DNA of 64,000 nt from Longimicrobiales bacterium. Lineage in GTDB: Bacteria > Gemmatimonadota > Gemmatimonadetes > Longimicrobiales > Gaopeijiaceae. The stretch lies in assembly GCA_958296005.1 (NCBI GenBank), contig CATQHQ010000001.1, forward strand, positions 636,134 through 700,133. The letters are read 5' to 3'. Of this stretch, positions 1 through 64,000 are shown in pieces. The position numbers were made by a program, and so were the translations under genes. The notes beneath the pieces were generated by a model, which saw only the letters and a program-made list of their open reading frames with translations, did not search any database and was not told the DNA's origin. The stretch's first letter is position 1, and each line of letters begins with the position of its first letter.

Positions 1-1
1 G

Positions 2-745
2 GACGCCTTCCGGGCGATGGGGCGGGAAGGCCGAACCGACGAAGGGATCGCCCAGCTGAAGGCGGCCCTCGGGGACCCGGCCAAGCGCGAGCAGCTGCGG
101 GTGGCCAGCGAGAACGGCGTGGACGGCGGGTTCGCGTGGCTGAAGGCGACGGGGTACACCAGCATGAGGATCACCAGCTCGCGGGACTACCCGGAGCTGA
201 TGGGCGCATACCTCTCCGAGATCGCCGAGCGGCGGGGCGTCGGCGGCTTCGACGCGGTGGCCGACATGATCGTCGGCGCGGCCCACCCCGTGAACCTGAC
301 GCTGGGCGCCATCAAAGAGCACGATGTGCGCCGGCTCATGGTCCAGCCGTGGAACATGATCGCCAGCGACGGCGCTTTCGCAGACGGCTCCGATTCGCCC
401 TCGGGACATCCTCGGAGCGCAGGCACCTTCCCCCGCCTGCTGGGCCACTACGTGCGGGACGAAGGGGTCCTCTCGCTGGAAGAAGCGGTGCGGAAGATCA
501 CGTCGCTGCCGGCGGAGTTCCACGGGCTGACGGACCGAGGCCGCTTGACGCCGGGCGCCCGAGCCGACGTCGTCGTCTTCGATCCGGCGACGATCATCGA
601 CCGTTCCGACTGGGACCACCCCCAGCGCTTTGCCGAAGGCGTGGTCCACCTGGTGGTGAACGGCGTTTCAGTGCTGAGGGACGGCGCGATGACCGGAGAA
701 GCCCCCGGCCAAGTGGTGAAGCCGACGGGAGGACGCTCCCCCTAG
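2..745 (+). CDS. N-acyl-D-amino-acid deacylase-type amidohydrolase, C-terminal part (cut by window edge)
   Basis: The frame is open to the left edge, so this is the 3' part of a longer gene; the ORF track's first Met is internal. The visible part carries the end of a metal-dependent amidohydrolase barrel: the ASDGAFADGSDSPSGHPR stretch, followed by GTFPR and LGHYVR, matches the D-aminoacylase family, where the Asp of SDG sits in the metal/catalytic centre. GLTDRGRLTPGARADVVVFD then forms the small beta-sandwich typical of the C-terminus of amidohydrolases. Family members hydrolyse N-acylated D-amino acids or related amides. Some are exported, but the N-terminus is outside the window, so location is unknown. 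It converges with the aldolase gene (25-base gap). Family is secure; exact substrate is not. Confidence 0.85.
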   Translation, partial: DAFRAMGREGRTDEGIAQLKAALGDPAKREQLRVASENGVDGGFAWLKATGYTSMRITSSRDYPELMGAYLSEIAERRGVGGFDAVADMIVGAAHPVNLTLGAIKEHDVRRLMVQPWNMIASDGAFADGSDSPSGHPRSAGTFPRLLGHYVRDEGVLSLEEAVRKITSLPAEFHGLTDRGRLTPGARADVVVFDPATIIDRSDWDHPQRFAEGVVHLVVNGVSVLRDGAMTGEAPGQVVKPTGGRSP

Positions 746-770
746 GCGGAGGGGACCGGTCGGACGCGCC

Positions 771-1835
<1,065 letters not shown>

Positions 1836-1871
1836 TCGAGCTTTCGAGTCGGTTTTGGCTGTGGGCTGGCG

Positions 1872-1902
1872 TTGGCGGTCCTACATCGTGGGTCCCTACA
1901 AT
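1872..1902 (+). promoter_or_regulatory. Possible promoter of the LVIVD gene
   Basis: TTGGCG (1872-1877) and TACAAT (1897-1902) are separated by 19 bases, longer than the ideal 17. The TACAAT overlaps the first ATG of the ORF-track gene. If it is used as a -10 box, that ATG is not transcribed, which favours the GTG start at 1946. Seen by eye only. Confidence 0.3.
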
Positions 1903-1945
1903 GACCGATGGGGAGAAAGGGCGCAATTTGGAAGGAGACGAGGAA

Positions 1946-4045
1946 GTGACCGGATCGGCGAAGTGGACCAAGATCGTCGCGGGTTCCCGGCGTGCGACGC
2001 CGACAGTGTTTGCGTTGGCGTTCATGTCGGCGTCTGCCTTGGTGCCTGGAGTGGCCTTGCCGGCCCAGGAGGTCGCCGACCCCGTCGTCGGACTGGAGGC
2101 CGACCCGCCGGAGCTGACGATGCGCGTGGGCGACGAGACGCGGGTGACGGTCGTGGCGGTGACGCGCTCCGGGGAGCGACTCGACGAGGCGGCGGTGCGG
2201 CTGGTGGGTCCCCGCGCCGCCGTGAGGGTGCGCCAGGGCGTGGTGACGGCGCTGGCGGCGGGGCAGTACGCGCTGGTGGCCACCTACGCGCAACCCGGTG
2301 CCCGCCCGGTGGTGCTGGAGGTGCCGGTCCGGATCGAGTGGCCGGAGATCGCGCGGGTGGTGGTGGCCCCGGCCTCGGACGCCCGGTTGCTGGTGGGCAC
2401 GACGGTGCGCCTGCGGGCCGTCGCGGAGCACGCCGACGGGAGCGCTCGGCCCGACGCGACGGTGGAGTGGCGGAGCGGGACGCCGGAGGTGGTGACGGTG
2501 GATCGCTTCGGGCGCGCAACGGCCCTCGCACAGGGAGAGGCCGTGGTGACCGCCGTCGTCGACGGTGCAGAGGGGTCGCTGGCGCTGCGGACCGAGCCGT
2601 TTGCGGGAGAGACCCTCGAGATCGAAGGCGGCGCGTCCCGGATGCGCACAGGCGACGTGGCGGAGTTCCGCGCCGTGCTGCGGGACGAAGCCGGGCGGGA
2701 GGTGGCCGGAGCGCCCGTCGAATGGTCCCACGCGTACGAGGTCCCGGAGGGGATCGTGGCGCCGCCGGCGCCCGCGCAGATGATCGACGGCCGCTTCGTC
2801 GCCGACGTGCCCGGCGTGTACACCGTCGTCGCCGACGCCGGCCCCCTCTCGGCCCGCAGCTCCTTCAGGGTCGTCGCTCGGGACGTGGTCCAGAAGCTGG
2901 AGGTGGAGGGGCAGGGCAGGGAACAGCGAGTCCGCACCACCGACTTCTGGGTCTTCGAGGGGGTGGACGGGCGAGACTACGCCCTAACCGGCGCCAAGCG
3001 CTCCGACGGCTACGGGTTCGTGTGGGACGTGACCGACCCCGGCGCGATCGTCAAGACGGACTCGATCCAGGTCGACGCGCGCTCGGTGAACGACATGAAG
3101 GTCTCCCCCGACGCCCGCTACGCGACGATGACCCGCGAGGGCGCGTCCAACCGGCGAAACGGCGTTGTGATCCTGGACTTGGCGGATCCGGCCCACCCCA
3201 AGATCGCGTCCGAAGTCACCGAATACGGTCTGACCGGCGGCGTGCACAACGCCTTTCCCACCGAGAGCCACGTCTTCGCCCTGGCCAACGGCGACAAGTA
3301 CGTGATCCTGGACGTGACCGACATCTACGAGCCCCGCTACATCGGCGAGTACAACCACCCGGAGAGCCGCCTCCACGACGTGTGGGTCATGGACGGCTTG
3401 GCCTACTCGGCGGAGTGGGAGAACGGCTTGGTCGTGGTGGATGTGGGCGACGGTCGCTGGGGCGGTTCGCTGGCATCCCCCGTGTTCGTGAGCAGCTACC
3501 CGTTGCCCACGGGCGGAACCCACGCCGTGTTTCCGTACGTCTCCGAGTCCACGGGCAAGCACTACGTCTTCGTCGGGGACGAGATCATGAACCGGCGGGG
3601 CCTGGCCTGGGAGGGACCGGGCGCCGGGCGCGGGTCGTACCAGGTGCCCTACGACCCCGAAACGGGCATGAACGGCGTCCCGCTGGCGACCCGAGGCTAC
3701 ATCCAGATCATCGACTTCTCCGACCCCGAGAGCCCGGAGATGGTGGCGCGCTACGAGGTGCCCGAGTACGGAACGCACAACATCTGGGTCGAGGACGACG
3801 TGCTCTACCAGGCGTACTACGAAGGGGGCCTGCGCGTCGTGGACGTGTCCGGCGAGCTGATGGGCAACCTGTACACACAGGGTCGCGAGATCGCCGTCTT
3901 CAAGCCCTACGACCCCGCCGGCTACATCCCCAACTCGCCGATGACGTGGAGCGCCATGCCCTTCAAGGGCCGCGTCTTCTTCTCGGACACCAACTCGGGC
4001 CTGTGGTCGGCGAGGCTCGTGCCGAAGAGCCGGCCGGTAAGCTGA
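1946..4045 (+). CDS. Secreted LVIVD-repeat protein with N-terminal Ig-like domains
   Basis: The ORF track begins at ATG 1901, but GTG 1946 is preferred: AAGGAG lies 8 bases upstream and translation from it gives a clean signal peptide (basic K/RR start, hydrophobic core, cut near LPAQ-EV). The product is then 699 residues. After the signal come two to three bacterial Ig-like (Big_2-type) domains, recognisable from pairs such as LTMRVGDETRVTVVAV and LLVGTTVRLRAVAEHADGS. The second half is a beta-propeller of LVIVD-type repeats (GFVWDVTDP, GVVILDLADPAHPKIAS, YVILDVTDIYEPRYIGEYN, YIQIIDFSDPESPEMVARY). Such proteins are exported surface or periplasmic proteins of unknown ligand. It is followed 13 bases later by pfkA, although a shared function is not evident. 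Confidence 0.8.
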   Translation: MTGSAKWTKIVAGSRRATPTVFALAFMSASALVPGVALPAQEVADPVVGLEADPPELTMRVGDETRVTVVAVTRSGERLDEAAVRLVGPRAAVRVRQGVVTALAAGQYALVATYAQPGARPVVLEVPVRIEWPEIARVVVAPASDARLLVGTTVRLRAVAEHADGSARPDATVEWRSGTPEVVTVDRFGRATALAQGEAVVTAVVDGAEGSLALRTEPFAGETLEIEGGASRMRTGDVAEFRAVLRDEAGREVAGAPVEWSHAYEVPEGIVAPPAPAQMIDGRFVADVPGVYTVVADAGPLSARSSFRVVARDVVQKLEVEGQGREQRVRTTDFWVFEGVDGRDYALTGAKRSDGYGFVWDVTDPGAIVKTDSIQVDARSVNDMKVSPDARYATMTREGASNRRNGVVILDLADPAHPKIASEVTEYGLTGGVHNAFPTESHVFALANGDKYVILDVTDIYEPRYIGEYNHPESRLHDVWVMDGLAYSAEWENGLVVVDVGDGRWGGSLASPVFVSSYPLPTGGTHAVFPYVSESTGKHYVFVGDEIMNRRGLAWEGPGAGRGSYQVPYDPETGMNGVPLATRGYIQIIDFSDPESPEMVARYEVPEYGTHNIWVEDDVLYQAYYEGGLRVVDVSGELMGNLYTQGREIAVFKPYDPAGYIPNSPMTWSAMPFKGRVFFSDTNSGLWSARLVPKSRPVS

Positions 4046-4058
4046 CGACCGACGGGCG

Positions 4059-5138
4059 ATGCGGATCGCGATCAACACGGGCGGAGGCGACGCGCCGGGA
4101 CTGAACGCCGTCGTCCGGGCGGTGGTGCTGGCGGCGGAGCGCAGGGGCTGGGAGGTGGTGGGGATCCGGCAGGGGTACGACGGCCTCTTCATGGAGGGCG
4201 GGGTCGTGCCTCTGGACGGCGCCTCGGTGAGCGGGATCACCCACAGGGGCGGGACGATCCTGGGCTCCACCAACCGAGGCAACCCCTTCCGCTTCCCCGT
4301 GGAAGGGGCGGACGGCGCCGTGAAGGTGGTGGACCGTTCCAGCGAGGTGGTGGGGCGCATGGAGGCGTTGGGGATCGACTGCCTGATCGCCGTGGGGGGC
4401 GACGGATCCCTGCGGATCGCCGCCGAGCTGGCCGGGAAGGGCCTCAAGGTCGTGGGCGTTCCCAAGACGATCGACAACGACCTGGACGCGACGGCTGTGA
4501 CGTTCGGCTTCCACACCGCCGTCCAGACGGCCACCGACGCCATCGACAAGCTCCACTCCACCGCCGAGTCCCACCGCCGCGTGATGGTGGTGGAGCTCAT
4601 GGGCCGCCACGCCGGGTGGATCGCCCTCTTCGCCGGCTTCGCTGCTACTGCCGACGCGATCCTGATCCCCGAGATCCCCTACGAGCTGGCCAAGGTCGCG
4701 GCCAAGATCGAGTCGCGCTGGGCGAAGGGACGGGAGTTCGCCATCGTCGTCGTGGCGGAGGGCGCGGTGCCGCAGGGCGGCGAGGCGTCGTACCTGGACG
4801 AGCTCGGGGCAGGGGGCGGGCGAAGGCTGGGCGGCGCCGGCAAGCGCGTCGCTCGGGGGCTGGAGGCCCTGACGGGCAAGGAGACCCGCAGCTTGGTGCT
4901 CGGGCACCTTCAGCGGGGCGGCCGGCCGATCGCCTACGACCGGATCCTGTCGCTGCGGTTCGGGGCGGCGGCGGTGGAGTTCGCAGAGCGAGGACAGTTC
5001 AAGCACATCGTGGCGCTGGACCCGCCCTACATGCGCGCCGTGCCGTTGGCGGAGGCGGTCCGCAAGCTCAAGACGGTACCCACGGACTGGGACATGGTAC
5101 GCGCCGCCCGCGCCATGGGCGTCTCCTTCGGGGACTGA
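4059..5138 (+). CDS. pfkA: 6-phosphofructokinase
   Basis: Phosphorylates fructose 6-phosphate in glycolysis. The 359-residue protein has NTGGGDAPGLNA (about 6-17), GGTILGSTNRGNPF (64-77), GGDG (113-116), PKTIDND (135-141) with the catalytic Asp, MGRHAGW (181-187) and a late LGHLQRGG that binds the sugar phosphate. The combination is informative. Gly in GGDG is the residue usual in ATP-dependent enzymes, whereas pyrophosphate enzymes have GGDD. Lys in PKTIDND is usual in pyrophosphate enzymes, where classical ATP enzymes have Gly. This mixed set occurs in the long group III PFKs, several of which use ATP. I therefore predict ATP but the donor needs an assay. The ATG lies 13 bases after the LVIVD stop. 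Confidence 0.93.
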   Translation: MRIAINTGGGDAPGLNAVVRAVVLAAERRGWEVVGIRQGYDGLFMEGGVVPLDGASVSGITHRGGTILGSTNRGNPFRFPVEGADGAVKVVDRSSEVVGRMEALGIDCLIAVGGDGSLRIAAELAGKGLKVVGVPKTIDNDLDATAVTFGFHTAVQTATDAIDKLHSTAESHRRVMVVELMGRHAGWIALFAGFAATADAILIPEIPYELAKVAAKIESRWAKGREFAIVVVAEGAVPQGGEASYLDELGAGGGRRLGGAGKRVARGLEALTGKETRSLVLGHLQRGGRPIAYDRILSLRFGAAAVEFAERGQFKHIVALDPPYMRAVPLAEAVRKLKTVPTDWDMVRAARAMGVSFGD

Positions 5139-5157
5139 CCGCGGCCGCGGCCCGGGT

Positions 5158-7944
5158 TCAGCCTCCGATCGGCCGCCGGGCCATCGCCCGTCGCCACTCC
5201 TCCGGCTTCAGCGAGACAAGGTTCGCGAACAGGCGGTAGGCCCCCGGCACCCCGGCCGGGAACTGCCGGAAGAAGGCCAGCCCCGTGTAGACGTAGAGCC
5301 CGTCGCCCACCGGCGCGACGAGCAGTCCCCCCCGCTTGGGCGCTTCGCCGGGGTCGGCCGTCTCCAGAATGGGCACGAAGCGGTCGTCCCACTCCGAGAG
5401 GAAGTAGAGGCCGCGCTCCTGAACCCAGCCGTCGAAGTCGGCGGGGCCGATCGCGTTGGGGGTGTTGAACACCGGCGCGCCGGGCACGGCAACGGTCACG
5501 GGGGCCGTTTCGTCCACGACCCGGTCGTGAGGACGGCTCATCCCCACCGGATAGGGCGCAAATCCCCCTTGCGGGTACCCGTACCGGTTGTACTGCACGA
5601 TTACGGTGCCGCCCGCCCGGGCGAACTCCAGCACCGACTCGTTGGCGGCGGCGAGCTCGGGCCGGGTCTCGTAGGCGCGGATCCCCAGAACGAGGACGTC
5701 GTACTGGCCGAAGTCGCCGTCTCGAACCTGCTCCGGGCCGACGAGCTCCACCGTCGTTCCCATCTGGCGGAGGGCTGCGGGGCCGCCGTCTCCCGAGCCC
5801 ATCACGTAGCCGATCCGCAACGACGCGTCGGCGACCACCGGGAACGCGGATACGACCGTCCGCGCCTTGCGGAAGAGGGCGGCGCGCCGGACGTGGGGGT
5901 GGTCCACGATGTCGTAGTCGGCGTCGAAGAGGGTGCCGCTCTGGTCCGCCGCCACCGCCCGGAACTCGTGCCGTCCTTCCAGTACCGGGCCGGTCGGCGT
6001 CGCCTGGAAGAGGAACGATCCCCGGCTGCCGTCGGGTCCCGCGCCGGGCCCCAAAGCAAACGGCGCCGACTCGGGTGCGACCCGCCATCCCTCCGGCGCG
6101 ACGATCCGCACCGATCCGGACCTCTCGCTGGACGACGCGTTGGTCAGCACGACCGCGATCTCCCGGGCGCTCGCGTCCCCCGCCGGCCAGACCATGACCT
6201 GCGGATGCGCCTCCACGTCGAGGGCCGGGACGACCAGCACGGGCTCCCGGTACTCCCCCAGCGCCGGATCGAGGCCTACGTAGTCGCCCTCCCGGCGGAC
6301 CTCCACGCGCCGCTCGGGGCCGTCGGGCGGCGCAATGGACAGCGCGACCGTCGCCTGCACGGGAGAGGGATCGAAGGGCCTTGCCCACCGCTCCGCGTCG
6401 TCGGGCCATGCGTAGAGCGATCCGGCCCGCTCCTCTTCCAAGTAGTACGGCACCGATGGACGGGCGTCCGACGGTACGCTGGCCTTCCAGCTCCAACGGG
6501 CGATCTCCCCAGGCGGCACCCGCCCGTCCTCCGGCGTCTCCGGCACCGTGGGACGGAAGAAGAAGGAGCGGGACGACGCCATGGCCGACTCGGCCGTCGG
6601 CTCGGCGGTCCATCGATCCGGGAGGACCAGCCGGGGCGCCACGTCCCGAAGCGGCAACGAGCCGCCGTTCCACACGGTTGCGTCCACGACCACGGCCTCG
6701 CCGGGGACGAGCAGGCTCTTCTCGATCCGCACGTCCACGACCACTCCGGCGGCGGCGAGGGCGGTTTCCTGGACGCGGGCCAGGCGCCGCGCCAGCACTC
6801 GGCGGGCTTCGCCCCGGGGCGCCTCCTCCACCAACGCCTGCAAGATGCCGGCCGCCTCCAGCAACCCCGCCAGCGAGTCTTCGGTCCGCAGCCCGGTCAA
6901 GCGATCCCGGGCGTCGGCCACGGCTTGCCTGTACGCGTCCAGGCGTGCCCGAGCGTTCGCCGGCCAAGTGGGCGGAAGGGGGCTCGGCAGCTGGCCGAAG
7001 ATCGTCGTGTCCACGCCGGCGAAGACGCCGTCGTCCTTGCCTTCCCCGACCCGCGACGCCAGCAGCTGCAGCGGAGCGTCCCGGGGACCCATGTACTCGG
7101 GCGACCCCATGTCCTGAGACCGGTGCTGGCTCCGGCTCCGCATCGCCAACTGGAAGTAGGAGCCTCCCAGAACCGGGTCGAACGTGCCGGTCGGCACCCG
7201 GACGGTGGCGTCGGCGGGGGAGAAGCGGACGGAGCGGTAGAGCTTGGCGGGCGTCCACGGCGTCACGCCTCGGCTGGCCAACTCGGGAAAGCGGTCCGGG
7301 TCGCCGGCCGCCTCGAACGCCTCCCGGGCCACGACGCCCGCTGCTTGGTGCTGGCCGTGGCCGTCCCGGGGCGTCCCGGAGAAGACGGAGACGACCACGT
7401 GAGGCCGAAAAGAGCGCATCACGAATACCGCGTCCCGGAGCACTTGGTCGATGGGCCATTGGGACAGCGTCTCGTCGATCGTCTTCGAGTAGCCGAAGTC
7501 GAAGGCTCGGCTGAAGAACTGACTGCCGCCGTCGAGCGCGCGGGCCGCCACCAGCTCCCCGGTGCGGATGATCCCCAGCCCGTCGTGGAGGCGCGGGCCG
7601 ATCAGGTTCTGACCGCCCTCGCCCCTGGTCAGGGAGAGGTAGGCCGTTTCGGCACCGGCGCCTCGGGCCAGAGCGGCCAGTAGGCTCGTGTCCTCGTCGT
7701 CGGGGTGGGCGGCGATCATCAGCACGCGCTTTACGCCGTCCAGCTGACGGAGTCGGAGGGCGACGGATGCGGCACCGTACTCCTGCTGCGGGGCGGCGCC
7801 ATGGCTCTGCTGGCCCGCTACGCCTCCCGGGAGCACGCTGCCGGCGAGCCCGTCCGCCGCCAGCAGCCCGTTTGCCACCGACAGGAGTGCTGCGACGACG
7901 ACCCAGGCGCCGACGACGGCCCGGTTGCTTTTCGATTGTCTCAT
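5158..7944 (-). CDS. Exported PIG-L (LmbE-like) family deacetylase, long form
   Basis: PIG-L enzymes are zinc N-deacetylases acting on N-acetylglucosamine-type substrates. The chosen start is ATG 7944 rather than the track's 8028. It lies 4 bases after the stop of the upstream permease gene and gives MRQSKSNR followed by a hydrophobic export signal. The 928-residue product has the zinc motif AHPDDE at about 79-84 and DGHGQHQ further on. A long C-terminal half without catalytic motifs includes Ig/NEW3-like stretches (KSLLVPGEAVVVDATVWN) and a ThuA/glutamine-amidotransferase-like region with YDVLVLGIRAYETRPEL. This architecture is common in Bacteroidota and Gemmatimonadota. It is the last gene of the BMP nucleoside importer operon, so it may act on an imported or periplasmic N-acetylated compound; that link is inference. 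Confidence 0.85.
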   Translation of the reverse strand: MRQSKSNRAVVGAWVVVAALLSVANGLLAADGLAGSVLPGGVAGQQSHGAAPQQEYGAASVALRLRQLDGVKRVLMIAAHPDDEDTSLLAALARGAGAETAYLSLTRGEGGQNLIGPRLHDGLGIIRTGELVAARALDGGSQFFSRAFDFGYSKTIDETLSQWPIDQVLRDAVFVMRSFRPHVVVSVFSGTPRDGHGQHQAAGVVAREAFEAAGDPDRFPELASRGVTPWTPAKLYRSVRFSPADATVRVPTGTFDPVLGGSYFQLAMRSRSQHRSQDMGSPEYMGPRDAPLQLLASRVGEGKDDGVFAGVDTTIFGQLPSPLPPTWPANARARLDAYRQAVADARDRLTGLRTEDSLAGLLEAAGILQALVEEAPRGEARRVLARRLARVQETALAAAGVVVDVRIEKSLLVPGEAVVVDATVWNGGSLPLRDVAPRLVLPDRWTAEPTAESAMASSRSFFFRPTVPETPEDGRVPPGEIARWSWKASVPSDARPSVPYYLEEERAGSLYAWPDDAERWARPFDPSPVQATVALSIAPPDGPERRVEVRREGDYVGLDPALGEYREPVLVVPALDVEAHPQVMVWPAGDASAREIAVVLTNASSSERSGSVRIVAPEGWRVAPESAPFALGPGAGPDGSRGSFLFQATPTGPVLEGRHEFRAVAADQSGTLFDADYDIVDHPHVRRAALFRKARTVVSAFPVVADASLRIGYVMGSGDGGPAALRQMGTTVELVGPEQVRDGDFGQYDVLVLGIRAYETRPELAAANESVLEFARAGGTVIVQYNRYGYPQGGFAPYPVGMSRPHDRVVDETAPVTVAVPGAPVFNTPNAIGPADFDGWVQERGLYFLSEWDDRFVPILETADPGEAPKRGGLLVAPVGDGLYVYTGLAFFRQFPAGVPGAYRLFANLVSLKPEEWRRAMARRPIGG

Positions 7945-7948
7945 CCGT

Positions 7949-8878
7949 TTACCCTGGCCGTTTGGGCCACGGAAGAGCAAGGGCGGCGGGCGCCCGGGAA
8001 CGACCGAACCAACCCGCCAGCGCCGCAAGGCTCAGCACGTAGGGCAGCGCCAGCAGCAACGGGTAGGGCAGGTCCACGTCCATCGCCTGGAGGGCGAACT
8101 GGAGGGCCTCGGCGCACCCGAAGAAGAGGGCCGCCGCCAGCACGCCTCTCGGGTCCCACCTCCCCAGCACGACGATGGCGATGGCGACGAACCCCTTCCC
8201 CGCCGACATGTTCTCGCTGAACGTCCCCGTGTGCACGAGGCTCAGGTGGGCGCCGGCGAGCCCGCCCAGCAGACCCCCGAAGAGCACCGCCAGCGTCCGA
8301 GTCGCCTTCACCGGGAGCCCCGCCGCCTGGGCAGCTTCCGGCGCCTCTCCTACCGCCCGCAACGCCAGCCCCCACCGGGTTCGGAAGAGGAACCACCACA
8401 GGGCCGGCACCAGCAAGTAGACGAGGTAGACGGTGGCGGCCCCGTGGAAGAGGGCGGGCCCCGCAATGGGGATATGGGACAGCAAGGGGACCTCCCAGGC
8501 GGGGACCGTCTCCAGCTCCAGCGCCACGCCGGTCGCGCCGAAGCGACTTTGGAAGACAGCCCCCGTGAACCCCAGGCTGCCAAGGGCGACGGCGGCGCCG
8601 GTGATGATCTGGTCGGTGTTCAGGTGGACGGCGAAGACGGCGAAGACGAGAGCGGCAGCGCATCCGGCGGTCGCCCCGCCCGCCAGTCCCACATACGGGC
8701 CGGCCGCCAGGGACCCCAGTGCGCCGCCCAGGGCGCCACAGATCACCGAGCCCTCGATGCCGATGTTGATGACGCCGGCCCGCTCGGACACCGTCTCGCC
8801 CAGCGCGGCGAGCGCAAGGGGGACCGCCAATCCGACCGCCGCCGTAAGGAACGACGCCATCACCGCCGTCTCAGCCAC
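7949..8878 (-). CDS. Nucleoside-type ABC importer permease (NupQ-like)
   Basis: Inner-membrane permease of a BMP-family importer. The 309 residues are almost all hydrophobic segments. ETVSERAGVINIGIEGSV near the N-terminus and TGTFSENMSAGKGFVAIAIVVLGRWDP near the C-terminus are hallmarks of the guanosine/ribonucleoside permease pair (BMP/Nup branch of the ribose-type permeases). The GTG start at 8878 overlaps the stop of the partner permease by 8 bases; an ATG seven codons in is the alternative. The stop lies 4 bases ahead of the PIG-L deacetylase ATG. The gene is the fourth of a five-gene leftward operon: substrate-binding protein, ATPase, permease, permease, deacetylase. Confidence 0.9.
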   Translation of the reverse strand: MAETAVMASFLTAAVGLAVPLALAALGETVSERAGVINIGIEGSVICGALGGALGSLAAGPYVGLAGGATAGCAAALVFAVFAVHLNTDQIITGAAVALGSLGFTGAVFQSRFGATGVALELETVPAWEVPLLSHIPIAGPALFHGAATVYLVYLLVPALWWFLFRTRWGLALRAVGEAPEAAQAAGLPVKATRTLAVLFGGLLGGLAGAHLSLVHTGTFSENMSAGKGFVAIAIVVLGRWDPRGVLAAALFFGCAEALQFALQAMDVDLPYPLLLALPYVLSLAALAGWFGRSRAPAALALPWPKRPG

Positions 8879-9926
8879 GGCGCCGCCTCGCCGCCTCGAG
8901 GCCCCGGTCCACCGCCAGGACGGCCAGGATCAGAAGGGCCTCCGTGCCCCGCACCCACGCCTCCGGGACCCCGGCGTCCCGTTGCATGGCGCCGCCGCCC
9001 GCGCTCAGCGCGCCGAACACGACGGCCGCGGGGACCACGGCGGCAGGGTTGAGCCGGGCCAGCAGGGCGACGGCGATCGCCGTATAGCCCCAACCGGGCG
9101 ACAGCCCTTCGTACATCCGGCCCGTCACTCCCGCGACCTGCACCCACCCGGCCAGGCCCGCCAGCGCGCCGGAGACCAGAAACGCGAGCCAGGTCACGGG
9201 CTGGGCGGCGAACCTGCCGCTGGCCTCGGCGGCCCGGGTGGATGCGCCCACGGCCCGCATCCGAAAGCCGCCCGGAGTCCGCGTCATGTACAGCCACGCC
9301 GCCCCTGCGAGGACGACGCCGAGAAGGAACCCCGCGTGCAGCCGGCTCCCGGGAAGCAGCGACGGCAGGGCGGCGGCCGCAGGGATCTCGTCGGTCTGGT
9401 TGAAGACGCCCCGAGCCTCCTGCAGCGGCCCCTGCACCAAGTACTGCGCAAGAAAGAGGGCGACGAAGTTCATGAGCAGCGTGGTGATCACCTCGCCGAC
9501 GCCCAAGCGCGTCTTCATTGCAGCCGGAACCGCAGCCCACAACGCTCCGGCCGCCGCGGCGGCGAGGAGCGCGACGGGCAGCAGCCAAAGCCCGGACGCC
9601 CCCGCCGCGCCGGGGAACGAGACCGCCACGGCCACGCCCGCCAAGGCCCCGGCGTACAGCTGGCCCTCGGCGCCGATGTTCCACACTCCGGCCTTGAACG
9701 CGATGGCGACGGCCAACCCCGTGAGCAGCAGCGGCGTCGCCTGCACCAGCGTGAAGGACGCGAAGCGGTTCCAGGAACCAAAGGCGCCCCGGACGAGCGC
9801 GCTGAACGCCTCGACCGGCGAGTGTCCGCCGATCGCCAGAAGGGCGGCGGCAACGGCAAGGGTTGCCACAAGAGCGGCCGCGGCTTGCCCCGCAGGACGA
9901 AGCGCGGCCCCCCAACGGACGGTCAT
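8871..9926 (-). CDS. Nucleoside-type ABC importer permease (NupP-like)
   Basis: Second membrane subunit of the importer, 351 residues. The track ORF begins far upstream at 10460, inside the ATPase gene; ATG 9926 is chosen because it forms an ATGA overlap with the ATPase stop (9923-9925). The product MTVRWGAALRP begins with a hydrophobic segment and carries the conserved ALVRGAFGSWNRFASFTLVQ and GVWNIGAEGQLYAGALAG signatures of this permease family, in which GVWNIGAEGQ contacts the ATPase. GLSPGWGYTAIAVALLARLNP near the end matches the same family. Both permeases together with one two-domain ATPase form the usual BMP transporter core. Confidence 0.9.
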   Translation of the reverse strand: MTVRWGAALRPAGQAAAALVATLAVAAALLAIGGHSPVEAFSALVRGAFGSWNRFASFTLVQATPLLLTGLAVAIAFKAGVWNIGAEGQLYAGALAGVAVAVSFPGAAGASGLWLLPVALLAAAAAGALWAAVPAAMKTRLGVGEVITTLLMNFVALFLAQYLVQGPLQEARGVFNQTDEIPAAAALPSLLPGSRLHAGFLLGVVLAGAAWLYMTRTPGGFRMRAVGASTRAAEASGRFAAQPVTWLAFLVSGALAGLAGWVQVAGVTGRMYEGLSPGWGYTAIAVALLARLNPAAVVPAAVVFGALSAGGGAMQRDAGVPEAWVRGTEALLILAVLAVDRGLEAARRRRG

Positions 9927-11485
9927 GGGCCGGTTCCCCCGGTGCCGAGCATGATCTCGCCGATGGCGGCTGCCGAGCGGCGCTGCGGTGGAAGGGGCAC
10001 CAGGCGACCCCGCACCATCACCGCAATCCGATCGGCCAACTCCAAGATCTCGTCCAAGTCCGGCGAGATCAGCACGATCCCCGGCGGCGGCTTTCCGGGA
10101 CGCCCGAGCGTGTCGGCTCCGGCAGTTCGAGCGAGCCGACTCCGCACCGCCTGCGACGCCTTGACGTCGAGTCCGCGGGTCGGCGACTCGGCGACCAGCA
10201 GGTCTCCCGAGCGGAGGAACTCCCGACCAGCGAGAAGCTTCTGTCGGTTCCCGCCGGACAGCTCGACCGCGGGCTGCCGCGGACCCTCGGCGCGCACGTC
10301 CATCTCGTCCAGCAACGCCGCTGTCCGGTGCTCGATGGCGCGCCAATCCAGCCATGGCCCGGTCCTGCAGGCCGGGTCGTCGTGCAAGGCGAAGGCCACG
10401 TTCTCGGCCAGCGAGAACCTGCCGACAAGCCCCTCCTCGGTCCGGTCCTGGGGGATCCACCCCACCACATCCGGCAGGTTGACCGTGCCCGAGTCGGGCC
10501 TCAAGGCCCCCGCCAGAACTGCGGCGAGCTCACGTTGCCCGTTGCCTTCGACGCCCGCGATCCCCACGACCTCCCCTCGGCGCACCTCCAAGCTGACACC
10601 GCGCAGTCTTGCCAAATTCCTACTACTAACTGTCACATCGGTCAGAGAAGCCACGACTCGGCTTGCTTCGACGCCGCTCTGGACGACCGGGTCATGCCTT
10701 CCACTGCTCATCTTGCCAAAATCACTATACATTTTGTCGGCGAGTCTGTCCGGGCGGAACGCCGATCCCACCATCGCCTCGGCCAGCCTACGGGCGGATG
10801 TGGCGGTTGCGTCCGTCGTGAGCACGCGCTTCCCCTTCCGAAGCACCGTCACCCGGTCGGCCACGGCCAGAACCTCGTCCAGCTTGTGGGCCACGAGCAC
10901 GATCCCGGTCCCGGAGCGGACCAGCCCGCGCAGCACCGCAAAGAGGCCTTCCACTTCTTGAGGTGCCAGCACGGCCGTCGGCTCGTCCAGCAGCAGGACT
11001 CGAGTCTCGCCCATCAGCGCCTTGAGGATCTCGACCCGCTGCTGTTCCCCCACGCTCATCTCGCGGCACGGCGCGTCCAGCCCCACGTCCAGCCCGAGCT
11101 CGCGGGCACGGGCTTCCACCCGCTCCCGATACCCCGCCGTCGCGCCGCCCCGCCGGCTCCATGCGTCGCGGTTGAAGAGCGCGACGTTCTCGAAGCCGGT
11201 GAACCGGGGCACCAGCGAGAAGTGCTGATGCACCATTGACACGCCCGAGGACCGAGAAGCCGCCGCGTTCCCGAAGGCGACCGCTCGACCCCCGATCTTC
11301 ATCGAGCCGCCTTCGGCCGACACAAGCCCTGCCATCACCCTGGCAAGGGTCGTCTTGCCCGCTCCGTTCTCCCCCAAGAGGCCGTGGACCTCGCCCTGCG
11401 CCAAGTCGAACCGAACCCCGTCGAGGGCGACGACCCGACCGAACCGCTTGGCGACGTCTCGGAGCCGCGCCGCGGGAACCCTCAC
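9923..11485 (-). CDS. ABC importer ATP-binding protein with two ATPase domains (NupO-like)
   Basis: Energises nucleoside uptake. The 520-residue protein has two ABC domains, as in ribose/BMP-type importers. Domain 1 has Walker A GENGAGKTT (about 38-46), Q-loop VHQHFSLVPRFTGFEN, signature MSVGEQQRVEI and Walker B LLLDEPTAVL. Domain 2 has the degenerate P-loop GVEGNGQRE, signature LSGGNRQK and VAESPTRGLDVKA instead of a canonical Walker B, a normal feature of the second domain in this family. It starts 23 bases after the binding-protein stop and overlaps the next permease by ATGA, so the operon is translationally coupled. Confidence 0.93.
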   Translation of the reverse strand: MRVPAARLRDVAKRFGRVVALDGVRFDLAQGEVHGLLGENGAGKTTLARVMAGLVSAEGGSMKIGGRAVAFGNAAASRSSGVSMVHQHFSLVPRFTGFENVALFNRDAWSRRGGATAGYRERVEARARELGLDVGLDAPCREMSVGEQQRVEILKALMGETRVLLLDEPTAVLAPQEVEGLFAVLRGLVRSGTGIVLVAHKLDEVLAVADRVTVLRKGKRVLTTDATATSARRLAEAMVGSAFRPDRLADKMYSDFGKMSSGRHDPVVQSGVEASRVVASLTDVTVSSRNLARLRGVSLEVRRGEVVGIAGVEGNGQRELAAVLAGALRPDSGTVNLPDVVGWIPQDRTEEGLVGRFSLAENVAFALHDDPACRTGPWLDWRAIEHRTAALLDEMDVRAEGPRQPAVELSGGNRQKLLAGREFLRSGDLLVAESPTRGLDVKASQAVRSRLARTAGADTLGRPGKPPPGIVLISPDLDEILELADRIAVMVRGRLVPLPPQRRSAAAIGEIMLGTGGTGP

Positions 11486-11508
11486 GCCAAGCTCGTTCGG
11501 GGCAAAGG

Positions 11509-12585
11509 TCAGCCGGACGGCTGGGCCCTCCCCCTCCCACCAGAAGAACCCCCGTCCCCAGCCTCCTCGTCCTCGAGGTAGCGGATCTCAGGAACCTGTA
11601 GCCGTCCGTCGGCGATCTCCTGCCGCGCCGATGCGATCCGCGCCTCTGCGGCGGCGGGGACGATGCCGGGCAACAATGGATTGGGCACAAAATCCACGGT
11701 GCCCGATTCCAAGCCCGAGTGGAGCGGCCCCGCTAGCGTCCCGCTCCGCCATTGACGGGCCACCTGAAGGAAGACCGCCGGGACGTCGATCACCGCGCTT
11801 CCCACGATCACGTCGGGCGCCACGTCGTTCTGGTCCCGGTTCATGCCAAAGGCCCATGCACCCCGTCCCGCCGCCCGCGCCTCACGCACGGCCTGGAAGA
11901 CGCCGAAGCTGGCGGCGTCCACGTTGTGGATCAACACGTCGGCGCCCCGCCGGAGCTGGGCTGCCGCCGCCTCCTTGGCCGCCGACACGTCGTCCCAGCT
12001 CCCGGTGAAGGTCTCCAGCACGGTCGCACCGGGTCGCACCACCTCCACGCCTGCCCGAAAAGCCAGGAACGTTCCCCTCACCGGCGGAATCTCAACCCCG
12101 CCCACCATCCCCAGCACCTCCGCCCGCGTGATGCTCCCCGCGGCGATCCCCGCCAAGTAGGCCGCCTCGTTCAAGTGGAAGATCAGCGGCACCACATTGT
12201 CGGAGTATCGAGCCCCCGACGACACCACGAACGTCGCATCCGGGTATTGCTTCGCCGCTCGCTCGGCGGCGTCCTGATACTCGAATCCGTGGCCGAAGAT
12301 CAGTCCGTACCCGGCCTCCGCGTAGGAGAGGAACGCCTCGTCGAAGTCGGCAGGCGTTCGGGTCTGCTGATGGGAGACCCGCAACCCCAGAGAGTCGCCG
12401 ATCCGCTGGAGTCCTTCGTAGGCGCCCGCGTGCCACCCTGCGTCGCTGACCGGTCCCGACGTGAGGAGCGCCACCGCCGTCGCGGACTGGACCTCGCCGG
12501 AACCACCGGCCTCGTCCCCGCACCCGCCGCTCGCCAACGGGAGGACCAACGACAAGACTCCAAGAGTTCCGATGCGCCGAATCAT
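11509..12585 (-). CDS. BMP-family substrate-binding lipoprotein
   Basis: Extracytoplasmic nucleoside-binding component of the importer. ATG 12585 is chosen over the track's 12828 because AGGAGG lies 6 bases upstream and the product then starts MIRRIGTLGVLSLVLPLASGGC. This is a signal peptide ending in a cysteine; the lipobox SGGC is imperfect because Leu is not at -3. The mature 330 or so residues carry BMP/Med-type motifs: ALLTSGPVSDAGWHAGAYEGLQ, FGHGFEYQDAAERAAKQYPDATF, FHLNEAAYLAGIAAGSITR and ADVLIHNVDAASFGVFQAVREA. First gene of the five-gene importer operon; divergent from the sodium symporter gene. Confidence 0.9.
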   Translation of the reverse strand: MIRRIGTLGVLSLVLPLASGGCGDEAGGSGEVQSATAVALLTSGPVSDAGWHAGAYEGLQRIGDSLGLRVSHQQTRTPADFDEAFLSYAEAGYGLIFGHGFEYQDAAERAAKQYPDATFVVSSGARYSDNVVPLIFHLNEAAYLAGIAAGSITRAEVLGMVGGVEIPPVRGTFLAFRAGVEVVRPGATVLETFTGSWDDVSAAKEAAAAQLRRGADVLIHNVDAASFGVFQAVREARAAGRGAWAFGMNRDQNDVAPDVIVGSAVIDVPAVFLQVARQWRSGTLAGPLHSGLESGTVDFVPNPLLPGIVPAAAEARIASARQEIADGRLQVPEIRYLEDEEAGDGGSSGGRGRAQPSG

Positions 12586-12622
12586 CTCATGCCTCCTGCT
12601 GGCCCGAACGGGAGCTCGGCAA

Positions 12623-12628
12623 TATAAT
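12623..12628 (+). promoter_or_regulatory. Perfect -10 hexamer TATAAT in the divergent intergenic region
   Basis: A TATAAT stands out in the 121-base GC-rich gap between the BMP operon (leftward) and the symporter (rightward). No good -35 is visible 17 bases upstream on the + strand. The overlapping complement ATAATA could serve the leftward operon instead. Direction is therefore uncertain. Confidence 0.35.
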
Positions 12629-12706
12629 ACCGCGCTTCGCAGCAACTCCCGTGCGCGGTGTTTCCACGCCCGCGCCCGGCTCCACCCCCCACGGAGGGAC
12701 TTTGCG

Positions 12707-14116
12707 ATGAACGGAAACGCCGGAACCAACGCCACCCGCGGCAACTGGACCTCCAACGCAGGCTTCGTGCTGGCCGCCACCGGCAGCGCGATCGGACTGG
12801 GCAACCTATGGAAGTTCCCCTTCATCACCTGGGAGAACGACGGCGGCGCCTTCGTCCTGGTCTACCTGATCTGCATCGCCGCGGTGGGCCTGCCGATCAT
12901 GATGGCGGAGCTGCTGATCGGACGCCGGAGTCAGAAGAGCGCCGTCGGGGCGCTGAAGGAGGCCGCGGGGCCGCTTTGGGGGATCGTGGGCGGCTGGGGG
13001 GTGATCGCCGCGTTCATCCTGCTCAGCTACTACACCGTCATCGCCGGGTGGTCGCTCTTCTACTTCGCGAAGACGGTCGGATGGTCGATCGGGGGGCTGC
13101 CGGAGGGCACGTCGATGGGCGACGTGTTCACGGCTCAGGTGGGCAACCCGGGCCTGCAGCTCGCCCTTTCGCTGGGGTTCAGCATCGGCACGATCGCGGT
13201 CGTCTACTTCGGCGTCCAGCGCGGCATCGAGCGGATCGCGCGCATCTTTCTCCCCATCCTCTTCGGCATCCTGGTGCTCATGCTGGTCAGCGCCTTGGGG
13301 ATGCGCGGGTCCGGCGAAGCCCTGACGTTCATCTTCCGGCCGAACTTCGGGGCGCTGGAGGCCAGTTCGGTTCTGGAGGCCCTCGGCCACTCCTTCTTCA
13401 CCCTGTCGCTCGGGATGGGCGCGATGATCACCTACGGGTCGTACATCGCCAGAAACCAGTCCGTCGTGAAGGCTTCGGGGATGATCGTGCTGCTCGACAC
13501 GCTGATCGCGCTGGTCGCCACGGTCATCATGTTCTCGGTGATCTTCTCGGTGGCTGGCATGGCCGATCAGGTGGGCGGCTCGACCGTGGGAATGCTGTTC
13601 ATCTCCCTGCCGCAGCTGTTCTTCTCCGAAGTACCGTTCGGATCGCTGCTGGGCCCGCTCTTCTACGTCTTGGTGGCGCTGGCCGCCCTCACCTCCACGA
13701 TGTCTCTGCTCGAAGTGGTCACCTCGTACATGATCGACGAGCGGGGATTTGGCCGGCACAAGGCCACGTTCGTCTCCGGCGGCGCGATCTTCGTCTTCAC
13801 GATCTTCGCGGCGCTGTCGTTCACCGACACGCCCTTCCTCTCCACGCTCAACATCTTCGGCGAGGGCAAAGACGGGTGGTTCAGCACCGCGGACCACTTC
13901 GTCTCCAACTGGATGCTGCCTACCGGCGGCTTGGCGATCACCTTGGCCGCGGGTTGGTTCATGACCAGCAAGGCGACAAAGGCCGAGCTCGTGGACGGAA
14001 CCGAGCCCCGGTGGTTCAACTACGCGGCGTGGCGCTTCTTCATCCGCTTCGTCGCGCCGCTGGCGGTGGCCGCGATCATCATCTCCGTGCTCTTCTTCGG
14101 CCGGGACTTCAGCTGA
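12707..14116 (+). CDS. Sodium-dependent transporter of the neurotransmitter:sodium symporter family
   Basis: Inner-membrane LeuT-like symporter that imports amino acids or related amines with sodium. ATG 12707 is preferred to upstream starts because GGAGGG lies 8 bases before it and NSS proteins begin just ahead of the first helix. The 469-residue product has the diagnostic NAGFVLAATGSAIGLGNLWK of helix 1 (unwound region contributing to sodium and substrate sites), followed by FPFITWENDGGAF, and about 11-12 membrane segments. FSLSLGMGAMITYGSYIA-like sequence in the middle is helix 6/7 of the same fold. Substrate cannot be read from sequence. Confidence 0.9.
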   Translation: MNGNAGTNATRGNWTSNAGFVLAATGSAIGLGNLWKFPFITWENDGGAFVLVYLICIAAVGLPIMMAELLIGRRSQKSAVGALKEAAGPLWGIVGGWGVIAAFILLSYYTVIAGWSLFYFAKTVGWSIGGLPEGTSMGDVFTAQVGNPGLQLALSLGFSIGTIAVVYFGVQRGIERIARIFLPILFGILVLMLVSALGMRGSGEALTFIFRPNFGALEASSVLEALGHSFFTLSLGMGAMITYGSYIARNQSVVKASGMIVLLDTLIALVATVIMFSVIFSVAGMADQVGGSTVGMLFISLPQLFFSEVPFGSLLGPLFYVLVALAALTSTMSLLEVVTSYMIDERGFGRHKATFVSGGAIFVFTIFAALSFTDTPFLSTLNIFGEGKDGWFSTADHFVSNWMLPTGGLAITLAAGWFMTSKATKAELVDGTEPRWFNYAAWRFFIRFVAPLAVAAIIISVLFFGRDFS

Positions 14117-14135
14117 GGCCGCAGCGAGTTCGCCA

Positions 14136-16187
14136 ATGTCCGCCAACCCCCTGGACCGGCCCGTCGAGAAGCGACCGTCCTCCGTCGCCCTCGAGGGCCG
14201 GGTACTCTTCCTGGCCGACGACGCCGAACTTCTGCGTCGGCAGCTGGAGGGCGGCGAGGACCTGGAGTTCACGCCGGAGCTGAGGGCGCGCCTTCGGGAC
14301 CAGATCAGCACCGACGAGATCACTCCCGCCTACATCTGCTTCTTCTTCGACGAGAAGCTGGGGGAGTTCCCGTACCTCGGCCTCCAGGCCAAGGGCGCGA
14401 ACGGCGGACAGGAAGCGCCGGTGGGGAGCGGGAGCGTTCGGGCCGGAGGCTTCGTGTGCTCCGTCGCCGGAAAGCGGCGAGGGAAGGGGTCGAGCCGGGA
14501 GCAGAGCCCCTACGCCGAGCTCATGGCCGGGATCAAGGTGGTCGTGGCCGAGAGCATCGAGCGCATCTACGGAGAGAACTGCCAGAACTTGGGGATGCTC
14601 GTCACCACCGACTTCGGGGTCGTGGACCGGATTCGGGCGGGCGAGGCGATCCCGCGCTCCGAGTTTACCAAGGGCGCGGACGAGATCACGCGGCAGATCG
14701 TGGAGTACGGCGGGCTCTTCGAGTTCAACGCCGCCCGGATGCAGGGGAAGGTGTCGCTGCCGGAGCCGAAGGCGCTGTCGAACGGCTCAACGGACGACGG
14801 GCGCCGTCCCATGACCCTGGGCGAGAAGATCTTCGCCCGGAAGTGGGTCGTGGACGCGGCGACGGAGCGGGTGGGCGTGCCCTGGACCGAGCCGGGAGAG
14901 GCCGGCTTCTTCCGTGCCGACCTGCGCTTCTCCCACGAGTTCGTGACGCCGATGGCGGCGATCTTCTTCGAGCAGAAGCTGGGGCGCGACGCCAAGGTGC
15001 ACGACCCCGGCTCCGTCCTCTTCTTCCGCGACCACCTGACGTTCCTTCACAAGGCGATGAGCCAGGAGCGGATCGCAGCGGGGCTCCTCGACGCGGCCAA
15101 CCAGCTGGAGGTGAAGCAGCGGGAGTTCGCCGAACGACAGGGGATACGCCTCTACGGCGAGCAGATGGGCCATGCAATGGGCTCGGAGGCGATCTGCCAC
15201 TCCAAGGTGCTCGAGGAGTACGCCGAGCCGGGGATGCTCGTCATCGGCACGGACTCCCATACGCCCCACGCCGGAGCGGTGGGCGCGCTGGCGTTCGGCG
15301 TCGGCACCACGGCGATCTTCAATTCGTGGATCACCCAGGACGTGCGGGCGCGGATCCCTCCGTCGTTCAAGGTCGTGGTGACGGGCACGCCTCCCCCCAA
15401 CGTCACGGCCAAGGACTACATGCTGGAGATACTCCGCCACCCCTACGTGCGCGACGGCCACGCGATCGGCCAGGTCGTGGAGTACGCGGGTCCGGCGGTG
15501 GAGGCCCTGTCCGTGGACGAGCGCGCCACGATGACCAACATGGCGGCGGAGGTCGGCGCCTTCACCGGGATCGTGGCCGCGGACGAGCGCACGGTGGAGT
15601 TCCTGGTGGAGGAGCGGGGCATGGACCCGGCGCGGGCCCGGGCTCTGGTGGAAGGGATGCAGAGCGATCCAGGCGCGCACTACGCAAAGGTGATCGAGAT
15701 CGACGCTTCCAAGGTGCGGCCGATGGTTGCCTTGCCCGGCGACCCGGGCAACGGCGTGCGGATCGACGAGCTGGCAGCGCCGGTTCCGATCGAGATCGCC
15801 TACGCCGGGTCGTGCACCGCCGGCAAGAAGGAGGACATGGACATGTACGCCCGCGTCTTCCGGGAGGCCCGAGACCGGTACGACGGACGTGTCCATCCCG
15901 GCGTGAAGTGCTACATCCAGTGCGGCTCGGTGGAGGTGCGCGAGTACGCCCGGGAGCAGGGCTACCTGGAGCTCTTCCGGGAGGTCGGCGCCGAGTTCAT
16001 CGAGCCTGGGTGCGGCGCGTGCATTGCGGCTGGGCCGGGGGTGACCGTACGTCCGGGCCAAGTGTCGGTGTCGTCCCAGAACCGGAACTTCCCCGGTCGC
16101 TCGGGGCCGGGAGAGCTCTACTTGGTGTCGCCCTACTCGGTGGCGGCGTCGGCGGTGGCGGGACAGGTCGCAGGGTGGAAGGTGTGA
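14136..16187 (+). CDS. Aconitase-superfamily hydro-lyase with swivel domain placed N-terminally
   Basis: Iron-sulfur dehydratase. Two blocks are visible in the 683-residue protein. Residues about 20-200 form the swivel (LeuD-like) domain with STDEITPA, GKGSSREQSPYAELMAG and IYGENCQNLGM. From about 225 onwards there is a LeuC/aconitase-like catalytic domain with GTDSHTPHAGAVGALAFGVG. The three cluster cysteines are in AGSCTAGKKEDM and PGCGACIAAGPG, and the late RNFPGRSGPGELYLVSP is the conserved Arg-containing segment. Swivel-before-catalytic order is the order found in AcnB, but the AcnB HEAT-like N-terminal domain is missing, so this is a compact permuted member. The substrate could be isopropylmalate, citrate or another hydroxy-acid. 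Starts 19 bases after the symporter. Confidence 0.85.
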   Translation: MSANPLDRPVEKRPSSVALEGRVLFLADDAELLRRQLEGGEDLEFTPELRARLRDQISTDEITPAYICFFFDEKLGEFPYLGLQAKGANGGQEAPVGSGSVRAGGFVCSVAGKRRGKGSSREQSPYAELMAGIKVVVAESIERIYGENCQNLGMLVTTDFGVVDRIRAGEAIPRSEFTKGADEITRQIVEYGGLFEFNAARMQGKVSLPEPKALSNGSTDDGRRPMTLGEKIFARKWVVDAATERVGVPWTEPGEAGFFRADLRFSHEFVTPMAAIFFEQKLGRDAKVHDPGSVLFFRDHLTFLHKAMSQERIAAGLLDAANQLEVKQREFAERQGIRLYGEQMGHAMGSEAICHSKVLEEYAEPGMLVIGTDSHTPHAGAVGALAFGVGTTAIFNSWITQDVRARIPPSFKVVVTGTPPPNVTAKDYMLEILRHPYVRDGHAIGQVVEYAGPAVEALSVDERATMTNMAAEVGAFTGIVAADERTVEFLVEERGMDPARARALVEGMQSDPGAHYAKVIEIDASKVRPMVALPGDPGNGVRIDELAAPVPIEIAYAGSCTAGKKEDMDMYARVFREARDRYDGRVHPGVKCYIQCGSVEVREYAREQGYLELFREVGAEFIEPGCGACIAAGPGVTVRPGQVSVSSQNRNFPGRSGPGELYLVSPYSVAASAVAGQVAGWKV

Positions 16188-16199
16188 CGCGCGTCTTGG

Positions 16200-16228
16200 T
16201 TGCCCCAATACTTGCAGCCGGCTACAAT
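16200..16228 (+). promoter_or_regulatory. Sigma-70-like promoter upstream of the internal-repeat protein
   Basis: TTGCCC (16200-16205), 17-base spacer, TACAAT (16223-16228). Predicted transcription start near 16235 would leave a leader of roughly 68 bases before ATG 16303. Good spacing and near-consensus -10; not tested. Confidence 0.5.
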
Positions 16229-16302
16229 CCAACTAATCAAACACCCCGGGGCAACGGAGTTCCCACTCCCTTCCCTGTCTACAACCCCAAAGGCTACTTG
16301 TC

Positions 16303-17031
16303 ATGGCGATCCTCCATGAAAGCTTGGGCTCCCTCGGTGCCCCTCGCGCCAACGCCACCTCAACGTCGATTGCGGCTCGCTACGTCGAGATGCTCTTCGA
16401 GAAGGTGGCATCTCACGACGATCCCCAATTTGATCTGATGAACAGGATCGAAAAGTCGATGGAAGTCGGTCGCGGGCTGGGCGACGTCCGGGCGTTGAAG
16501 GCTCGCTACGTCGGCATGCTCATCGACAAGGCCAGCGCGATGGACGAGCCGAGCGGCGACCTCTTGGACAGGATCGAGAAGTTGCTGGAGTCGGGCGACC
16601 TCGCCCCGAAGGCGAAGCCCCGCCGGGTCGCGACAGAGCCGCCGGTGCGCAGGCGGAAGGTCCAGCGGAGGCGGCGGAGCACTGCCGGTCAAGGACACCC
16701 GGAGGTTGCCGCCGACGAGTTCGCCGGGATGGGCCCGACCGACGGGTACCGCAAGTTCATCGAGACGTACGGCAACGACTACACGGTACCCCAGATACGC
16801 GACGCTCTCCTCAAGGGCGGGGTCAGATCGGCGACGCGCACGTCCCTTCTCACCGGGTTGCACTCGGTCCGTCGCCGCGACCGGCTCAAGGCGGAAGCCA
16901 AGCAGCGGGAGAGGGAAGAGCTAGAGTCCAAGAAGGCCAAGGCGCGAGCCGCCGCGGAACGGGCAGCAGCGGAGATGGAGTCCAAGGGAACGCTCGTGCG
17001 GAGGTCGGTTCCCGGCGCGTCCAGCGCTTAG
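16303..17031 (+). CDS. Hypothetical protein with a tandem internal repeat and basic C-terminus
   Basis: No family recognised. The 242-residue protein contains two clearly related 32-residue units: ARYVEMLFEKVASHDDPQFD... at 25-56 and ARYVGMLIDKASAMDEPSGD... at 67-98, each ending in RIEKxxExG. A very basic linker follows (PKAKPRRVATEPPVRRRKVQRRRR). Next is a compact segment, GPTDGYRKFIETYGNDYTVPQIRDALLKGG, that could be a small helical, perhaps DNA-binding, domain. The C-terminus is a highly charged helix (LKAEAKQREREELESKKAKARAA). There is no signal peptide or membrane segment, so it is cytoplasmic. Its own promoter is visible upstream. It overlaps the convergent DUF3047 gene by 4 bases at the stop codons. 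Confidence 0.7.
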   Translation: MAILHESLGSLGAPRANATSTSIAARYVEMLFEKVASHDDPQFDLMNRIEKSMEVGRGLGDVRALKARYVGMLIDKASAMDEPSGDLLDRIEKLLESGDLAPKAKPRRVATEPPVRRRKVQRRRRSTAGQGHPEVAADEFAGMGPTDGYRKFIETYGNDYTVPQIRDALLKGGVRSATRTSLLTGLHSVRRRDRLKAEAKQREREELESKKAKARAAAERAAAEMESKGTLVRRSVPGASSA

Positions 17032-17813
17032 CCGACCGGCCCGAATACCTCCGCCAAGCTGATCTCCGCGAAGCATGCGGATGCGGCGTTGTTCGTGTTG
17101 TCCGAGTCGGTCATGACGCCCACGCTGTGCATCGGCGGCGGCGTGCGGTCGAAGGCTTCGACGAAGTCCGCAGCCACGTCTCGCTCGAACAGCCGCCATG
17201 CCGGGCTCGTGGGCTTTCCCGACGCCACGACGACCACGGCCACCCGATCGGAGTAGGGGCTGAACGTCCGGACGCCTTCGGGCAGCACGTTTCCCCAGAC
17301 GTAGTTGATCGCTCGCCCCGGCAGCTCCCGTCCCTGGGCCCGCTCCGCGACACTGTGGCCGATGCGCGAGAAGAACCCCTCGTTCTCCGACTCGAACTTG
17401 AAGTTGACGAAGACCCGGGCGGCGAAGTCGTCTGCATCGCGCTCGCGGCCGTCGCCTCCCGGCACAGTGTCGTCCACCCGAAGGCGAAAGCGCAGGATCG
17501 GATAGGCCGCCAAGTCGGCCGGCACTTCCCTGATCAGAGCCGACGCCGCGTCCCGGCTTTCGGAGCAGAGCCCCCGACGACCGGCGACGTCAATAACTTG
17601 GTAGCGGGTGACTCTGTCGCCGGCCAAGCGAAGCTGGGTCCACCCGACGGGCCACAGAGGAGCACTAGGCACGCCCTCGGCAGCGACCAGGGAATCAAAG
17701 GACAGGAGATCTCGACTGCCGGGCTGGGCGGCGGTCGCCGCCGACCCGCCGACGGTCCACAACGGAAGCAGGAGAAGCCATCCGCCCAACGTGCCTCTGC
17801 CGCGAACCGGCAC
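17028..17813 (-). CDS. Exported DUF3047 family protein
   Basis: A 261-residue protein of unknown function. The N-terminus MPVRGRGTLGGWLLLLPLW is a signal peptide with a cut near ATAAQ. The body shows the DUF3047 pattern: an early GWTQLRLAGDRVTRYQV, LRFRLRVDD, FAARVFVNFKFE, then GRAINYVWGNVLPEG and a final MTDSDNTNNAASACFAEI strand. Members are predicted periplasmic beta-rich proteins without a known reaction. The gene is convergent with the internal-repeat gene and its start is near the tRNA pair, with about 57 bases between the GTG/ATG region and tRNA-Val. Confidence 0.75.
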   Translation of the reverse strand: MPVRGRGTLGGWLLLLPLWTVGGSAATAAQPGSRDLLSFDSLVAAEGVPSAPLWPVGWTQLRLAGDRVTRYQVIDVAGRRGLCSESRDAASALIREVPADLAAYPILRFRLRVDDTVPGGDGRERDADDFAARVFVNFKFESENEGFFSRIGHSVAERAQGRELPGRAINYVWGNVLPEGVRTFSPYSDRVAVVVVASGKPTSPAWRLFERDVAADFVEAFDRTPPPMHSVGVMTDSDNTNNAASACFAEISLAEVFGPVG

Positions 17814-17870
17814 CTTCGGCTGCTCCTTGCTCGAAAGTCGTCGCCTGCCACGGGGGAACCCGTCGCCCCA

Positions 17871-17943
17871 TGGTCGCTGCTGGACTCGAACCAGCGACCC
17901 CTACGATGTGAGCGTAGTGCTCTACCAACTGAGCTAAGCGACC
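17871..17943 (-). tRNA. tRNA-Val (anticodon CAC)
   Basis: Read on the minus strand it folds into a full cloverleaf of 73 bases. The acceptor stem is GGTCGCT paired with AGCGACC, the D stem GCTC/GAGC, the anticodon stem CTACG/CGTAG around loop CTCACAT (anticodon CAC), and the T stem GCTGG/CCAGC with loop TTCGAGT. The CCA end is not encoded. Confidence 0.95.
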
Positions 17944-17961
17944 CGCACTGTCCTGCCAAAG

Positions 17962-18034
17962 TACCCCCACGGGGAATCGAACCCCGGTCTCCTGGCTGAG
18001 AACCAGGTATCCTAGGCCACTAGACGATAGGGGC
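17962..18034 (-). tRNA. tRNA-Glu (anticodon CTC)
   Basis: Minus-strand cloverleaf starting GCCCCTA, with anticodon stem CCTGG/CCAGG around TTCTCAG (anticodon CTC) and T arm CGGGG-TTCGATT-CCCCG. The acceptor pairs include two G-U wobbles. Lies 18 bases upstream of tRNA-Val in the same direction, so the two are probably cotranscribed. CCA is not encoded. Confidence 0.95.
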
Positions 18035-18134
18035 AAAACGACGGCGGACAGGAAAGGTAAGCCGTCCGAAGAAGAGGTCAAGGGCGAGAGGCGAGTTGCA
18101 CCAGCGACCTGCAGCCACCAGTGTTGCACTTATC

Positions 18135-19709
18135 ATGATCGACCCGGCAAAGGGTGGCGGCGTTCCTCGTCCCAGCGTCGAGCCCGACGTGCTGGTGTTG
18201 GGCGGTGGGCCGTCGGGAAGCGCGGCGGCGCGCCTGTTGGCGGCGTGGGGGATCGACGTTGTGCTCGTCGAGCGTTCGCCGACGCCTGCGGACTCCAGCC
18301 GAGCCCTCGCCGAGTCGTTGCCCCCGAGCGCTCGAAAGGCGCTGGCGGCTACCGGTCTCCTCGGGCTCGTGGAGGCAGGGGGGTTCCACCCCAACACGGG
18401 GAACACCGCTCTCTGGGACGGTGAGCGACGCAGCGACGGCTTTGGTTGGGGGGCCGTCGGATTCCACGTCCTCCGGTCGCACTTCGACAAGCTGTTGCGG
18501 GCGGCGGCTGCGGACGCGGGGGCCACCGTCGCGGCGGGAACGGCCCTGCCTCCAGTGCAGACCGAACGCCGCAGATGGATCGTTCCGGTCGAATGGAAGA
18601 CGAGCGGCTGGCCGGCCCAACTACGGCCCAAGTGGCTGCTGGACTGCACGGGCAGGACCGGGGTGCTGGCGCGACGGCACCGGGTCCTGGAGCGGGAAGC
18701 CCCGACCTTGGCGGTCCTGCGACGCTACCGGGCGCGGTCGGACGCGGCCGGGTGGCCCGGCATCGACCCCGGCCATGCACTGGCAGAGAGCTTCGAGCGC
18801 GGTTGGGCTTGGTCGGTCCCCACATCGGAGACGGAGCGGCACGTGGCAGTCATGCTCGACCCGGAGCTTCACCCGGTCATGGCCGATGCGCCCCACTTGT
18901 CGGCAGCCTTTGAAGCCGAAGTGGCGTCCACTCGCCTGATCCGCCAGGTAGTGAAGGGAGGGCACCCGGTCGGCGAGGCGTGGGCGGTTGCCGCGTCGAT
19001 GTACTCGTCGTCGTCCGCAGCCGACGGCCGCGCGCTGCTCGTTGGAGACGCCGCGTCCTTCGCCGATCCGATGTCCTCCTATGGCGTCAAGAAGGCGCTG
19101 GCCTCGGCTTGGCTGGCCGCGGTGGTCGTGCACACGGCGATCCGCGACCCGGCGATGGAAGACGCGGCGGTGGCGTTCTACCGTCAGCGGGAACGCGAGA
19201 TGTACACGGCGATGCGGGATGGGCTGGCGGCGCAGGTTCAGGCGCCGAGAGAGTCGGCCGACCGGACCGCGCCGTCGTTCTGGGAGAGGCGGGCTACTTG
19301 GCTGGCGGACCGCGCTGGCCCTGCGGCCGGGCTCGCCGCCGGGTCCGTCGCCGGCACCCGGCTTCGCGACGACCCCGCGGTCGTGTCCGCCTTTCGCGCC
19401 CTTCGCGCTGGCTCCGGCCTGCTTCGCGCCGGCAACAGCCGCACGGTGGAGCGACCCATGGTGGTCGGGAACCGGGTCGTCATGGCGCCGGCGCTGGTCA
19501 CCCCGCGGTTCCCGGAGGGCATCCGCTACCTCCGCGACGTGGACCTTCTCAGGGTGGCCCACATGGCGCCGAGCGGCGGCGACCCCGGCCTCCTCTTCGA
19601 GAAGTACTCCGCGTGGACCGCTCGGGAGGACGCCCCGCCGGTGGATCTGGCAGATTTTCTGGGGGCGTTGGCCGTTCTGGTCGCCGACGGCGTGCTGGTG
19701 CCGCTTTGA
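18135..19709 (+). CDS. qhpG: FAD-dependent monooxygenase, probable QhpG (tryptophan hydroxylation for CTQ cofactor)
   Basis: In characterised quinohemoprotein amine dehydrogenase systems QhpG is a flavin enzyme that hydroxylates the tryptophan of the small subunit QhpC on the way to cysteine tryptophylquinone. This 524-residue protein has the dinucleotide motif GGGPSGSAAARLLA near its N-terminus. The second flavin motif is LLVGDAASFADPMSSYGVKKAL, the pattern of halogenase/geranylgeranyl-reductase-like monooxygenases. ATG 18135 is preferred to the TTG at 18096 because the fold begins right after it; neither has a strong ribosome site. Immediate position ahead of qhpA-D-C-B supports the QhpG call, which is otherwise inferred from context plus fold. 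Confidence 0.78.
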   Translation: MIDPAKGGGVPRPSVEPDVLVLGGGPSGSAAARLLAAWGIDVVLVERSPTPADSSRALAESLPPSARKALAATGLLGLVEAGGFHPNTGNTALWDGERRSDGFGWGAVGFHVLRSHFDKLLRAAAADAGATVAAGTALPPVQTERRRWIVPVEWKTSGWPAQLRPKWLLDCTGRTGVLARRHRVLEREAPTLAVLRRYRARSDAAGWPGIDPGHALAESFERGWAWSVPTSETERHVAVMLDPELHPVMADAPHLSAAFEAEVASTRLIRQVVKGGHPVGEAWAVAASMYSSSSAADGRALLVGDAASFADPMSSYGVKKALASAWLAAVVVHTAIRDPAMEDAAVAFYRQREREMYTAMRDGLAAQVQAPRESADRTAPSFWERRATWLADRAGPAAGLAAGSVAGTRLRDDPAVVSAFRALRAGSGLLRAGNSRTVERPMVVGNRVVMAPALVTPRFPEGIRYLRDVDLLRVAHMAPSGGDPGLLFEKYSAWTAREDAPPVDLADFLGALAVLVADGVLVPL

Positions 19710-19735
19710 CGTCGAGCGAGAGTCCGTGCTATATC
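19706..19735 (+). promoter_or_regulatory. Sigma-70-like promoter for qhpA and following genes
   Basis: TTGACG (19706-19711, overlapping the qhpG stop), 18-base spacer, TATATC (19730-19735). The predicted start near 19742 leaves a leader of about 33 bases before ATG 19775. This would let the structural and maturation genes be expressed separately from qhpG. Confidence 0.55.
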
Positions 19736-19774
19736 AATCGGGCTTTGGAACCCTCAAGGAAGGACAGTCGCCGG

Positions 19775-21520
19775 ATGAGCCAGTCGATCGTTCGCGCCCG
19801 CACGACCGTCCCGTTGCTCGCCATTTCCCTCTTGGCCGGCGCGCCGATCGCCGCCTCCGCACCGGCCGCCGCCTCCCCAGGCCAGGCCCCAGCCGACACC
19901 ACGGGCATCCCCGTCCGCGACGAGATCGTCGTGGACGCCTGCCAGCGTTGCCACGCGGTGGACGACGACGGCATGATGACCCGCGTCTCCTACATGCGGA
20001 AGACGCCGGAGGGTTGGCAGCAGTCGATCCGGCGCATGGTGATGCTGAACGACGTCGAGCTGGAGCCCGAGACGGCCCGGGAGGTCGTTCGCTACTTGGC
20101 GGACAACCATGGGGTTGCCCCGGCGGAGCTGCGGCCCAGCCGCTTCGAGGTGGAGCGCCGACTGATCGATTGGAGCTACGACGCCGACCGCGACGTGGCG
20201 TACACCTGCAGCCGTTGCCACTCCATGGGGCGTGTGATCACCCAGCGACGGAGCACCGAGGAGTGGGAGCTGCTCATGGCGATGCATCGCGGCTACTACC
20301 CCTTGTCCGACACTCAGGGGTTTCGGCGGATCGGACCGCCGGACCCTGACGCGACCGACACCCGTCACCCCATGGACAAGGCCGTCGCGCACTTCTCGAA
20401 AGCGTTCCCGCTGACCACGCCGGAGTGGACGTCTTGGTCGGCGACGATGCGGCCGCCTCGCTTGGCGGGCATGTGGGCGCTTCGGGGCCACGACCCGGGG
20501 AACGGACCGATCTACGGGACGATCGAGATCGCGCCCGGCGCCGACGAGGCCAGCTTCACGACTCGTGCGGAGTACGTCAACGCCCGCACGGGCGAGAGGT
20601 CCGAACGGAGCGGACGCGGCATCGTCTACACCGGCTTCCAGTGGCGAGGGCGGTCGTTCGAGGACGGCGACCCCGACGACGCGCTTCGGGAAGTCATGAT
20701 GGTGGAGCGAGGATGGAATCAGATCGACGGGCGCTGGTTCGCCGGCGACTACGACGAGTTCGGTCCCGACGTGACGCTGCTTAGGGCGGACGGTCCCGTT
20801 CCGCTGGGCGTGTATCCGGTCTCCCTGCGGGCCGGAACCGAGCGCGCCGCCGTCCGGGTCTACGGCGCCAACCTGCCGCCGGGGCTCGGCGCGGAGGAGG
20901 TGGACTTCGGTCCCGGCGTGGAGATCCTGACGGTCTCGGCGAGCGACCCGCAGATGCTGACCGCCGAAGTGTCGGTGGACGGGGACGCCGCTCCGGGCGC
21001 CCGGGACGTGTACATAGCCGGACGGGCCGTTCCCGGCAGCTTGACCGTGTACGAGGCGGTGGATCGGATAGCCGTGAGCCCCGAGGCGGGGATGGCTCGG
21101 CTGGGCGGAGGCGCCTTCCCCAAGGGCTACGCCCAGTTCGGGGCGACGGCGTTCAGCAACGGACCCGACGGAGAGCCTGCGACCGAGGACGACTTGAATT
21201 TGGGAGAGGTGGACGTGGCATGGTCGGTGGAGGAGTACGCCGCCGTATTCGACGACGACGACATCGAGTACGTGGGCACGCTGGACCAGAACGGCCGCTT
21301 CGAGCCGGCGATCGACGGTCCCAACCCGGATCGCGCGGGCAGCCGCAACAACGTGGGCGACGTATGGGTGGTGGCGACGTACGCCGGGCCCGACGGCAAC
21401 GAGGTGCGGGGGCGCGCCCACCTGATCGTGACCGTGCCTCTGTACATGCGCTGGGAGCCGTGGCGAGTTACGGAAGGTCCCCCGCGCCTGCCCAGGAGGA
21501 CGGGAGGACCAGCGCGATGA
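19775..21520 (+). CDS. qhpA: Quinohemoprotein amine dehydrogenase alpha subunit (diheme cytochrome c)
   Basis: Periplasmic subunit that takes electrons from the quinone cofactor and passes them on through two c-type hemes. ATG 19775 has AAGGAAGG upstream and yields a signal peptide ending near AASA. The 581-residue product has heme motifs CQRCH (56-60) and CSRCH (145-149). Several beta-sandwich domains follow, as in the known alpha subunit (APGADEASFTTRAEYVNART, VYGANLPPGLGAEEVDF, VSPEAGMARLGGG). Its order A-D-C-B with the following genes is that of characterised amine dehydrogenase operons. The stop overlaps the qhpD start as ATGA. Confidence 0.93.
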   Translation: MSQSIVRARTTVPLLAISLLAGAPIAASAPAAASPGQAPADTTGIPVRDEIVVDACQRCHAVDDDGMMTRVSYMRKTPEGWQQSIRRMVMLNDVELEPETAREVVRYLADNHGVAPAELRPSRFEVERRLIDWSYDADRDVAYTCSRCHSMGRVITQRRSTEEWELLMAMHRGYYPLSDTQGFRRIGPPDPDATDTRHPMDKAVAHFSKAFPLTTPEWTSWSATMRPPRLAGMWALRGHDPGNGPIYGTIEIAPGADEASFTTRAEYVNARTGERSERSGRGIVYTGFQWRGRSFEDGDPDDALREVMMVERGWNQIDGRWFAGDYDEFGPDVTLLRADGPVPLGVYPVSLRAGTERAAVRVYGANLPPGLGAEEVDFGPGVEILTVSASDPQMLTAEVSVDGDAAPGARDVYIAGRAVPGSLTVYEAVDRIAVSPEAGMARLGGGAFPKGYAQFGATAFSNGPDGEPATEDDLNLGEVDVAWSVEEYAAVFDDDDIEYVGTLDQNGRFEPAIDGPNPDRAGSRNNVGDVWVVATYAGPDGNEVRGRAHLIVTVPLYMRWEPWRVTEGPPRLPRRTGGPAR

Positions 21521-22959
21521 ACGCCGGACAAACTGCTCTGCTGGCGCAGCGGGAGTTCCATCCCTTCGAGGCGGGTGGCGAAACGTTCGTCTACTTGGTC
21601 CCGTCGGCGGCGGTCTTCCACTTGGACGACCCTTCCCGGGCGGTTCTGCAAGCCCTCGACCAAGGCCCCACCGACGAGCACGGCTTGGTCGCGTCGCTGG
21701 AGGGCCCCTTCGGCGCAAGCGCGGTGCGCAGCAGCATCGCCGAGCTGACTCGCGTGCAGGCGATCGGCCCGGCCACCGCGCCCAAGGACGTCGTCCCTCG
21801 GGTTTTGCCCCAGGCCGGCTTCCCCCTCACCACGATGGTCCTCAACGTCACGAACAAGTGCAACTTGGCGTGCACGTACTGCTACGAGTACGGCGAGGAC
21901 AAGATCGTCGACACGACGTGCGACACCGCCCCCGCCTACATGAGCGAAGAAACCGCGCGCCAGAGCGTGGACTTCATGTTCGACCAGTCGGGGCCCCTCC
22001 CTATGGCCCACCTGACGTTCTTCGGCGGCGAGACCCTCCTCAACTTCAAGGTCCTGAAGAAGACGCTGGCGTACGCTCGGGAGCGGGCGACGGCTCTGGG
22101 CAAAGAGCTGGACGTCTCCCTGACCACCAACGCGACCCTCCTTCGCGAGGAAGTGATCGAGTGGCTGGCCGACAACGACGTCGGGGTGACGATCAGCATC
22201 GACGGGCCGAAGGAGACCCAGGACAAGTTTCGCGTCTTCAAGAACGGGATGGGCACGTACGAATACGTGCTGCCCAAGATCAAGCAGCTGCTGGAGCGCC
22301 ACCGCAGCCGGCCGATCGGCGCGCGGGTCACTCTGACTCGGCAGACGCTGGACGCGACCCGGATCTTCCACCACCTGCGCAACGAGGTGGGGTTCTGGGA
22401 GGTGGGGTTCGCGCCGGTCACCACAGCGGACGGGCGGGGCTACGCAATAGAGGATACGGGCTTCGACCAGATGCTGGGCCAGTTCGAAGAGCTGGCGCAG
22501 GAGTTCTTGGAGTACGCCGTCGAGGACAGGCATCACGGCTTCTCCAACGTGAGGGACACGCTGGAGGAGATACACAAGGGCGTCAGCAAGGCGTTCCCCT
22601 GCGGGGCCGGCTTGGGGCTCATGGGCGTGGCGACCGACGGCGACGTGGCCCTCTGCCACCGCTTCGCCGGTTCGGACGACCACTCCGTCGGCTCGGTTCA
22701 GCATGGCCTGGACCGGCAGCGCCAGTTCGAGTTTCTGGGGAAGCACCACGTAGCCAACAAGACGGACTGCAACAGCTGCTGGGCCCGGCCCCTCTGCGCC
22801 GGCGGCTGCTACCACGAGGCCCATGTCCGCTACGGCGACACCGGCAAGGCCAACCTGCACTACTGCGACTGGATTCGGAGCTGGACCGACACCTGCCTGA
22901 AGGTCTACGGCGAGATCGCGGTTCGGAACCCGGCGTTTCTGAAGAAGTTCGAGGCTTGA
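21517..22959 (+). CDS. qhpD: Radical SAM/SPASM maturase of QhpC (thioether cross-link former)
   Basis: In the family, QhpD forms the Cys-to-Asp/Glu thioether bonds inside the small subunit QhpC in the cytoplasm. The 480-residue protein has the radical SAM cluster motif CNLACTYCYEYG (Cys 115, 119, 122) and the SAM-binding FFGGETLLN. The C-terminal SPASM region is rich in cysteines (FPCGAGLGL, ALCHRF, CNSCWARPLCAGGCYHE, YCDW) and holds auxiliary Fe-S clusters. ATG 21517 is chosen because of the ATGA overlap with qhpA and GGAGGA/GGGAGGA upstream; the longer track ORF is not needed. Neighbours make the call specific rather than generic SPASM. Confidence 0.94.
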   Translation: MNAGQTALLAQREFHPFEAGGETFVYLVPSAAVFHLDDPSRAVLQALDQGPTDEHGLVASLEGPFGASAVRSSIAELTRVQAIGPATAPKDVVPRVLPQAGFPLTTMVLNVTNKCNLACTYCYEYGEDKIVDTTCDTAPAYMSEETARQSVDFMFDQSGPLPMAHLTFFGGETLLNFKVLKKTLAYARERATALGKELDVSLTTNATLLREEVIEWLADNDVGVTISIDGPKETQDKFRVFKNGMGTYEYVLPKIKQLLERHRSRPIGARVTLTRQTLDATRIFHHLRNEVGFWEVGFAPVTTADGRGYAIEDTGFDQMLGQFEELAQEFLEYAVEDRHHGFSNVRDTLEEIHKGVSKAFPCGAGLGLMGVATDGDVALCHRFAGSDDHSVGSVQHGLDRQRQFEFLGKHHVANKTDCNSCWARPLCAGGCYHEAHVRYGDTGKANLHYCDWIRSWTDTCLKVYGEIAVRNPAFLKKFEA

Positions 22960-22993
22960 TCGGCCGAGGCGAACGAGAAAGGAAGGCACAGAG

Positions 22994-23350
22994 ATGGAGC
23001 ACCTGAGAGCGATCAACCAGAAGGCGGATCGGGTTCGGGCGTACACGGAGGCGCCGTCCACGGAGATCGACGCCCTCGACGTGGAGGCGCTGGAGAGCCG
23101 TCCGCCCGACCCCGCGGGACCCCACATCCCCTTGGGCTGCTCGCTGGTCTTCGCTCCCGGCTGGGAGGTGGATTCCAGCGGCGGGACCGCGGGGCTCTGC
23201 CAGCCGGTGGAGCGGGACCTCTTCGACTGCCACTTGGCCTGCTTCTGGCCCGCGCAGGTGCCCGACCAGCTGAACCACGCGCCGGACTGGACGGGGAAGT
23301 GCGCGGCGGCCCAGAAGGACTGGCGCAAGATCGACCTGGTCTTCCCGTGA
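22994..23350 (+). CDS. qhpC: Quinohemoprotein amine dehydrogenase gamma subunit precursor (CTQ-bearing peptide)
   Basis: Small catalytic subunit that carries cysteine tryptophylquinone and three internal thioether cages. In this 118-residue precursor all eight family residues are present with exact spacing: Cys49-Glu58, Cys69-Asp75, Cys83-Asp91 for the thioether bonds and Cys79-Trp85 for the quinone cofactor. The core reads GCSLVFAPGWEVD, LCQPVERDLFDC, CFWPAQVPDQLN and ends DWRKIDLVFP. The first 40-48 residues are a leader that should be removed after modification; it is longer than the 28 residues described for the Paracoccus protein. An extra Cys103 lies outside the known set. It follows qhpD by 34 bases and its stop overlaps qhpB as GTGA. 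Confidence 0.95.
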   Translation: MEHLRAINQKADRVRAYTEAPSTEIDALDVEALESRPPDPAGPHIPLGCSLVFAPGWEVDSSGGTAGLCQPVERDLFDCHLACFWPAQVPDQLNHAPDWTGKCAAAQKDWRKIDLVFP

Positions 23351-24441
23351 TCCGTCGCCCGGTCGTCGCCTCGGCGCTTGCCTTGGCGCTTGCTCCTGCC
23401 GGCCTCCACGCCCAGAGCGGCGGCAACGGGGTCATCTACTGGGCGGGGTACGACCACGCGATCCACGTCATCGACGAGAGCACGCTGGAGATTGTGGACA
23501 AGATCCCCGTCACGACGGGCATACCCATCACTCTGGCCCTGTCGAAGAACCACGAGCGGGTCTACGTGCTGGACGCCGAGTTCGAGGAGATTGAGACGGT
23601 CGATCTGGGCACCCGCAAGTCGGTGGGCAGCTTCACCCTGAGCCGGGGGCGCTCCCAGGTGCGGATCTGGGGCTTCACGGTGCACCCCGCCGAGGAGTAC
23701 GTGATCCTCAACACGATGCGGTACACGAAGCGCATCGACCGCTGGGAGATCGACGACCCGGTGCTGATCAGGTACGACCTGCAGGCGGGCGAAGTCGTCG
23801 ACACGATTCCGTGGCCCGACGGGGAGAAGCGGGAACGGGTTCGTCTCATGTTCTCCCCTGAAGGCGACTACCTGTACTTCTTCGGCAACGACATCCTGGT
23901 GCTGGAGACGGAGAACTTCACGGAGGCCGATCGCTGGGAGCTTTCGCACCCGCCGGAGGACGGGCTGGGGCGGTTCAACTTCAACTTCCCCGTCAGCCCC
24001 TACGACGAGCCGGGGTTCCACACGGGTCTCTTCTCCTTCACCGATCCTGTGCAGAACCGCCGCATGATGGGAATCGCCAAGGTGGACTTGGCGTCCAAGG
24101 AGTTCGACTTCTACACGCTTGGTCCTCGGGAGCGGGTGAGCTTCCGGCTGGCGCCGGGTGGGAAGAAGGCCTACGGCTTGGTGCAGCAGATCGGGAACTA
24201 CGAGTTCTGGACCTTCGACCTGGAGGGCCGACGCGTGGAGAGCCGCCACCGCTTCCCCGGACGGCCCCGCATGGGCTTGGCGGTCAGCTCCAACGGCGAG
24301 CTCCTCTACGTGTACAACGCGGGCGCCACCATCGACGTCTACGACGCCGCCACCTACGAGAAGCTTCGCACCGTCGCCTACCACGCCGACATGACCGAGT
24401 TCCTGATGATCCCCGAGGGCACGGGGCCGGGAGGGAGCTGA
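23347..24441 (+). CDS. qhpB: Quinohemoprotein amine dehydrogenase beta subunit (beta-propeller)
   Basis: Periplasmic seven-bladed propeller that, in the family, forms the active-site cleft with QhpC. GTG 23347 is chosen because it overlaps the qhpC stop (GTGA) and gives a proper signal peptide MIRRPVVASALALALAPAGLHAQ; the track start at 23299 would be inside qhpC. The 364-residue product contains propeller strand repeats such as NHERVYVLDAEFEEIETVD, GDYLYFFGNDILVLE and NGELLYVYNAGATIDVYDA. Position in the A-D-C-B order and the propeller pattern identify it. Confidence 0.92.
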   Translation: MIRRPVVASALALALAPAGLHAQSGGNGVIYWAGYDHAIHVIDESTLEIVDKIPVTTGIPITLALSKNHERVYVLDAEFEEIETVDLGTRKSVGSFTLSRGRSQVRIWGFTVHPAEEYVILNTMRYTKRIDRWEIDDPVLIRYDLQAGEVVDTIPWPDGEKRERVRLMFSPEGDYLYFFGNDILVLETENFTEADRWELSHPPEDGLGRFNFNFPVSPYDEPGFHTGLFSFTDPVQNRRMMGIAKVDLASKEFDFYTLGPRERVSFRLAPGGKKAYGLVQQIGNYEFWTFDLEGRRVESRHRFPGRPRMGLAVSSNGELLYVYNAGATIDVYDAATYEKLRTVAYHADMTEFLMIPEGTGPGGS

Positions 24442-24485
24442 GCCGGGGAGCTGGGCGACCGGCCACGGGCCTGGGTAGCGGACCA

Positions 24486-26222
24486 GTGGCGGCGTCGCGT
24501 TTGCGGGCTTGGGCGCGTCGCCTGCGTCGGACGCTCTTGGACCCGGATCTTCGCCGAGGGCTGGCCTATATCGTTCCCTACCGGGGTCGGCTGGCGGTCG
24601 TTCTCGCGCTCAATCTGGTGGGAACCGGCTTGGCGCTCTGCGTTCCCTACCTTTCCAAGACGCTGGTGGACGACGCCCTCCTCGGGGGCGACCTCTCGGC
24701 CCTCGCCCGAGTGGTGGGACTGTTCGCGCTGGTGACGGGCGCAAGCTTCGCGCTGAACGTGGCCAGCGGGCTGCGGTATACGAAGGTGTCGGCGGAGATA
24801 CTCTTCGACATGCGACTGGACGTGTACCGGCACCTTCAGCGGCTGTCGCCCCGGTTCTTTGCAAAGACGCCGCTGGGCGACATCATGTCGCGCCTCAACA
24901 ACGACGTGGGGGAGATCCAGCGGGTCCTCTCCGATACGGCGTTGTCGTGGGTGGGCAACGTGGCGTTTCTGGCCGGGACGGTCGGAATGCTGCTGTGGCT
25001 GGACTGGCGGCTGTTCCTTGCGGCAGCGGCGCTGTTGCCTCCGGCCGCTCTGGCGATGGTGCGCTACCGGCGAAGACTGGAGGAACGCGTTCGGGCGATG
25101 CGGGAACGGAGTGCCGAGATCGGCGCGTTCCTGATCGAGACGTTGCGGGGGACGAAGCTCGTGGTTGCGTCCAACGCCCAGGCGCGGGAGTCCGCACGGT
25201 TCCGCCGCCGCAACGACGCCTTCGTGGGGGCGCTCCTCAAGATGCAGCGGCTGCGCTACCTGGCCGGGGGGCTTCCGGGGCTGCTGCTGTCGGCCAGCAC
25301 GGCCGTCGTGTTCCTCTATGGCGGCGCCCGGGTCGTCGCGGGAGACGTGACGCTGGGAACGTTCACGGCCTTCATGGCCTACCAAATGCGGCTGATCGGG
25401 CCTGTCCAGGGCTTGATGGGACTATACGCGGGGTTGGCCACGGCTCGCGTCTCGCTGCGACGAGTCCACCAGCTGCTGGACGAGCCGGTCGAGGTGGCGG
25501 AGGCGAAGCAGCCCGTTCGGCTGGATCGCGCGCGGGGGGATGTCGTCTTCGAGGACGTGTCGTTCGGTCACGGGCGTGGCGGTCCGGTGCTGGAGAGGTT
25601 CCGGCTGGAGGTTGCTCCCGGCGAAGTCGTGGCACTGGCGGGGCCGTCGGGGAGCGGCAAGTCCACCGTGGCGGGGCTGCTCGTCCGCCACATCGACCCG
25701 GACGGGGGACGAGTCCTGCTGGACGGCGTGGACATCCGACGGGTGCGTTTGGCGGATCTGCGAACCCAAGTGGCTGTGGTGGACCAAGACCCGTTTCTCT
25801 TCAACGCCACGATTATGGAGAACGTGCGCTACGCCAAGCCGGGCGCAGAAGAAGCCGCGGTTGAGGAGGCTCTGGAGCGCGCTCGGCTGTCCGACTTCGT
25901 GGCTTCCCTGCCCGACGGCCTCGACACCGAGGTGGGGGAGCACGGCCAAGCCCTGTCCGCCGGCGAGCGCCAGAGGATCGCCATAGCCCGGGCGTTGGTC
26001 GCGGACCCGGCGGTGCTGGTGCTCGACGAGGCCACTGGCCACCTGGACCCGGAGGCGGAAGCTCACGTGATCCGGGCCTACGCAGAAGCCATGCGGGGAC
26101 GCACGACGATCCTCGTGTCTCATCGCTCCGCTCCGCTGCGGGCGGCGAGCCGAGTGGTGGTGTTGCGCAACGGGCGCATCCGCGAGGAGGGCCCGGCGGA
26201 GCAGGACGACCGCAAGTGGTAA
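24486..26222 (+). CDS. qhpF: ABC exporter, transmembrane plus ATPase, probable QhpF
   Basis: Half-transporter of the type I exporter class, 578 residues. An N-terminal six-helix domain contains PYLSKTLVDDALL and DIMSRLNNDVGEIQ. It is followed by an ATPase with GPSGSGKST, Q-loop VDQDPFLFNATIMENVRYA, signature LSAGERQRIAIARAL and VLDEATGHLDPEAE. In amine dehydrogenase operons the ABC protein QhpF is proposed to move modified QhpC to the periplasm, and the gene is in the right place 45 bases after qhpB. GTG start at 24486. Its last 7 bases overlap the first sulfotransferase gene, and a shrunken copy of its 3' end reappears at about 29387-29432. Confidence 0.82.
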   Translation: MAASRLRAWARRLRRTLLDPDLRRGLAYIVPYRGRLAVVLALNLVGTGLALCVPYLSKTLVDDALLGGDLSALARVVGLFALVTGASFALNVASGLRYTKVSAEILFDMRLDVYRHLQRLSPRFFAKTPLGDIMSRLNNDVGEIQRVLSDTALSWVGNVAFLAGTVGMLLWLDWRLFLAAAALLPPAALAMVRYRRRLEERVRAMRERSAEIGAFLIETLRGTKLVVASNAQARESARFRRRNDAFVGALLKMQRLRYLAGGLPGLLLSASTAVVFLYGGARVVAGDVTLGTFTAFMAYQMRLIGPVQGLMGLYAGLATARVSLRRVHQLLDEPVEVAEAKQPVRLDRARGDVVFEDVSFGHGRGGPVLERFRLEVAPGEVVALAGPSGSGKSTVAGLLVRHIDPDGGRVLLDGVDIRRVRLADLRTQVAVVDQDPFLFNATIMENVRYAKPGAEEAAVEEALERARLSDFVASLPDGLDTEVGEHGQALSAGERQRIAIARALVADPAVLVLDEATGHLDPEAEAHVIRAYAEAMRGRTTILVSHRSAPLRAASRVVVLRNGRIREEGPAEQDDRKW

Positions 26223-27040
26223 ACCGGCGGGGCAGGCAGTTGCTGGCGCTTGCGTCGACGCCGGGCGTCGTCCAAGATGTGGCGGGTGCGCTGGTCCGCG
26301 GAAGGCTTGCCCCGGCCCTCCGCATGGCGCGCACGGTTGCTCGACGCGCTGACCTGGGTGCCGAGAAGATTGTTTCTCGACGGTACCGCTATGTCTGGTT
26401 GTGCAACCCGAAGGTCGCTTCGCGCAGCATCAAGTCCGCGCTGTGCAGCGTCACACCGGACGCTGAGGAGTTCAGCGGCATGAGCATCGGCGAAGTCTTC
26501 GCGGTCCGGCCGGACGCTCGTCGCTACCACAGCTTCGCCTTTGTCAGACACCCGTACACCAGGGCGCTGTCGTTCTACGCCGAACTGCATTTCGCGCACA
26601 AAACGTACGCGGAAGCATCTCAGGTGCGGCACAAGAAACAGAAGAGCAACCGGTTCTTCACGGACTATCATGGGTTGTCGGAGACCACCACTGGCTTCGA
26701 CGCGTACTGTGGATGGCTGGCGACGCCCTACGGTTCGGATGCCTTCGCCGACCGCCATTACCTGTCGCAGCACCTGCAAGTGCGGCTGGAGGACGGGCGC
26801 TTGCCCACGTTCGTGGGCCGCTTCGAGACCCTGGACCAGGACTTTGAGCGCGTCGTCCGCGACTTGGGGTTGCCGAAGCCGAAGTTGCCGGTGCTCAATA
26901 CAATGGCGGGTTGGCAGGCGGGGCCGGTCGCGTTGCGAACTGCCCGAGCTGCCATGAGCGAGCGCCTTACGGAGGACAACAAGACGCTGTTGCGCAAGCG
27001 GTATGCGGAGGACTTTGAAGTGGGCGGCTATACCCCATGA
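26216..27040 (+). CDS. Sulfotransferase family protein, array copy 1
   Basis: First of six tandem paralogues. Carbohydrate sulfotransferase-like proteins (sulfotransferase family 2 fold) transfer sulfate from PAPS to sugar hydroxyls. The 274-residue protein has the 5'-phosphosulfate loop CNPKVASRSIKSAL, the 3'-phosphate motif FAFVRHPYTRALSFY and, further on, RHYLSQHLQVR, which fits the family's HW-PQ region. No signal peptide is evident. The GTG start overlaps the qhpF stop by 7 bases, so it may be translated with the qhp operon. The stretch from about 113 to 150 (ELHFAHKTYAEASQVRHKKQ onward) differs strongly from the other copies whereas flanks are nearly the same. GC is visibly lower than in qhpF. 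Confidence 0.82.
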   Translation: MVNRRGRQLLALASTPGVVQDVAGALVRGRLAPALRMARTVARRADLGAEKIVSRRYRYVWLCNPKVASRSIKSALCSVTPDAEEFSGMSIGEVFAVRPDARRYHSFAFVRHPYTRALSFYAELHFAHKTYAEASQVRHKKQKSNRFFTDYHGLSETTTGFDAYCGWLATPYGSDAFADRHYLSQHLQVRLEDGRLPTFVGRFETLDQDFERVVRDLGLPKPKLPVLNTMAGWQAGPVALRTARAAMSERLTEDNKTLLRKRYAEDFEVGGYTP

Positions 27041-27150
27041 CGACGATGCTTGGGCTTGCGGGCCGTGCCGTGCCGGCTTGCCTCCACACGGCGGTGGAGG
27101 GCCGACCGGCGCGACGCTATCTTACCTTACATTTGACGATGCGCCACGCA
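27041..27150 (+). repeat. Array intergenic repeat, copy after sulfotransferase 1
   Basis: Roughly 110 bases beginning after the stop, with GGGCTTGCGGGCCGTGC, then CCTCCAC-ACGGCG-GTGGAGG (27081-27100), a perfect 7-bp stem, and ending TTGACGATGC. The same element follows copies 2, 3 and 6. No T run follows the hairpin, so a standard terminator is not claimed. Confidence 0.8.
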
Positions 27151-27197
27151 ATTGGATCAGAACCCGTTCCTCGAGGAAGCGCGTGAGACACGTCATA

Positions 27198-28100
27198 ATG
27201 AAAGCGAAAGCCCTGCAAAGGGTAAGCCGCTTAGATAGGCCGTTCCGGGTGCTTGCGACGATAGCGTCAGCCCGACTGCAAAAGGTAAGCCGCTTGGATA
27301 GGCCGTTCCGGGTGCTTGCGACGATGCCAGGCGTCCGCCAAGACTTCGCGGGTGCGTTGGTCCGCGGAAAGTTGCCCCGGGCCTTCCGCATGGTGTGCAC
27401 GGTTGCTCGACACGCCGACGTGCGTGCCCTGAAGATCGTCTCTCGAAGGTACCGCTATGTCTGGCTGAGCAACCCGAAGGTTGCTACGCAAAGCATCAAG
27501 TCCGCGCTGTGCAGCGTTACACCGGACGCTGAGGTGTTCAGGGGCATGAGCATCGGCGAAGTCTTCGCGGTCCGGCCGGACGCCCGTCGCTACTACAGCT
27601 TCGCCTTTGTCAGGCACCCGTACACCAGAGCGCTGTCGTCCTATGTATACTGGAACGAAAGGCTGGTGGATCGGAAATCTCAGGTGCGCAAGAAACAGAA
27701 GAGATATTTGTTCAAGGAAAGATACGGGTGGTCCGAGATAACTAGCTTTGACGAGTACTGTGGATGGCTGGCGACGCCCTACGGTTCGGATGCCTTCGCC
27801 GAGGGCCATTACCTGTCGCAGCACCTGCAAGTGCGGCTGGAGGACGGGCGCTTGCCCACGTTCGTGGGCCGCTTCGAGAACCTGGACCAGGACTTTGAGC
27901 GCGTCGTCCGCTACTTGGGGTTGCCACAGCCGAAGTTGCCGATGCTCAATACGATGGTGGGTTGGCGGCCTAGGCCGGTCGCGCTGCCAGCTCTGCAAGC
28001 TGCCCATGCGGCCATGAACGAACACCTTACGGAGGACAACAAGGCACTGCTGCGCGTGCGGTATGCAAAGGACTTCCAAGTGGGCGGCTATACCCCATGA
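27198..28100 (+). CDS. Sulfotransferase family protein, array copy 2
   Basis: Paralogue of copy 1, with SNPKVATQSIKSAL, FAFVRHPYTRALSSY and GHYLSQHLQVR. The track starts at 27003 inside the repeat; ATG 27198 (MKAKALQRVSRLDRP) is the more likely start and gives 300 residues. The N-terminus holds a 21-residue in-frame tandem duplication: VSRLDRPFRVLAT occurs twice, from a 63-bp direct repeat at DNA level. A later start at the second unit would give a product of the usual size, so the first unit may be untranslated. The variable stretch reads VYWNERLVDRKSQVRKKQ, unlike copies 1 and 4-6 but related to copy 3. PAPS-site motifs intact, so probably functional. Confidence 0.78.
   Translation: MKAKALQRVSRLDRPFRVLATIASARLQKVSRLDRPFRVLATMPGVRQDFAGALVRGKLPRAFRMVCTVARHADVRALKIVSRRYRYVWLSNPKVATQSIKSALCSVTPDAEVFRGMSIGEVFAVRPDARRYYSFAFVRHPYTRALSSYVYWNERLVDRKSQVRKKQKRYLFKERYGWSEITSFDEYCGWLATPYGSDAFAEGHYLSQHLQVRLEDGRLPTFVGRFENLDQDFERVVRYLGLPQPKLPMLNTMVGWRPRPVALPALQAAHAAMNEHLTEDNKALLRVRYAKDFQVGGYTP
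27213..27338 (+). repeat. 63-bp tandem direct duplication at the 5' end of sulfotransferase 2
   Basis: Units begin at CTGCAAAGGGTAAGCCGC (27213) and CTGCAAAAGGTAAGCCGC (27276). They share AGCCGCTT, GATAGGCCGTTCCGGGTG and CTTGCGACGAT with only a few differences. The period is exactly 63 bases and keeps frame (21 codons). Confidence 0.85.
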
Positions 28101-28210
28101 TCGATGATCCTCGGGCTTGCGGGCCGTGCGGAGCCGGCTTGCCTCCACACGGCGGTGGGATGGCCGAGTGGAGCGACGCGCCCACTTTGTCCCTACATTG
28201 ACGATGCGCA
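28101..28210 (+). repeat. Array intergenic repeat, copy after sulfotransferase 2
   Basis: Same element as at 27041, here TCGATGATCCTCGGGCTTGC, then GGGCCGTGCGGAGCCGGC and CCTCCACACGGCGGTGGG. The right arm of the stem carries changes (GTGGGATGG), so the hairpin is imperfect in this copy. Confidence 0.75.
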
Positions 28211-28277
28211 ACTGGACCAGAACCCGCTCCTTCGAGGAAGCGTGTGAAGACACGCCATAACGAAAACGCGAGCCCGA

Positions 28278-29093
28278 TTGCAAATGGTAAGCCGCTTGGA
28301 TAGGCTGTTCCGGGTGCTTGCGTCGATGCCAGGCGTCCGCCAAGACCTGGCGAGTGCGCTGATCCGCGGAAGGCTTGCCCCGGCCCTCCGCATGGCGCGC
28401 ACGGTTGCTCGACGCGCCGACTCGCGTGCCGAGAAGATCGTCTCTCGACGGTACCGCTATGTCTGGATATGCAACCCGAAGGTTGCTTCGCGTAGCATCA
28501 AGTCCGCGCTGCGCAGCGTTACACCGGACGCTGAGGTGTTCGAGGGCATGAGCATCGGCGAAGTCTTCGCGGTCCGGCCGGACGCCCGTCGCTACTACAG
28601 CTTCGCCTTTGTCAGACACCCGTACACCAGAGCGCTGTCGTCTTACGCATTCTCGCACGAACGGGCGGAAGAGGCATCTCAGATGCGACGCAAGAAACAG
28701 AATGGATACTTGTTCAAGGACAGATACGGATGGTCCGAGATAGCTGGCTTTGAGGAATACTGTGGATGGCTGGCGACGCGCTACGGCTCGGATGCCTTCG
28801 CCGACCGCCATTACCTGTCGCAGCATCTGCATATACGGCTGGAGGACGGGCGCTTGCCAACGTTCGTGGGCCGCTTCGAGAACCTGGACCAGGACTTTGA
28901 GCGCGTCGTTCGCGACTTGGGGTTACCGAAGCTGAAGTTGCCGGTGCTCCATACGATGGCGGGTTGGCGGCCCGGGCCGGCCGAGCTGCAAGCCGCCCGA
29001 GCGGCCATGAGCGAACGCCTCACGGAAGACAACAAGGCACTGCTGCGTGCGCGGTACGCAGAGGACTTCGAAGTGGGCGGCTATACCCCATGA
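28278..29093 (+). CDS. Sulfotransferase family protein, array copy 3
   Basis: Paralogue of 271 residues from TTG 28278 (or 269 from ATG 28284). It contains CNPKVASRSIKSAL, FAFVRHPYTRALSSY and RHYLSQHLHIRLEDG. The variable stretch is AFSHERAEEASQMRRKKQNG, closest to copy 2. The N-terminal block (VSRLDRLFRVLASMPGVRQDLASALIRG) matches a single unit of the duplication seen in copy 2. The gene ends GGYTP like copies 1, 2 and 6. The intergenic repeat and a broken aminotransferase 5' end follow it. Confidence 0.78.
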   Translation: MQMVSRLDRLFRVLASMPGVRQDLASALIRGRLAPALRMARTVARRADSRAEKIVSRRYRYVWICNPKVASRSIKSALRSVTPDAEVFEGMSIGEVFAVRPDARRYYSFAFVRHPYTRALSSYAFSHERAEEASQMRRKKQNGYLFKDRYGWSEIAGFEEYCGWLATRYGSDAFADRHYLSQHLHIRLEDGRLPTFVGRFENLDQDFERVVRDLGLPKLKLPVLHTMAGWRPGPAELQAARAAMSERLTEDNKALLRARYAEDFEVGGYTP

Positions 29094-29205
29094 TCGATGA
29101 TCCTCGGGCTTGCGGGCCGTGCGGAGCCGACTTGCCTCCACACGGCGGTGGGACGGCCGACTGGAGCGACGCGCCACCTTGCCCTACATTGACGATGCAC
29201 CACGC
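29094..29205 (+). repeat. Array intergenic repeat, copy after sulfotransferase 3
   Basis: Same element as at 27041 and 28101 (GGGCTTGCGGGCCGTGCGG, then CCTCCACACGGCGGTGGG). Here it runs straight into a degraded copy of the leader and 5' end of the aminotransferase gene that lies intact at 32171. Confidence 0.75.
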
Positions 29206-29390
29206 GAGCGTCCAGCAGGTGGCGCGTCACACCATGGGAACGGAGGCAGTACGATCTTGTCGGCAGTCATTCATCAGGGCAGGAACCCTCTCGAGCCTCG
29301 CGGCGGGGACGGACATGGCCAGCGCCTTGGGCACCAAGCTCCCCCCCCCCCCCCCCCTTTGCGACCAGGCCGGGGGCGCAGGACGACCAA
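29206..29390 (+). pseudogene. Truncated 5' copy of the Tat-aminotransferase gene
   Basis: From GCGAGCGTCCAGCAGGTGGC to GGGCGCAGGACG this stretch parallels 32119-32294 base for base with scattered changes. It includes CACACCATGGGAACGGAGGC and TCATTCAT-AG-GCAGGAACC. The initiating ATGCG of the intact gene is replaced (ACGATCTTGTCGG), a run of 17 C has appeared, and the copy ends where qhpF-like sequence starts. It is a remnant without coding capacity, left by a duplication that reached into the aminotransferase gene. Confidence 0.82.
29341..29357 (+). repeat. Homopolymer tract of 17 cytosines
   Basis: Uninterrupted C17 inside the aminotransferase remnant. The intact gene has AAGCCCCTCGCGGCCCTGG at the matching place, so the tract arose after duplication or is an assembly/base-calling artefact. 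Confidence 0.85.
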
Positions 29391-29434
29391 GCCCTGTCCG
29401 CCGGCGAGCGCATCCGCGAGGAGGACCCGGCTGG
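29387..29434 (+). pseudogene. Collapsed fragment of the qhpF 3' end
   Basis: CCAAGCCCTGTCCGCCGGCG, continuing AGCG (29387-29410), equals qhpF 25946-25969, the codons for the ABC signature. It is followed at once by GCGCATCCGCGAGGAGGACC, matching qhpF 26174 onward with one change. About 200 bases between the two qhpF parts are gone. The fragment sits directly before sulfotransferase 4, exactly where full qhpF sits before sulfotransferase 1. Confidence 0.82.
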
Positions 29435-29456
29435 CCCAGCATTCGGTGGACTGCCG

Positions 29457-30248
29457 TTGAAGCGAATCAAGACAAGCCATAACGAACGGACCCGATTGCA
29501 AGTGATAAACCGCTGGAATTGGCTATCCCGGATGCGCACGGTTTCTCGACGCGCCGACGCCGCCGTGCGTGGCGAGCGTATCGTCTCTCGACGGTACCGC
29601 TATGTCTGGCTGTGCAACCCGAAGGTTGCTTCGCGCAGCATCAACTCCGCGTTGCTCAGCGTCACACCGGACGCCGAGGTGTTCAACAACATGAGCATCG
29701 GCGAAATCTTAACGGTCCGGCCAGACGCCCGTCGCTACTACAGCTTCGCCTTTGTCAGGCACCCGTACACCAGAGCGCTGTCGTTCTACGCCCAACTGCA
29801 TTTCTCGCACGAAACGTACGTGGCTAGATCCAAGTCGCAGTGGAGGAGAAGGCATAGAAGAGCGTTGTTCAATAACCGTCCCGGGTTGTCGGGGACTGCT
29901 AGCTTCGACGAGTACTGTCGATGGTTGGCGACGCCCTACGGCTCGGATACCTTCGCCGATAACCATTATCTGTCGCAGCATCTGCATATACGGCTGGAGG
30001 ACGGGCGCTTGCCAACGTTCGTGGGCCGCTTCGAGAACCTGGATCAGGACTTTGAGCGGGTCCTTCGCGACTTGGGGTTGCCGAAGCCGAAGTTGCCGGT
30101 GCTCCATACGATGGCGGGTTGGCGGCCCGCGCCGGCCGAGCTGCAAGCCGCACGAGCGGCCATGAGCGAACGCCTCACGGAGGACAGCAAGGCACTGTTG
30201 CGCGTGCGGTATGCAAAGGACTTCGAAGTGGGCGGCTATACCGGATGA
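29457..30248 (+). CDS. Sulfotransferase family protein, array copy 4
   Basis: Paralogue of 263 residues from a TTG at 29457; the start is uncertain. The N-terminal block is shortened compared with copies 1-3 and goes from a basic start (MKRIKTSHNERTRLQ) straight to SRRADAAVRGERIVSRRYRYVW. It retains CNPKVASRSINSAL, FAFVRHPYTRALSFY and NHYLSQHLHIR. The variable stretch is AQLHFSHETYVARSKSQWRR, which begins like copy 1 and ends like copies 5-6, as expected from recombination between copies. It ends GGYTG rather than GGYTP because its stop lies in a different junction sequence, overlapping copy 5 as ATGA. Confidence 0.76.
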   Translation: MKRIKTSHNERTRLQVINRWNWLSRMRTVSRRADAAVRGERIVSRRYRYVWLCNPKVASRSINSALLSVTPDAEVFNNMSIGEILTVRPDARRYYSFAFVRHPYTRALSFYAQLHFSHETYVARSKSQWRRRHRRALFNNRPGLSGTASFDEYCRWLATPYGSDTFADNHYLSQHLHIRLEDGRLPTFVGRFENLDQDFERVLRDLGLPKPKLPVLHTMAGWRPAPAELQAARAAMSERLTEDSKALLRVRYAKDFEVGGYTG

Positions 30249-31129
30249 TCGGCCCGAGATTACCAGCTTCGACGAGTACTGTCGATGGTTGGCGACGCCG
30301 ACCTGATAGCAAGGTGCACCGCTTGTATAAGCTGTTCCAGATGTGCGCGTTGGAACCGAAGATCCGCCAAGACTTGGCGGATGCGCTGGTCCGAGGAAAG
30401 CTTGTCCAGGCCTTCCGCACGGCGCGCCTGGTCTCTCAACCTCGACGCACCGACGTGCGTAGCGAGCGTATCGTCTCTCGACGGTACCGCTATGTCTGGC
30501 TGTGCAACCCGAAGGTTGCTTCGAACAGCATCAAGTCCGCGTTGCTCAGCGTCACACCGGACGCCGAGGTGTTCACCAGCATGAGCATCGGCGAATTTTG
30601 CGAGATCCGGCCGGACGTCCGTCGCTACCACAGCTTCAGCTTTGTCAGGCACCCGTACACCAGAGCGCTGTCGTTCTACGCCCAGCTGTTTTTCTCGCAC
30701 GAAACGTACCCTGGGTCGCAGTGGAGGAGAAAGCATAGAAACTCGTTGTTCAATAGCCACCCCGGGTTGTCGGAGATTACTAGCTTCGACGAGTACTGTC
30801 GATGGTTGGCGACGCCCTACGGCTCGGATGCCTTCGCCGACAACCATTACCTGTCGCAGCATCTGTACATACGGCTGGAGGACGGGCGCTTGCCCACGTT
30901 CGTGGGCCGCCTCGAGAACCTGGACCAGGACCTTGAGCGCGTCCTTCGCGACTTGGGGTTGCCGAAGCCGAAGTTGCCGGTGCTCCATACGATGGCGGGC
31001 TGGCGGCCCGCGCCGGCCGAGCTGCAAGCCGCACGAGCGGCCATGAGCGAACTCCTCACGGAGGACAGCAAGGCACTGTTGCGCATGCGGTATGCAAAGG
31101 ACTTCGAAGTGGGCGGCTATACCGGATGA
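30245..31129 (+). CDS. Sulfotransferase family protein, array copy 5
   Basis: 294 residues from ATG 30245, which overlaps the copy 4 stop as ATGA. The first 18 or so codons (IGPRLPASTSTVDGW) are not homologous to other N-termini. Their DNA, 30256-30299, is a 44-base copy of the internal segment that encodes EITSFDEYCRWLAT, read in another frame. GTG 30314 would skip this and give 271 residues, the same size as copy 3, so it may be the true start. Motifs CNPKVASNSIKSAL (an Asn replaces Arg), FSFVRHPYTRALSFY and NHYLSQHLYIR are kept. The variable stretch is AQLFFSHETYPGSQWRRKHR. Confidence 0.76.
   Translation: MIGPRLPASTSTVDGWRRRPDSKVHRLYKLFQMCALEPKIRQDLADALVRGKLVQAFRTARLVSQPRRTDVRSERIVSRRYRYVWLCNPKVASNSIKSALLSVTPDAEVFTSMSIGEFCEIRPDVRRYHSFSFVRHPYTRALSFYAQLFFSHETYPGSQWRRKHRNSLFNSHPGLSEITSFDEYCRWLATPYGSDAFADNHYLSQHLYIRLEDGRLPTFVGRLENLDQDLERVLRDLGLPKPKLPVLHTMAGWRPAPAELQAARAAMSELLTEDSKALLRMRYAKDFEVGGYTG
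30256..30299 (+). repeat. Out-of-frame copy of an internal sulfotransferase segment at the copy 4/5 junction
   Basis: GAGATTACCAGCTTCGACGA through GGCGACGCC (44 bases) matches 30773-30816 within copy 5 with a single mismatch. A slightly more diverged version lies at 31137-31180 at the copy 5/6 junction. Confidence 0.85.
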
Positions 31130-32010
31130 TCGGTCCGAGATTACCAGCTTCGACGAGTACTGTCGGTGGTTGGCAACGTCGACCTGATAGCAAGGTGCAC
31201 CGCTTGAATAGACTGTTCCAGATGTGCGCGTTGGAACCGAAGATCCGCCAAGACTTGGCGGATGCGCTGGTCCGCGGAAAGCTTGTCCAGGCCTTCCGCA
31301 CGGCGCGCCTGGTCTCTCAACCTCGACGCACCGACGTGCGTAGCGAGCGTATCGTCTCTCGACGGTACCGCTATGTCTGGCTGTGCAACCCGAAGGTTGC
31401 TTCGCGCAGCATCAAGTCCGCGTTGCTCAGCGTCACACCGGACGCCGAGGTGTTCCTCAGCATGAGCATCGGCGAACTTTGCGAGATCCGGCCGGATGTC
31501 CGTCGCTACCACAGCTTCAGCTTTGTCAGGCACCCGTACACCAGAGCGCCGTCGTTCTACGCCCAGCTGTTTTTCTCGCACGAAACGTACCCTGAGTCGC
31601 AGAGGAGGAGATGGCTTAGAAACTCGTTGTTCAATAGACTCCCCGGGTTGTCGGAGATTACTAGCTTCGACGAGTACTGTCGATGGTTGGCGACGCCCTA
31701 CGGCTCGGATGCCTTCGCCGACAACCATTACCTGTCGCAGCATCTGCATATACGGCTGGAGGACGGGCGCTTGCCCACGTTCGTGGGCCGCTTCGAGAAC
31801 CTGGACCAGGACCTTGAGCGCGTCCTTCGCGACTTGGGGTTGCCGAAGCCGAAGTTGCCGGTGCTCAATACGATGGCGGGTTGGCGGCCTGCGCCGGCCG
31901 AGCTGCAAGCCGCACGAGCGGCCATGAGCGAACTCCTCACGGAGGACAGCAAGGCACTGTTGCGCATGCGGTATGCAAAGGACTTCGAAGTGGGCGGCTA
32001 TACCCCATGA
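31126..32010 (+). CDS. Sulfotransferase family protein, array copy 6
   Basis: 294 residues from ATG 31126 (ATGA overlap with copy 5) or 271 from GTG 31195. Very close to copy 5, including the out-of-frame captured segment at its 5' end. It has CNPKVASRSIKSAL, FSFVRHPYTRAPSFY (Pro replaces Leu next to the 3'-phosphate motif) and NHYLSQHLHIR. The variable stretch is AQLFFSHETYPESQRRRWLR. It ends GGYTP and is followed by the intergenic repeat, then by the intact aminotransferase gene, so it keeps the original right-hand junction of the array. Confidence 0.78.
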   Translation: MIGPRLPASTSTVGGWQRRPDSKVHRLNRLFQMCALEPKIRQDLADALVRGKLVQAFRTARLVSQPRRTDVRSERIVSRRYRYVWLCNPKVASRSIKSALLSVTPDAEVFLSMSIGELCEIRPDVRRYHSFSFVRHPYTRAPSFYAQLFFSHETYPESQRRRWLRNSLFNRLPGLSEITSFDEYCRWLATPYGSDAFADNHYLSQHLHIRLEDGRLPTFVGRFENLDQDLERVLRDLGLPKPKLPVLNTMAGWRPAPAELQAARAAMSELLTEDSKALLRMRYAKDFEVGGYTP

Positions 32011-32120
32011 ACGACGATGCTTGGGCTTGCGGGCCGTGCGGTGCCGGCTTGCCTCCACACGGCGGTGGAGGGCTGATTGGCGCGACGCACCACTTTGCGC
32101 CTATATTGACGATGCGCCAC
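32011..32120 (+). repeat. Array intergenic repeat, copy after sulfotransferase 6
   Basis: Same element as at 27041, with the perfect CCTCCAC-ACGGCG-GTGGAGG stem restored. It forms the leader of the downstream aminotransferase gene and is therefore probably the original location of the element. Confidence 0.78.
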
Positions 32121-32170
32121 GCGAGCGTCCAGCAGGTGGCGCGCCACACCATGGGAACGGAGGCAGTACG

Positions 32171-33313
32171 ATGCGTCGGCGGTCATTCATAAGAGCAGGA
32201 ACCTTCTCGAGTCTCGCGGCGGGAACGGGCATGGCCAGCGCATTGGGCGCCAAGCCCCTCGCGGCCCTGGCGACCGGGCCGGGGCGCAGGACGGCCAGCG
32301 GGGACGTGCGCCTCAACTCCAACGAGAACCCCCTGGGAATCTCGCCCGCCGCGAAGGACGCGCTGGTGGAAGCGATCGTCCTCGCCAACCGCTACCCGTC
32401 GGACCAGAACGCGGCCCTCGTCTCCAAGCTGGCCACCGCCCACGACGTGGCCGACGGCCAGATCGTGCTCGGCACCGGCTCCGCCGAGGTCCTCCAGATG
32501 GCGGTACAAGCGTTTGCCGCACCGCGGGCCCGCTTGGTCATGGCCGACCCGACCTACGAGGCGATCATCGACTACCAGCGCACGGAGTCCTACGAGCTGG
32601 TGAAGGTGCCCCTCACCGCGACCCACGAGCACGATCTGGACCAGATGCGCGCCGCCGCGGAGAGCTCGGGCCGGCCCGCCCTCGTGTACCTCTGCAACCC
32701 CAACAACCCGACGGCGACGATCACCCCCAGCGCCGCGATCGACGCATGGATCGCCGACGCGCCGGAGCACGTCTTCTTCCTCTCCGACGAAGCGTACATC
32801 GAGTACGTGGAGGACGATCGGATGTGGAGCTCGCTTCCCTGGATCGAGAAGAAGCGCAACGTCCTCGTGGTCAAGACCTTCTCGAAGATATACGGGCTCG
32901 CGGGCCTCCGGCTGGGGTACGGAATCGCCCACCCCGACACCGCGGCGCGACTGTCGGATTTCGCCTCCCGGAACAACGCCAACCAGCTGGCCCTGGCCGC
33001 CGCCGCCGCGTCGTTCCAGGACGAGGCGCTCATGACCAAGAGTCGGATCGTCAACCAGGAGGCCAAGAAGATGGTCCAGGCCACCTTGGACGAACTGGGG
33101 CTGGAGCACATGCCCACCGAGACCAACTTCCTCATGCACCGGATCAGCGGCGACTTGGCCACGTACCGGGGCCGCATGGCGGAGGCTGGGTTCCTGGTGG
33201 GTCGCGACTTCCCGCCGATGCTCGACTGGAACCGACTCTCCTTCGGGCTGCCCGAGGACATGGGCCGCTTCTGCGACACGCTGCGACAGTTCCGGCAAAA
33301 GGGCTGGGTGTAG
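32171..33313 (+). CDS. Tat-exported PLP aminotransferase of the histidinol-phosphate aminotransferase family
   Basis: Fold-type I transaminase, 380 residues from ATG 32171 with GGAGG about 8 bases upstream. The N-terminus MRRRSFIRAGTFSSLAAG is a twin-arginine signal, so the folded PLP enzyme is predicted in the periplasm. The catalytic part has LNSNENPLGISP (about 47-58), GTGSAEVLQM, the aspartate/tyrosine region SDEAYIEYV and the PLP-lysine segment VVKTFSKIYGLAGLRLGYG. HisC-like sequence suggests an aromatic or imidazole amino-donor, but an exported enzyme is unlikely to serve histidine synthesis. It lies downstream of the sulfotransferase array, and a broken copy of its 5' end is found between copies 3 and 4. 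Confidence 0.88.
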   Translation: MRRRSFIRAGTFSSLAAGTGMASALGAKPLAALATGPGRRTASGDVRLNSNENPLGISPAAKDALVEAIVLANRYPSDQNAALVSKLATAHDVADGQIVLGTGSAEVLQMAVQAFAAPRARLVMADPTYEAIIDYQRTESYELVKVPLTATHEHDLDQMRAAAESSGRPALVYLCNPNNPTATITPSAAIDAWIADAPEHVFFLSDEAYIEYVEDDRMWSSLPWIEKKRNVLVVKTFSKIYGLAGLRLGYGIAHPDTAARLSDFASRNNANQLALAAAAASFQDEALMTKSRIVNQEAKKMVQATLDELGLEHMPTETNFLMHRISGDLATYRGRMAEAGFLVGRDFPPMLDWNRLSFGLPEDMGRFCDTLRQFRQKGWV

Positions 33314-33332
33314 TCGCATCGCCACGCGAGCT

Positions 33333-33977
33333 ATGGCCAAATACCTCACCGAATTCGTCGGCGCCTTCTTCCTGGTCCTGACCGTCGGCCTGACGGCGGT
33401 GCAGCAGGTCGCCCTGGCGCCGCTGGCCGCCGGGTCCGTGCTGATGGCGATGGTCTACATGGGCGGCCACTTGTCCGGGGCGCACTACAACCCCGCGGTG
33501 ACGGTCGCCGCCTCTATGGCCGGGAAGCTCGAGCGGAAGTACGTGGGACCGTATCTGCTGTCGCAGATCGCCGGGGCGCTGACGGCGGGGCTGGCGGTAC
33601 GGCTCCTGGCTGGCGACTTCTTCGTGCCGGCGCCGGGCGTCGGGGTGCCGCCCGCGACGGTGTTGCTGGCCGAGGCGCTGTTCACCTTCGCTCTGGTGAT
33701 CGTCGTCCTCCACGTGGCGACGGACTCCCGCACCGAGGGAAACTCGTACTACGGACTCGCCATCGGCTTCACGGTCATGGTGGCGGGCTTCGCCGTGGGC
33801 GACGTCTCCGGCGGCGTGCTCAACCCGTCCGTGGCCGCCGGGCCGATGTTGGCGCGCCTTGTCGCCACCGGGTCTACCGGCGGTGCTCTGGGAGGCATAT
33901 GGCTGTATTGGGTCGGACCGGTCGCCGGCGGCATGCTGGCCGCGGCGGCCTATCGAATGCAGAGACAAGACGGCTAG
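33333..33977 (+). CDS. MIP-family channel (aquaporin-like)
   Basis: Membrane channel for water or small neutral solutes. The 214-residue protein has six membrane segments with the two half-helix motifs GAHYNPAVT (NPA 53-55) and GGVLNPSVA (NPS 164-166). The second motif has Ser in place of Ala, a variation known in some aquaporins. It starts 19 bases after the aminotransferase stop and could be cotranscribed. The usual Arg after the second motif (NPAR) is absent: NPSVAAGP is found, so the selectivity filter is probably wide or atypical. Family assignment is good, solute unknown. Confidence 0.88.
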   Translation: MAKYLTEFVGAFFLVLTVGLTAVQQVALAPLAAGSVLMAMVYMGGHLSGAHYNPAVTVAASMAGKLERKYVGPYLLSQIAGALTAGLAVRLLAGDFFVPAPGVGVPPATVLLAEALFTFALVIVVLHVATDSRTEGNSYYGLAIGFTVMVAGFAVGDVSGGVLNPSVAAGPMLARLVATGSTGGALGGIWLYWVGPVAGGMLAAAAYRMQRQDG

Positions 33978-33994
33978 GCTATAGGCAAGCGTTC

Positions 33995-34009
33995 AGCGCC
34001 GAAGGCGCT
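33995..34009 (-). other. Hairpin downstream of SGNH gene 1 (UUCG loop)
   Basis: Minus strand AGCGC-CTTCG-GCGCT, a stem with a C(UUCG)G cap; the + strand reads AGCGCCGAAGGCGCT. The duplicate at 36128-36142 has AGTGC-CTTCA-GCACT, where one base pair has changed on both sides. No T run follows. Confidence 0.5.
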
Positions 34010-34070
34010 TACAACTTCGTCGTGGCGTCTCCGCCGGGTTGTCCTTGTCGATGCAAAGGTCCGAGTGCGG

Positions 34071-35450
34071 TCACTCGCAGAGTTCTTGATTCTGCTTCAG
34101 GTATTCCAGCAGGGCTTCCGCCGCCCAACGGTGGCCGGCGAGGTTCCAGTGGCCGTCATGTGCCCACCTAGCGTCGCGCAGCTCGGCGCCCTGGCGGTTG
34201 ATGAAGTCAGCCTGGTCGACGACGGGGATGCTTCGCTCTGAGGCCATCTCGCTCAGCAGGGCAAGCGTACCGTCGCCGTCAGTGCTGCGCATGTGGTCCG
34301 ACTCCATGTTGCGCCCAGGGGTGCGCACGTGGTACGACGCCAGAATGACCAGCGCCGCCCCGTCGCGCTCCGCGCGTTTCTTAAACTCGTCCAGTGCGAA
34401 GGCGGTGAAGGCGAGTGTTTCTTTGTACAACGGCCCACCGTTTTCTTCCGCAAACATCGGGAGGTTGTTCGGGTTGACCACGCCTACTGCTGCAAGTGTC
34501 TTTGACACAGTTTGCTGGTCCTCGAGCCACGGTGCATAGGCGGGGTGCCGGCTCAGTAGTTCCAACCGGGCAATTCGCTCCGCGCCGGTGCGCCCGTGTT
34601 CTATGTAATGCAGGGTGTATTCGCGCTTCGCGTACGCCAAGAACCAGGAGCGGGAGGAAATCTGCTTGACAAGCGTCTTCCACTGGGGCGTGGGCGGAGG
34701 GTCAACTTGCGGCAACATGAATCGTAAGTAATCCGGGTCGGGAGGACGCAACCGAAGTCCGCCGTCCTCGGTTCGCTCCGCGGATACAAACGGCGGATGC
34801 TCCGGGTCGAAACCACTCTTCACGAGCCTCCAGAACGGGAAATTGTTGGTGAAATCGTTTGGAAGGAAGACGAGCACGACCAGCCGAGGGCGCAGATGCC
34901 GGGCGTATTCGTCGTACCAGGCCAACTGGTTGACCTGCCCGGTACCGCCCCTCCCGAACGCCGAGGTCGTGACGTCCAGAGCGGGCAACTCCCGTGCGGC
35001 CATCTCTTCGAACCGTACGTGGAACTTCTCCGAGATCTGCACCTCCTTCGCTTCAACCACGGAGTCGCCGAACACGGCGACGTGACAACTCTCCGCGGCT
35101 CGCTCGGGGCTCGGCGGTTCGCGGTCCAGGAAACCCAGGCTGTTGGCGCGGACGGTGGTCCAGTAATCGACTTGGTTCGTCCAGCGGACCTCCGCGCGGG
35201 GACGTAGCAGCGAGCCCACATCGGTAACGAAGACGGCTGGGTAGTTAACTGTCATGAACAGGCCCTTGGAACGGAACAACGTTTCCCCGGCAAGCCCAAT
35301 CAGGGCCAGCCCGGCCATGAGCAGCAGTGCATTCAGACCGGCCACGCGCAGGACACGGCGGGCCGCCCCTCGGCCCCGGCGTGGGACATGACCGGTCCCG
35401 CCTGTCCGAGGCGGCGACCGCCTTTGCGTCGGTTCGGATGTTGTCGGCAT
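34071..35450 (-). CDS. Membrane-anchored SGNH hydrolase-fold protein, copy 1
   Basis: 459 residues from ATG 35450, four codons inside the track start (a TTG) and 1 base after the upstream stop. One membrane helix (ALLLMAGLALIGLAGE) near the N-terminus anchors a periplasmic SGNH domain. Block I is AVFGDSVVEAKE with the Ser nucleophile, block II Gly lies in AFGRGGTGQ, block III Asn in FLPNDF, and the catalytic Asp/His pair in RWAHDGHWNLAGH. Related single-helix SGNH proteins act as O-acetyltransferases or esterases on exported polysaccharides; which one cannot be said. About 75 percent of positions look identical to copy 2 by eye. It sits in the left copy of the duplicated block. Confidence 0.8.
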   Translation of the reverse strand: MPTTSEPTQRRSPPRTGGTGHVPRRGRGAARRVLRVAGLNALLLMAGLALIGLAGETLFRSKGLFMTVNYPAVFVTDVGSLLRPRAEVRWTNQVDYWTTVRANSLGFLDREPPSPERAAESCHVAVFGDSVVEAKEVQISEKFHVRFEEMAARELPALDVTTSAFGRGGTGQVNQLAWYDEYARHLRPRLVVLVFLPNDFTNNFPFWRLVKSGFDPEHPPFVSAERTEDGGLRLRPPDPDYLRFMLPQVDPPPTPQWKTLVKQISSRSWFLAYAKREYTLHYIEHGRTGAERIARLELLSRHPAYAPWLEDQQTVSKTLAAVGVVNPNNLPMFAEENGGPLYKETLAFTAFALDEFKKRAERDGAALVILASYHVRTPGRNMESDHMRSTDGDGTLALLSEMASERSIPVVDQADFINRQGAELRDARWAHDGHWNLAGHRWAAEALLEYLKQNQELCE

Positions 35451-35451
35451 C

Positions 35452-35919
35452 TTACTTCCCAAGCTTGGCCAGCGCTTCCTGCGCCTGGACGTCCCGACGT
35501 CGGTTGCACTGGGTCCACCAATTTAATGGCCTGCGCCGGGTCCTGCGCCACACCCCGGCCTCCGAGTAGGCGTTGCCCAGGTTGTGGGCACCGAAGACAT
35601 GACCCTGCTCTGCGGCACGCTGGTACCAGAGAGCGGCCCGGCCCGGCTCCTCCGCCTTGCCCAGCCCTTCGTCGTAGGCCGTGCCCATGAGGAAGACCGC
35701 CTCCAGCACGCCCGCTTCGGCGGCGTGCTCCAGCAGCCGGCGGGGCTCTGGCGTCGTCCACTTATCCCGCAACGCCTGTGTACCAATCCACCGCTTCGAG
35801 CAAGATCGGGTCCGGCACCGCAGGTGTGTGCCCACGCCACCACTAGCCGCCCGCCTTGTCGTCGCCCGACAGGCCCGGCGCTCCAGCACCTCGGGGGGCG
35901 GGCCGTCGAAGCTGGGCAA
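35452..35919 (-). pseudogene. Decayed Sel1-repeat gene (copy of 37519-38214)
   Basis: The last half reads AGVLEAVFLMGTAYDEGLGK and AAEQGHVFGAHNLGNAYSEA, clearly the Sel1 repeats of the intact gene. The repeat after NAY is frame-broken (GVWRRTRRRPLNWW) and about two repeats are missing before the final VQAQEALAKLGK. The front lacks the lipoprotein signal and is fused to sequence from the end of the neighbouring dehydrogenase subunit. Open over 155 codons but unlikely to make a functional protein. The stop TAAG followed by ATG of the SGNH gene is kept exactly as in the intact block. Confidence 0.8.
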
Positions 35920-36088
35920 CGGGAGGTTGCCGACGTAGAGTCCAAGTCGGCCACATGCCTTCCTTGGTGGTCCAGAAGCCGGTGGCGATCATGTCCCGGA
36001 AGAGGTTGAAGAAGTGGGCTTGAGGTGGCCGCGGGCGGAGGGTTCGCAGGCGATCTCGTCGCATATCTCCCGACGCCGGGCGTCGTCG
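35858..36088 (-). pseudogene. Fragment of gluconate 2-dehydrogenase subunit 3-like gene
   Basis: Minus-strand counterpart of 38217-38465, with the segments for DDARRREICDEIA, FNLFRDMIATGFWTT and PSFDGPPPEVLER recognisable but interrupted by small indels. Only the last third of the gene is present; the 5' part was never included in the duplication or was lost. Confidence 0.82.
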
Positions 36089-36127
36089 TAAGTTCCGGTT
36101 CCCGGTCCCGGGTCTCCCCAAGCGTTC

Positions 36128-36142
36128 AGTGCTGAAGGCACT
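36128..36142 (-). other. Hairpin downstream of SGNH gene 2
   Basis: Minus strand AGTGC-CTTCA-GCACT. Compared with the copy at 33995 a C-G pair has become T-A on both sides, so the stem is preserved despite sequence change. Confidence 0.45.
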
Positions 36143-36194
36143 TACAACTTCGCCGTGGCGTCTCCGCCGGGTTGTCCTTGCCGATGAAGTGCGG

Positions 36195-37517
36195 TCACTC
36201 GCAGAGTTCTTGATTCTGCTTCAGGTATTCCAGTAAGGCTCCCGCCGCCCAGCGGTGGCCGGCGAGGTTCCAGTGGGCGTCATGTGCCCAACGGGCGTCG
36301 CTCCGCTCGGCGCCCTGGCGGATTATGAAGTCGTCCTGGTCGACGACGGGGATGCGTCGCTCTGCGGCCATCTCGCTCAGCATGGCAAGCGCAGCCTTTT
36401 GCCTAGATCTGTGCATGTGGTGCGCCGCCAGAATAACCAGCGCCGCCCCGTCGTGCTCCGCACGTTTCTTGAACTCGTCCAGTGCGAAGGCGGTGAAGGC
36501 GAGTGTTTCGGTGTACACTAACCCACCGATCTCTTCCGGTAACATCTGGATGTTGCGCGAGTCGGTGACCTCTACAGCTGAGAGTTCCGGGAGCAACGGC
36601 GCATAGGCGGGGTGCAGCTGCAGCTTTTCCAACTGGGCAATTTTCCGCTCATAGAAGCGCCTTTCCCTTTGATCTCGTATGCGAAAAAGCAGGGAGTATT
36701 TGCGGTTCAGGTACGTCGGGAACCAGGCGCGTAAGGAAATCTGCTTGGCAAGCTTCCACCAAAACGTGTCCGGAGGGGTCACCATGAATCGTAAGTAATC
36801 CGGGTCAGGAGGACGCAACCGAAATTCGCCGTCCTCGGTTCGCTCGGCGGAGACATACGGCCGATGCTCCGGGTCGAAACCATCCGCCACGGATCGCCGG
36901 AGCAGGAAGTTGTTGGAGAAATCGTTTGGAACGAAGACGAGCACAACCAGCCGAGGACGCAGATGCCGGGCGTATTCGTCGTAGTAGGCCAACTGGTTGA
37001 TCTGCCCGGTACCACTCCTCCCGAACGCCGAAGTCGTGACGTCCAGAGCGGGCAACTCCCGTGCGGCCATCTCTTCGAGCCGTACGTGGAACTTCTCCGA
37101 GATCTGCACCTCCTTCGCTTCGACCATGGAGTCGCCGATCACGGCGATGTGGCAACTCTCCGCGGCTTGTGCGGGGCTCGGCGGTTCGCGGTCCAGGAAC
37201 CCCAGGCTGTTGGTGCGGGCGGTCGTCCAGAAATCGACAAAGTTCGTCCAGCGGATCTCCGTGCGGAGAGGCAGCATCAAGCCCACGTCGGTAACGAAGA
37301 CGGTTGGGTTGTTTATGTTCGTGAACCGGCCCTTCAAACGAAACAACGTTTCCCCGGCAAGCCCAATCAGGGCTAGCCCGGCGATGAGTAGCAACGCATT
37401 CCAGCCGGCCACGCGCAGGACACGGCGGACCGCCCCCTCGGCCCCGGCGTTGGACATGACGGCCCCGCCGGTCGGAAGGCGGCGACCGCCTCGCGTCGGT
37501 CCGGATGTTGTCGGCAT
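36195..37517 (-). CDS. Membrane-anchored SGNH hydrolase-fold protein, copy 2
   Basis: 440 residues from ATG 37517, 1 base after the Sel1 stop (TAAGATG); the track start at 37616 would lie in the Sel1 gene. Layout is as in copy 1: one N-terminal membrane helix (ALLLIAGLALIGLAGE), AVIGDSMVEAKE with the Ser nucleophile, AFGRSGTGQ, FVPNDF and RWAHDAHWNLAGH. The glycine of the DGHWN motif in copy 1 is Ala here (DAHWN), but Asp and His remain. The central region (about residues 215-290) differs most from copy 1 (YLNRKYSLLFRIRDQRERRF), pointing to divergence outside the active site. Probably coupled to the Sel1 lipoprotein. Confidence 0.8.
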   Translation of the reverse strand: MPTTSGPTRGGRRLPTGGAVMSNAGAEGAVRRVLRVAGWNALLLIAGLALIGLAGETLFRLKGRFTNINNPTVFVTDVGLMLPLRTEIRWTNFVDFWTTARTNSLGFLDREPPSPAQAAESCHIAVIGDSMVEAKEVQISEKFHVRLEEMAARELPALDVTTSAFGRSGTGQINQLAYYDEYARHLRPRLVVLVFVPNDFSNNFLLRRSVADGFDPEHRPYVSAERTEDGEFRLRPPDPDYLRFMVTPPDTFWWKLAKQISLRAWFPTYLNRKYSLLFRIRDQRERRFYERKIAQLEKLQLHPAYAPLLPELSAVEVTDSRNIQMLPEEIGGLVYTETLAFTAFALDEFKKRAEHDGAALVILAAHHMHRSRQKAALAMLSEMAAERRIPVVDQDDFIIRQGAERSDARWAHDAHWNLAGHRWAAGALLEYLKQNQELCE

Positions 37518-37518
37518 C

Positions 37519-38214
37519 TTACTTCCCAAGCCTAGCCAGTGCTTCCTGCGCCTGGACGTTCCCGGCGTCGGTTGCACGCCGGTACCAAATCTCGGCCGCC
37601 TCCAGGTCGCGGGCAACGCCCCGGCCCTGCTCGTATGCCTCGCCGAGGCGGAGCTGAGTGATCGCGTCGCCCGCTTCGGCTGCCTGGATCCACCACTTCA
37701 CGGCCTGCGCCGGGTCCTGCGCTACGCCGCGGCCATCCGAGTAGGCGTTGCCCAGGTTGTGGGCGCCCAAGACATGCCCCTGCTCCGCGGCGCGCCGGTG
37801 CCAAAGAGCGGCCCGGCCCGGATCCTCCGCCTTGCCCAGGCCTTCGGCGTAGGCCGTGCCCATGAGGAAGACCGCCTCCAGCACGCCTGCTTCGGCGGCT
37901 CGCTGGACGGCGCGAATCACGGTGCCGGCCAGACGCCGAGCCTCGTCCTCGTCGCCCTCGAACCCCATCCGGCCACGGGAGTGAACCCGGGCCAGCCACA
38001 TGACCGAGATCGGATCCCTGTCTTCGACGGCCTGCTCCAACAGCTGGCGAGCCCTGGCGTCGTCCACTTGTCCCGCGACGCCCGTGTACCAATCCACCGC
38101 TTCAAGCAAGACCGGGTCCGGCGTCGCGGGTGTCGCGACGCACGCCGTTGCAGCGAGGAGGGATGCAGCGACGCCCAGAGCGCCTACGTCCGCAGTCGCC
38201 AGCCTTCTCGTCAC
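37519..38214 (-). CDS. Sel1-repeat lipoprotein
   Basis: 231 residues from GTG 38214, which overlaps the upstream subunit 3 stop as GTGA. The N-terminus ends in LLAATAC, a lipoprotein signal. The mature protein is a string of Sel1-type helical repeats of about 36 residues: AAEAGVLEAVFLMGTAYAEG, AAEQGHVLGAHNLGNAYSDG, AAEAGDAITQLRLGEAYEQG. Such solenoids bind partner proteins in the periplasm or outer membrane. Located between the dehydrogenase subunits and SGNH gene 2 with no intergenic space, so it is part of that operon. It could scaffold the neighbouring enzyme; this is inference. Confidence 0.85.
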   Translation of the reverse strand: MTRRLATADVGALGVAASLLAATACVATPATPDPVLLEAVDWYTGVAGQVDDARARQLLEQAVEDRDPISVMWLARVHSRGRMGFEGDEDEARRLAGTVIRAVQRAAEAGVLEAVFLMGTAYAEGLGKAEDPGRAALWHRRAAEQGHVLGAHNLGNAYSDGRGVAQDPAQAVKWWIQAAEAGDAITQLRLGEAYEQGRGVARDLEAAEIWYRRATDAGNVQAQEALARLGK

Positions 38215-39026
38215 GTCAAGTCGTCGCCCGACAGACCCAGGCGCTCCAGGACCTCTGGGGGTGGACCGTCGAAGCTGGGCAACGGGACGTTGCCGACGTA
38301 GCCCAAGTCGGCCATGCCTTCTTCGGTGGTCCAGAAGCCGGTGGCGGTCATGTCCCGGAAGAGGTCGAAGAAGCGGGCCTGAACCTTGAGGTGGCCGGGG
38401 GCCGAGGGCTCGTAGGCGATCTCGTCGCATATCTCCCGACGCCGGGCGTCGTCGAGCTCCGGGAACCCGGCGACCCCGAAGCGCTCGCGCGCCGCCCGGT
38501 TCAGCCAAGCCAAGCCGCCCCGCACAAGGATCAGATGCTCCTCGTGGCCCGATGCCGACACGAACTCGTTCACGTAGGCCGGTACGCCGAGGGCGCTGGC
38601 GGAGGGGGAACGTTCGTCCGCCGGGATGATCACGTCGGCGAGAACCGCCACTAGACGCACCTCCTCGTCGGTCAGCGCCATCTCCCAGGGCACGACCGGG
38701 GCCAAAAGGTCCGGATCCGCGAGGGTGCCCGCCGCCAGGGGGTTGCTCGGCGGCAGCGGATCGAACCCCGACAGCGCCTCGTGAGCCGACTGCGCCGACT
38801 CCTCCGGCGTGCAGGAAGGAGCCACGCCCAGAGCCGCGGCCGATGCGATCACCTTCAACGCCGTCCGGCGGGAGACCGCGTCGGCGCTTGGGGCCGCGTC
38901 GGCGCTCGGAGCCGCTTCAATGCCTGGGGCCACGTCGGCGCTCGGGGCCGCGTCGGTGCTTGGGGCTGCGTCGGTGCTTCGGGGCACCTCGGCGCTCGGA
39001 GCCGCGTCAGAACCCGTACCGCTCAT
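38211..39026 (-). CDS. Gluconate 2-dehydrogenase subunit 3-family protein with Tat signal
   Basis: Small partner of a flavoprotein dehydrogenase, 271 residues. ATG 39026 overlaps the GMC gene stop as ATGA. The first 50 residues are a low-complexity Ala/Pro/Ser/Asp stretch with repeats (APSADAAPSADA), followed by a twin-arginine signal SRRTALKVIASAAALG at about 52. The mature part has the family pattern: VVPWEMALTDEEVRLVAVLADVIIPADE, then AYVNEFV, FDLFRDMTATGFWTTEEG and LGYVGNVPLPSFDGPP. It is thought to be exported with the flavin subunit in a piggyback fashion, since the GMC protein has no signal of its own. No cytochrome subunit gene is adjacent. A fragment of this gene was duplicated to 35858-36088. 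Confidence 0.88.
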   Translation of the reverse strand: MSGTGSDAAPSAEVPRSTDAAPSTDAAPSADVAPGIEAAPSADAAPSADAVSRRTALKVIASAAALGVAPSCTPEESAQSAHEALSGFDPLPPSNPLAAGTLADPDLLAPVVPWEMALTDEEVRLVAVLADVIIPADERSPSASALGVPAYVNEFVSASGHEEHLILVRGGLAWLNRAARERFGVAGFPELDDARRREICDEIAYEPSAPGHLKVQARFFDLFRDMTATGFWTTEEGMADLGYVGNVPLPSFDGPPPEVLERLGLSGDDLT

Positions 39027-40804
39027 CCGATGCTCCGCCGGGCCAGCTGGTCCACGATGTAGTCGGCGGCCCGCCAGGCGATCGCCATGATCGAGAGGGT
39101 TGGGTTCTTGTCGGCGTTGGAGACGAAGCAACCGCCGTCGGTCACGAAGAGGTTGGGGACCTCCCACGACTGGCAGTACTGGTTCAGCACCGAGTCTCCG
39201 GGCGTGTCGCCCATGCGCGTGCCGCCCACCTCGTGGATGATCTGTCCCCCTTTGGAGATCGCCTTTGTCCCGTCGGTGTGGACGGCGCCCAGGACGGTCC
39301 CGCCCATCTGGTCCACGATCTCCGCAAAGGTTTGGTGCATGTGGACGGCCTGGCGCAGCTCGTGATCCGACCACCGCCAGTGGAAGCGCAGGACCGGGAT
39401 GCCGTAGCGGTCCACCCGGTCGGAGTCGAGCTCGCACCAACAGTCGTCGTTGGGGATCATCTCCCCCCGGCCGTCGAAGAAGAGGAAGCTTCCGTAGTAG
39501 CGTCGGCAGTCCTCCTTGAAGCGCTGGCCGTAGCTGCCGCCGGTAAGGGGCTCGACGCCGGAGAAGGCGCCGAAGCCGGGCATCCGCCGCCCCCCGCCGA
39601 ACTCGATGTGGTACCCACGCGGGAAGTTCAGTCGGCCCGCCTGCTGCTCGCCGTAGAGCCACCACGGCATGTACATGTGCATCCCCGACGCGCCGTCTTC
39701 GTTGTGGGGCGGCAACCCCTCCAGCGCGGGAAGATGGGCCTGGAGGCCAGCGCCCACCGTGTCCATCAGATACTTGCCCACCAACCCCGAGGAGTTGGCC
39801 AGTCCGTCTGGGAAGAGAGTGCTGGACGAGTTGAGTAGTATGCGTGCCGACTCGCAGGCGCTCGCCGCCAGCACCACGACCCGGGCTCCGACGAACTCGT
39901 CGACCAGGGTTGCCTTGTCCACGTAGTGCACGCCGGTAGCGCGGCCTTGGGCGTCGACGGTCACCTCCCGCACCATGGCGCCGGTGCGCACCTCCAGGTT
40001 GCCCGTCGCCAGGGCAGGGGGCAGCAGCACGGTGGTGGACTGGAAGTTGGCTCGAATCGAGCAGCCGCGTCCGCACGGGGTCGCCCAGTAGCAGGCGGCC
40101 CGTCCCCGCATCGAGTCGGCAACGACGTCCCGTGCCAGCGCGTTGTCCGGGAAGAGTTCGCCAGGAAGGCGGTTCGCGTCCTGGGTTTGGGTCAAGATCG
40201 CCAAGTGGGCGGGGATGACAGGAATGCCCAGACGGCGGCATGCCTTCCGCGTCAGGAGCTCGTAGGCGCGGGGCTTCGGTGGCGGTTGGAGGACTCCGGG
40301 GGACGAGTTGGGGGTGTTCTCCAGCCCCTCGTTGGACCCGTAGACGCCGATCAGGGATTCGGTCTTGTCGTAGTACGGTGCCAGGTCGTCGTAGGAGATC
40401 GGCCAGTCGAAGCCCAGGCCGTCCCGGCTCCGCGGCTTGAAGTCGTACTCGCCCATGCGGAGGGAGATGCGGCCCCAGTGGTTGGTGCGTCCCCCGAGCA
40501 TCCGCGAGCGCCACCACATGAACTCGGAGCCGTCGGCCACCGAGTAGGGCTCGCCGGGAACCTGCCATCCTCCGTCCACGGTGGCGTCGTAGAAACCGAA
40601 AGGCTTTTCCGGCGTGCCCGCCCCCCGCAGGGGAGCGTCCTTCGGGAGCTGAAACATGGGCGTCTCCCGAAGCGGGTCGTAGTGGCGGCCCGCCTCCAGC
40701 AGGAGCACCCTCAGCCCGGAGGCGGCAAGAACGAACGCAGTCATGGCGCCGCCGGCCCCGGAGCCGGCGACGATGGCGTCGTAACGCTCCTGCCGCTTCC
40801 TCAC
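39023..40804 (-). CDS. GMC-family FAD oxidoreductase (large subunit of a Tat-exported dehydrogenase)
   Basis: Oxidises alcohol or sugar-type substrates with FAD. GTG 40804 lies 7 bases after the DUF4340 stop and gives 593 residues; the track ORF's extra N-terminus is in another gene's frame. The FAD-binding GSGAGG is at 14-19 and LLLEAGRHYDP follows. A conserved GGRTNHWGRISLR and PCGRGCSIRANFQ are seen in the middle, and GTRMGDTPGDSVLN and FVSNADKNPTLSIMAIAWR at the C-terminus are the GMC C-terminal domain. Paired with the subunit 3 gene by ATGA overlap, as in membrane-bound gluconate, sorbitol and related dehydrogenases. Substrate unknown. Confidence 0.92.
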   Translation of the reverse strand: MRKRQERYDAIVAGSGAGGAMTAFVLAASGLRVLLLEAGRHYDPLRETPMFQLPKDAPLRGAGTPEKPFGFYDATVDGGWQVPGEPYSVADGSEFMWWRSRMLGGRTNHWGRISLRMGEYDFKPRSRDGLGFDWPISYDDLAPYYDKTESLIGVYGSNEGLENTPNSSPGVLQPPPKPRAYELLTRKACRRLGIPVIPAHLAILTQTQDANRLPGELFPDNALARDVVADSMRGRAACYWATPCGRGCSIRANFQSTTVLLPPALATGNLEVRTGAMVREVTVDAQGRATGVHYVDKATLVDEFVGARVVVLAASACESARILLNSSSTLFPDGLANSSGLVGKYLMDTVGAGLQAHLPALEGLPPHNEDGASGMHMYMPWWLYGEQQAGRLNFPRGYHIEFGGGRRMPGFGAFSGVEPLTGGSYGQRFKEDCRRYYGSFLFFDGRGEMIPNDDCWCELDSDRVDRYGIPVLRFHWRWSDHELRQAVHMHQTFAEIVDQMGGTVLGAVHTDGTKAISKGGQIIHEVGGTRMGDTPGDSVLNQYCQSWEVPNLFVTDGGCFVSNADKNPTLSIMAIAWRAADYIVDQLARRSIG

Positions 40805-40811
40805 GCGCTCC

Positions 40812-41741
40812 CTAGCCGTCCCCGCCGCCGCTGCCGTCCCCGTCGTCGCCCGGTGGGGCGGGCGCCACCCGGTCGGCCCTGTAGGTGGGCACCTCGAACA
40901 CGTAGGGGCTGGCGGGCGTGGCAACCCGGAAGTTGCCCTCCTGTTCCGTCAGGAAGAGCGACGCCACCTCCTCGCCGTCTGCGTTCGTCGCCTGCACGCT
41001 GCGGTCCGCCTCCCCGTCGTCGCTCGGCCGCTCGGCGTCCTCGGGCGCGAACCCCGTCGCCCGCAACCCCGACAACTCCTGCAGGATGTTCCGCACCGTG
41101 GTGGCATCGGCTTCGTCGTCGCCCACCATCCATGTCGACTCCGAGCGCTCGAACAACGTCTCGTCGCCGTCCCGGGTCACCCGGATGCTGGCGATGGCGG
41201 CGGTGTCGGCCCGGAGCACGATCTTGTCCCGCCAATCCAGCAGCGAGCGAGCTGCCGCGGAGCGCAGGTCGCCCTGGATCAGGCTGGCCACGTCCTCGTC
41301 GGGCAGGCGAGCGTAGGCGGTGCGGAAGCGCGTGCCGGCCTTCCCCAGCAGCACCCGAACGTCGTCGTCTACCGCCAGCGTCCAGGCGCTGTCCGCGTCC
41401 AGCCCGAGCCGCCCGTGGTTCGCCGGGTTGGTGGCCGCCACGGAAGCGACTTCCGCTTCCTCCAACGCCCGCAGCAGCCGCGAGACCGCTCCCGAGTCCG
41501 CCTCGAAGCCGTTGACGCTCCACTGGGTCCCCTCCCGCAGAAGGCGGATCGTGTCCCGGGGACCGGTAATCTCCACCTGCGACACCAGCACTGGGTCGAT
41601 CTCCTCCAGCGCCGCCGCCAGACCCGGATCGCCGCCGGGTGCGCCGCCGCCGACCCTGCCGCCCAGCACCACGGACAGCCCGTACAGAAGCGCCACCGAC
41701 GCTAGGAAGTAGAGGGACATCCGCAACGTCTTCTCGCTCAC
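40812..41741 (-). CDS. DUF4340 domain protein
   Basis: 309 residues from GTG 41741, which overlaps the stop of the permease-GldG gene as GTGA. One membrane helix (SLYFLASVALLYGLSVVLGG) anchors a periplasmic part with the DUF4340 pattern: VSQVEITGPRDTIRLLREGTQWSVNGFEADSGAV, then LRFRTAYARLPDEDVASL-like and DKIVLRADTAAIASIRVTRDGDETLFERSESTWM repeats. DUF4340 proteins typically accompany ABC-2 permease/GldG pairs, exactly as here. Their role is unknown but they are taken as accessory parts of the transporter. C-terminal Gly/Asp tail (GDDGDGSGGGDG). Confidence 0.82.
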   Translation of the reverse strand: MSEKTLRMSLYFLASVALLYGLSVVLGGRVGGGAPGGDPGLAAALEEIDPVLVSQVEITGPRDTIRLLREGTQWSVNGFEADSGAVSRLLRALEEAEVASVAATNPANHGRLGLDADSAWTLAVDDDVRVLLGKAGTRFRTAYARLPDEDVASLIQGDLRSAAARSLLDWRDKIVLRADTAAIASIRVTRDGDETLFERSESTWMVGDDEADATTVRNILQELSGLRATGFAPEDAERPSDDGEADRSVQATNADGEEVASLFLTEQEGNFRVATPASPYVFEVPTYRADRVAPAPPGDDGDGSGGGDG

Positions 41742-44011
41742 GACCGGCCTCCTTCCCGCCACCGACGCTCCGCCCGCGCTCCCCGTCCGGTTACGCGAGC
41801 GAAGCCGAAGAGGATGAACACCAGGGGCACGCCCACCAGCGACCCCCACTTCAGCATGCCCTGGTCGACTTCGGAGTCGAAGACCAGCGCGGGAGGTTGC
41901 CGGTTCTTGGACCGTATCCCGATCAGGGCTTCGTCCTGGACCAGCCAGTCCACCGCGTTGGCCGCGAAGGCGAGGTTCTGGGGGCTGCTCTGGACGAAGT
42001 TGTCTTCCAGGAAATCCCCGTCGCCCACCGCGACGATCCGTCCACCCCGGGTCTCGCCGCCGTCGTTGCCTTCGCCGCTGCCGCTTTCTTCAGCCAGTCC
42101 GGGGTCCACAGCTACCGCCAGCACCTGCACCGCCAGATCCGCCTCGGTGAAGGGGATCTCTATGCTGGGGTCGATCATGCCGCCGCCCGGACGCGCTCCC
42201 CCAGCCTCGGTGGTGGTCCACAATGCGGTGATCGTCGGGTCGTCCTCCTCCCACCGGAAGGGGGCCGCCCACCCCAGCGTCAGGTTCTCCAGGTCGCGGT
42301 TGGTGGCGTGGGGCTGGCCCCGGAACGTGATCGGCCACAGGGGATAGGGCCGGATCACGTTGAATATCCCCTGTCGGCCCATCGACACCGACTGGGACGA
42401 GCGCAGGTCGAAGACCATCTGGGACGTGAGCTCCACTCCTCGCGCTGAAAGCAGGTCCTCCAGCCCGGTGGTCACCGGCACGGACACGAGACCCTCCTGC
42501 GGGTTGATGGCGTGGCGGTCCAGAAGGAGCAGCGCCGCCCCGCCAGCGTCCAAGTACTCCCCCACTGCCGACGACACCTCGTCGGAGACCGGCTGGCCCG
42601 GCGCCGCCACCACGAGCATGTCGATGGTGTCGGGCCGCAGGACTCCCGCCGAGTCGTTCTCGATGTCCAGCGAAGTGACGTGGTACCGGTCCGCAATAGC
42701 CTGCCGGAACAACCGGTAGTGGAACGGCTCCTTGGCTTCGAAGCCCGACATGAACGCCACTGTGGGCGTCTGCTCCGTGGTCATCGCCGCCACCGCCGAC
42801 ACGAGACGAAACTCCAGGTCGTCGGCTCGGTCCACGAAGGGGATCACCTCCTGCTCGTCGGCGTAGGTGACAGCCAGCCCGAAGTATCCCCGCTTGACCT
42901 GAAGCTCGTCGTCGCGCAAGACGTTGAACTCGATCGGGGCGATCCCCAGCGACCTGGCCTCTTCGTCCGCTTCCTCGTCGTCGTCGGGGTTGATCTCCTC
43001 CGCGGCCAGCATCCCGTTGGAGGCGTTGTCCAGGTCCGCCACCAAGTCCCGCACGTCCCGAAGGAGCAGCTGGACCTCGGGCGGCAGGTCGTCGCTCACG
43101 AAGAGCTTGAGGTTCACCACGTCGTCCAGGGCGCCCATGATCTGGCGGCTGCCGTCGGAGAGGGTGAAGAGGTTGTCGCGGGTCAGGTCCAGCCGCCCGC
43201 GGATGTGGCTCCCGAGCAGGTTCAGGATCAGTACGCCCGCGGTGATGACGGCGGTGCCCAGCTTAAGACGGCGGAAGGCGTCGCCCTGGCGGCTGAGCCT
43301 CTCCCGCCCCAACGCCGCCACCGCCAAGAGGAGGAAGAGGCCGCAGGTGGATGCGAAGTAGAGCAGGTCGCGGAGGTCCACCACGCCCCGGGCCACGTTC
43401 TCGAAGTGGCTGATCACAGACAGCTGGACGGCCCATCCGCCGATCAGCCTGGGCAACCCGATCTGGACGATCGGCGTTCCGATGAGCACGAGCACGAAGC
43501 AGGTGAAGGCGCCGAAGATGAAGGCGGTGATCTGGTTGCGGGTCATCGACGACGCCCAGATCCCGACTGCGGTCATCTGGGCGGCCAGCAGCAGCGCGCC
43601 GGCGTACTGAGCCACCATGATCCCGGCGTCGGCCTCGGAGGCCAGAAGGATGCCGACAGCCATGGGAAGGGTTCCCGCCAGGGTGATCCCCACGAACGCA
43701 AGGTTGCCCAGGAACTTGCCCAGTACGATCTCGGTCTCGGTGAGGGGCTGGGCGACCAGCCACTCCAGCGTCCGGCTGCGACGCTCTTCCGCCAAGCTCT
43801 TCATGGCGACCGCCGGAACGAACACCACGAAGAGCCACGGAAGCAGATCGAAGAACGGGCGAAGGGTCCCCGCGCTCATGGCGAAGAGCGACCGGAGGGA
43901 GATGTAGAGACCGAGACCCAGGAATGCGACGGCCAAGACGTAGGCGGTCGGCTGATCGAAGAAGCTCCGCACCTCCCGCCGAGCCACGAGAAGGGTCTGC
44001 TTGATCACCAT
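41738..44011 (-). CDS. Fused ABC-2 permease and GldG-type auxiliary protein
   Basis: 757 residues from ATG 44011, overlapping the ATPase stop by 7 bases. The first 240 residues are an ABC-2 permease (RREVRSFFDQPTAYVLAVAFLGLGL, then six helices with RTLEWLVAQPLTETEIVLGKFLG). The rest is a GldG/ABC_transp_aux domain: DLTRDNLFTLSDGSRQI, DLPPEVQLLLRDVRDLVADL, VDRADDLEFRLVSAVAAMT and a final membrane helix near KWGSLVGVPLVFILFGFAR. In Flavobacterium the two parts are separate proteins (GldF, GldG) of the gliding ABC complex; in many non-gliding bacteria the fusion is found without motility genes. No other gld gene is in this window, so gliding is not implied. Confidence 0.88.
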   Translation of the reverse strand: MVIKQTLLVARREVRSFFDQPTAYVLAVAFLGLGLYISLRSLFAMSAGTLRPFFDLLPWLFVVFVPAVAMKSLAEERRSRTLEWLVAQPLTETEIVLGKFLGNLAFVGITLAGTLPMAVGILLASEADAGIMVAQYAGALLLAAQMTAVGIWASSMTRNQITAFIFGAFTCFVLVLIGTPIVQIGLPRLIGGWAVQLSVISHFENVARGVVDLRDLLYFASTCGLFLLLAVAALGRERLSRQGDAFRRLKLGTAVITAGVLILNLLGSHIRGRLDLTRDNLFTLSDGSRQIMGALDDVVNLKLFVSDDLPPEVQLLLRDVRDLVADLDNASNGMLAAEEINPDDDEEADEEARSLGIAPIEFNVLRDDELQVKRGYFGLAVTYADEQEVIPFVDRADDLEFRLVSAVAAMTTEQTPTVAFMSGFEAKEPFHYRLFRQAIADRYHVTSLDIENDSAGVLRPDTIDMLVVAAPGQPVSDEVSSAVGEYLDAGGAALLLLDRHAINPQEGLVSVPVTTGLEDLLSARGVELTSQMVFDLRSSQSVSMGRQGIFNVIRPYPLWPITFRGQPHATNRDLENLTLGWAAPFRWEEDDPTITALWTTTEAGGARPGGGMIDPSIEIPFTEADLAVQVLAVAVDPGLAEESGSGEGNDGGETRGGRIVAVGDGDFLEDNFVQSSPQNLAFAANAVDWLVQDEALIGIRSKNRQPPALVFDSEVDQGMLKWGSLVGVPLVFILFGFARVTGRGARAERRWREGGRS

Positions 44012-44943
44012 CCGTCCTTCTCCGATGCCGTCGTCAGTTCGCGGAAGAGCTGCTCCAGGTTGGTCTTCTCTCGGCGCAGCTCCCACAGCACCCACCCCCT
44101 GGAGGTCGCCAGCTGGAAGATGTCGGGGCGAAGCTCCCGGTCGGCGGGTGCTTCCAGGCACACCCGCAGCCGGCCGTTCACGGTCTCCACCGAGTAGTCG
44201 GCAACGCCCGGCAACACCCGCAGGCCCTCCGCCACGCCGTCGCCCTCGGCCTCCACGGTGTAGCGAGCGCCGCCCTTGCCCGCGTCCAGGAGCTCGGCCA
44301 CGGTGCCGTCGGCGACGATTGCACCCTTGGAGATGATCAGCAGGCGGTCGCAGGTGGCCTCCACCTCCTGCATGACGTGGGTGCTGAGGATGACGGTGCG
44401 CTCGCTGCCCAGGGAGTTCATCAGCTTGCGTATCTCGACCCGCTGGTTGGGATCGAGGCCCTCGGTCGGCTCGTCGAGGACCAGGATCTCCGGCTGGTGG
44501 AGGATCGCTCCGGCCATGCCGGTCCGTTGCCGGTAGCCCTTGGACAGCTCGCTGATGGGGCGAAAGAACACGTCCTCCAGTCCCGTTTCCTCCACTGCGA
44601 CGCCGATCCCGCTCCGGGCTTGGGCCTCGTCCATTCCCCGGAGGCGCGCCACGAACTCGAGGAACTCGCAGACGAGCATCTCGTCGTACAGCGGGTTCGC
44701 CTCGGGGAGGTACCCCACCCGGACCTTCGCAGCGGTCAAGTCGTTCGCGATGGGTGCGCCGTCGAAGCGGATCTCGCCCTCGTCGGGCTGCAACGTGCCC
44801 GTAAGCATCCGCATGGTGGTCGTCTTGCCGGCTCCGTTGGGTCCCAAGAAGCCCACGACTTCGCCTCGTCTCACCTCGAAGCTGGCCCTGTCGACCGCCA
44901 CAAGGGAGTCGTAGCGCTTGGTCACCCCTTCGACCGAGATCAT
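44005..44943 (-). CDS. ABC transporter ATP-binding protein (GldA-like)
   Basis: ATPase for the adjacent permease-GldG fusion, 312 residues. ATG 44943 is chosen over 44994 because AGGAGGG precedes it at a good distance and family members start MIxVExLTKRY. Motifs are GPNGAGKTTTMRML (Walker A), GYLPEANPLYDEM (Q-loop region), ELSKGYRQRTGMAGAILHQP (signature) and LVLDEPTEGLDPNQ (Walker B), plus an ABC-2-type C-terminal regulatory part. First gene of the leftward group ATPase, permease-GldG, DUF4340, GMC, subunit 3, Sel1, SGNH, where each gene overlaps or nearly touches the next. Confidence 0.92.
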   Translation of the reverse strand: MISVEGVTKRYDSLVAVDRASFEVRRGEVVGFLGPNGAGKTTTMRMLTGTLQPDEGEIRFDGAPIANDLTAAKVRVGYLPEANPLYDEMLVCEFLEFVARLRGMDEAQARSGIGVAVEETGLEDVFFRPISELSKGYRQRTGMAGAILHQPEILVLDEPTEGLDPNQRVEIRKLMNSLGSERTVILSTHVMQEVEATCDRLLIISKGAIVADGTVAELLDAGKGGARYTVEAEGDGVAEGLRVLPGVADYSVETVNGRLRVCLEAPADRELRPDIFQLATSRGWVLWELRREKTNLEQLFRELTTASEKDGW

Positions 44944-45406
44944 TCGCCCTCCTGTGCTTGGTGGTTTCTGTCGCTTGACGGTTCCGCAACGCAAGAAACC
45001 GCATCCGCCGAACGGCCGACGCGGTTTACCACCAGCGTGAATGGGAACCGTCGCTGGTATATTCCGTTCCCGTCAGCGCTTAGGTCATTTGGGAAGATTC
45101 TAATAAGGCCGAAAGGGGTTGTCCAGTGGGAGATCGGGGCCGCGTCCCGCGTGCGCTCTCGCCGTCCCAGCAGGGAACGGCGCGCCGTCTTGCCCCGCGC
45201 CGGAAGCGGCCCAATCTTACTCCGTGGCCGGGTGCTTCGTTCGGCCTTCTCCCTGGGCTTGGTCTCGCGACCGGCCCGGGCTTGACCGCTTCGTTGCCGA
45301 GCCGTGGCGGAAGGGCGGATGTGGCGTGTATATCGTTCGGTACCCAAGCAATCAATCCGAGAGGCTCGACCTCTCCAAGCCGGAACCAAAGAGGAGGAAC
45401 AACGGG
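44944..45406. other. Divergent intergenic region, 463 bases, without a gene
   Basis: Separates the leftward ABC operon from the TonB receptor. The only structure I see is an inverted repeat ACCAGCG (45031-45037) / CGCTGGT (45052-45058), followed by TATATTCC, possibly an operator/promoter. A second TATATC is at 45330-45335 but without a matching -35. Short ORFs here are shadows. Confidence 0.4.
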
Positions 45407-48151
45407 ATGAAGCTGTTTCGCATGAGCGTACCGCTGCTGTTTCTGGCCGCGCCTCTAGGTGCCCAAGAGACCGGGACCGTGACCGGGGCCGTGACGGCCG
45501 GTGGCACCGGCGTCGAGAGCGCCCAGGTCGTACTGTCCCAGACCGAGACCGGTGCCCAGTACGGCGGGCTCGCCAACCAGAGCGGGCGCTACAATATCGT
45601 CGGCGTGCCTGCGGGCACCTACAACGTTTCGGTCCATCTGATCGGCTTTACCGCCGAGTCCCAGCGGGTCGCCGTGGAGGCCGGGGGAACTGCGATCGTG
45701 GACTTCGCGATGGCCTCGTCGGCGGTGTCGCTGGGGGGGATCGAGGTTCTGGCCGAACGAGCGGAGGAGCGCCGAACGCCGGTCGCCTTCACGGACGTCT
45801 CCAAGGCTCAGATCCAGACCCAGCTGGGCTCCCGGGACCTGCCGCTGGTCCTGAGCGTCACGCCGTCCGTCTACTCAACGGCCCAAGGCGGAGGCGCTGG
45901 AGACGCCCGGATCAACGTCCGGGGCTTCAGCCAGCGCAACACTGCGGTGATGATCAACGGCGTGCCCGTCAACGACATGGAAAACGGGTGGGTCTACTGG
46001 TCCAACTGGGACGGCTTGGGCGACGCCGCCACCAGCATCCAGCTCCAGCGGGGGCTGAGCGCGGTGAACCTGGCCACGCCCTCGATCGGCGGCACCCTCA
46101 ACGTGATCACCGACCCTAGCCAGCAGGCGCCGGGCTACAACTTCAAGCAGGAGTTCGGCAGCGGGAACTTCCTGAAGACGACGATGACGGCTTCCACGGG
46201 CCAGGTCGGGAAGTTCGCCATGACAGCCTCGGGGGTCCGCAAGACCGGGGACGGCCTGATCGACGGGACGTGGACCGACGCCTGGTCCTACTACGTGGCG
46301 TCCCAGTACCGGATCAGCGACAGCAACCGGCTGGAGCTGTACGCGGTAGGCGCGCCGCAGCGCCACGGCCAGAACCTGTACAAGCTCAACTTGGCCACCC
46401 TCAACCGGGACTTCGCCGCCGGCCTGGACGACTATGATCCAGCGGCTTTGGATCGCTTCTCCACCGAGGCGGGCCGCTACTGGAGCCCCAACGTGGGCGG
46501 CGTGAGCTCGTCCTACACCGGACGCCAGTACACGAGCACCGGTCCGGGCGCCGGCGTCTTCAGCCGGCACAGCCGGAACTTCATCAACGAACGGGAGAAC
46601 TACTTTCACAAGCCGCAGGTCAACCTGAACTGGTATTCGTACTTCGGGAACGGCCTGACCATGAACACGGTGGCCTACTACTCCGGCGGCAACGGCGGCG
46701 GCACCGGCACCTACGGCTCGCTGCGCTGGGACTACACCTACGGCCAGCGCTTCGCGGACTGGAACGCCACCATCGAGCGGAACCGCGGCAACGACGGCGG
46801 CGCGTCCTCGGGGATCCTGCGCAACTCGGTGAACAACCAGGACACCTGGGGCGCCATCGCCAAGCTCAAGAAGGACTTTGCCAACGGCCTCGTCACCGAG
46901 GTGGGCGTGGACTGGCGGACCGCCACCATCGAGCACTACCGGGAAATCCGGGACCTGCTGGGCGGCAGCCACTACAACGACTGCTTCCGGGGCTGCAGCT
47001 CCGACTTCTGGACCGAGGCCCAGGGCGACCGAGGGCTGGGCGACAAGATCCACTACCACAACGAGAACGACGTAAACTGGGTCGGCGCGCACCTGCAGGC
47101 GGAGAAGTCCTCGCAGGCAGGGTCGTTCTACGGGATGGCCGGCGTGTCGCGGATCTCCTACGACTTCACCGACTTCTTCACGAGGGGCCCGGGCGGAGGC
47201 AACCTGGAGCTGAGCAGCGGCGGCATCAGCGGCTACCAGTTCAAGGGCGGCGCGGTGCGGAACGTGAGCCCCGAGTGGTCGATCTACAGCAACGCCGGGT
47301 ACGTCTCGAAGGTGCCGATCTTCGACGGCGTCATCGACGACAACAACGGCGAGCTGGTCGCGGACCCCAAGAACGAGAGGTTCCTGTCCTTCGAGGCCGG
47401 TGCGCGGTTCCGTTCGCTGAACAGAGGGTTCTCCTTGGACGCCAACGTCTACTTCACCCAGTGGAACGACCGCACCCGCATCGAGCGCGACCGGATCTCC
47501 GAAGACGTGAACGTGCTGGTCAACTTGCTAGGCGTCGATGCGCGCCACATGGGCGTGGAGCTGGAAGGCGCCTTCCAGCCAGCCGACTACATGCGCTTCG
47601 ACGCTGCGATGTCGTGGGGCGACTGGACGCACACCAACAACCCGTCGGGCACGTTCAGACGGGAGGATCGCCAAGGAGAGACCGAGACCAGAACCTACTA
47701 CTTGACCGGGCTGCTTGTGGGCGACGCTCCCCAGTTCCAGGTCGCCTACGCTCTCTCCCTCTTCCCGACGGGCGGACTGTACGTGCAGGCCGTGGGGAAG
47801 ACCTTCGGCAAGCACTACGCCAACTACGACCTCTTCGGCCGCACCAGCAACGTTGACGAGGGCATTCAGTCCTGGCGCGCGCCGGGGTACTCCGTCTTCG
47901 ACATGCACGCCTCGTATCGGCTCTCGTCCGAGATGACGTCGGCGTTCGGCGGCAACGTTCGACTCTTCCTCCACGTGTTCAACATCTTCGACACGGTCTA
48001 CGTGCAGGACGCCAGCGACAACTCCCGCTTCAACGGCTACCGCGACGACGCGGAGCGTGAACGGGGCTCGCTCAGCCACAAGGCCGACGACGCGGAAGTC
48101 TTCCTAGGCTTCCCCCGGTCGCTGAACTTCGGCTTCCAGATCATGCACTAG
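45407..48151 (+). CDS. TonB-dependent outer-membrane receptor with carboxypeptidase-regulatory N-terminus
   Basis: 914 residues from ATG 45407, with AGGAGG 9 bases upstream; the long upstream extension in the track is rejected. A signal peptide (MKLFRMSVPLLFLAAPLGAQ) is followed by a CarboxypepD_reg-like domain (TVTGAVTAGGTGVESAQVVL, YNIVGVPAGTYNVSVHLIGF). Next is the plug domain with GGAGDARINVRGFSQRNTAV and MINGVPVNDMENGWVYWSNW, and then a beta-barrel of about 700 residues ending in a strand (LNFGFQIMH). It imports a siderophore, cobalamin, sugar or peptide; no SusD partner is adjacent, which argues against a SusC/D glycan pair. Monocistronic, and followed by the convergent methyltransferase gene. 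Confidence 0.9.
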   Translation: MKLFRMSVPLLFLAAPLGAQETGTVTGAVTAGGTGVESAQVVLSQTETGAQYGGLANQSGRYNIVGVPAGTYNVSVHLIGFTAESQRVAVEAGGTAIVDFAMASSAVSLGGIEVLAERAEERRTPVAFTDVSKAQIQTQLGSRDLPLVLSVTPSVYSTAQGGGAGDARINVRGFSQRNTAVMINGVPVNDMENGWVYWSNWDGLGDAATSIQLQRGLSAVNLATPSIGGTLNVITDPSQQAPGYNFKQEFGSGNFLKTTMTASTGQVGKFAMTASGVRKTGDGLIDGTWTDAWSYYVASQYRISDSNRLELYAVGAPQRHGQNLYKLNLATLNRDFAAGLDDYDPAALDRFSTEAGRYWSPNVGGVSSSYTGRQYTSTGPGAGVFSRHSRNFINERENYFHKPQVNLNWYSYFGNGLTMNTVAYYSGGNGGGTGTYGSLRWDYTYGQRFADWNATIERNRGNDGGASSGILRNSVNNQDTWGAIAKLKKDFANGLVTEVGVDWRTATIEHYREIRDLLGGSHYNDCFRGCSSDFWTEAQGDRGLGDKIHYHNENDVNWVGAHLQAEKSSQAGSFYGMAGVSRISYDFTDFFTRGPGGGNLELSSGGISGYQFKGGAVRNVSPEWSIYSNAGYVSKVPIFDGVIDDNNGELVADPKNERFLSFEAGARFRSLNRGFSLDANVYFTQWNDRTRIERDRISEDVNVLVNLLGVDARHMGVELEGAFQPADYMRFDAAMSWGDWTHTNNPSGTFRREDRQGETETRTYYLTGLLVGDAPQFQVAYALSLFPTGGLYVQAVGKTFGKHYANYDLFGRTSNVDEGIQSWRAPGYSVFDMHASYRLSSEMTSAFGGNVRLFLHVFNIFDTVYVQDASDNSRFNGYRDDAERERGSLSHKADDAEVFLGFPRSLNFGFQIMH

Positions 48152-48179
48152 CGCGCGGGGCCGGGCGGCGCGGCTCGCT

Positions 48180-48971
48180 TCAAGGACCGCGCCCGCCCGG
48201 CTTCAGCCCTACCATCCCAATCCGGCGGCGCAGCAGGGGCACGAAGCGTTGTCCCAGGCGCTCGAGCACGCGCAGGCCGGGGAGGTGGGACTCGGCGAAG
48301 CGGGCGGTCTCGATCTCGAAGCCGGCTGCGGTCAGGAGTCCCTTCATTCGGGTCATGGACTTGTAGTCCACGTGGCTGACGTCCCGCTTCAGCACGATGT
48401 CGTGGTTCTTGAGGACCTCGAGGAAGTGGCTTCGGCACGGCGTCCAGACGACCAGCCTGCCCCCTGGCTTCAGCACGCGGTGCGCTTCCGCGACGACGGC
48501 CCCGGAGTCGGCCGGGTAGAGGTGCTCGAAGAGGTCGGCCGCCACCACCACGTCGAAGCTCTCGGCGGCTAGGCCGGTGTCCCGGGCGTCGCCCACCCGA
48601 AACGCCACGTTGTCGAAGCCCGCCTGGGCCAAGTGGGCGTTGCACTCGGCGACGGCCCGCTCGGCGAAGTCCACTCCCACGACTTCCTTGGCTAGCGGGG
48701 CCAGGGCGCAGCTGATCGTTCCCCAGCCGCAACCCAGGTCAAGCACTCGATCCGCCGGGCCGGGCGAGTGGAGCGAGAGCACCATGCGAACCCGGTAGCG
48801 CTGAAAGGGGCTCTGGAAGTCCCGAAGGTGGGCCGCCCCCTCGAAGTACGTCGTCTCGTTGTAGTACGCCCTGCCGATCCGTCCGGCGGTCGCGTCTTGT
48901 CCGGCGGCCGCGTTCCGTCCGGCGGCTGCGTCCCTCGGAAAGTTGGCCGGGTTGCCGGAGGACCCTACCAG
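48180..48971 (-). CDS. Class I SAM-dependent methyltransferase (probable CTG start)
   Basis: Rossmann-fold methyltransferase with [17 protein letters not shown] (motif I), [24 protein letters not shown] and [12 protein letters not shown]. Family-conserved sequence begins at [20 protein letters not shown], upstream of the first internal Met. Between the rpsN stop and that point there is no ATG, GTG or TTG in frame. CTG 48971, inside the last codons of rpsN (CTGGTAG), is the best start and gives 263 residues. The N-terminal tail has a three-fold 6-residue repeat ([18 protein letters not shown]) encoded by 18-bp units. Substrate is not evident; a neighbour role with the ribosome is possible but unproven. 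Confidence 0.75.
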
Positions 48972-49270
48972 GAAGACTTGCGGACGCCGGGGATCAAGCC
49001 GTGGAGCGACATGTCCCGAAACGCGATTCTCGAGAGCCCGAACTTGCCGATGAACCCTCTGGGGCGACCGGACATCTGGCACCGGTTGCGGTAGCGTACG
49101 GCGGCGGAGTCGCGGGGGAGGGACCGGAGCGCGGCCATCGCCTCCCGCTTCTCGCGAGCGGTGGCGTCCGGGTTCTTCACGACGGCCGTCAGCTTCTGCC
49201 GGCGCTCGGTGTACTTGGCGACCAGTCGCGCCCTCTCGTCGTTCCTTTGCAGCTTGCCCTTCTTGGCCAT
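48965..49270 (-). CDS. rpsN: 30S ribosomal protein S14 (zinc-free form)
   Basis: 101 residues, the length of the long S14 type. The C-terminal half [20 protein letters not shown]...[22 protein letters not shown] is diagnostic of uS14. The CxxC pairs of the zinc-binding type are absent; only one Cys remains. Small-subunit head protein near the decoding region. Here it lies outside the large ribosomal protein operon, as alternative or relocated S14 genes often do. The ATG at 49270 lacks a strong ribosome site. The stop overlaps the probable start region of the methyltransferase. Confidence 0.95.
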
Positions 49271-49411
49271 TCTGGGGCGCTTCTCTCGTGGTTCGGGCTC
49301 GGGACGCCCGGCGAGTCCGGGGCACCGAAGGATTGGAAAGATAGGGAAGACGGCGGTTAGGTCAACGGGGCGGGGCAGGCGGCGACCGTCCCGACCCGCG
49401 TTGCCGGGCCT

Positions 49412-50269
49412 CTACGGCCAAGCCGGGTCCACACCGCCGAAGAGGTCGCCCTGGTTCCGATCTTTCTTGGAAGAGCGGTACTTCTTGAGGGATCGAAGGT
49501 CGCCGATGCCCAGGTGCCCGGCCCGGTCCAAGAGGCGGAGGAGGATCCGCGCTGTGGCCAGGGCGTCCCCGTAGGCTCGGTGCCGATCGTGGACAGGGAC
49601 GCGGAAGACTTGCGACAGGGTGCTCAGGTCGTGGCGGCCCAGCCCGGGGCACAGGCGACGAGAGAGGTCCACGGTGCAGAGCCGCTCCACCTCGGGCACG
49701 TCGCCCAGCACGTCGCCCAGCTGCGACCGGAGCCATCCCCAGTCGAAGGCGACGTTGTGGGCGACGAACACGTGCCCAGCGATGCGGCGGAACACCTCCT
49801 GGGCGATCTCGTCGAAGGCGGGGGCACCGGCGACCATCTCGTCGGTGATGCCCGTCATGCGGACGACGGTCGGTTGGATCCGCCGCCCGGGGTTCACCAG
49901 AGTGCGGAAGCGGCCCGCGACGGCGCCGTCGCGGATCTCGACCACCGCCACGTCGGTGATCCGGTGGCCGTGCTCGTATCGTCCTCCGGTCGTCTCCACG
50001 TCCACGACGGCATACGAGAGGCGGGACAAGGGCGTCCCGGGGCGAGGCATCCGGGGCCGAATGCTCCACAGGCCGTCGCCGGTGCCGTGGAAGCGGTCGT
50101 CGGCGCCCAGGAGCGCGAGGACGGCGGCGGCCGCCGCGCCGGTGTGGCCGTCGATGCCCATGACCTGCTTGGCCAGGTCGGTGGAGTGGACTGGACCGTT
50201 CTCCAGTGCGATCCAGGCCCGCTGGAGGAGAGATGTCTCTGCATCCCGCCGCCGCCGAGCCGACGTCAC
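49412..50269 (-). CDS. DnaQ-like 3'-5' exonuclease with N-terminal winged-helix-like domain
   Basis: 285 residues from GTG 50269, overlapping the rex stop as GTGA. The exonuclease domain has all DEDDh motifs: ExoI VVDVETTGG, ExoII HNVAFDWGWL and ExoIII HRAYGDALAT, with the fifth His in the HRAYGD segment. About 75 residues precede it (LLQRAWIALENGPVHSTDLAKQVMG) and resemble a small winged helix, similar to the N-terminal part of some bacterial epsilon/UvrC-like proteins. It could be the proofreading epsilon subunit or a stand-alone exonuclease; sequence alone does not decide. Located downstream of ahcY and rex in the same translationally coupled set. Confidence 0.85.
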   Translation of the reverse strand: MTSARRRRDAETSLLQRAWIALENGPVHSTDLAKQVMGIDGHTGAAAAAVLALLGADDRFHGTGDGLWSIRPRMPRPGTPLSRLSYAVVDVETTGGRYEHGHRITDVAVVEIRDGAVAGRFRTLVNPGRRIQPTVVRMTGITDEMVAGAPAFDEIAQEVFRRIAGHVFVAHNVAFDWGWLRSQLGDVLGDVPEVERLCTVDLSRRLCPGLGRHDLSTLSQVFRVPVHDRHRAYGDALATARILLRLLDRAGHLGIGDLRSLKKYRSSKKDRNQGDLFGGVDPAWP

Positions 50270-50903
50270 CCCTTCTTTCCCCTGGCCAGGGCGTAGGAGA
50301 GTCCCTCCAGCTCCAGCAGCATGCTCACGTTGCCGAGAGTCACGTCCACGGGCACCCGCAGCTGGGCCGGCGCAAAGTTGAGGATCGCCTTGACGCCCGC
50401 CGCGACCGCCCGGTCGGCGACGTTCTGGGCGACTGGGGCCGGCACCGCCAGGATCACGAGCTCGGTCCCGCTCTCCCGCAGAGCCTGCTCCATCTCGTCG
50501 TCGCCGCGGACCACTACGTTGCCCATCCGCGACCCCACCTTGGCCGGGTCGCTGTCCACGACCGTCGTGATGGCGAAGCCCCGCTTGCGGAACGGCTCGT
50601 ACTCGAAGAGCGCGGTCCCGATCCGCCCGGCCCCCACCAGCGCGACCCGCCACGTCGAATCCAGCCCCAGCACCCGGCGCAGCACCTGGGTGAGCTCGGG
50701 CACCGAATAGCCCAGTCCCCGCTTGCCGAACGACCCTAGGTAGGACAGGTCCTTCCGCACCTGGGCCGCCGTGGTCCCGCCGCGCTCGGCCAAGGCGGCG
50801 CTGGAGACGGTCGCCAACCCCGACCGCCCGAACTCCTCCAGAAAGCGGAGGTACCGGGAAAAGCGCCGGACCGTGCCGGCTGGAATCGGATGGTTTGCCG
50901 AGC

Positions 50904-50907
<4 letters not shown>
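50266..50907 (-). CDS. rex: Redox-sensing transcriptional repressor Rex (probable CTG start)
   Basis: NADH/NAD+-responsive repressor of respiration and fermentation genes. The N-terminal winged helix ([53 protein letters not shown]) and the Rossmann domain ([16 protein letters not shown], then [10 protein letters not shown]) are both complete and about 213 residues long. No ATG, GTG or TTG precedes the winged helix after the ahcY stop. CTG at 50907 overlaps the ahcY TGA as CTGA, mirroring the ATGA/GTGA overlaps of other genes here, and is taken as the start. Cotranscription with ahcY is strongly suggested. Confidence 0.9.
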
Positions 50908-52427
<1,520 letters not shown>

Positions 52428-52520
52428 CGTTCTTCAGTCCTTCGGGCGTTGCTGGGGGCGGCCAGCCGGCCAGCCGGTCCTCCAAAGGTAGCTATGAGCT
52501 GGATGGGGAGGCAGGTGGCG

Positions 52521-53690
52521 TCAATCCGTCTCTTCGATCCCCTCGTTGAGGACAGCCAAGTACTCGCGGTAGGCGAAGATGCGGTTGCGCGACTTCCTCG
52601 TGAGCTCCTCGGCGATCCCGTAGTCGACCAGGAGTTGCATCGCCCGCGACACCGTGGGGAACGTCAAGCCGGTCTGCTCCGTCGCTTCGCCGAGCGACAC
52701 GACGACGCGAGCCTTGAGCTCTTTGTGTACGTGTAGGGCCGACGATGCCCTGCGCCCGGCGCTGGTCGCGATCTGGTCGTAATCGTCCCGAAAGGTTCGG
52801 TTGAGCTTCCGGGCCGCCGAGACCGCGCCTTCCGCCGTGACCTGCACCCCCTCTAGGAAGAAGGCCAGCCATGCCTCCCAGTCGCCCGTTTGCCTTACCT
52901 GGTCGAGCAGCCGGTAGTACTCCTGGCGGTGCTGCTTCAAGAACAGGCTCAGGTAGAGAAGCGGCTGTCGCAACACGCCGGCGTGGCTCAGGATGAGCGT
53001 GACGAGAAGGCGTCCTACGCGCCCGTTGCCGTCCAAGAAGGGATGAATGGTCTCGAACTGGAGATGAGCGAGCCCGGCCTTGACGACCGTCGGCAAGCCG
53101 GGATCGTCGCTGTTGAGGAATCGTTCTAGCTCGCCCATGCACTCTTGCACGGCGGTGTGCGGCGGTGGCACGAAGACGGCGTTGCCCGGCCTGGAGCCGC
53201 CGATCCAGTTCTGGGAGCGCCGGAACTCCCCAGGAGCCGAGTGACGGCCGCGGCCTGTGGACAACAGAACCCCGTGCACATCTCGTATGAGCCGGTTGGA
53301 CATCGGGAAGTCCGCTTGCAAGCGGCTAAGGCCGTGGTTGAGGGCGGCGACGTAGCTTGAGACTTCTTCGACGTCGTCCCGCGGAGCCCCGGACGCTTGC
53401 CCCATTTCAAGGAACAACAAGTCGGCGAGCGACGACTGGATGCCCTCGATCTGCGAAGACAGCACGGCTTCCTTGCGGACGTACGAATAGATGAAGAGGC
53501 TCGCGTCGGGAAGGAAGATTGAGACGCCGTCCAGGCGTCCGAGAGCGAGGTTGGCGGACTCCAGGCGTCGTTGCAGCGGACCGCCGAGGTTAAGGCGGGG
53601 CCTCGGGGGCAACGGCACCGGCACGAAGGCGCGGACGCGCTCGCCCCCGGCGACCGTAACCTCGTAACGGCCGGTCTTTCCGCGCTGCAT
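52521..53690 (-). CDS. Fic family protein with C-terminal winged helix
   Basis: Predicted AMP-transferase (or related nucleotide transferase), 389 residues from ATG 53690 with GGAGGAG upstream. The Fic motif HPFLDGNGRVGR at 216-227 is complete, including the catalytic His. An auto-inhibitory helix motif SSQIEG (78-83) of the (S/T)xxxE(G/N) type lies N-terminal, so this is a class II Fic protein that inhibits itself. The N-terminal ASLFIYSYVRKEAVLSSQ and the C-terminal EATEQTGLTFPTVSRAMQLL (winged helix) are typical of the DUF4172/Fic-wHTH group. The winged helix suggests self-regulation; a palindrome lies just upstream. Single gene, in an accessory region. Confidence 0.92.
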   Translation of the reverse strand: MQRGKTGRYEVTVAGGERVRAFVPVPLPPRPRLNLGGPLQRRLESANLALGRLDGVSIFLPDASLFIYSYVRKEAVLSSQIEGIQSSLADLLFLEMGQASGAPRDDVEEVSSYVAALNHGLSRLQADFPMSNRLIRDVHGVLLSTGRGRHSAPGEFRRSQNWIGGSRPGNAVFVPPPHTAVQECMGELERFLNSDDPGLPTVVKAGLAHLQFETIHPFLDGNGRVGRLLVTLILSHAGVLRQPLLYLSLFLKQHRQEYYRLLDQVRQTGDWEAWLAFFLEGVQVTAEGAVSAARKLNRTFRDDYDQIATSAGRRASSALHVHKELKARVVVSLGEATEQTGLTFPTVSRAMQLLVDYGIAEELTRKSRNRIFAYREYLAVLNEGIEETD

Positions 53691-53717
53691 GAAGCTCCTC
53701 CGGTTGTTAACGGTGCT

Positions 53718-53742
53718 TTGAATAACGGATCGCGCTATTCAA
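53718..53742 (-). promoter_or_regulatory. Palindrome in the AT-rich leader of the Fic gene (possible operator)
   Basis: TTGAATA-ACGGATCGCGC-TATTCAA, perfect 7-bp arms 11 bases apart, centred about 40 bases upstream of the Fic ATG. The surrounding AT-rich stretch (GATTTAAGTATTAATAAC) contrasts with the GC-rich genome and likely holds the promoter. Confidence 0.45.
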
Positions 53743-53806
53743 GATTTGCGATTTAAGTATTAATAACACGCCGCCGCGGGCGCACAGACCGCGCTTGACC
53801 GGGCCT

Positions 53807-54026
53807 TTACGCCCGGGACACGCTCTCAACCGCCCAAGATGTCCGTCCGCGTAGTGCCGGGCGGTTCGGCGCGTGGGGGACGGCCCGTCGACTCGGGGCG
53901 CTCTGGTAGCGCTCCGGGTCGGTGGTGACGCGCACGGGGTCGGTCGCGCCGGGGAGCGTGACGCCGTACTCGCGGTTGTCCCGGCGGCCTCTCCCGAAGC
54001 TTACCGCGGTCGCAGAACGGCAACAA
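53807..54026 (-). pseudogene. Possible remnant of a large helicase C-terminal region
   Basis: One minus-strand frame, without a start, reads REYGVTLPGATDPVRVTTDPERYQ. This resembles the segment late in SNF2-type helicases of DUF499-containing defence clusters. It then degenerates and stops at 53807-53809. It is too short and has no start, so only a fossil could be present. The rest of 53743-54028 shows nothing else. Identification rests on memory of the family pattern and is tentative. Confidence 0.4.
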
Positions 54027-54028
54027 CA

Positions 54029-54472
54029 CTAGCTGGCAACGGCATGTGGCATGTTGCTAAAGATGTCATCGTGCTTGTCTTCGAGAACTCTCTGGGCCAC
54101 GATGTAGTTCTCCCGGCGCCTTGCCCTGGCGTCCTTCGCGTTCTCGACGTTCTGAATCGCTTTGTCGACCGCGACGGCTACTTGGGACGCGCGAAGCCGG
54201 GCGACAGCCACTTCGATGCCAACGATACGGCTGGAGTACTTGCCCAGGCGAATGCAGACGCCGTCGTCGACGTCGAAGTTGCGATACTTTTCGTCCACCA
54301 TGTAGCGGAACTCCACTACAAAGCGATTGCGGTTCTTGTCGTAGCCTCCGCGAACGCCGTCGGGTATGTCGTAAGGAGATATCAGGATGCCAACTTCGAT
54401 GGCGTCGCCTAGTACCACGTAATTTCCGGGCGTCACTCTGATCCAGGATCCGAGAGCCTGTTGTATGCTCAT
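54029..54472 (-). CDS. Hypothetical protein, 147 residues
   Basis: No family recognised. ATG 54472 overlaps the stop of the short DUF499-like remnant as ATGA. The sequence is not a simple shadow: it has balanced composition (SPYDIPDGVRGGYDKNRNRF, VVEFRYMVDEKYRNFDVDDG) and lower GC than the surrounding genes. The second half is helical and charged (AIQNVENAKDARARRRENYIVAQ). There is no signal peptide or membrane helix. It probably belongs to the accessory island with the Fic and Rpn genes. Confidence 0.55.
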   Translation of the reverse strand: MSIQQALGSWIRVTPGNYVVLGDAIEVGILISPYDIPDGVRGGYDKNRNRFVVEFRYMVDEKYRNFDVDDGVCIRLGKYSSRIVGIEVAVARLRASQVAVAVDKAIQNVENAKDARARRRENYIVAQRVLEDKHDDIFSNMPHAVAS

Positions 54473-54615
54473 AGCCCCCGAACCGGGTCGTGGTATTCTC
54501 GGCTGCCCGTCGTGGTAACCACCTGGGCTAGATCAGCCGCGAAGTCGGCGTCGGTGACCCCGGCCAGCACGTCTTCTCTGGGCCGACAGGTCTCGAAGAT
54601 GGTGGGGACGGTCAT
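54469..54615 (-). pseudogene. Truncated N-terminus of a DUF499-type ATPase
   Basis: A 48-codon frame from ATG 54615 reads TIFETCRPREDVLAGVTDAD, then FAADLAQVV and REYHDP. This matches the start of DUF499 proteins, large ATPases found with helicases and methyltransferases in phage-defence clusters. It is cut off after the YxDP motif, ahead of where the FF-NT-PT segment and the ATP-binding loop should be. It runs into the 147-residue gene via ATGA. Confidence 0.6.
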
Positions 54616-54642
54616 GAGGGCGAGGGTGCGAGGCGTGTGATT

Positions 54643-55791
54643 CTACCGACCTCGGGCCGCCCGGGCCAGCAAGTCGCCACCGCTGGTGCAGTCGATGATC
54701 AGGTCGGCGACCTCGGCAACTCGCTCCAGGTCCGTTGCGCCCTCGAGCAACGCGGCAAGCCCCTCCGCCGTCTCCGAACCGAACTTCCGCCGCGCTTGGC
54801 GCACCAGCGTCGCCCGTTGCTCAAGCCGCGCACGTGCCTCGCCTTCCTGCCGGCCCTCCTGCCGGCCTTGCCGACGACCTTCCTGCCGGCCCTCCTCGAG
54901 TCCCTTCCGGCGGGCTTCCCGGCGCTCCGCCGCCCACCACGTCTCCACGACTGGGCTCGCCAGGTCCTCCAGCTCCCGCAACTTCGCCATCTCTTCCTCC
55001 TTAGCCCCGTCTTCGATCATCGAGCTCCGCACCCACTCCACCAGCGCCCGTCTCGCCGGGCTGTCCTCCGGCAGCAACTCCCGCAACACTGCCAGCGCCT
55101 CGTCAAATTCGGCCCGGTCCCGGGCGTAGCGCAACCTCAGCCCCGCCGTCCGGGGCGTGTCCGCCCGCGTCAGCGCCTTCGCCTCCTCCGCCTCCGACAC
55201 CAGGAGGAACTCGTGCCCGAGGGCAAACGGCAGGAACGCCTTCGCCTCGTCCGTCAGCATCTCCTCGAGGCGGGTTGGCGCGTCCCACGGCTTGGCCCCG
55301 AGGTACACGACGATCGGCAGCACCGGCGGCAACTTCCGCCGCTTTCGCACCTCCGGGTCCCTGGCGAGCTCCTCGTAGATCAGGGCCGTCTCCAGCAGGA
55401 TCCGCACCGGCATGCGCCAGTCCACCGTGGACTGGGCTTCGAAGAGGAAGACCACGTAGAGCCACGAGTCCCGGAACGGCGCCTTCCACACCATGTCCGC
55501 GTGGCGGACGGCTCTGGACTTGCTGTCGATGTACTCGGTCGGCCCCTTCCGGAGCTTGGCGAGCTCCACATCCGCGACGATCCTCCCGAAGACGTGCTTG
55601 CCCAGGAACTCGTCCACCATGCCCTTGTCGCCGTAGAAGCCCTTGGCACTCTTGTCGATCGGTTGGTGAATCGCCTTGCGGTGAACCTCGTCCGTGGGAG
55701 ACGCTTCGTCGGAAGGCTTGTCCCGGGGTGCCTCCCGCTCGGGGGGCTTGCCTGCTGGGCTCCGATCTCGGGGGCCGGCGGCCGCCGCCAT
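54643..55791 (-). CDS. Rpn-family recombination-promoting nuclease (PD-(D/E)XK type)
   Basis: 382 residues from ATG 55791. It follows the Rpn/Transposase_31 layout: DKGMVDEFLGKHVFGRIVADVE at the front, a nuclease core with RHADMVWKAPFRDSWLYVVFLFEAQ (Asp...Glu-x-Gln of the PD-(D/E)XK fold), RMPVRILLETALIYEE and LPPVLPIVVYLGAKPWD. A charged tail of short Gln/Glu/Gly/Arg repeats (EEGRQEGRRQGRQEGRQEGE) follows, a feature of this family. Rpn proteins cleave DNA and promote RecA-independent recombination in E. coli; several belong to phage defence. Placement inside an area of fragmented genes is noteworthy. Confidence 0.85.
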   Translation of the reverse strand: MAAAAGPRDRSPAGKPPEREAPRDKPSDEASPTDEVHRKAIHQPIDKSAKGFYGDKGMVDEFLGKHVFGRIVADVELAKLRKGPTEYIDSKSRAVRHADMVWKAPFRDSWLYVVFLFEAQSTVDWRMPVRILLETALIYEELARDPEVRKRRKLPPVLPIVVYLGAKPWDAPTRLEEMLTDEAKAFLPFALGHEFLLVSEAEEAKALTRADTPRTAGLRLRYARDRAEFDEALAVLRELLPEDSPARRALVEWVRSSMIEDGAKEEEMAKLRELEDLASPVVETWWAAERREARRKGLEEGRQEGRRQGRQEGRQEGEARARLEQRATLVRQARRKFGSETAEGLAALLEGATDLERVAEVADLIIDCTSGGDLLARAARGR

Positions 55792-55963
55792 GGACGCCTC
55801 TCCTCGAAGGGCGTGGTCGGGGTTCCGGCGGTCCCGGCCGACGACGGTCTCTGGAGGATTAAAGACCGGGCTCGGGAGGCCCGCCGGATATGGGCTCCCC
55901 TAAAGCGTCGCGATCTGGAATGGGCGCCTCCATGGCTGGATGAGACTACTCTATGGAGACAGG

Positions 55964-55991
55964 GTTGCATGACGCCCACCGCACGTCCGCG
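55964..55991 (+). repeat. 28-base scrap of ahcY
   Basis: GTTGCATGACGCCCACCGCA followed by CGTCCGCG equals ahcY 52125-52152 apart from one base. It lies at the edge of the DUF499-like fragment and is not part of any gene here. Confidence 0.75.
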
Positions 55992-56050
55992 TGGGCCAGC
56001 GCGATTAGGCGGCTGTGGGTCTTGCCGCCGCCGTGCGAGGAAGTCCCTCG
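55992..56050 (-). pseudogene. Possible DUF499 ATP-binding-loop fragment
   Basis: Minus strand encodes SHGGGKTHSRLIALAH, close to the GGGKTH-x-LIALYH loop of DUF499 ATPases, without flanking coding sequence. Together with the N-terminal piece at 54469-54615 it suggests one broken DUF499 gene whose parts are now on either side of the Rpn gene. Tentative. Confidence 0.4.
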
Positions 56051-56075
56051 TGCTCGCGCAGGCGTGCGATCCGCC

Positions 56076-59000
56076 TTATCTGAACTCGATTCGGCCGAGG
56101 AGTCCCATGCGGCGCTCGCTGGGCTGCAGGCTGGTGTTCTTCACCTGCTCGCCGAAGAGGTCGATCATCAGGCGCAGGCCCTGGGCGCCCTGGCCCTGGC
56201 CTTCGCCGGGCTGGCCGCCCAGCACCGACCACTGCGTGCCCACGTTGAGGCGGTAGCCGTCTGCCCCTTCCCGGCTCCAGCGACCGAACGGCCTGACTTG
56301 GCCGCCGCCGGGCAGGACCGCGCCCCAGCCCAGCTCCATCGCCAGCCGGTCCGGGGTCAAGCCCGGAGCGTCGGCGGCGGCGTGCTGGGCCATGGCCTGA
56401 GGGCCGAGCCGACCTTGCGTCTGCCAGAGGGTGTGGGCACCGCCGCCGGCACCCCACGACGGCTCAAGCGAGAACGAGAGGCCGCCCTGGTCCCGGCCGG
56501 GCTGCAGCCGCAGCGCGACGCTCGCGTTCCACTCCTTGAAGTCCTCGGCCTGGTGGACCAGCAGCGTCCGGCCCCAGGCGTCCACGCTGAACCCGCTGGC
56601 GCGGTGGGTGAACCCGAGCTCGGCGCCCGCCTCGGCGCCCATCCCCGTCTCGGCGTCGCCGCGGTCCAGCCGACCGCCCAGCTCGAGGCGCGTGCGAAGC
56701 GATGCGCCGCCCACCGCCCACTGGCCGCTCAGCTCCGGGGCCAGCCGCACCCGCTGCGCATTGGCCGTCACTCCCGCCAGCTCCGTCGCGTCGGCGGACT
56801 GGATCCGCACCGAGAACGCGTCGGCCTTCAGCGCCAGCGCGCCGACGAGCTCCTGGCGTGCGCCGACCGCGCCCATGCGCATGTCGAGGTCGGTGCTGAA
56901 CCGGCCGCCGCCGGCCAGCTCCTCCAGGTCGGCGCTGCCTCGGCCCGCGCCCGCCGCGCCCCACAGCCCCAAGCCCTCGCGGGGCGACCAGTGGAGGTAG
57001 GGGTAGAGGCTGGTCAGGCGGGCGTCCACCGATCCCGTACCGTTGATCCCGCTCTCGAAATCCGACTCCATGCCGCTGCGCGACCCGGCCAAGCCCAGCA
57101 GCAGGCCCGAGCCGAACCGGTAGTCGAGCCCGGCATACGCCGAGCGCGTCCGGCCTTCAAGTGCGAACCCGTCGTCGGGGACGCCCTCGAACTCGCCCGC
57201 GCTGGCTTGGCCCCACAGCGTCCAGCCGGCGCGCGACGCGGCGGCCTGCGGCGGGGCGGCGTCGAGGCTGTCCGCGCCGCCGCCGCCGAACGACAGCTGG
57301 AACGAGCTCTGGGAGAGCAAGTTGCGACGGGACACCGGGTCGAACTCAAGGCCGCCGGGCCCGACCTCGGCCGCGCCTTCCTGCTGGCCTCGGTACGCGC
57401 CACCGCCGCCGAACCCGAACCCGCCCTGCTCCCCGCCACCGCCGCCGAACAGCAGCGTCGCCGTGTCGATCGTCGCGCCGGAACCGCCGGCAGGACCGAC
57501 GAGGGCCGCGCCGGGGTGCGAGAGCCGCGCGCCCAGCAGGCCGCTCGCGCCGCGCGCCAGCGTTGCCAGGCCGCACGCCTCGCCACCGCCGAACTCGCCG
57601 CAACCCACCGAGCGACCGCCCAGCCGGACGTGCGAGCGCCCCAGCGCGCTCGACGACTCGACGCCCAACCGCCCGCCGATCGCGTCGACCGTCTCCGCGC
57701 CCACCGACCGTCCGAACGCCGCCAGCGCCAGCTTCAGCGCCCGCTCCCGCTCCGACCTCGACGCCTCCACCGTCACCTGCACCTCCTGCATCGCCTCCAG
57801 TCCGCCCGGATCCGTCGCCCGCACCGTCACCGTCGCCACTCCGATCGCCTGCGGCGCGATCGACAGCCTCCCCGCCTCCGTCACCGCCGCCAGCGCCACC
57901 CCCGGTGCCGACGACTCCGCCGCGTAGCTCAACGCGTCGCCGTCCGGGTCCCGGAAGTACGGTCCCAGCTCCTCTTCCGCCGCCGCGCCGTACGCCTCCA
58001 GTACCTTCGGCGCGATCCCGCCCACCGCCTCCGGGCCCTCGTTCACGTCCAGGATCGTCACCACCACATCCGCCTCGTCGACCAGCCCGCCCGCGTCCAC
58101 CACCCGCACCACCAGCGCGTACCGCGGCGGCCCGTCCTCGTAGTTCTCGCCCCCGCCCACGTACCGCACCTCGCCGCTCGTGCCGTCCACCTCGAACCGC
58201 GCCTCGTCGCCGCTCGCCAGCCCGTACGTCAGCACGTCGCCCGCGTCCACGTCCGTCGCCTCCACGCGCCCCAGGTCCCGCGGTCCGCGCACGTTCTCCG
58301 CCAGCTCGAAAGCGTACGCCGAGTCGGCGAACGCCGGCGCCTCGTTCACGTCCAGCAGCGCCACCGTCACCGGCGCTCGGTGCGTCAGCCCGCCCCGGTC
58401 CGCGACCACCACCTCGAACTCCCAGCCCGCCGGGCCAGTCTCCGCGTCCTCGCCGCTTCCCACGTACCGCACCTCGCCCGTCGCTCCGTCCACCTCAAAC
58501 CGCTCCGCGTCCTCGCCCGCCAGGCTGTACGTCAGCGTGTCCGCCCGGTCCGGGTCCGTCGCGCCCACCACGCCCAGGCTGATCGGCCCGGGCGCGTTCT
58601 CCTCGATCTCGTACTCGTAGTTCGGCTCCCCGAACCGCGGACCCTCGTTCACGTCCAGCAGCGACACCGTCGCCCTCGCCTCCACCTCGATCCCGCCGCC
58701 GTCCGTCGCCCTCACCACCAAGTCCCAGCTCGCCGGACCCGTCTCCGCGTCCTCGCCTCCGCCCACGTACCGCACCTCGCCCGTCGCCGCGTCCACCTCG
58801 AACTGCTCCGCGTCGCCCTCCGCCAAGCCGTACGTCAGCCGGTCCCCCGCGTCCGGGTCCGTCGCCCTCACCCTCCCCAGCACCACCGGTCCGACCGCGT
58901 TCTCCGCCAGCTCGAAAGCGTACGCAGCGTCGGCGAATGCCGGCGCCTCGTTCACGTTCGTCAGCGCCACCGCCACCTTGGCCTCGACCTTCAGTCCCGC

Positions 59001-61133
59001 CAGGTCCACAGCGCTTACCTCCAGCTCCCACGACCTCGGCCCGCCACCCTCGTAGTCCTCGCCGCCGCCCACGTACCGCACCTCGCCCGTCGCCCGGTCC
59101 ACCTCGAACCGCTCGCCGTCGCCCGCTTCCATCCGGTACGTCAGCGTGTCGCCCTCGTCCAGGTCCACCGCCTCCGCCACCCCCAGCACCACCGGCCCGA
59201 CCACGTTCTCCGCCAGCTCGAACGCGAACTCCTCGGCCACGAACACGGGCGCGTCGTTCACGTTCAGCACCTTCACGCTCGCCAACGCCGTCCCGACCCG
59301 ACCGTCGCTCGCCTCCGCCCGCAGCTCCATCAGGTACTCCGACCGCCGCTCCGCGTCCTCGCCCGTCCCCACGTACGTCAGCTCGCCGCTCGATGCGTCC
59401 AGCTCGAACAGCCCCTCGCCCCCGCCGCCCAGCACGTACGTCAACCCGTCGCCGAACGGGTCCGTCGCCCCCACCGTCCCCAGCACCAATGGCCCCGCCA
59501 CGTCCTCCGTCAGCTCGAACTCGTACTTCGACACGCCGAAGTACGGGTCCGTCCCGCCCCCGCCGTTCACCTCCTGCCCGTCGATGTCCGACATCGCGTG
59601 GCTTCCCAGCCCCAGCTCCGCTGCCGTCGAGCCCCCCGCGATCAAGATCTCTCCCCCGTTCAGCTCCAGCGCGTCCTCCGGCACACCGAACCCGTCGGGG
59701 TCCACATCCGCCCCCAGCACCACGTAGCGGAACACCAGCACCGCCGTCCCGCTCCCCGAGGCATACGCCGCCCGCCGCCGCCCACCGCCAATCGTCAACG
59801 CCAGCCGCGGCTTGCCCGACACCGTCACCAACCTGTCGAACGCCACGTGCACCACGATCTCGCTCCCCAACGCGTACGCGCCGCTCGCGCCCGGCGCGCT
59901 GAATACCGACACTCCCGACACCGCCGGTGCCGTCTCCACCGCGTGGTTTACCCTGTGGAGCCCGTCGTTCGAGATCGCGTGGGAGCCCAATGCCAGTATT
60001 GCCGACACATCCTCCCCGGCATTCTTGATCGTCCCGCCGTTCAGCGTCAGCGCACTCGGCCCGACGCTGATCCCGTCGGTGTCCTCGTCCCCAGTCTGCA
60101 CGCGGTAGCCGAACGTCAGGCTGGCCGTCCCCGTGCCCGAAGCGTAGGAAGCTTGGCGCGTCCCCGTGGACAACCCCAGCGCCAGCTGCGGCTCACCCGT
60201 CACCGCCACCGCCTTGTTGAACGTCACCGCGATCTCGATCAGCTCGGCCAGCCCGTACGTGTTGCCGCTCGCCGGAAGGCTCGAAAACGACACGTCGCTC
60301 ACCCCCGCCGGTCCCAGGCTGCTGTCCACCCAAACCTGGACTCCACCACCAGGTATAGGCAGCACTAGGCCTACCGCCGCCGTCGTCCCGCCGCGAGCGT
60401 CGTTGATCGACCCGCCGTTCAGCGTCAGCGCAGTCGTTGCAACGGTGATACCGTCGTTGTCGCTGTCGCCCGCTACCACCGTGTAGCGGAACAGTAGGGT
60501 AGTCGTCCCCGAGCCCGAGGCGTAGTTCGCTTGGCGCGTCCCCGAGTCGATCCCCAGCGCCACCTGCGGCGTGCCCGTCACCGTCACCTTGCGGGTGAAT
60601 ATCATCGTAAACTCGATCTGCTCGCCCAGCTTATGAACGCGGCCAAGAGAGACGCCGCCTCGCGTAGGAAAGAAGTTCGTAATCGCCGCCGTCGTGAACG
60701 TCCCGCCCGCCACCTTGTGGCCAGAGGCGTTGGCGATCGCAGTTAGAGCCAGACTGCTGATCTGGGATCCGCCCGAGCCACGGATGATCCCGGTCAACGC
60801 CCCTGTCGCGATGCTGATCCCGTTGGCGTCCACGTCCGCTGTCACCACCGTGTACCGGAACACCAGCGACGTCGTCGGGGTATTCCGGGGCGTAATAGGG
60901 TTCGCTGCGCGCGCCGTCGAGCCGATCGTCAGCTCCAGACTCGGCGGGGACACGGAGCCATAGCTCACGGTGCCGTTGGCGAAACCCACCGTGACCTCGA
61001 TGGTCTCGCCACGCTCGTACGTGGTGCCCACCGCGGGCGAGCTGGTGATGCTCGTGCTACTGATGCTCTGAGCCTTCGCGTCGCCCGCAACCGTGGCGGC
61101 GAGCGCCAAGGCAAACAGCCCTAACTTACGCAT
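56076..61133 (-). CDS. Giant cadherin-repeat outer-membrane protein with C-terminal beta-barrel
   Basis: 1685 residues. Signal peptide MRKLGLFALALAATVAGDAKAQ. Residues about 25-540 hold four related modules, each with a strand such as YASGSGTTTLLFRYTVV followed by AGDSDNDGI. Next are five cadherin-like repeats, for example YAFELAENAVGPVVLGRVRA followed by TDPDAGDRLTYGL, and FEVDAATGEVRYVGGGEDAE. After a dystroglycan-like domain and a Gly-rich linker with the only Cys pair (GCGEFGGGEACG), the last 400 residues look like an autotransporter-type barrel (SAYAGLDYRFGSGLLLGLAGS). The final residues LLGRIEFR lack a terminal Phe. It is probably a surface adhesin binding calcium via the DxDxG-like sites. 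AGGACGAAGAGG stands before the ATG. Confidence 0.85.
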   Translation of the reverse strand: MRKLGLFALALAATVAGDAKAQSISSTSITSSPAVGTTYERGETIEVTVGFANGTVSYGSVSPPSLELTIGSTARAANPITPRNTPTTSLVFRYTVVTADVDANGISIATGALTGIIRGSGGSQISSLALTAIANASGHKVAGGTFTTAAITNFFPTRGGVSLGRVHKLGEQIEFTMIFTRKVTVTGTPQVALGIDSGTRQANYASGSGTTTLLFRYTVVAGDSDNDGITVATTALTLNGGSINDARGGTTAAVGLVLPIPGGGVQVWVDSSLGPAGVSDVSFSSLPASGNTYGLAELIEIAVTFNKAVAVTGEPQLALGLSTGTRQASYASGTGTASLTFGYRVQTGDEDTDGISVGPSALTLNGGTIKNAGEDVSAILALGSHAISNDGLHRVNHAVETAPAVSGVSVFSAPGASGAYALGSEIVVHVAFDRLVTVSGKPRLALTIGGGRRRAAYASGSGTAVLVFRYVVLGADVDPDGFGVPEDALELNGGEILIAGGSTAAELGLGSHAMSDIDGQEVNGGGGTDPYFGVSKYEFELTEDVAGPLVLGTVGATDPFGDGLTYVLGGGGEGLFELDASSGELTYVGTGEDAERRSEYLMELRAEASDGRVGTALASVKVLNVNDAPVFVAEEFAFELAENVVGPVVLGVAEAVDLDEGDTLTYRMEAGDGERFEVDRATGEVRYVGGGEDYEGGGPRSWELEVSAVDLAGLKVEAKVAVALTNVNEAPAFADAAYAFELAENAVGPVVLGRVRATDPDAGDRLTYGLAEGDAEQFEVDAATGEVRYVGGGEDAETGPASWDLVVRATDGGGIEVEARATVSLLDVNEGPRFGEPNYEYEIEENAPGPISLGVVGATDPDRADTLTYSLAGEDAERFEVDGATGEVRYVGSGEDAETGPAGWEFEVVVADRGGLTHRAPVTVALLDVNEAPAFADSAYAFELAENVRGPRDLGRVEATDVDAGDVLTYGLASGDEARFEVDGTSGEVRYVGGGENYEDGPPRYALVVRVVDAGGLVDEADVVVTILDVNEGPEAVGGIAPKVLEAYGAAAEEELGPYFRDPDGDALSYAAESSAPGVALAAVTEAGRLSIAPQAIGVATVTVRATDPGGLEAMQEVQVTVEASRSERERALKLALAAFGRSVGAETVDAIGGRLGVESSSALGRSHVRLGGRSVGCGEFGGGEACGLATLARGASGLLGARLSHPGAALVGPAGGSGATIDTATLLFGGGGGEQGGFGFGGGGAYRGQQEGAAEVGPGGLEFDPVSRRNLLSQSSFQLSFGGGGADSLDAAPPQAAASRAGWTLWGQASAGEFEGVPDDGFALEGRTRSAYAGLDYRFGSGLLLGLAGSRSGMESDFESGINGTGSVDARLTSLYPYLHWSPREGLGLWGAAGAGRGSADLEELAGGGRFSTDLDMRMGAVGARQELVGALALKADAFSVRIQSADATELAGVTANAQRVRLAPELSGQWAVGGASLRTRLELGGRLDRGDAETGMGAEAGAELGFTHRASGFSVDAWGRTLLVHQAEDFKEWNASVALRLQPGRDQGGLSFSLEPSWGAGGGAHTLWQTQGRLGPQAMAQHAAADAPGLTPDRLAMELGWGAVLPGGGQVRPFGRWSREGADGYRLNVGTQWSVLGGQPGEGQGQGAQGLRLMIDLFGEQVKNTSLQPSERRMGLLGRIEFR

Positions 61134-61255
61134 CCTCTTCGTCCTAATTTGGGATCATGGCACCGTGTCACCTCGAAAATATTGGCCAACTTCCCACAGT
61201 GGCACAAGTCAACCCCGCTTGTCCCGGGCGTGTCCGTCCGCGTCCATCCAACGGC

Positions 61256-61861
61256 TCACCCCTCGAACCCCAATTCCAGTTGCAGAAGCCCGAAGCTCCG
61301 CCGGTGGTGAGGGGTGAGGCCGCACGCCCGTAGTGCTTGGCGGTGGCTCGGGGTGCCGTAGCCCATGTTCCGCTCCCACCCGTACTCCGCGTAGCGAGGC
61401 GCCAGCCGGGTCATGAGTCGGTCGCGGCACACCTTGGCGACGATGGAGGCGCAGGCGATGGAGTGGACCAGCCCGTCGCCTCCCACCACCGCCTCGTGCT
61501 CCCACTCCACGCCCCGCATCGGGAGCCCGTCCACCACCACCTGGTCCGGCGCGAAGGGGAGATGCGACAACGCCCGGGTCATGGCGAGGGCGGTTGCGCG
61601 CAGGATGTTGTTCCGGTCGATCTCCCGCACGGAAGCCGCGCCCAGCGACGCCGCGACGGCTTGGGCGTGGATCTCCACCGCCACTCGGCGCCGGGTCTCG
61701 ACGTCGAGGAGCTTGGAGTCGTCGGCACCTTCAATGAAGACGCCCTTGGGGAGGACCACCGCCGCCGCTACGACCGGTCCCGCCAGAGGACCACGCCCCA
61801 CTTCGTCCACCCCCGCGACCCGGGCGAGGCCCCGGTCCCAGAACCGCCGCTCGTACTCCAG
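61256..61861 (-). CDS. rnhB: Ribonuclease HII (probable CTG start)
   Basis: Cleaves RNA of RNA-DNA hybrids and misinserted ribonucleotides. The active-site segment is VAGVDEVGRGPLAGPVVAAA, with further SKLLDVETRR, HSIACASIVAKVCRDRLM (Asp/Glu-containing) and GYGTPSHRQAL. The track start (GTG 61810) cuts into the catalytic VDEVGRG motif and cannot be right. The frame is open further upstream with conserved EYERRFWDRGLARVAG. No ATG, GTG or TTG is found there; CTG 61861 gives 201 residues, a normal length for RNase HII. 76 bases downstream of rplS, a common pairing in bacteria. Confidence 0.92.
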   Translation of the reverse strand: MEYERRFWDRGLARVAGVDEVGRGPLAGPVVAAAVVLPKGVFIEGADDSKLLDVETRRRVAVEIHAQAVAASLGAASVREIDRNNILRATALAMTRALSHLPFAPDQVVVDGLPMRGVEWEHEAVVGGDGLVHSIACASIVAKVCRDRLMTRLAPRYAEYGWERNMGYGTPSHRQALRACGLTPHHRRSFGLLQLELGFEG

Positions 61862-61937
61862 CCCGCCGGACGAGCGATTCGACGCCCGCGAAGCGTCTGC
61901 CCGCGTGCCGTCCTCCGAGGGAGCCGCGGCCGGCCTC

Positions 61938-62297
61938 CTACTTGGGCCGGTAGGTCCGCTTCTCCTTGATCCGAGCGGCCTTGCCCCGGCGGTTCCGCAG
62001 GTAGTAGAGCTTGGCTCGCCTCACCCGCCCGCGCCGCACTACCTCGACGCCGCCGACGGTGGGCGCGTTGACGGGGAACACCCTCTCGACGCCGATCCCG
62101 CCGGACGTCTTGCGGACTCGGAAGGTCTCGCCCATCCCCGAGCCGCGTCGCCCCAGGCACACGCCCTCGAAGACCTGGATGCGCTCCTTCTGGCCCTCCC
62201 GAACCCGGTACATGACCCTGATCGTGTCGCCGGGGGCAAAATCGGGAAGATCGTTCCGGGCGTGTTCCATGTCGAGCTGGTGAAGGGTGTCGGCCAT
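61938..62297 (-). CDS. rplS: 50S ribosomal protein L19
   Basis: 119 residues from ATG 62297, with GGAGAG 6 bases upstream; the long N-terminal part in the track is a shadow. Diagnostic stretches are [44 protein letters not shown], then [17 protein letters not shown] and [21 protein letters not shown]. It is a large-subunit protein at the subunit interface. Unlike the common order rpsP-rimM-trmD-rplS, those genes are not upstream here: a Nudix gene is. rnhB follows. Confidence 0.96.
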
Positions 62298-62395
62298 GGT
62301 GACTCTCCGTCGGGTTCGTGGTCGGAGGAGGGTAGCCGGGGAATATAGGGCCGGAGGGGGCGGCGTGGAAGCCGCTGAGCCTCCTCGCGAGAGAT

Positions 62396-63169
62396 CTAGC
62401 CGGGCGTGCGCACGAACTCGGGCTGGATGCGCGGAACCGGGCGGCCCCGGTAGAAGGACAGCAGGGCGTCCACCGAAGAGAACGCCTGGAAGTCCTCCAG
62501 GGTGCGCCGGGTGGGGTGCATCAGGGAGAGGCCGCCTTCGCGGTGGCGGGCCAGGGCGTCGCGGGGGGAAAGCCACACGGCGCCGGTGGTCTCCCGCTCG
62601 TCAGGGACGATCTGGGTGCCGACCGGGACGCCGGTAGCGAAGAAGCGGGTGTCGTAGCGGCGGGGGGACGCGGCGGGAGTGACCCAGTGGGCGACGTACT
62701 CCAGCGCGGCGCCGTCAAGTCGCACTCCCAGGCGCCGCAGGACGGGCGCAAAGGAATCGCCGCCCTCCAGAAGGGACTCGCGGGCGGCCGAAACCGCTGG
62801 GGACTGGAAGGGCGCGGGAGCGGCATCGGGCCGGTCGACCTCGCCACGAGGCACGGCGCAGGCGACCACGCCGGTTTCCTCGAAGGTCTCCCTCACCGCG
62901 GCCCCGTAGTACGCCATCGCGGAGGGCAGCGCGCTGGGCGCCAAGCCCAGTCGAACCCGGGTGGCTTCGGGGTCGAGTCCGTCCCAGAGTCGCGCCATGG
63001 CGTCGCTGCCGTCGGCCGCGTCCACCCGGCCGCCGGGAAAGACGTAGGCGCCGGGGGCGAAGCGGGTCGCCCGGTTGCGGCGCAGCAGGAGAACCTCCGG
63101 CCCGGCCCCTTCGTCCCGCAGAAGGATCAGCGTGGCCGCGGGCAGGGGAACCGACGGGACGGTCGCCAC
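62396..63169 (-). CDS. Nudix hydrolase, NUDT19-like with interrupted Nudix box
   Basis: Hydrolyses nucleoside-diphosphate-linked compounds; NUDT19-like members act on CoA derivatives. 257 residues from GTG 63169, 1 base after the gamma-glutamyltransferase stop. The Nudix box is split: [14 protein letters not shown] is followed by an insertion of about 40 residues before [13 protein letters not shown], the REx2EExG helix. This insertion is characteristic of the NUDT19/RNA pyrophosphohydrolase-like branch. [20 protein letters not shown] at the N-terminus fits. Cytoplasmic. Confidence 0.88.
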
Positions 63170-63170
63170 G

Positions 63171-64000
63171 TCAGTTGCCGGCGGCGTGGCCGTCCTTTCT
63201 GGGCTCGGAGGCTGCGGCCCAGCCCTTGGGCAGCCGGACGATCACCTGGGCGCCGCCGAAGTCGGTTCGGGTCCAGTCGGTCAGCTCGTGCCCCATCGCC
63301 TCCAACTCCGCCGCCGTGCCGGAGTCGATCCTCTCGATCGCCACTCTTCGCCCGGAGAGGTGGCGGAAGCGCGCCGCGTCCACCGCGGCCTGGGGGTCCA
63401 TGCCGAAGACCAGCATGTTGAGGAGGAGCTGGGCATGGCCCTGTGGCTGCATCGACCCGCCCATGAGCCCGAACGCCATGTGGGGCGCGCCGTCCTTGGT
63501 CACGAAGCCGGGGATGATCGTGTGGAAGGGACGCTTGCGGGGCGCGACCTGATTGGGGTGCCCGTCGTCGATCACGAACCCGGCACCCCGGTTCTGGAGC
63601 GCAAATCCCGTCCCGGGAACCACCACGCCGGAGCCGAACGACGAGTAGATCGAGTTGATGAACGACACCATGTTGCCGTCGGCGTCGGCGACAGTCAGGT
63701 AGATCGTCTCGGAATCGGTGACCGCGGCACCGGGCTCGACGCGCTCCGCCGCGACGGTGGGATCGATGAGACGGCGGCGGGCGTCGACGAATCCGGGTTC
63801 CAGGAGCGAACGAGGGTCGATCTCCATGCTCTCCGGGTCGGAGACGTACCTGTGGAGGTCGGCGAAGGCGACCTTCTTGGCCTCGATCAAGTGGTGCAGG
63901 TACGCCGCCGAGTTGTGACCCATCCCCTCCAGGTCGAAGGGTTCCAGCAGCTCCAACAGCTCCAGGGCGGCCACGCCCTGCCCCGCGGGCGGGAGCTCCC
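63171..64000 (-). CDS. Gamma-glutamyltransferase family protein, C-terminal part (cut by window edge)
   Basis: The frame is open to the right edge (PPAGQGVAALELLELLE continues), so the N-terminal half lies outside. Visible are the end of the large subunit (GHNSAAYLHHLIEAKKVAFAD) and the maturation site. Aligned with classic enzymes, the nucleophilic Thr is the one in DSETIYLTVADADGN, where self-cleavage makes the small subunit. SSFGSGVVVPGTGFALQNRGAGF and KRPFHTIIPGFV are the glycine-rich substrate loops. The Thr-Ile-Tyr form instead of Thr-Thr-His is typical of the YwrD-like branch. GLMGGSMQPQGHAQLLLNML confirms the family. Members hydrolyse glutathione or gamma-glutamyl compounds, often in the periplasm. 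Confidence 0.92.
   Translation of the reverse strand, partial: ELPPAGQGVAALELLELLEPFDLEGMGHNSAAYLHHLIEAKKVAFADLHRYVSDPESMEIDPRSLLEPGFVDARRRLIDPTVAAERVEPGAAVTDSETIYLTVADADGNMVSFINSIYSSFGSGVVVPGTGFALQNRGAGFVIDDGHPNQVAPRKRPFHTIIPGFVTKDGAPHMAFGLMGGSMQPQGHAQLLLNMLVFGMDPQAAVDAARFRHLSGRRVAIERIDSGTAAELEAMGHELTDWTRTDFGGAQVIVRLPKGWAAASEPRKDGHAAGN

Follow-up and report, generated by a model that had tools for sequence, protein, structure and literature searches.

A probable tandem duplication join within a sulfotransferase array adjoining a qhp operon in a Longimicrobiales bacterium

How a tract that resembles the beginning of one gene and the end of another came to lie between two members of a tandem gene array is the question raised by the locus described here. 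The window, by which is meant the whole stretch of 64,000 nucleotides that was analysed, contains a qhp operon with matches to QhpA, QhpD and QhpC and a weaker match to QhpB, followed by an ABC exporter that occupies the QhpF position. The genes of the quinohemoprotein amine dehydrogenase operon have been listed as qhpABCDEFGR (PMC7876137), and the operon in the window resembles this in having qhpA, D, C and B together with an ABC exporter. It lies directly upstream of six tandem sulfotransferase genes (ST1-ST6) and an aminotransferase (AT) gene, all of which are, in contrast, absent from the genes listed for that operon. The six sulfotransferase genes all score above the curated cut-off of 22 bits for PF03567 (39-59 bits), in keeping with membership of the Sulfotransfer_2 family, and are the only PF03567 genes of the genome. 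A literature search on sulfotransferase arrays adjoining qhp found nothing relevant. The features of the locus are as follows, T being a 110-nt tail module.

24486-26222, + strand: qhpF, the ABC exporter gene of the qhp operon (Pfam ABC_membrane/ABC_tran), placed after qhpA, qhpD, qhpC and qhpB; by its junction match the donor of the junction 3' half, breakpoint 25942-25948
26216-27040, + strand: ST1 (PF03567), GTG start overlapping the qhpF stop
27198-28100, + strand: ST2 (PF03567), likely start ATG 27198, with an in-frame 63-nt leader repeat
28284-29093, + strand: ST3 (PF03567)
29094-29204, + strand: T module trailing copy 3, its homologue being the downstream flank of ST6 ahead of AT (32011-32121), 14 differences in 110
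29205-29254, + strand: duplicated AT leader, 1 difference in 49 against 32122-32170
29255-29389, + strand: relic of the AT 5' end, matching 32171-32297, start codon lost and frame broken, polarised against 22 relatives
29341-29357, + strand: C17 homopolymer tract within the AT relic
29383-29389, + strand: join point, ACGACCA (ACGGCCA in both parents)
29390-29411, + strand: qhpF relic, piece 1, equivalent to qhpF 25949-25970, 22/22 identical
29412-29431, + strand: qhpF relic, piece 2, equivalent to qhpF 26178-26197, 19/20 identical, separated from piece 1 by a deletion of 207 bp that is bounded on each side by GCGC
29432-29501, + strand: copy 4 leader, homologous to the copy 2 and 3 leaders from about 29459
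29502-30248, + strand: ST4 (PF03567), with an in-frame N-terminal deletion of ~81 nt by alignment
30256-30299, + strand: 44-nt internal sulfotransferase fragment between ST4 and ST5, a second type of scar, found again at 31133-31178 between ST5 and ST6
30314-31129, + strand: ST5 (PF03567)
31195-32010, + strand: ST6 (PF03567)
32171-33313, + strand: intact PLP aminotransferase gene, AT (PF00155, HisC-like), with a Tat-like N-terminus; donor of the junction 5' half

When the window was compared with itself, 29095-29389 aligned with 32012-32297 (85.1%, E 3e-79), a span that includes the AT leader and start. The pieces that follow the ST3 tail are the AT leader and then the first ~125 nt of the AT gene. 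The same comparison matched 29372-29411 to qhpF 25931-25970 (87.5%, E 5e-7), with all 22 positions from the join onward (29390-29411) identical to qhpF, and 29405-29431 to qhpF 26171-26197 (25/27, E 5e-4). Scores for these three matches to qhpF are 55, 46 and 41, and the maxima reached in 500 dinucleotide shuffles are 35, 30 and 29. A reverse-strand match of 29409-29465 to qhpF 25452-25505 (E 0.004) was judged to be due to chance. A search of the whole 3.06-Mb genome found no other source for the AT and qhpF pieces of the junction. A preliminary description of the locus had placed the AT leader and start after ST3, followed by qhpF and then ST4, and this order is borne out by the self-comparison, in which the extended AT match and both qhpF matches are present. 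The AT match itself stands but its proposed beginning at 29206 does not, as the match begins earlier and already covers the 110-nt tail that follows ST3 (29094-29204, corresponding to 32011-32121).

The switch from AT to qhpF lies, exactly as had been described, at a 7-mer, ACGGCCA, that is shared by AT (32291-32297) and qhpF (25942-25948) and reads ACGACCA in the junction (29383-29389). Were the breakpoints in AT and qhpF placed at random, the probability of their falling in an identical run of at least 7 nt would be 0.001. The loss from the qhpF piece, previously put at about 200 bases, amounts to 207 bp (the alignment offset changes from 3441 to 3234), and the second piece of the relic, corresponding to qhpF 26174-26197, runs on into the copy 4 leader. 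The origin of the ~28 nt at 29432-29458, just ahead of the homology to the other leaders, is not certain.

Leading up to the join are ST3, the T tail, the AT leader and the AT start, in that order; beyond it come the 3' end of qhpF, a leader that copies 2 and 3 also have, and ST4. What the sequence itself shows is a passage from the beginning of AT into the 3' portion of qhpF through 7 nt that the two genes have in common, each flank retaining its native order. A single tandem duplication whose breakpoints fell in qhpF and AT predicts just such an order and a join at short homology, and it is highly probable that the tract marks where an old duplication of this kind was joined. The ancestral arrangement would have been qhpF, one or more sulfotransferases and AT. 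The event itself would have been strand exchange or a template switch at ACGGCCA between sister copies, probably with no need of long homology, and everything from one breakpoint to the other would have been duplicated. What remained between the two sulfotransferase sets would have been the beginning of an AT and the end of a qhpF, both truncated, with the outer qhpF and AT still whole. The relic would then have decayed by loss of the start codon, gain of C17 and deletion of 207 bp at a GCGC repeat, and both sulfotransferase sets would have grown by other kinds of local join and been partly mixed by gene conversion.

Bacterial amplification junctions with microhomology or with no homology have been reviewed (PMC11721125). 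The join described here is like the short-homology joins of that review in that the 5' part of a downstream gene meets the 3' part of an upstream gene at a short shared sequence, with the duplicated genes flanking. It differs from those joins, which come from recent amplifications in evolved populations, in being fixed and decayed and in having copies that have diverged. The duplication join point is real, well preserved and of an ordinary, known kind.

The leading alternative, which we regard as improbable, is a patchwork insertion in which template switching during break repair placed short copied segments of AT and qhpF in a gap already present between ST3 and ST4, the genes between them not having been duplicated. 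The division of the qhpF part into two short pieces could be accommodated by such an insertion, as could the lower divergence of the relic compared with the sulfotransferases beside it. Outside the start-codon and C-run regions, 12/192 positions of the AT and qhpF relics no longer agree with the source genes, and the tails of copies 3 and 6 differ from each other at 14/110. Third codon positions of ST3 and ST6 differ at 44/266 (Fisher p 0.0008 against the 12/192 of the relic), an excess that counts against the duplication reading, though constraint and gene conversion confound the comparison. Part of the gap is explained by selection on AT and qhpF, the living genes, which lowers the relic figure; the rest must be explained by older divergence among the copies or by faster change in the array, and divergence of the sulfotransferases may already have been under way when the block was copied. 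Separate patches would not, however, be expected to continue natively in both halves, from tail to leader to AT on one side and from qhpF end to leader to sulfotransferase on the other, and the sulfotransferase tree, too, splits at the same place. In that tree ST4-6 form a clade with support of 100/99 as against ST1-3, and the split {1,2,3}|{4,5,6} coincides with the join.

The state of the relic also bears on its age. In the AT relic the start codon is gone, the C17 run has arisen and the C-run region shifts the frame; the missing start and the frameshift rule the relic out as a living gene. At sites where the relic and the living AT differ, the base that is commoner among 22 relatives is kept by the relic at some and by the living AT at others. 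This indicates that both have changed since the copying and that the relic is of long standing, not a patch acquired recently. The piece order and the short homology, and as two independent facts the split in the sulfotransferase tree and the polarity of the AT relic, together support the earlier proposal of a tandem duplication by which the array grew at least once as a block.

This block duplication was only one of the events that built the array. At the joins between copies 1 and 2 and between copies 2 and 3, T is cut at about 32121 and fused to the leader, while the joins between copies 4 and 5 and between copies 5 and 6 carry the 44-nt internal sulfotransferase fragment. The presence of three junction types indicates that the array was made by at least three kinds of join, and most of the growth from two to six copies took place through the other, local joins, of two further junction types, on each side. 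The relations among copies 1-3 vary along the gene, and such conflict between gene parts points to gene conversion. A three-copy block without later mixing, which would pair copies 1-4, 2-5 and 3-6, was rejected (AU about 1e-86). When the tree was rooted with the distant sulfotransferase of the family genome G037, the best root separated ST1 from all other copies (AU 0.95), which likewise counts against the duplication reading, although a clean root between copies 1-3 and copies 4-6 was not rejected (AU 0.115). Among the T tails, that of copy 1 groups with that of copy 6 and that of copy 2 with that of copy 3 (7 sites against 0 and 1), which is compatible with expansion inside the left set. 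Copies 1-3 are mosaic, and the divergence between left and right sulfotransferases exceeds that of the relic, so the block may have carried one copy or more.

ST1 is without the leader kept by copies 2-4, and its GTG overlaps the end of qhpF (26197-26222); the simplest reading is that this leader was deleted later. ST2 carries an in-frame 63-nt duplication of the leader and start (27198-27325), and its start has moved to ATG 27198 or another candidate. Codons about 120-175 of the sulfotransferase alignment are far more variable between copies than the remaining protein, and it is possible that this segment is a substrate-specific loop. For copies 4-6 the NG86 ratios lie close to 1 (dN 0.10 and dS 0.10 for both 4-5 and 4-6), as could result from weak constraint or from a clustering of the divergence in the variable segment.

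The tract itself is best read as non-coding remains. A fusion protein of the qhpF relic with ST4 was considered and is not supported: an open frame does extend from 29193, yet no ATG, GTG or TTG start occurs in it before 29457. A second alternative to a decayed duplication join is that the junction is in use, slippage of C17 in the dead AT start, together with the kept AT leader, forming a switchable regulatory region that tunes expression of copies 4-6. Poly-C/G tracts of at least 14 nt are few in the 3.06-Mb genome, C17 being one of six and four of the others having restriction or candidate defence genes as their setting, and the AT leader is nearly unchanged (1/49), both of which would suit a switch. 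A sigma-70 scan of the junction, however, found no sigma-70-like promoter, and C17 lies in a broken gene and within no intact one, 144 nt before the ST4 start, where it affects no recognised frame; we consider such a role very unlikely.

The four tracts in or beside defence genes of this genome (G000) are at C1:30602-30623, C1:52474-52494, C2:45612-45637 and C2:1394275-1394298. Three of them are in frames matching type IIG-like restriction-methylase enzymes, and the fourth (G21) lies between two frames that both match PDC-M33A, a candidate defence protein, as if switched off by a frameshift. This suggests that poly-C/G tracts mark phase-variable defence genes elsewhere in the genome; to extend phase variation to C17 is speculation. 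Poly-G/C runs of at least 14 nt occur several times each in the relatives G037 and G034, with none in G033 and G043.

An assembly artefact joining repeats might be suspected in so repetitive a region, but the pieces at the join are distinct from all their other copies in the genome (the AT part at 85% and with mutations of its own), so they are not collapsed or misplaced copies and this explanation is exceedingly improbable.

The duplication has also been set against related genomes. In the genome set searched, the genus is represented by this genome alone. AT is common in 121 genomes of the family, the closest at 82-83%, while a clear relative of the sulfotransferases was found only in G037 (54%), where a single copy lies elsewhere in the genome, as opposed to six copies adjoining the qhp operon here; two other family genomes gave marginal hits. 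In 152 of 154 genomes of the order there was no sulfotransferase relative at E 1e-10, a search of viral contigs found none, and a scan of genome contigs gave only distant (25%) sulfotransferases. In the loci read in G033, G034 and G037, qhpF and AT are far apart, and neither a pre-duplication locus nor a relative with an unduplicated array was present among the 154 genomes of the order. The absence of the array from the sampled relatives indicates that the array and its scars are, as far as sampled, lineage-specific. The order of events in such an array can here be read from one genome: a block duplication at short homology, after which each side grew locally on its own and with different scars. 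As a process this is well known, and the locus provides a clean example of the mechanism and order by which an array grows.
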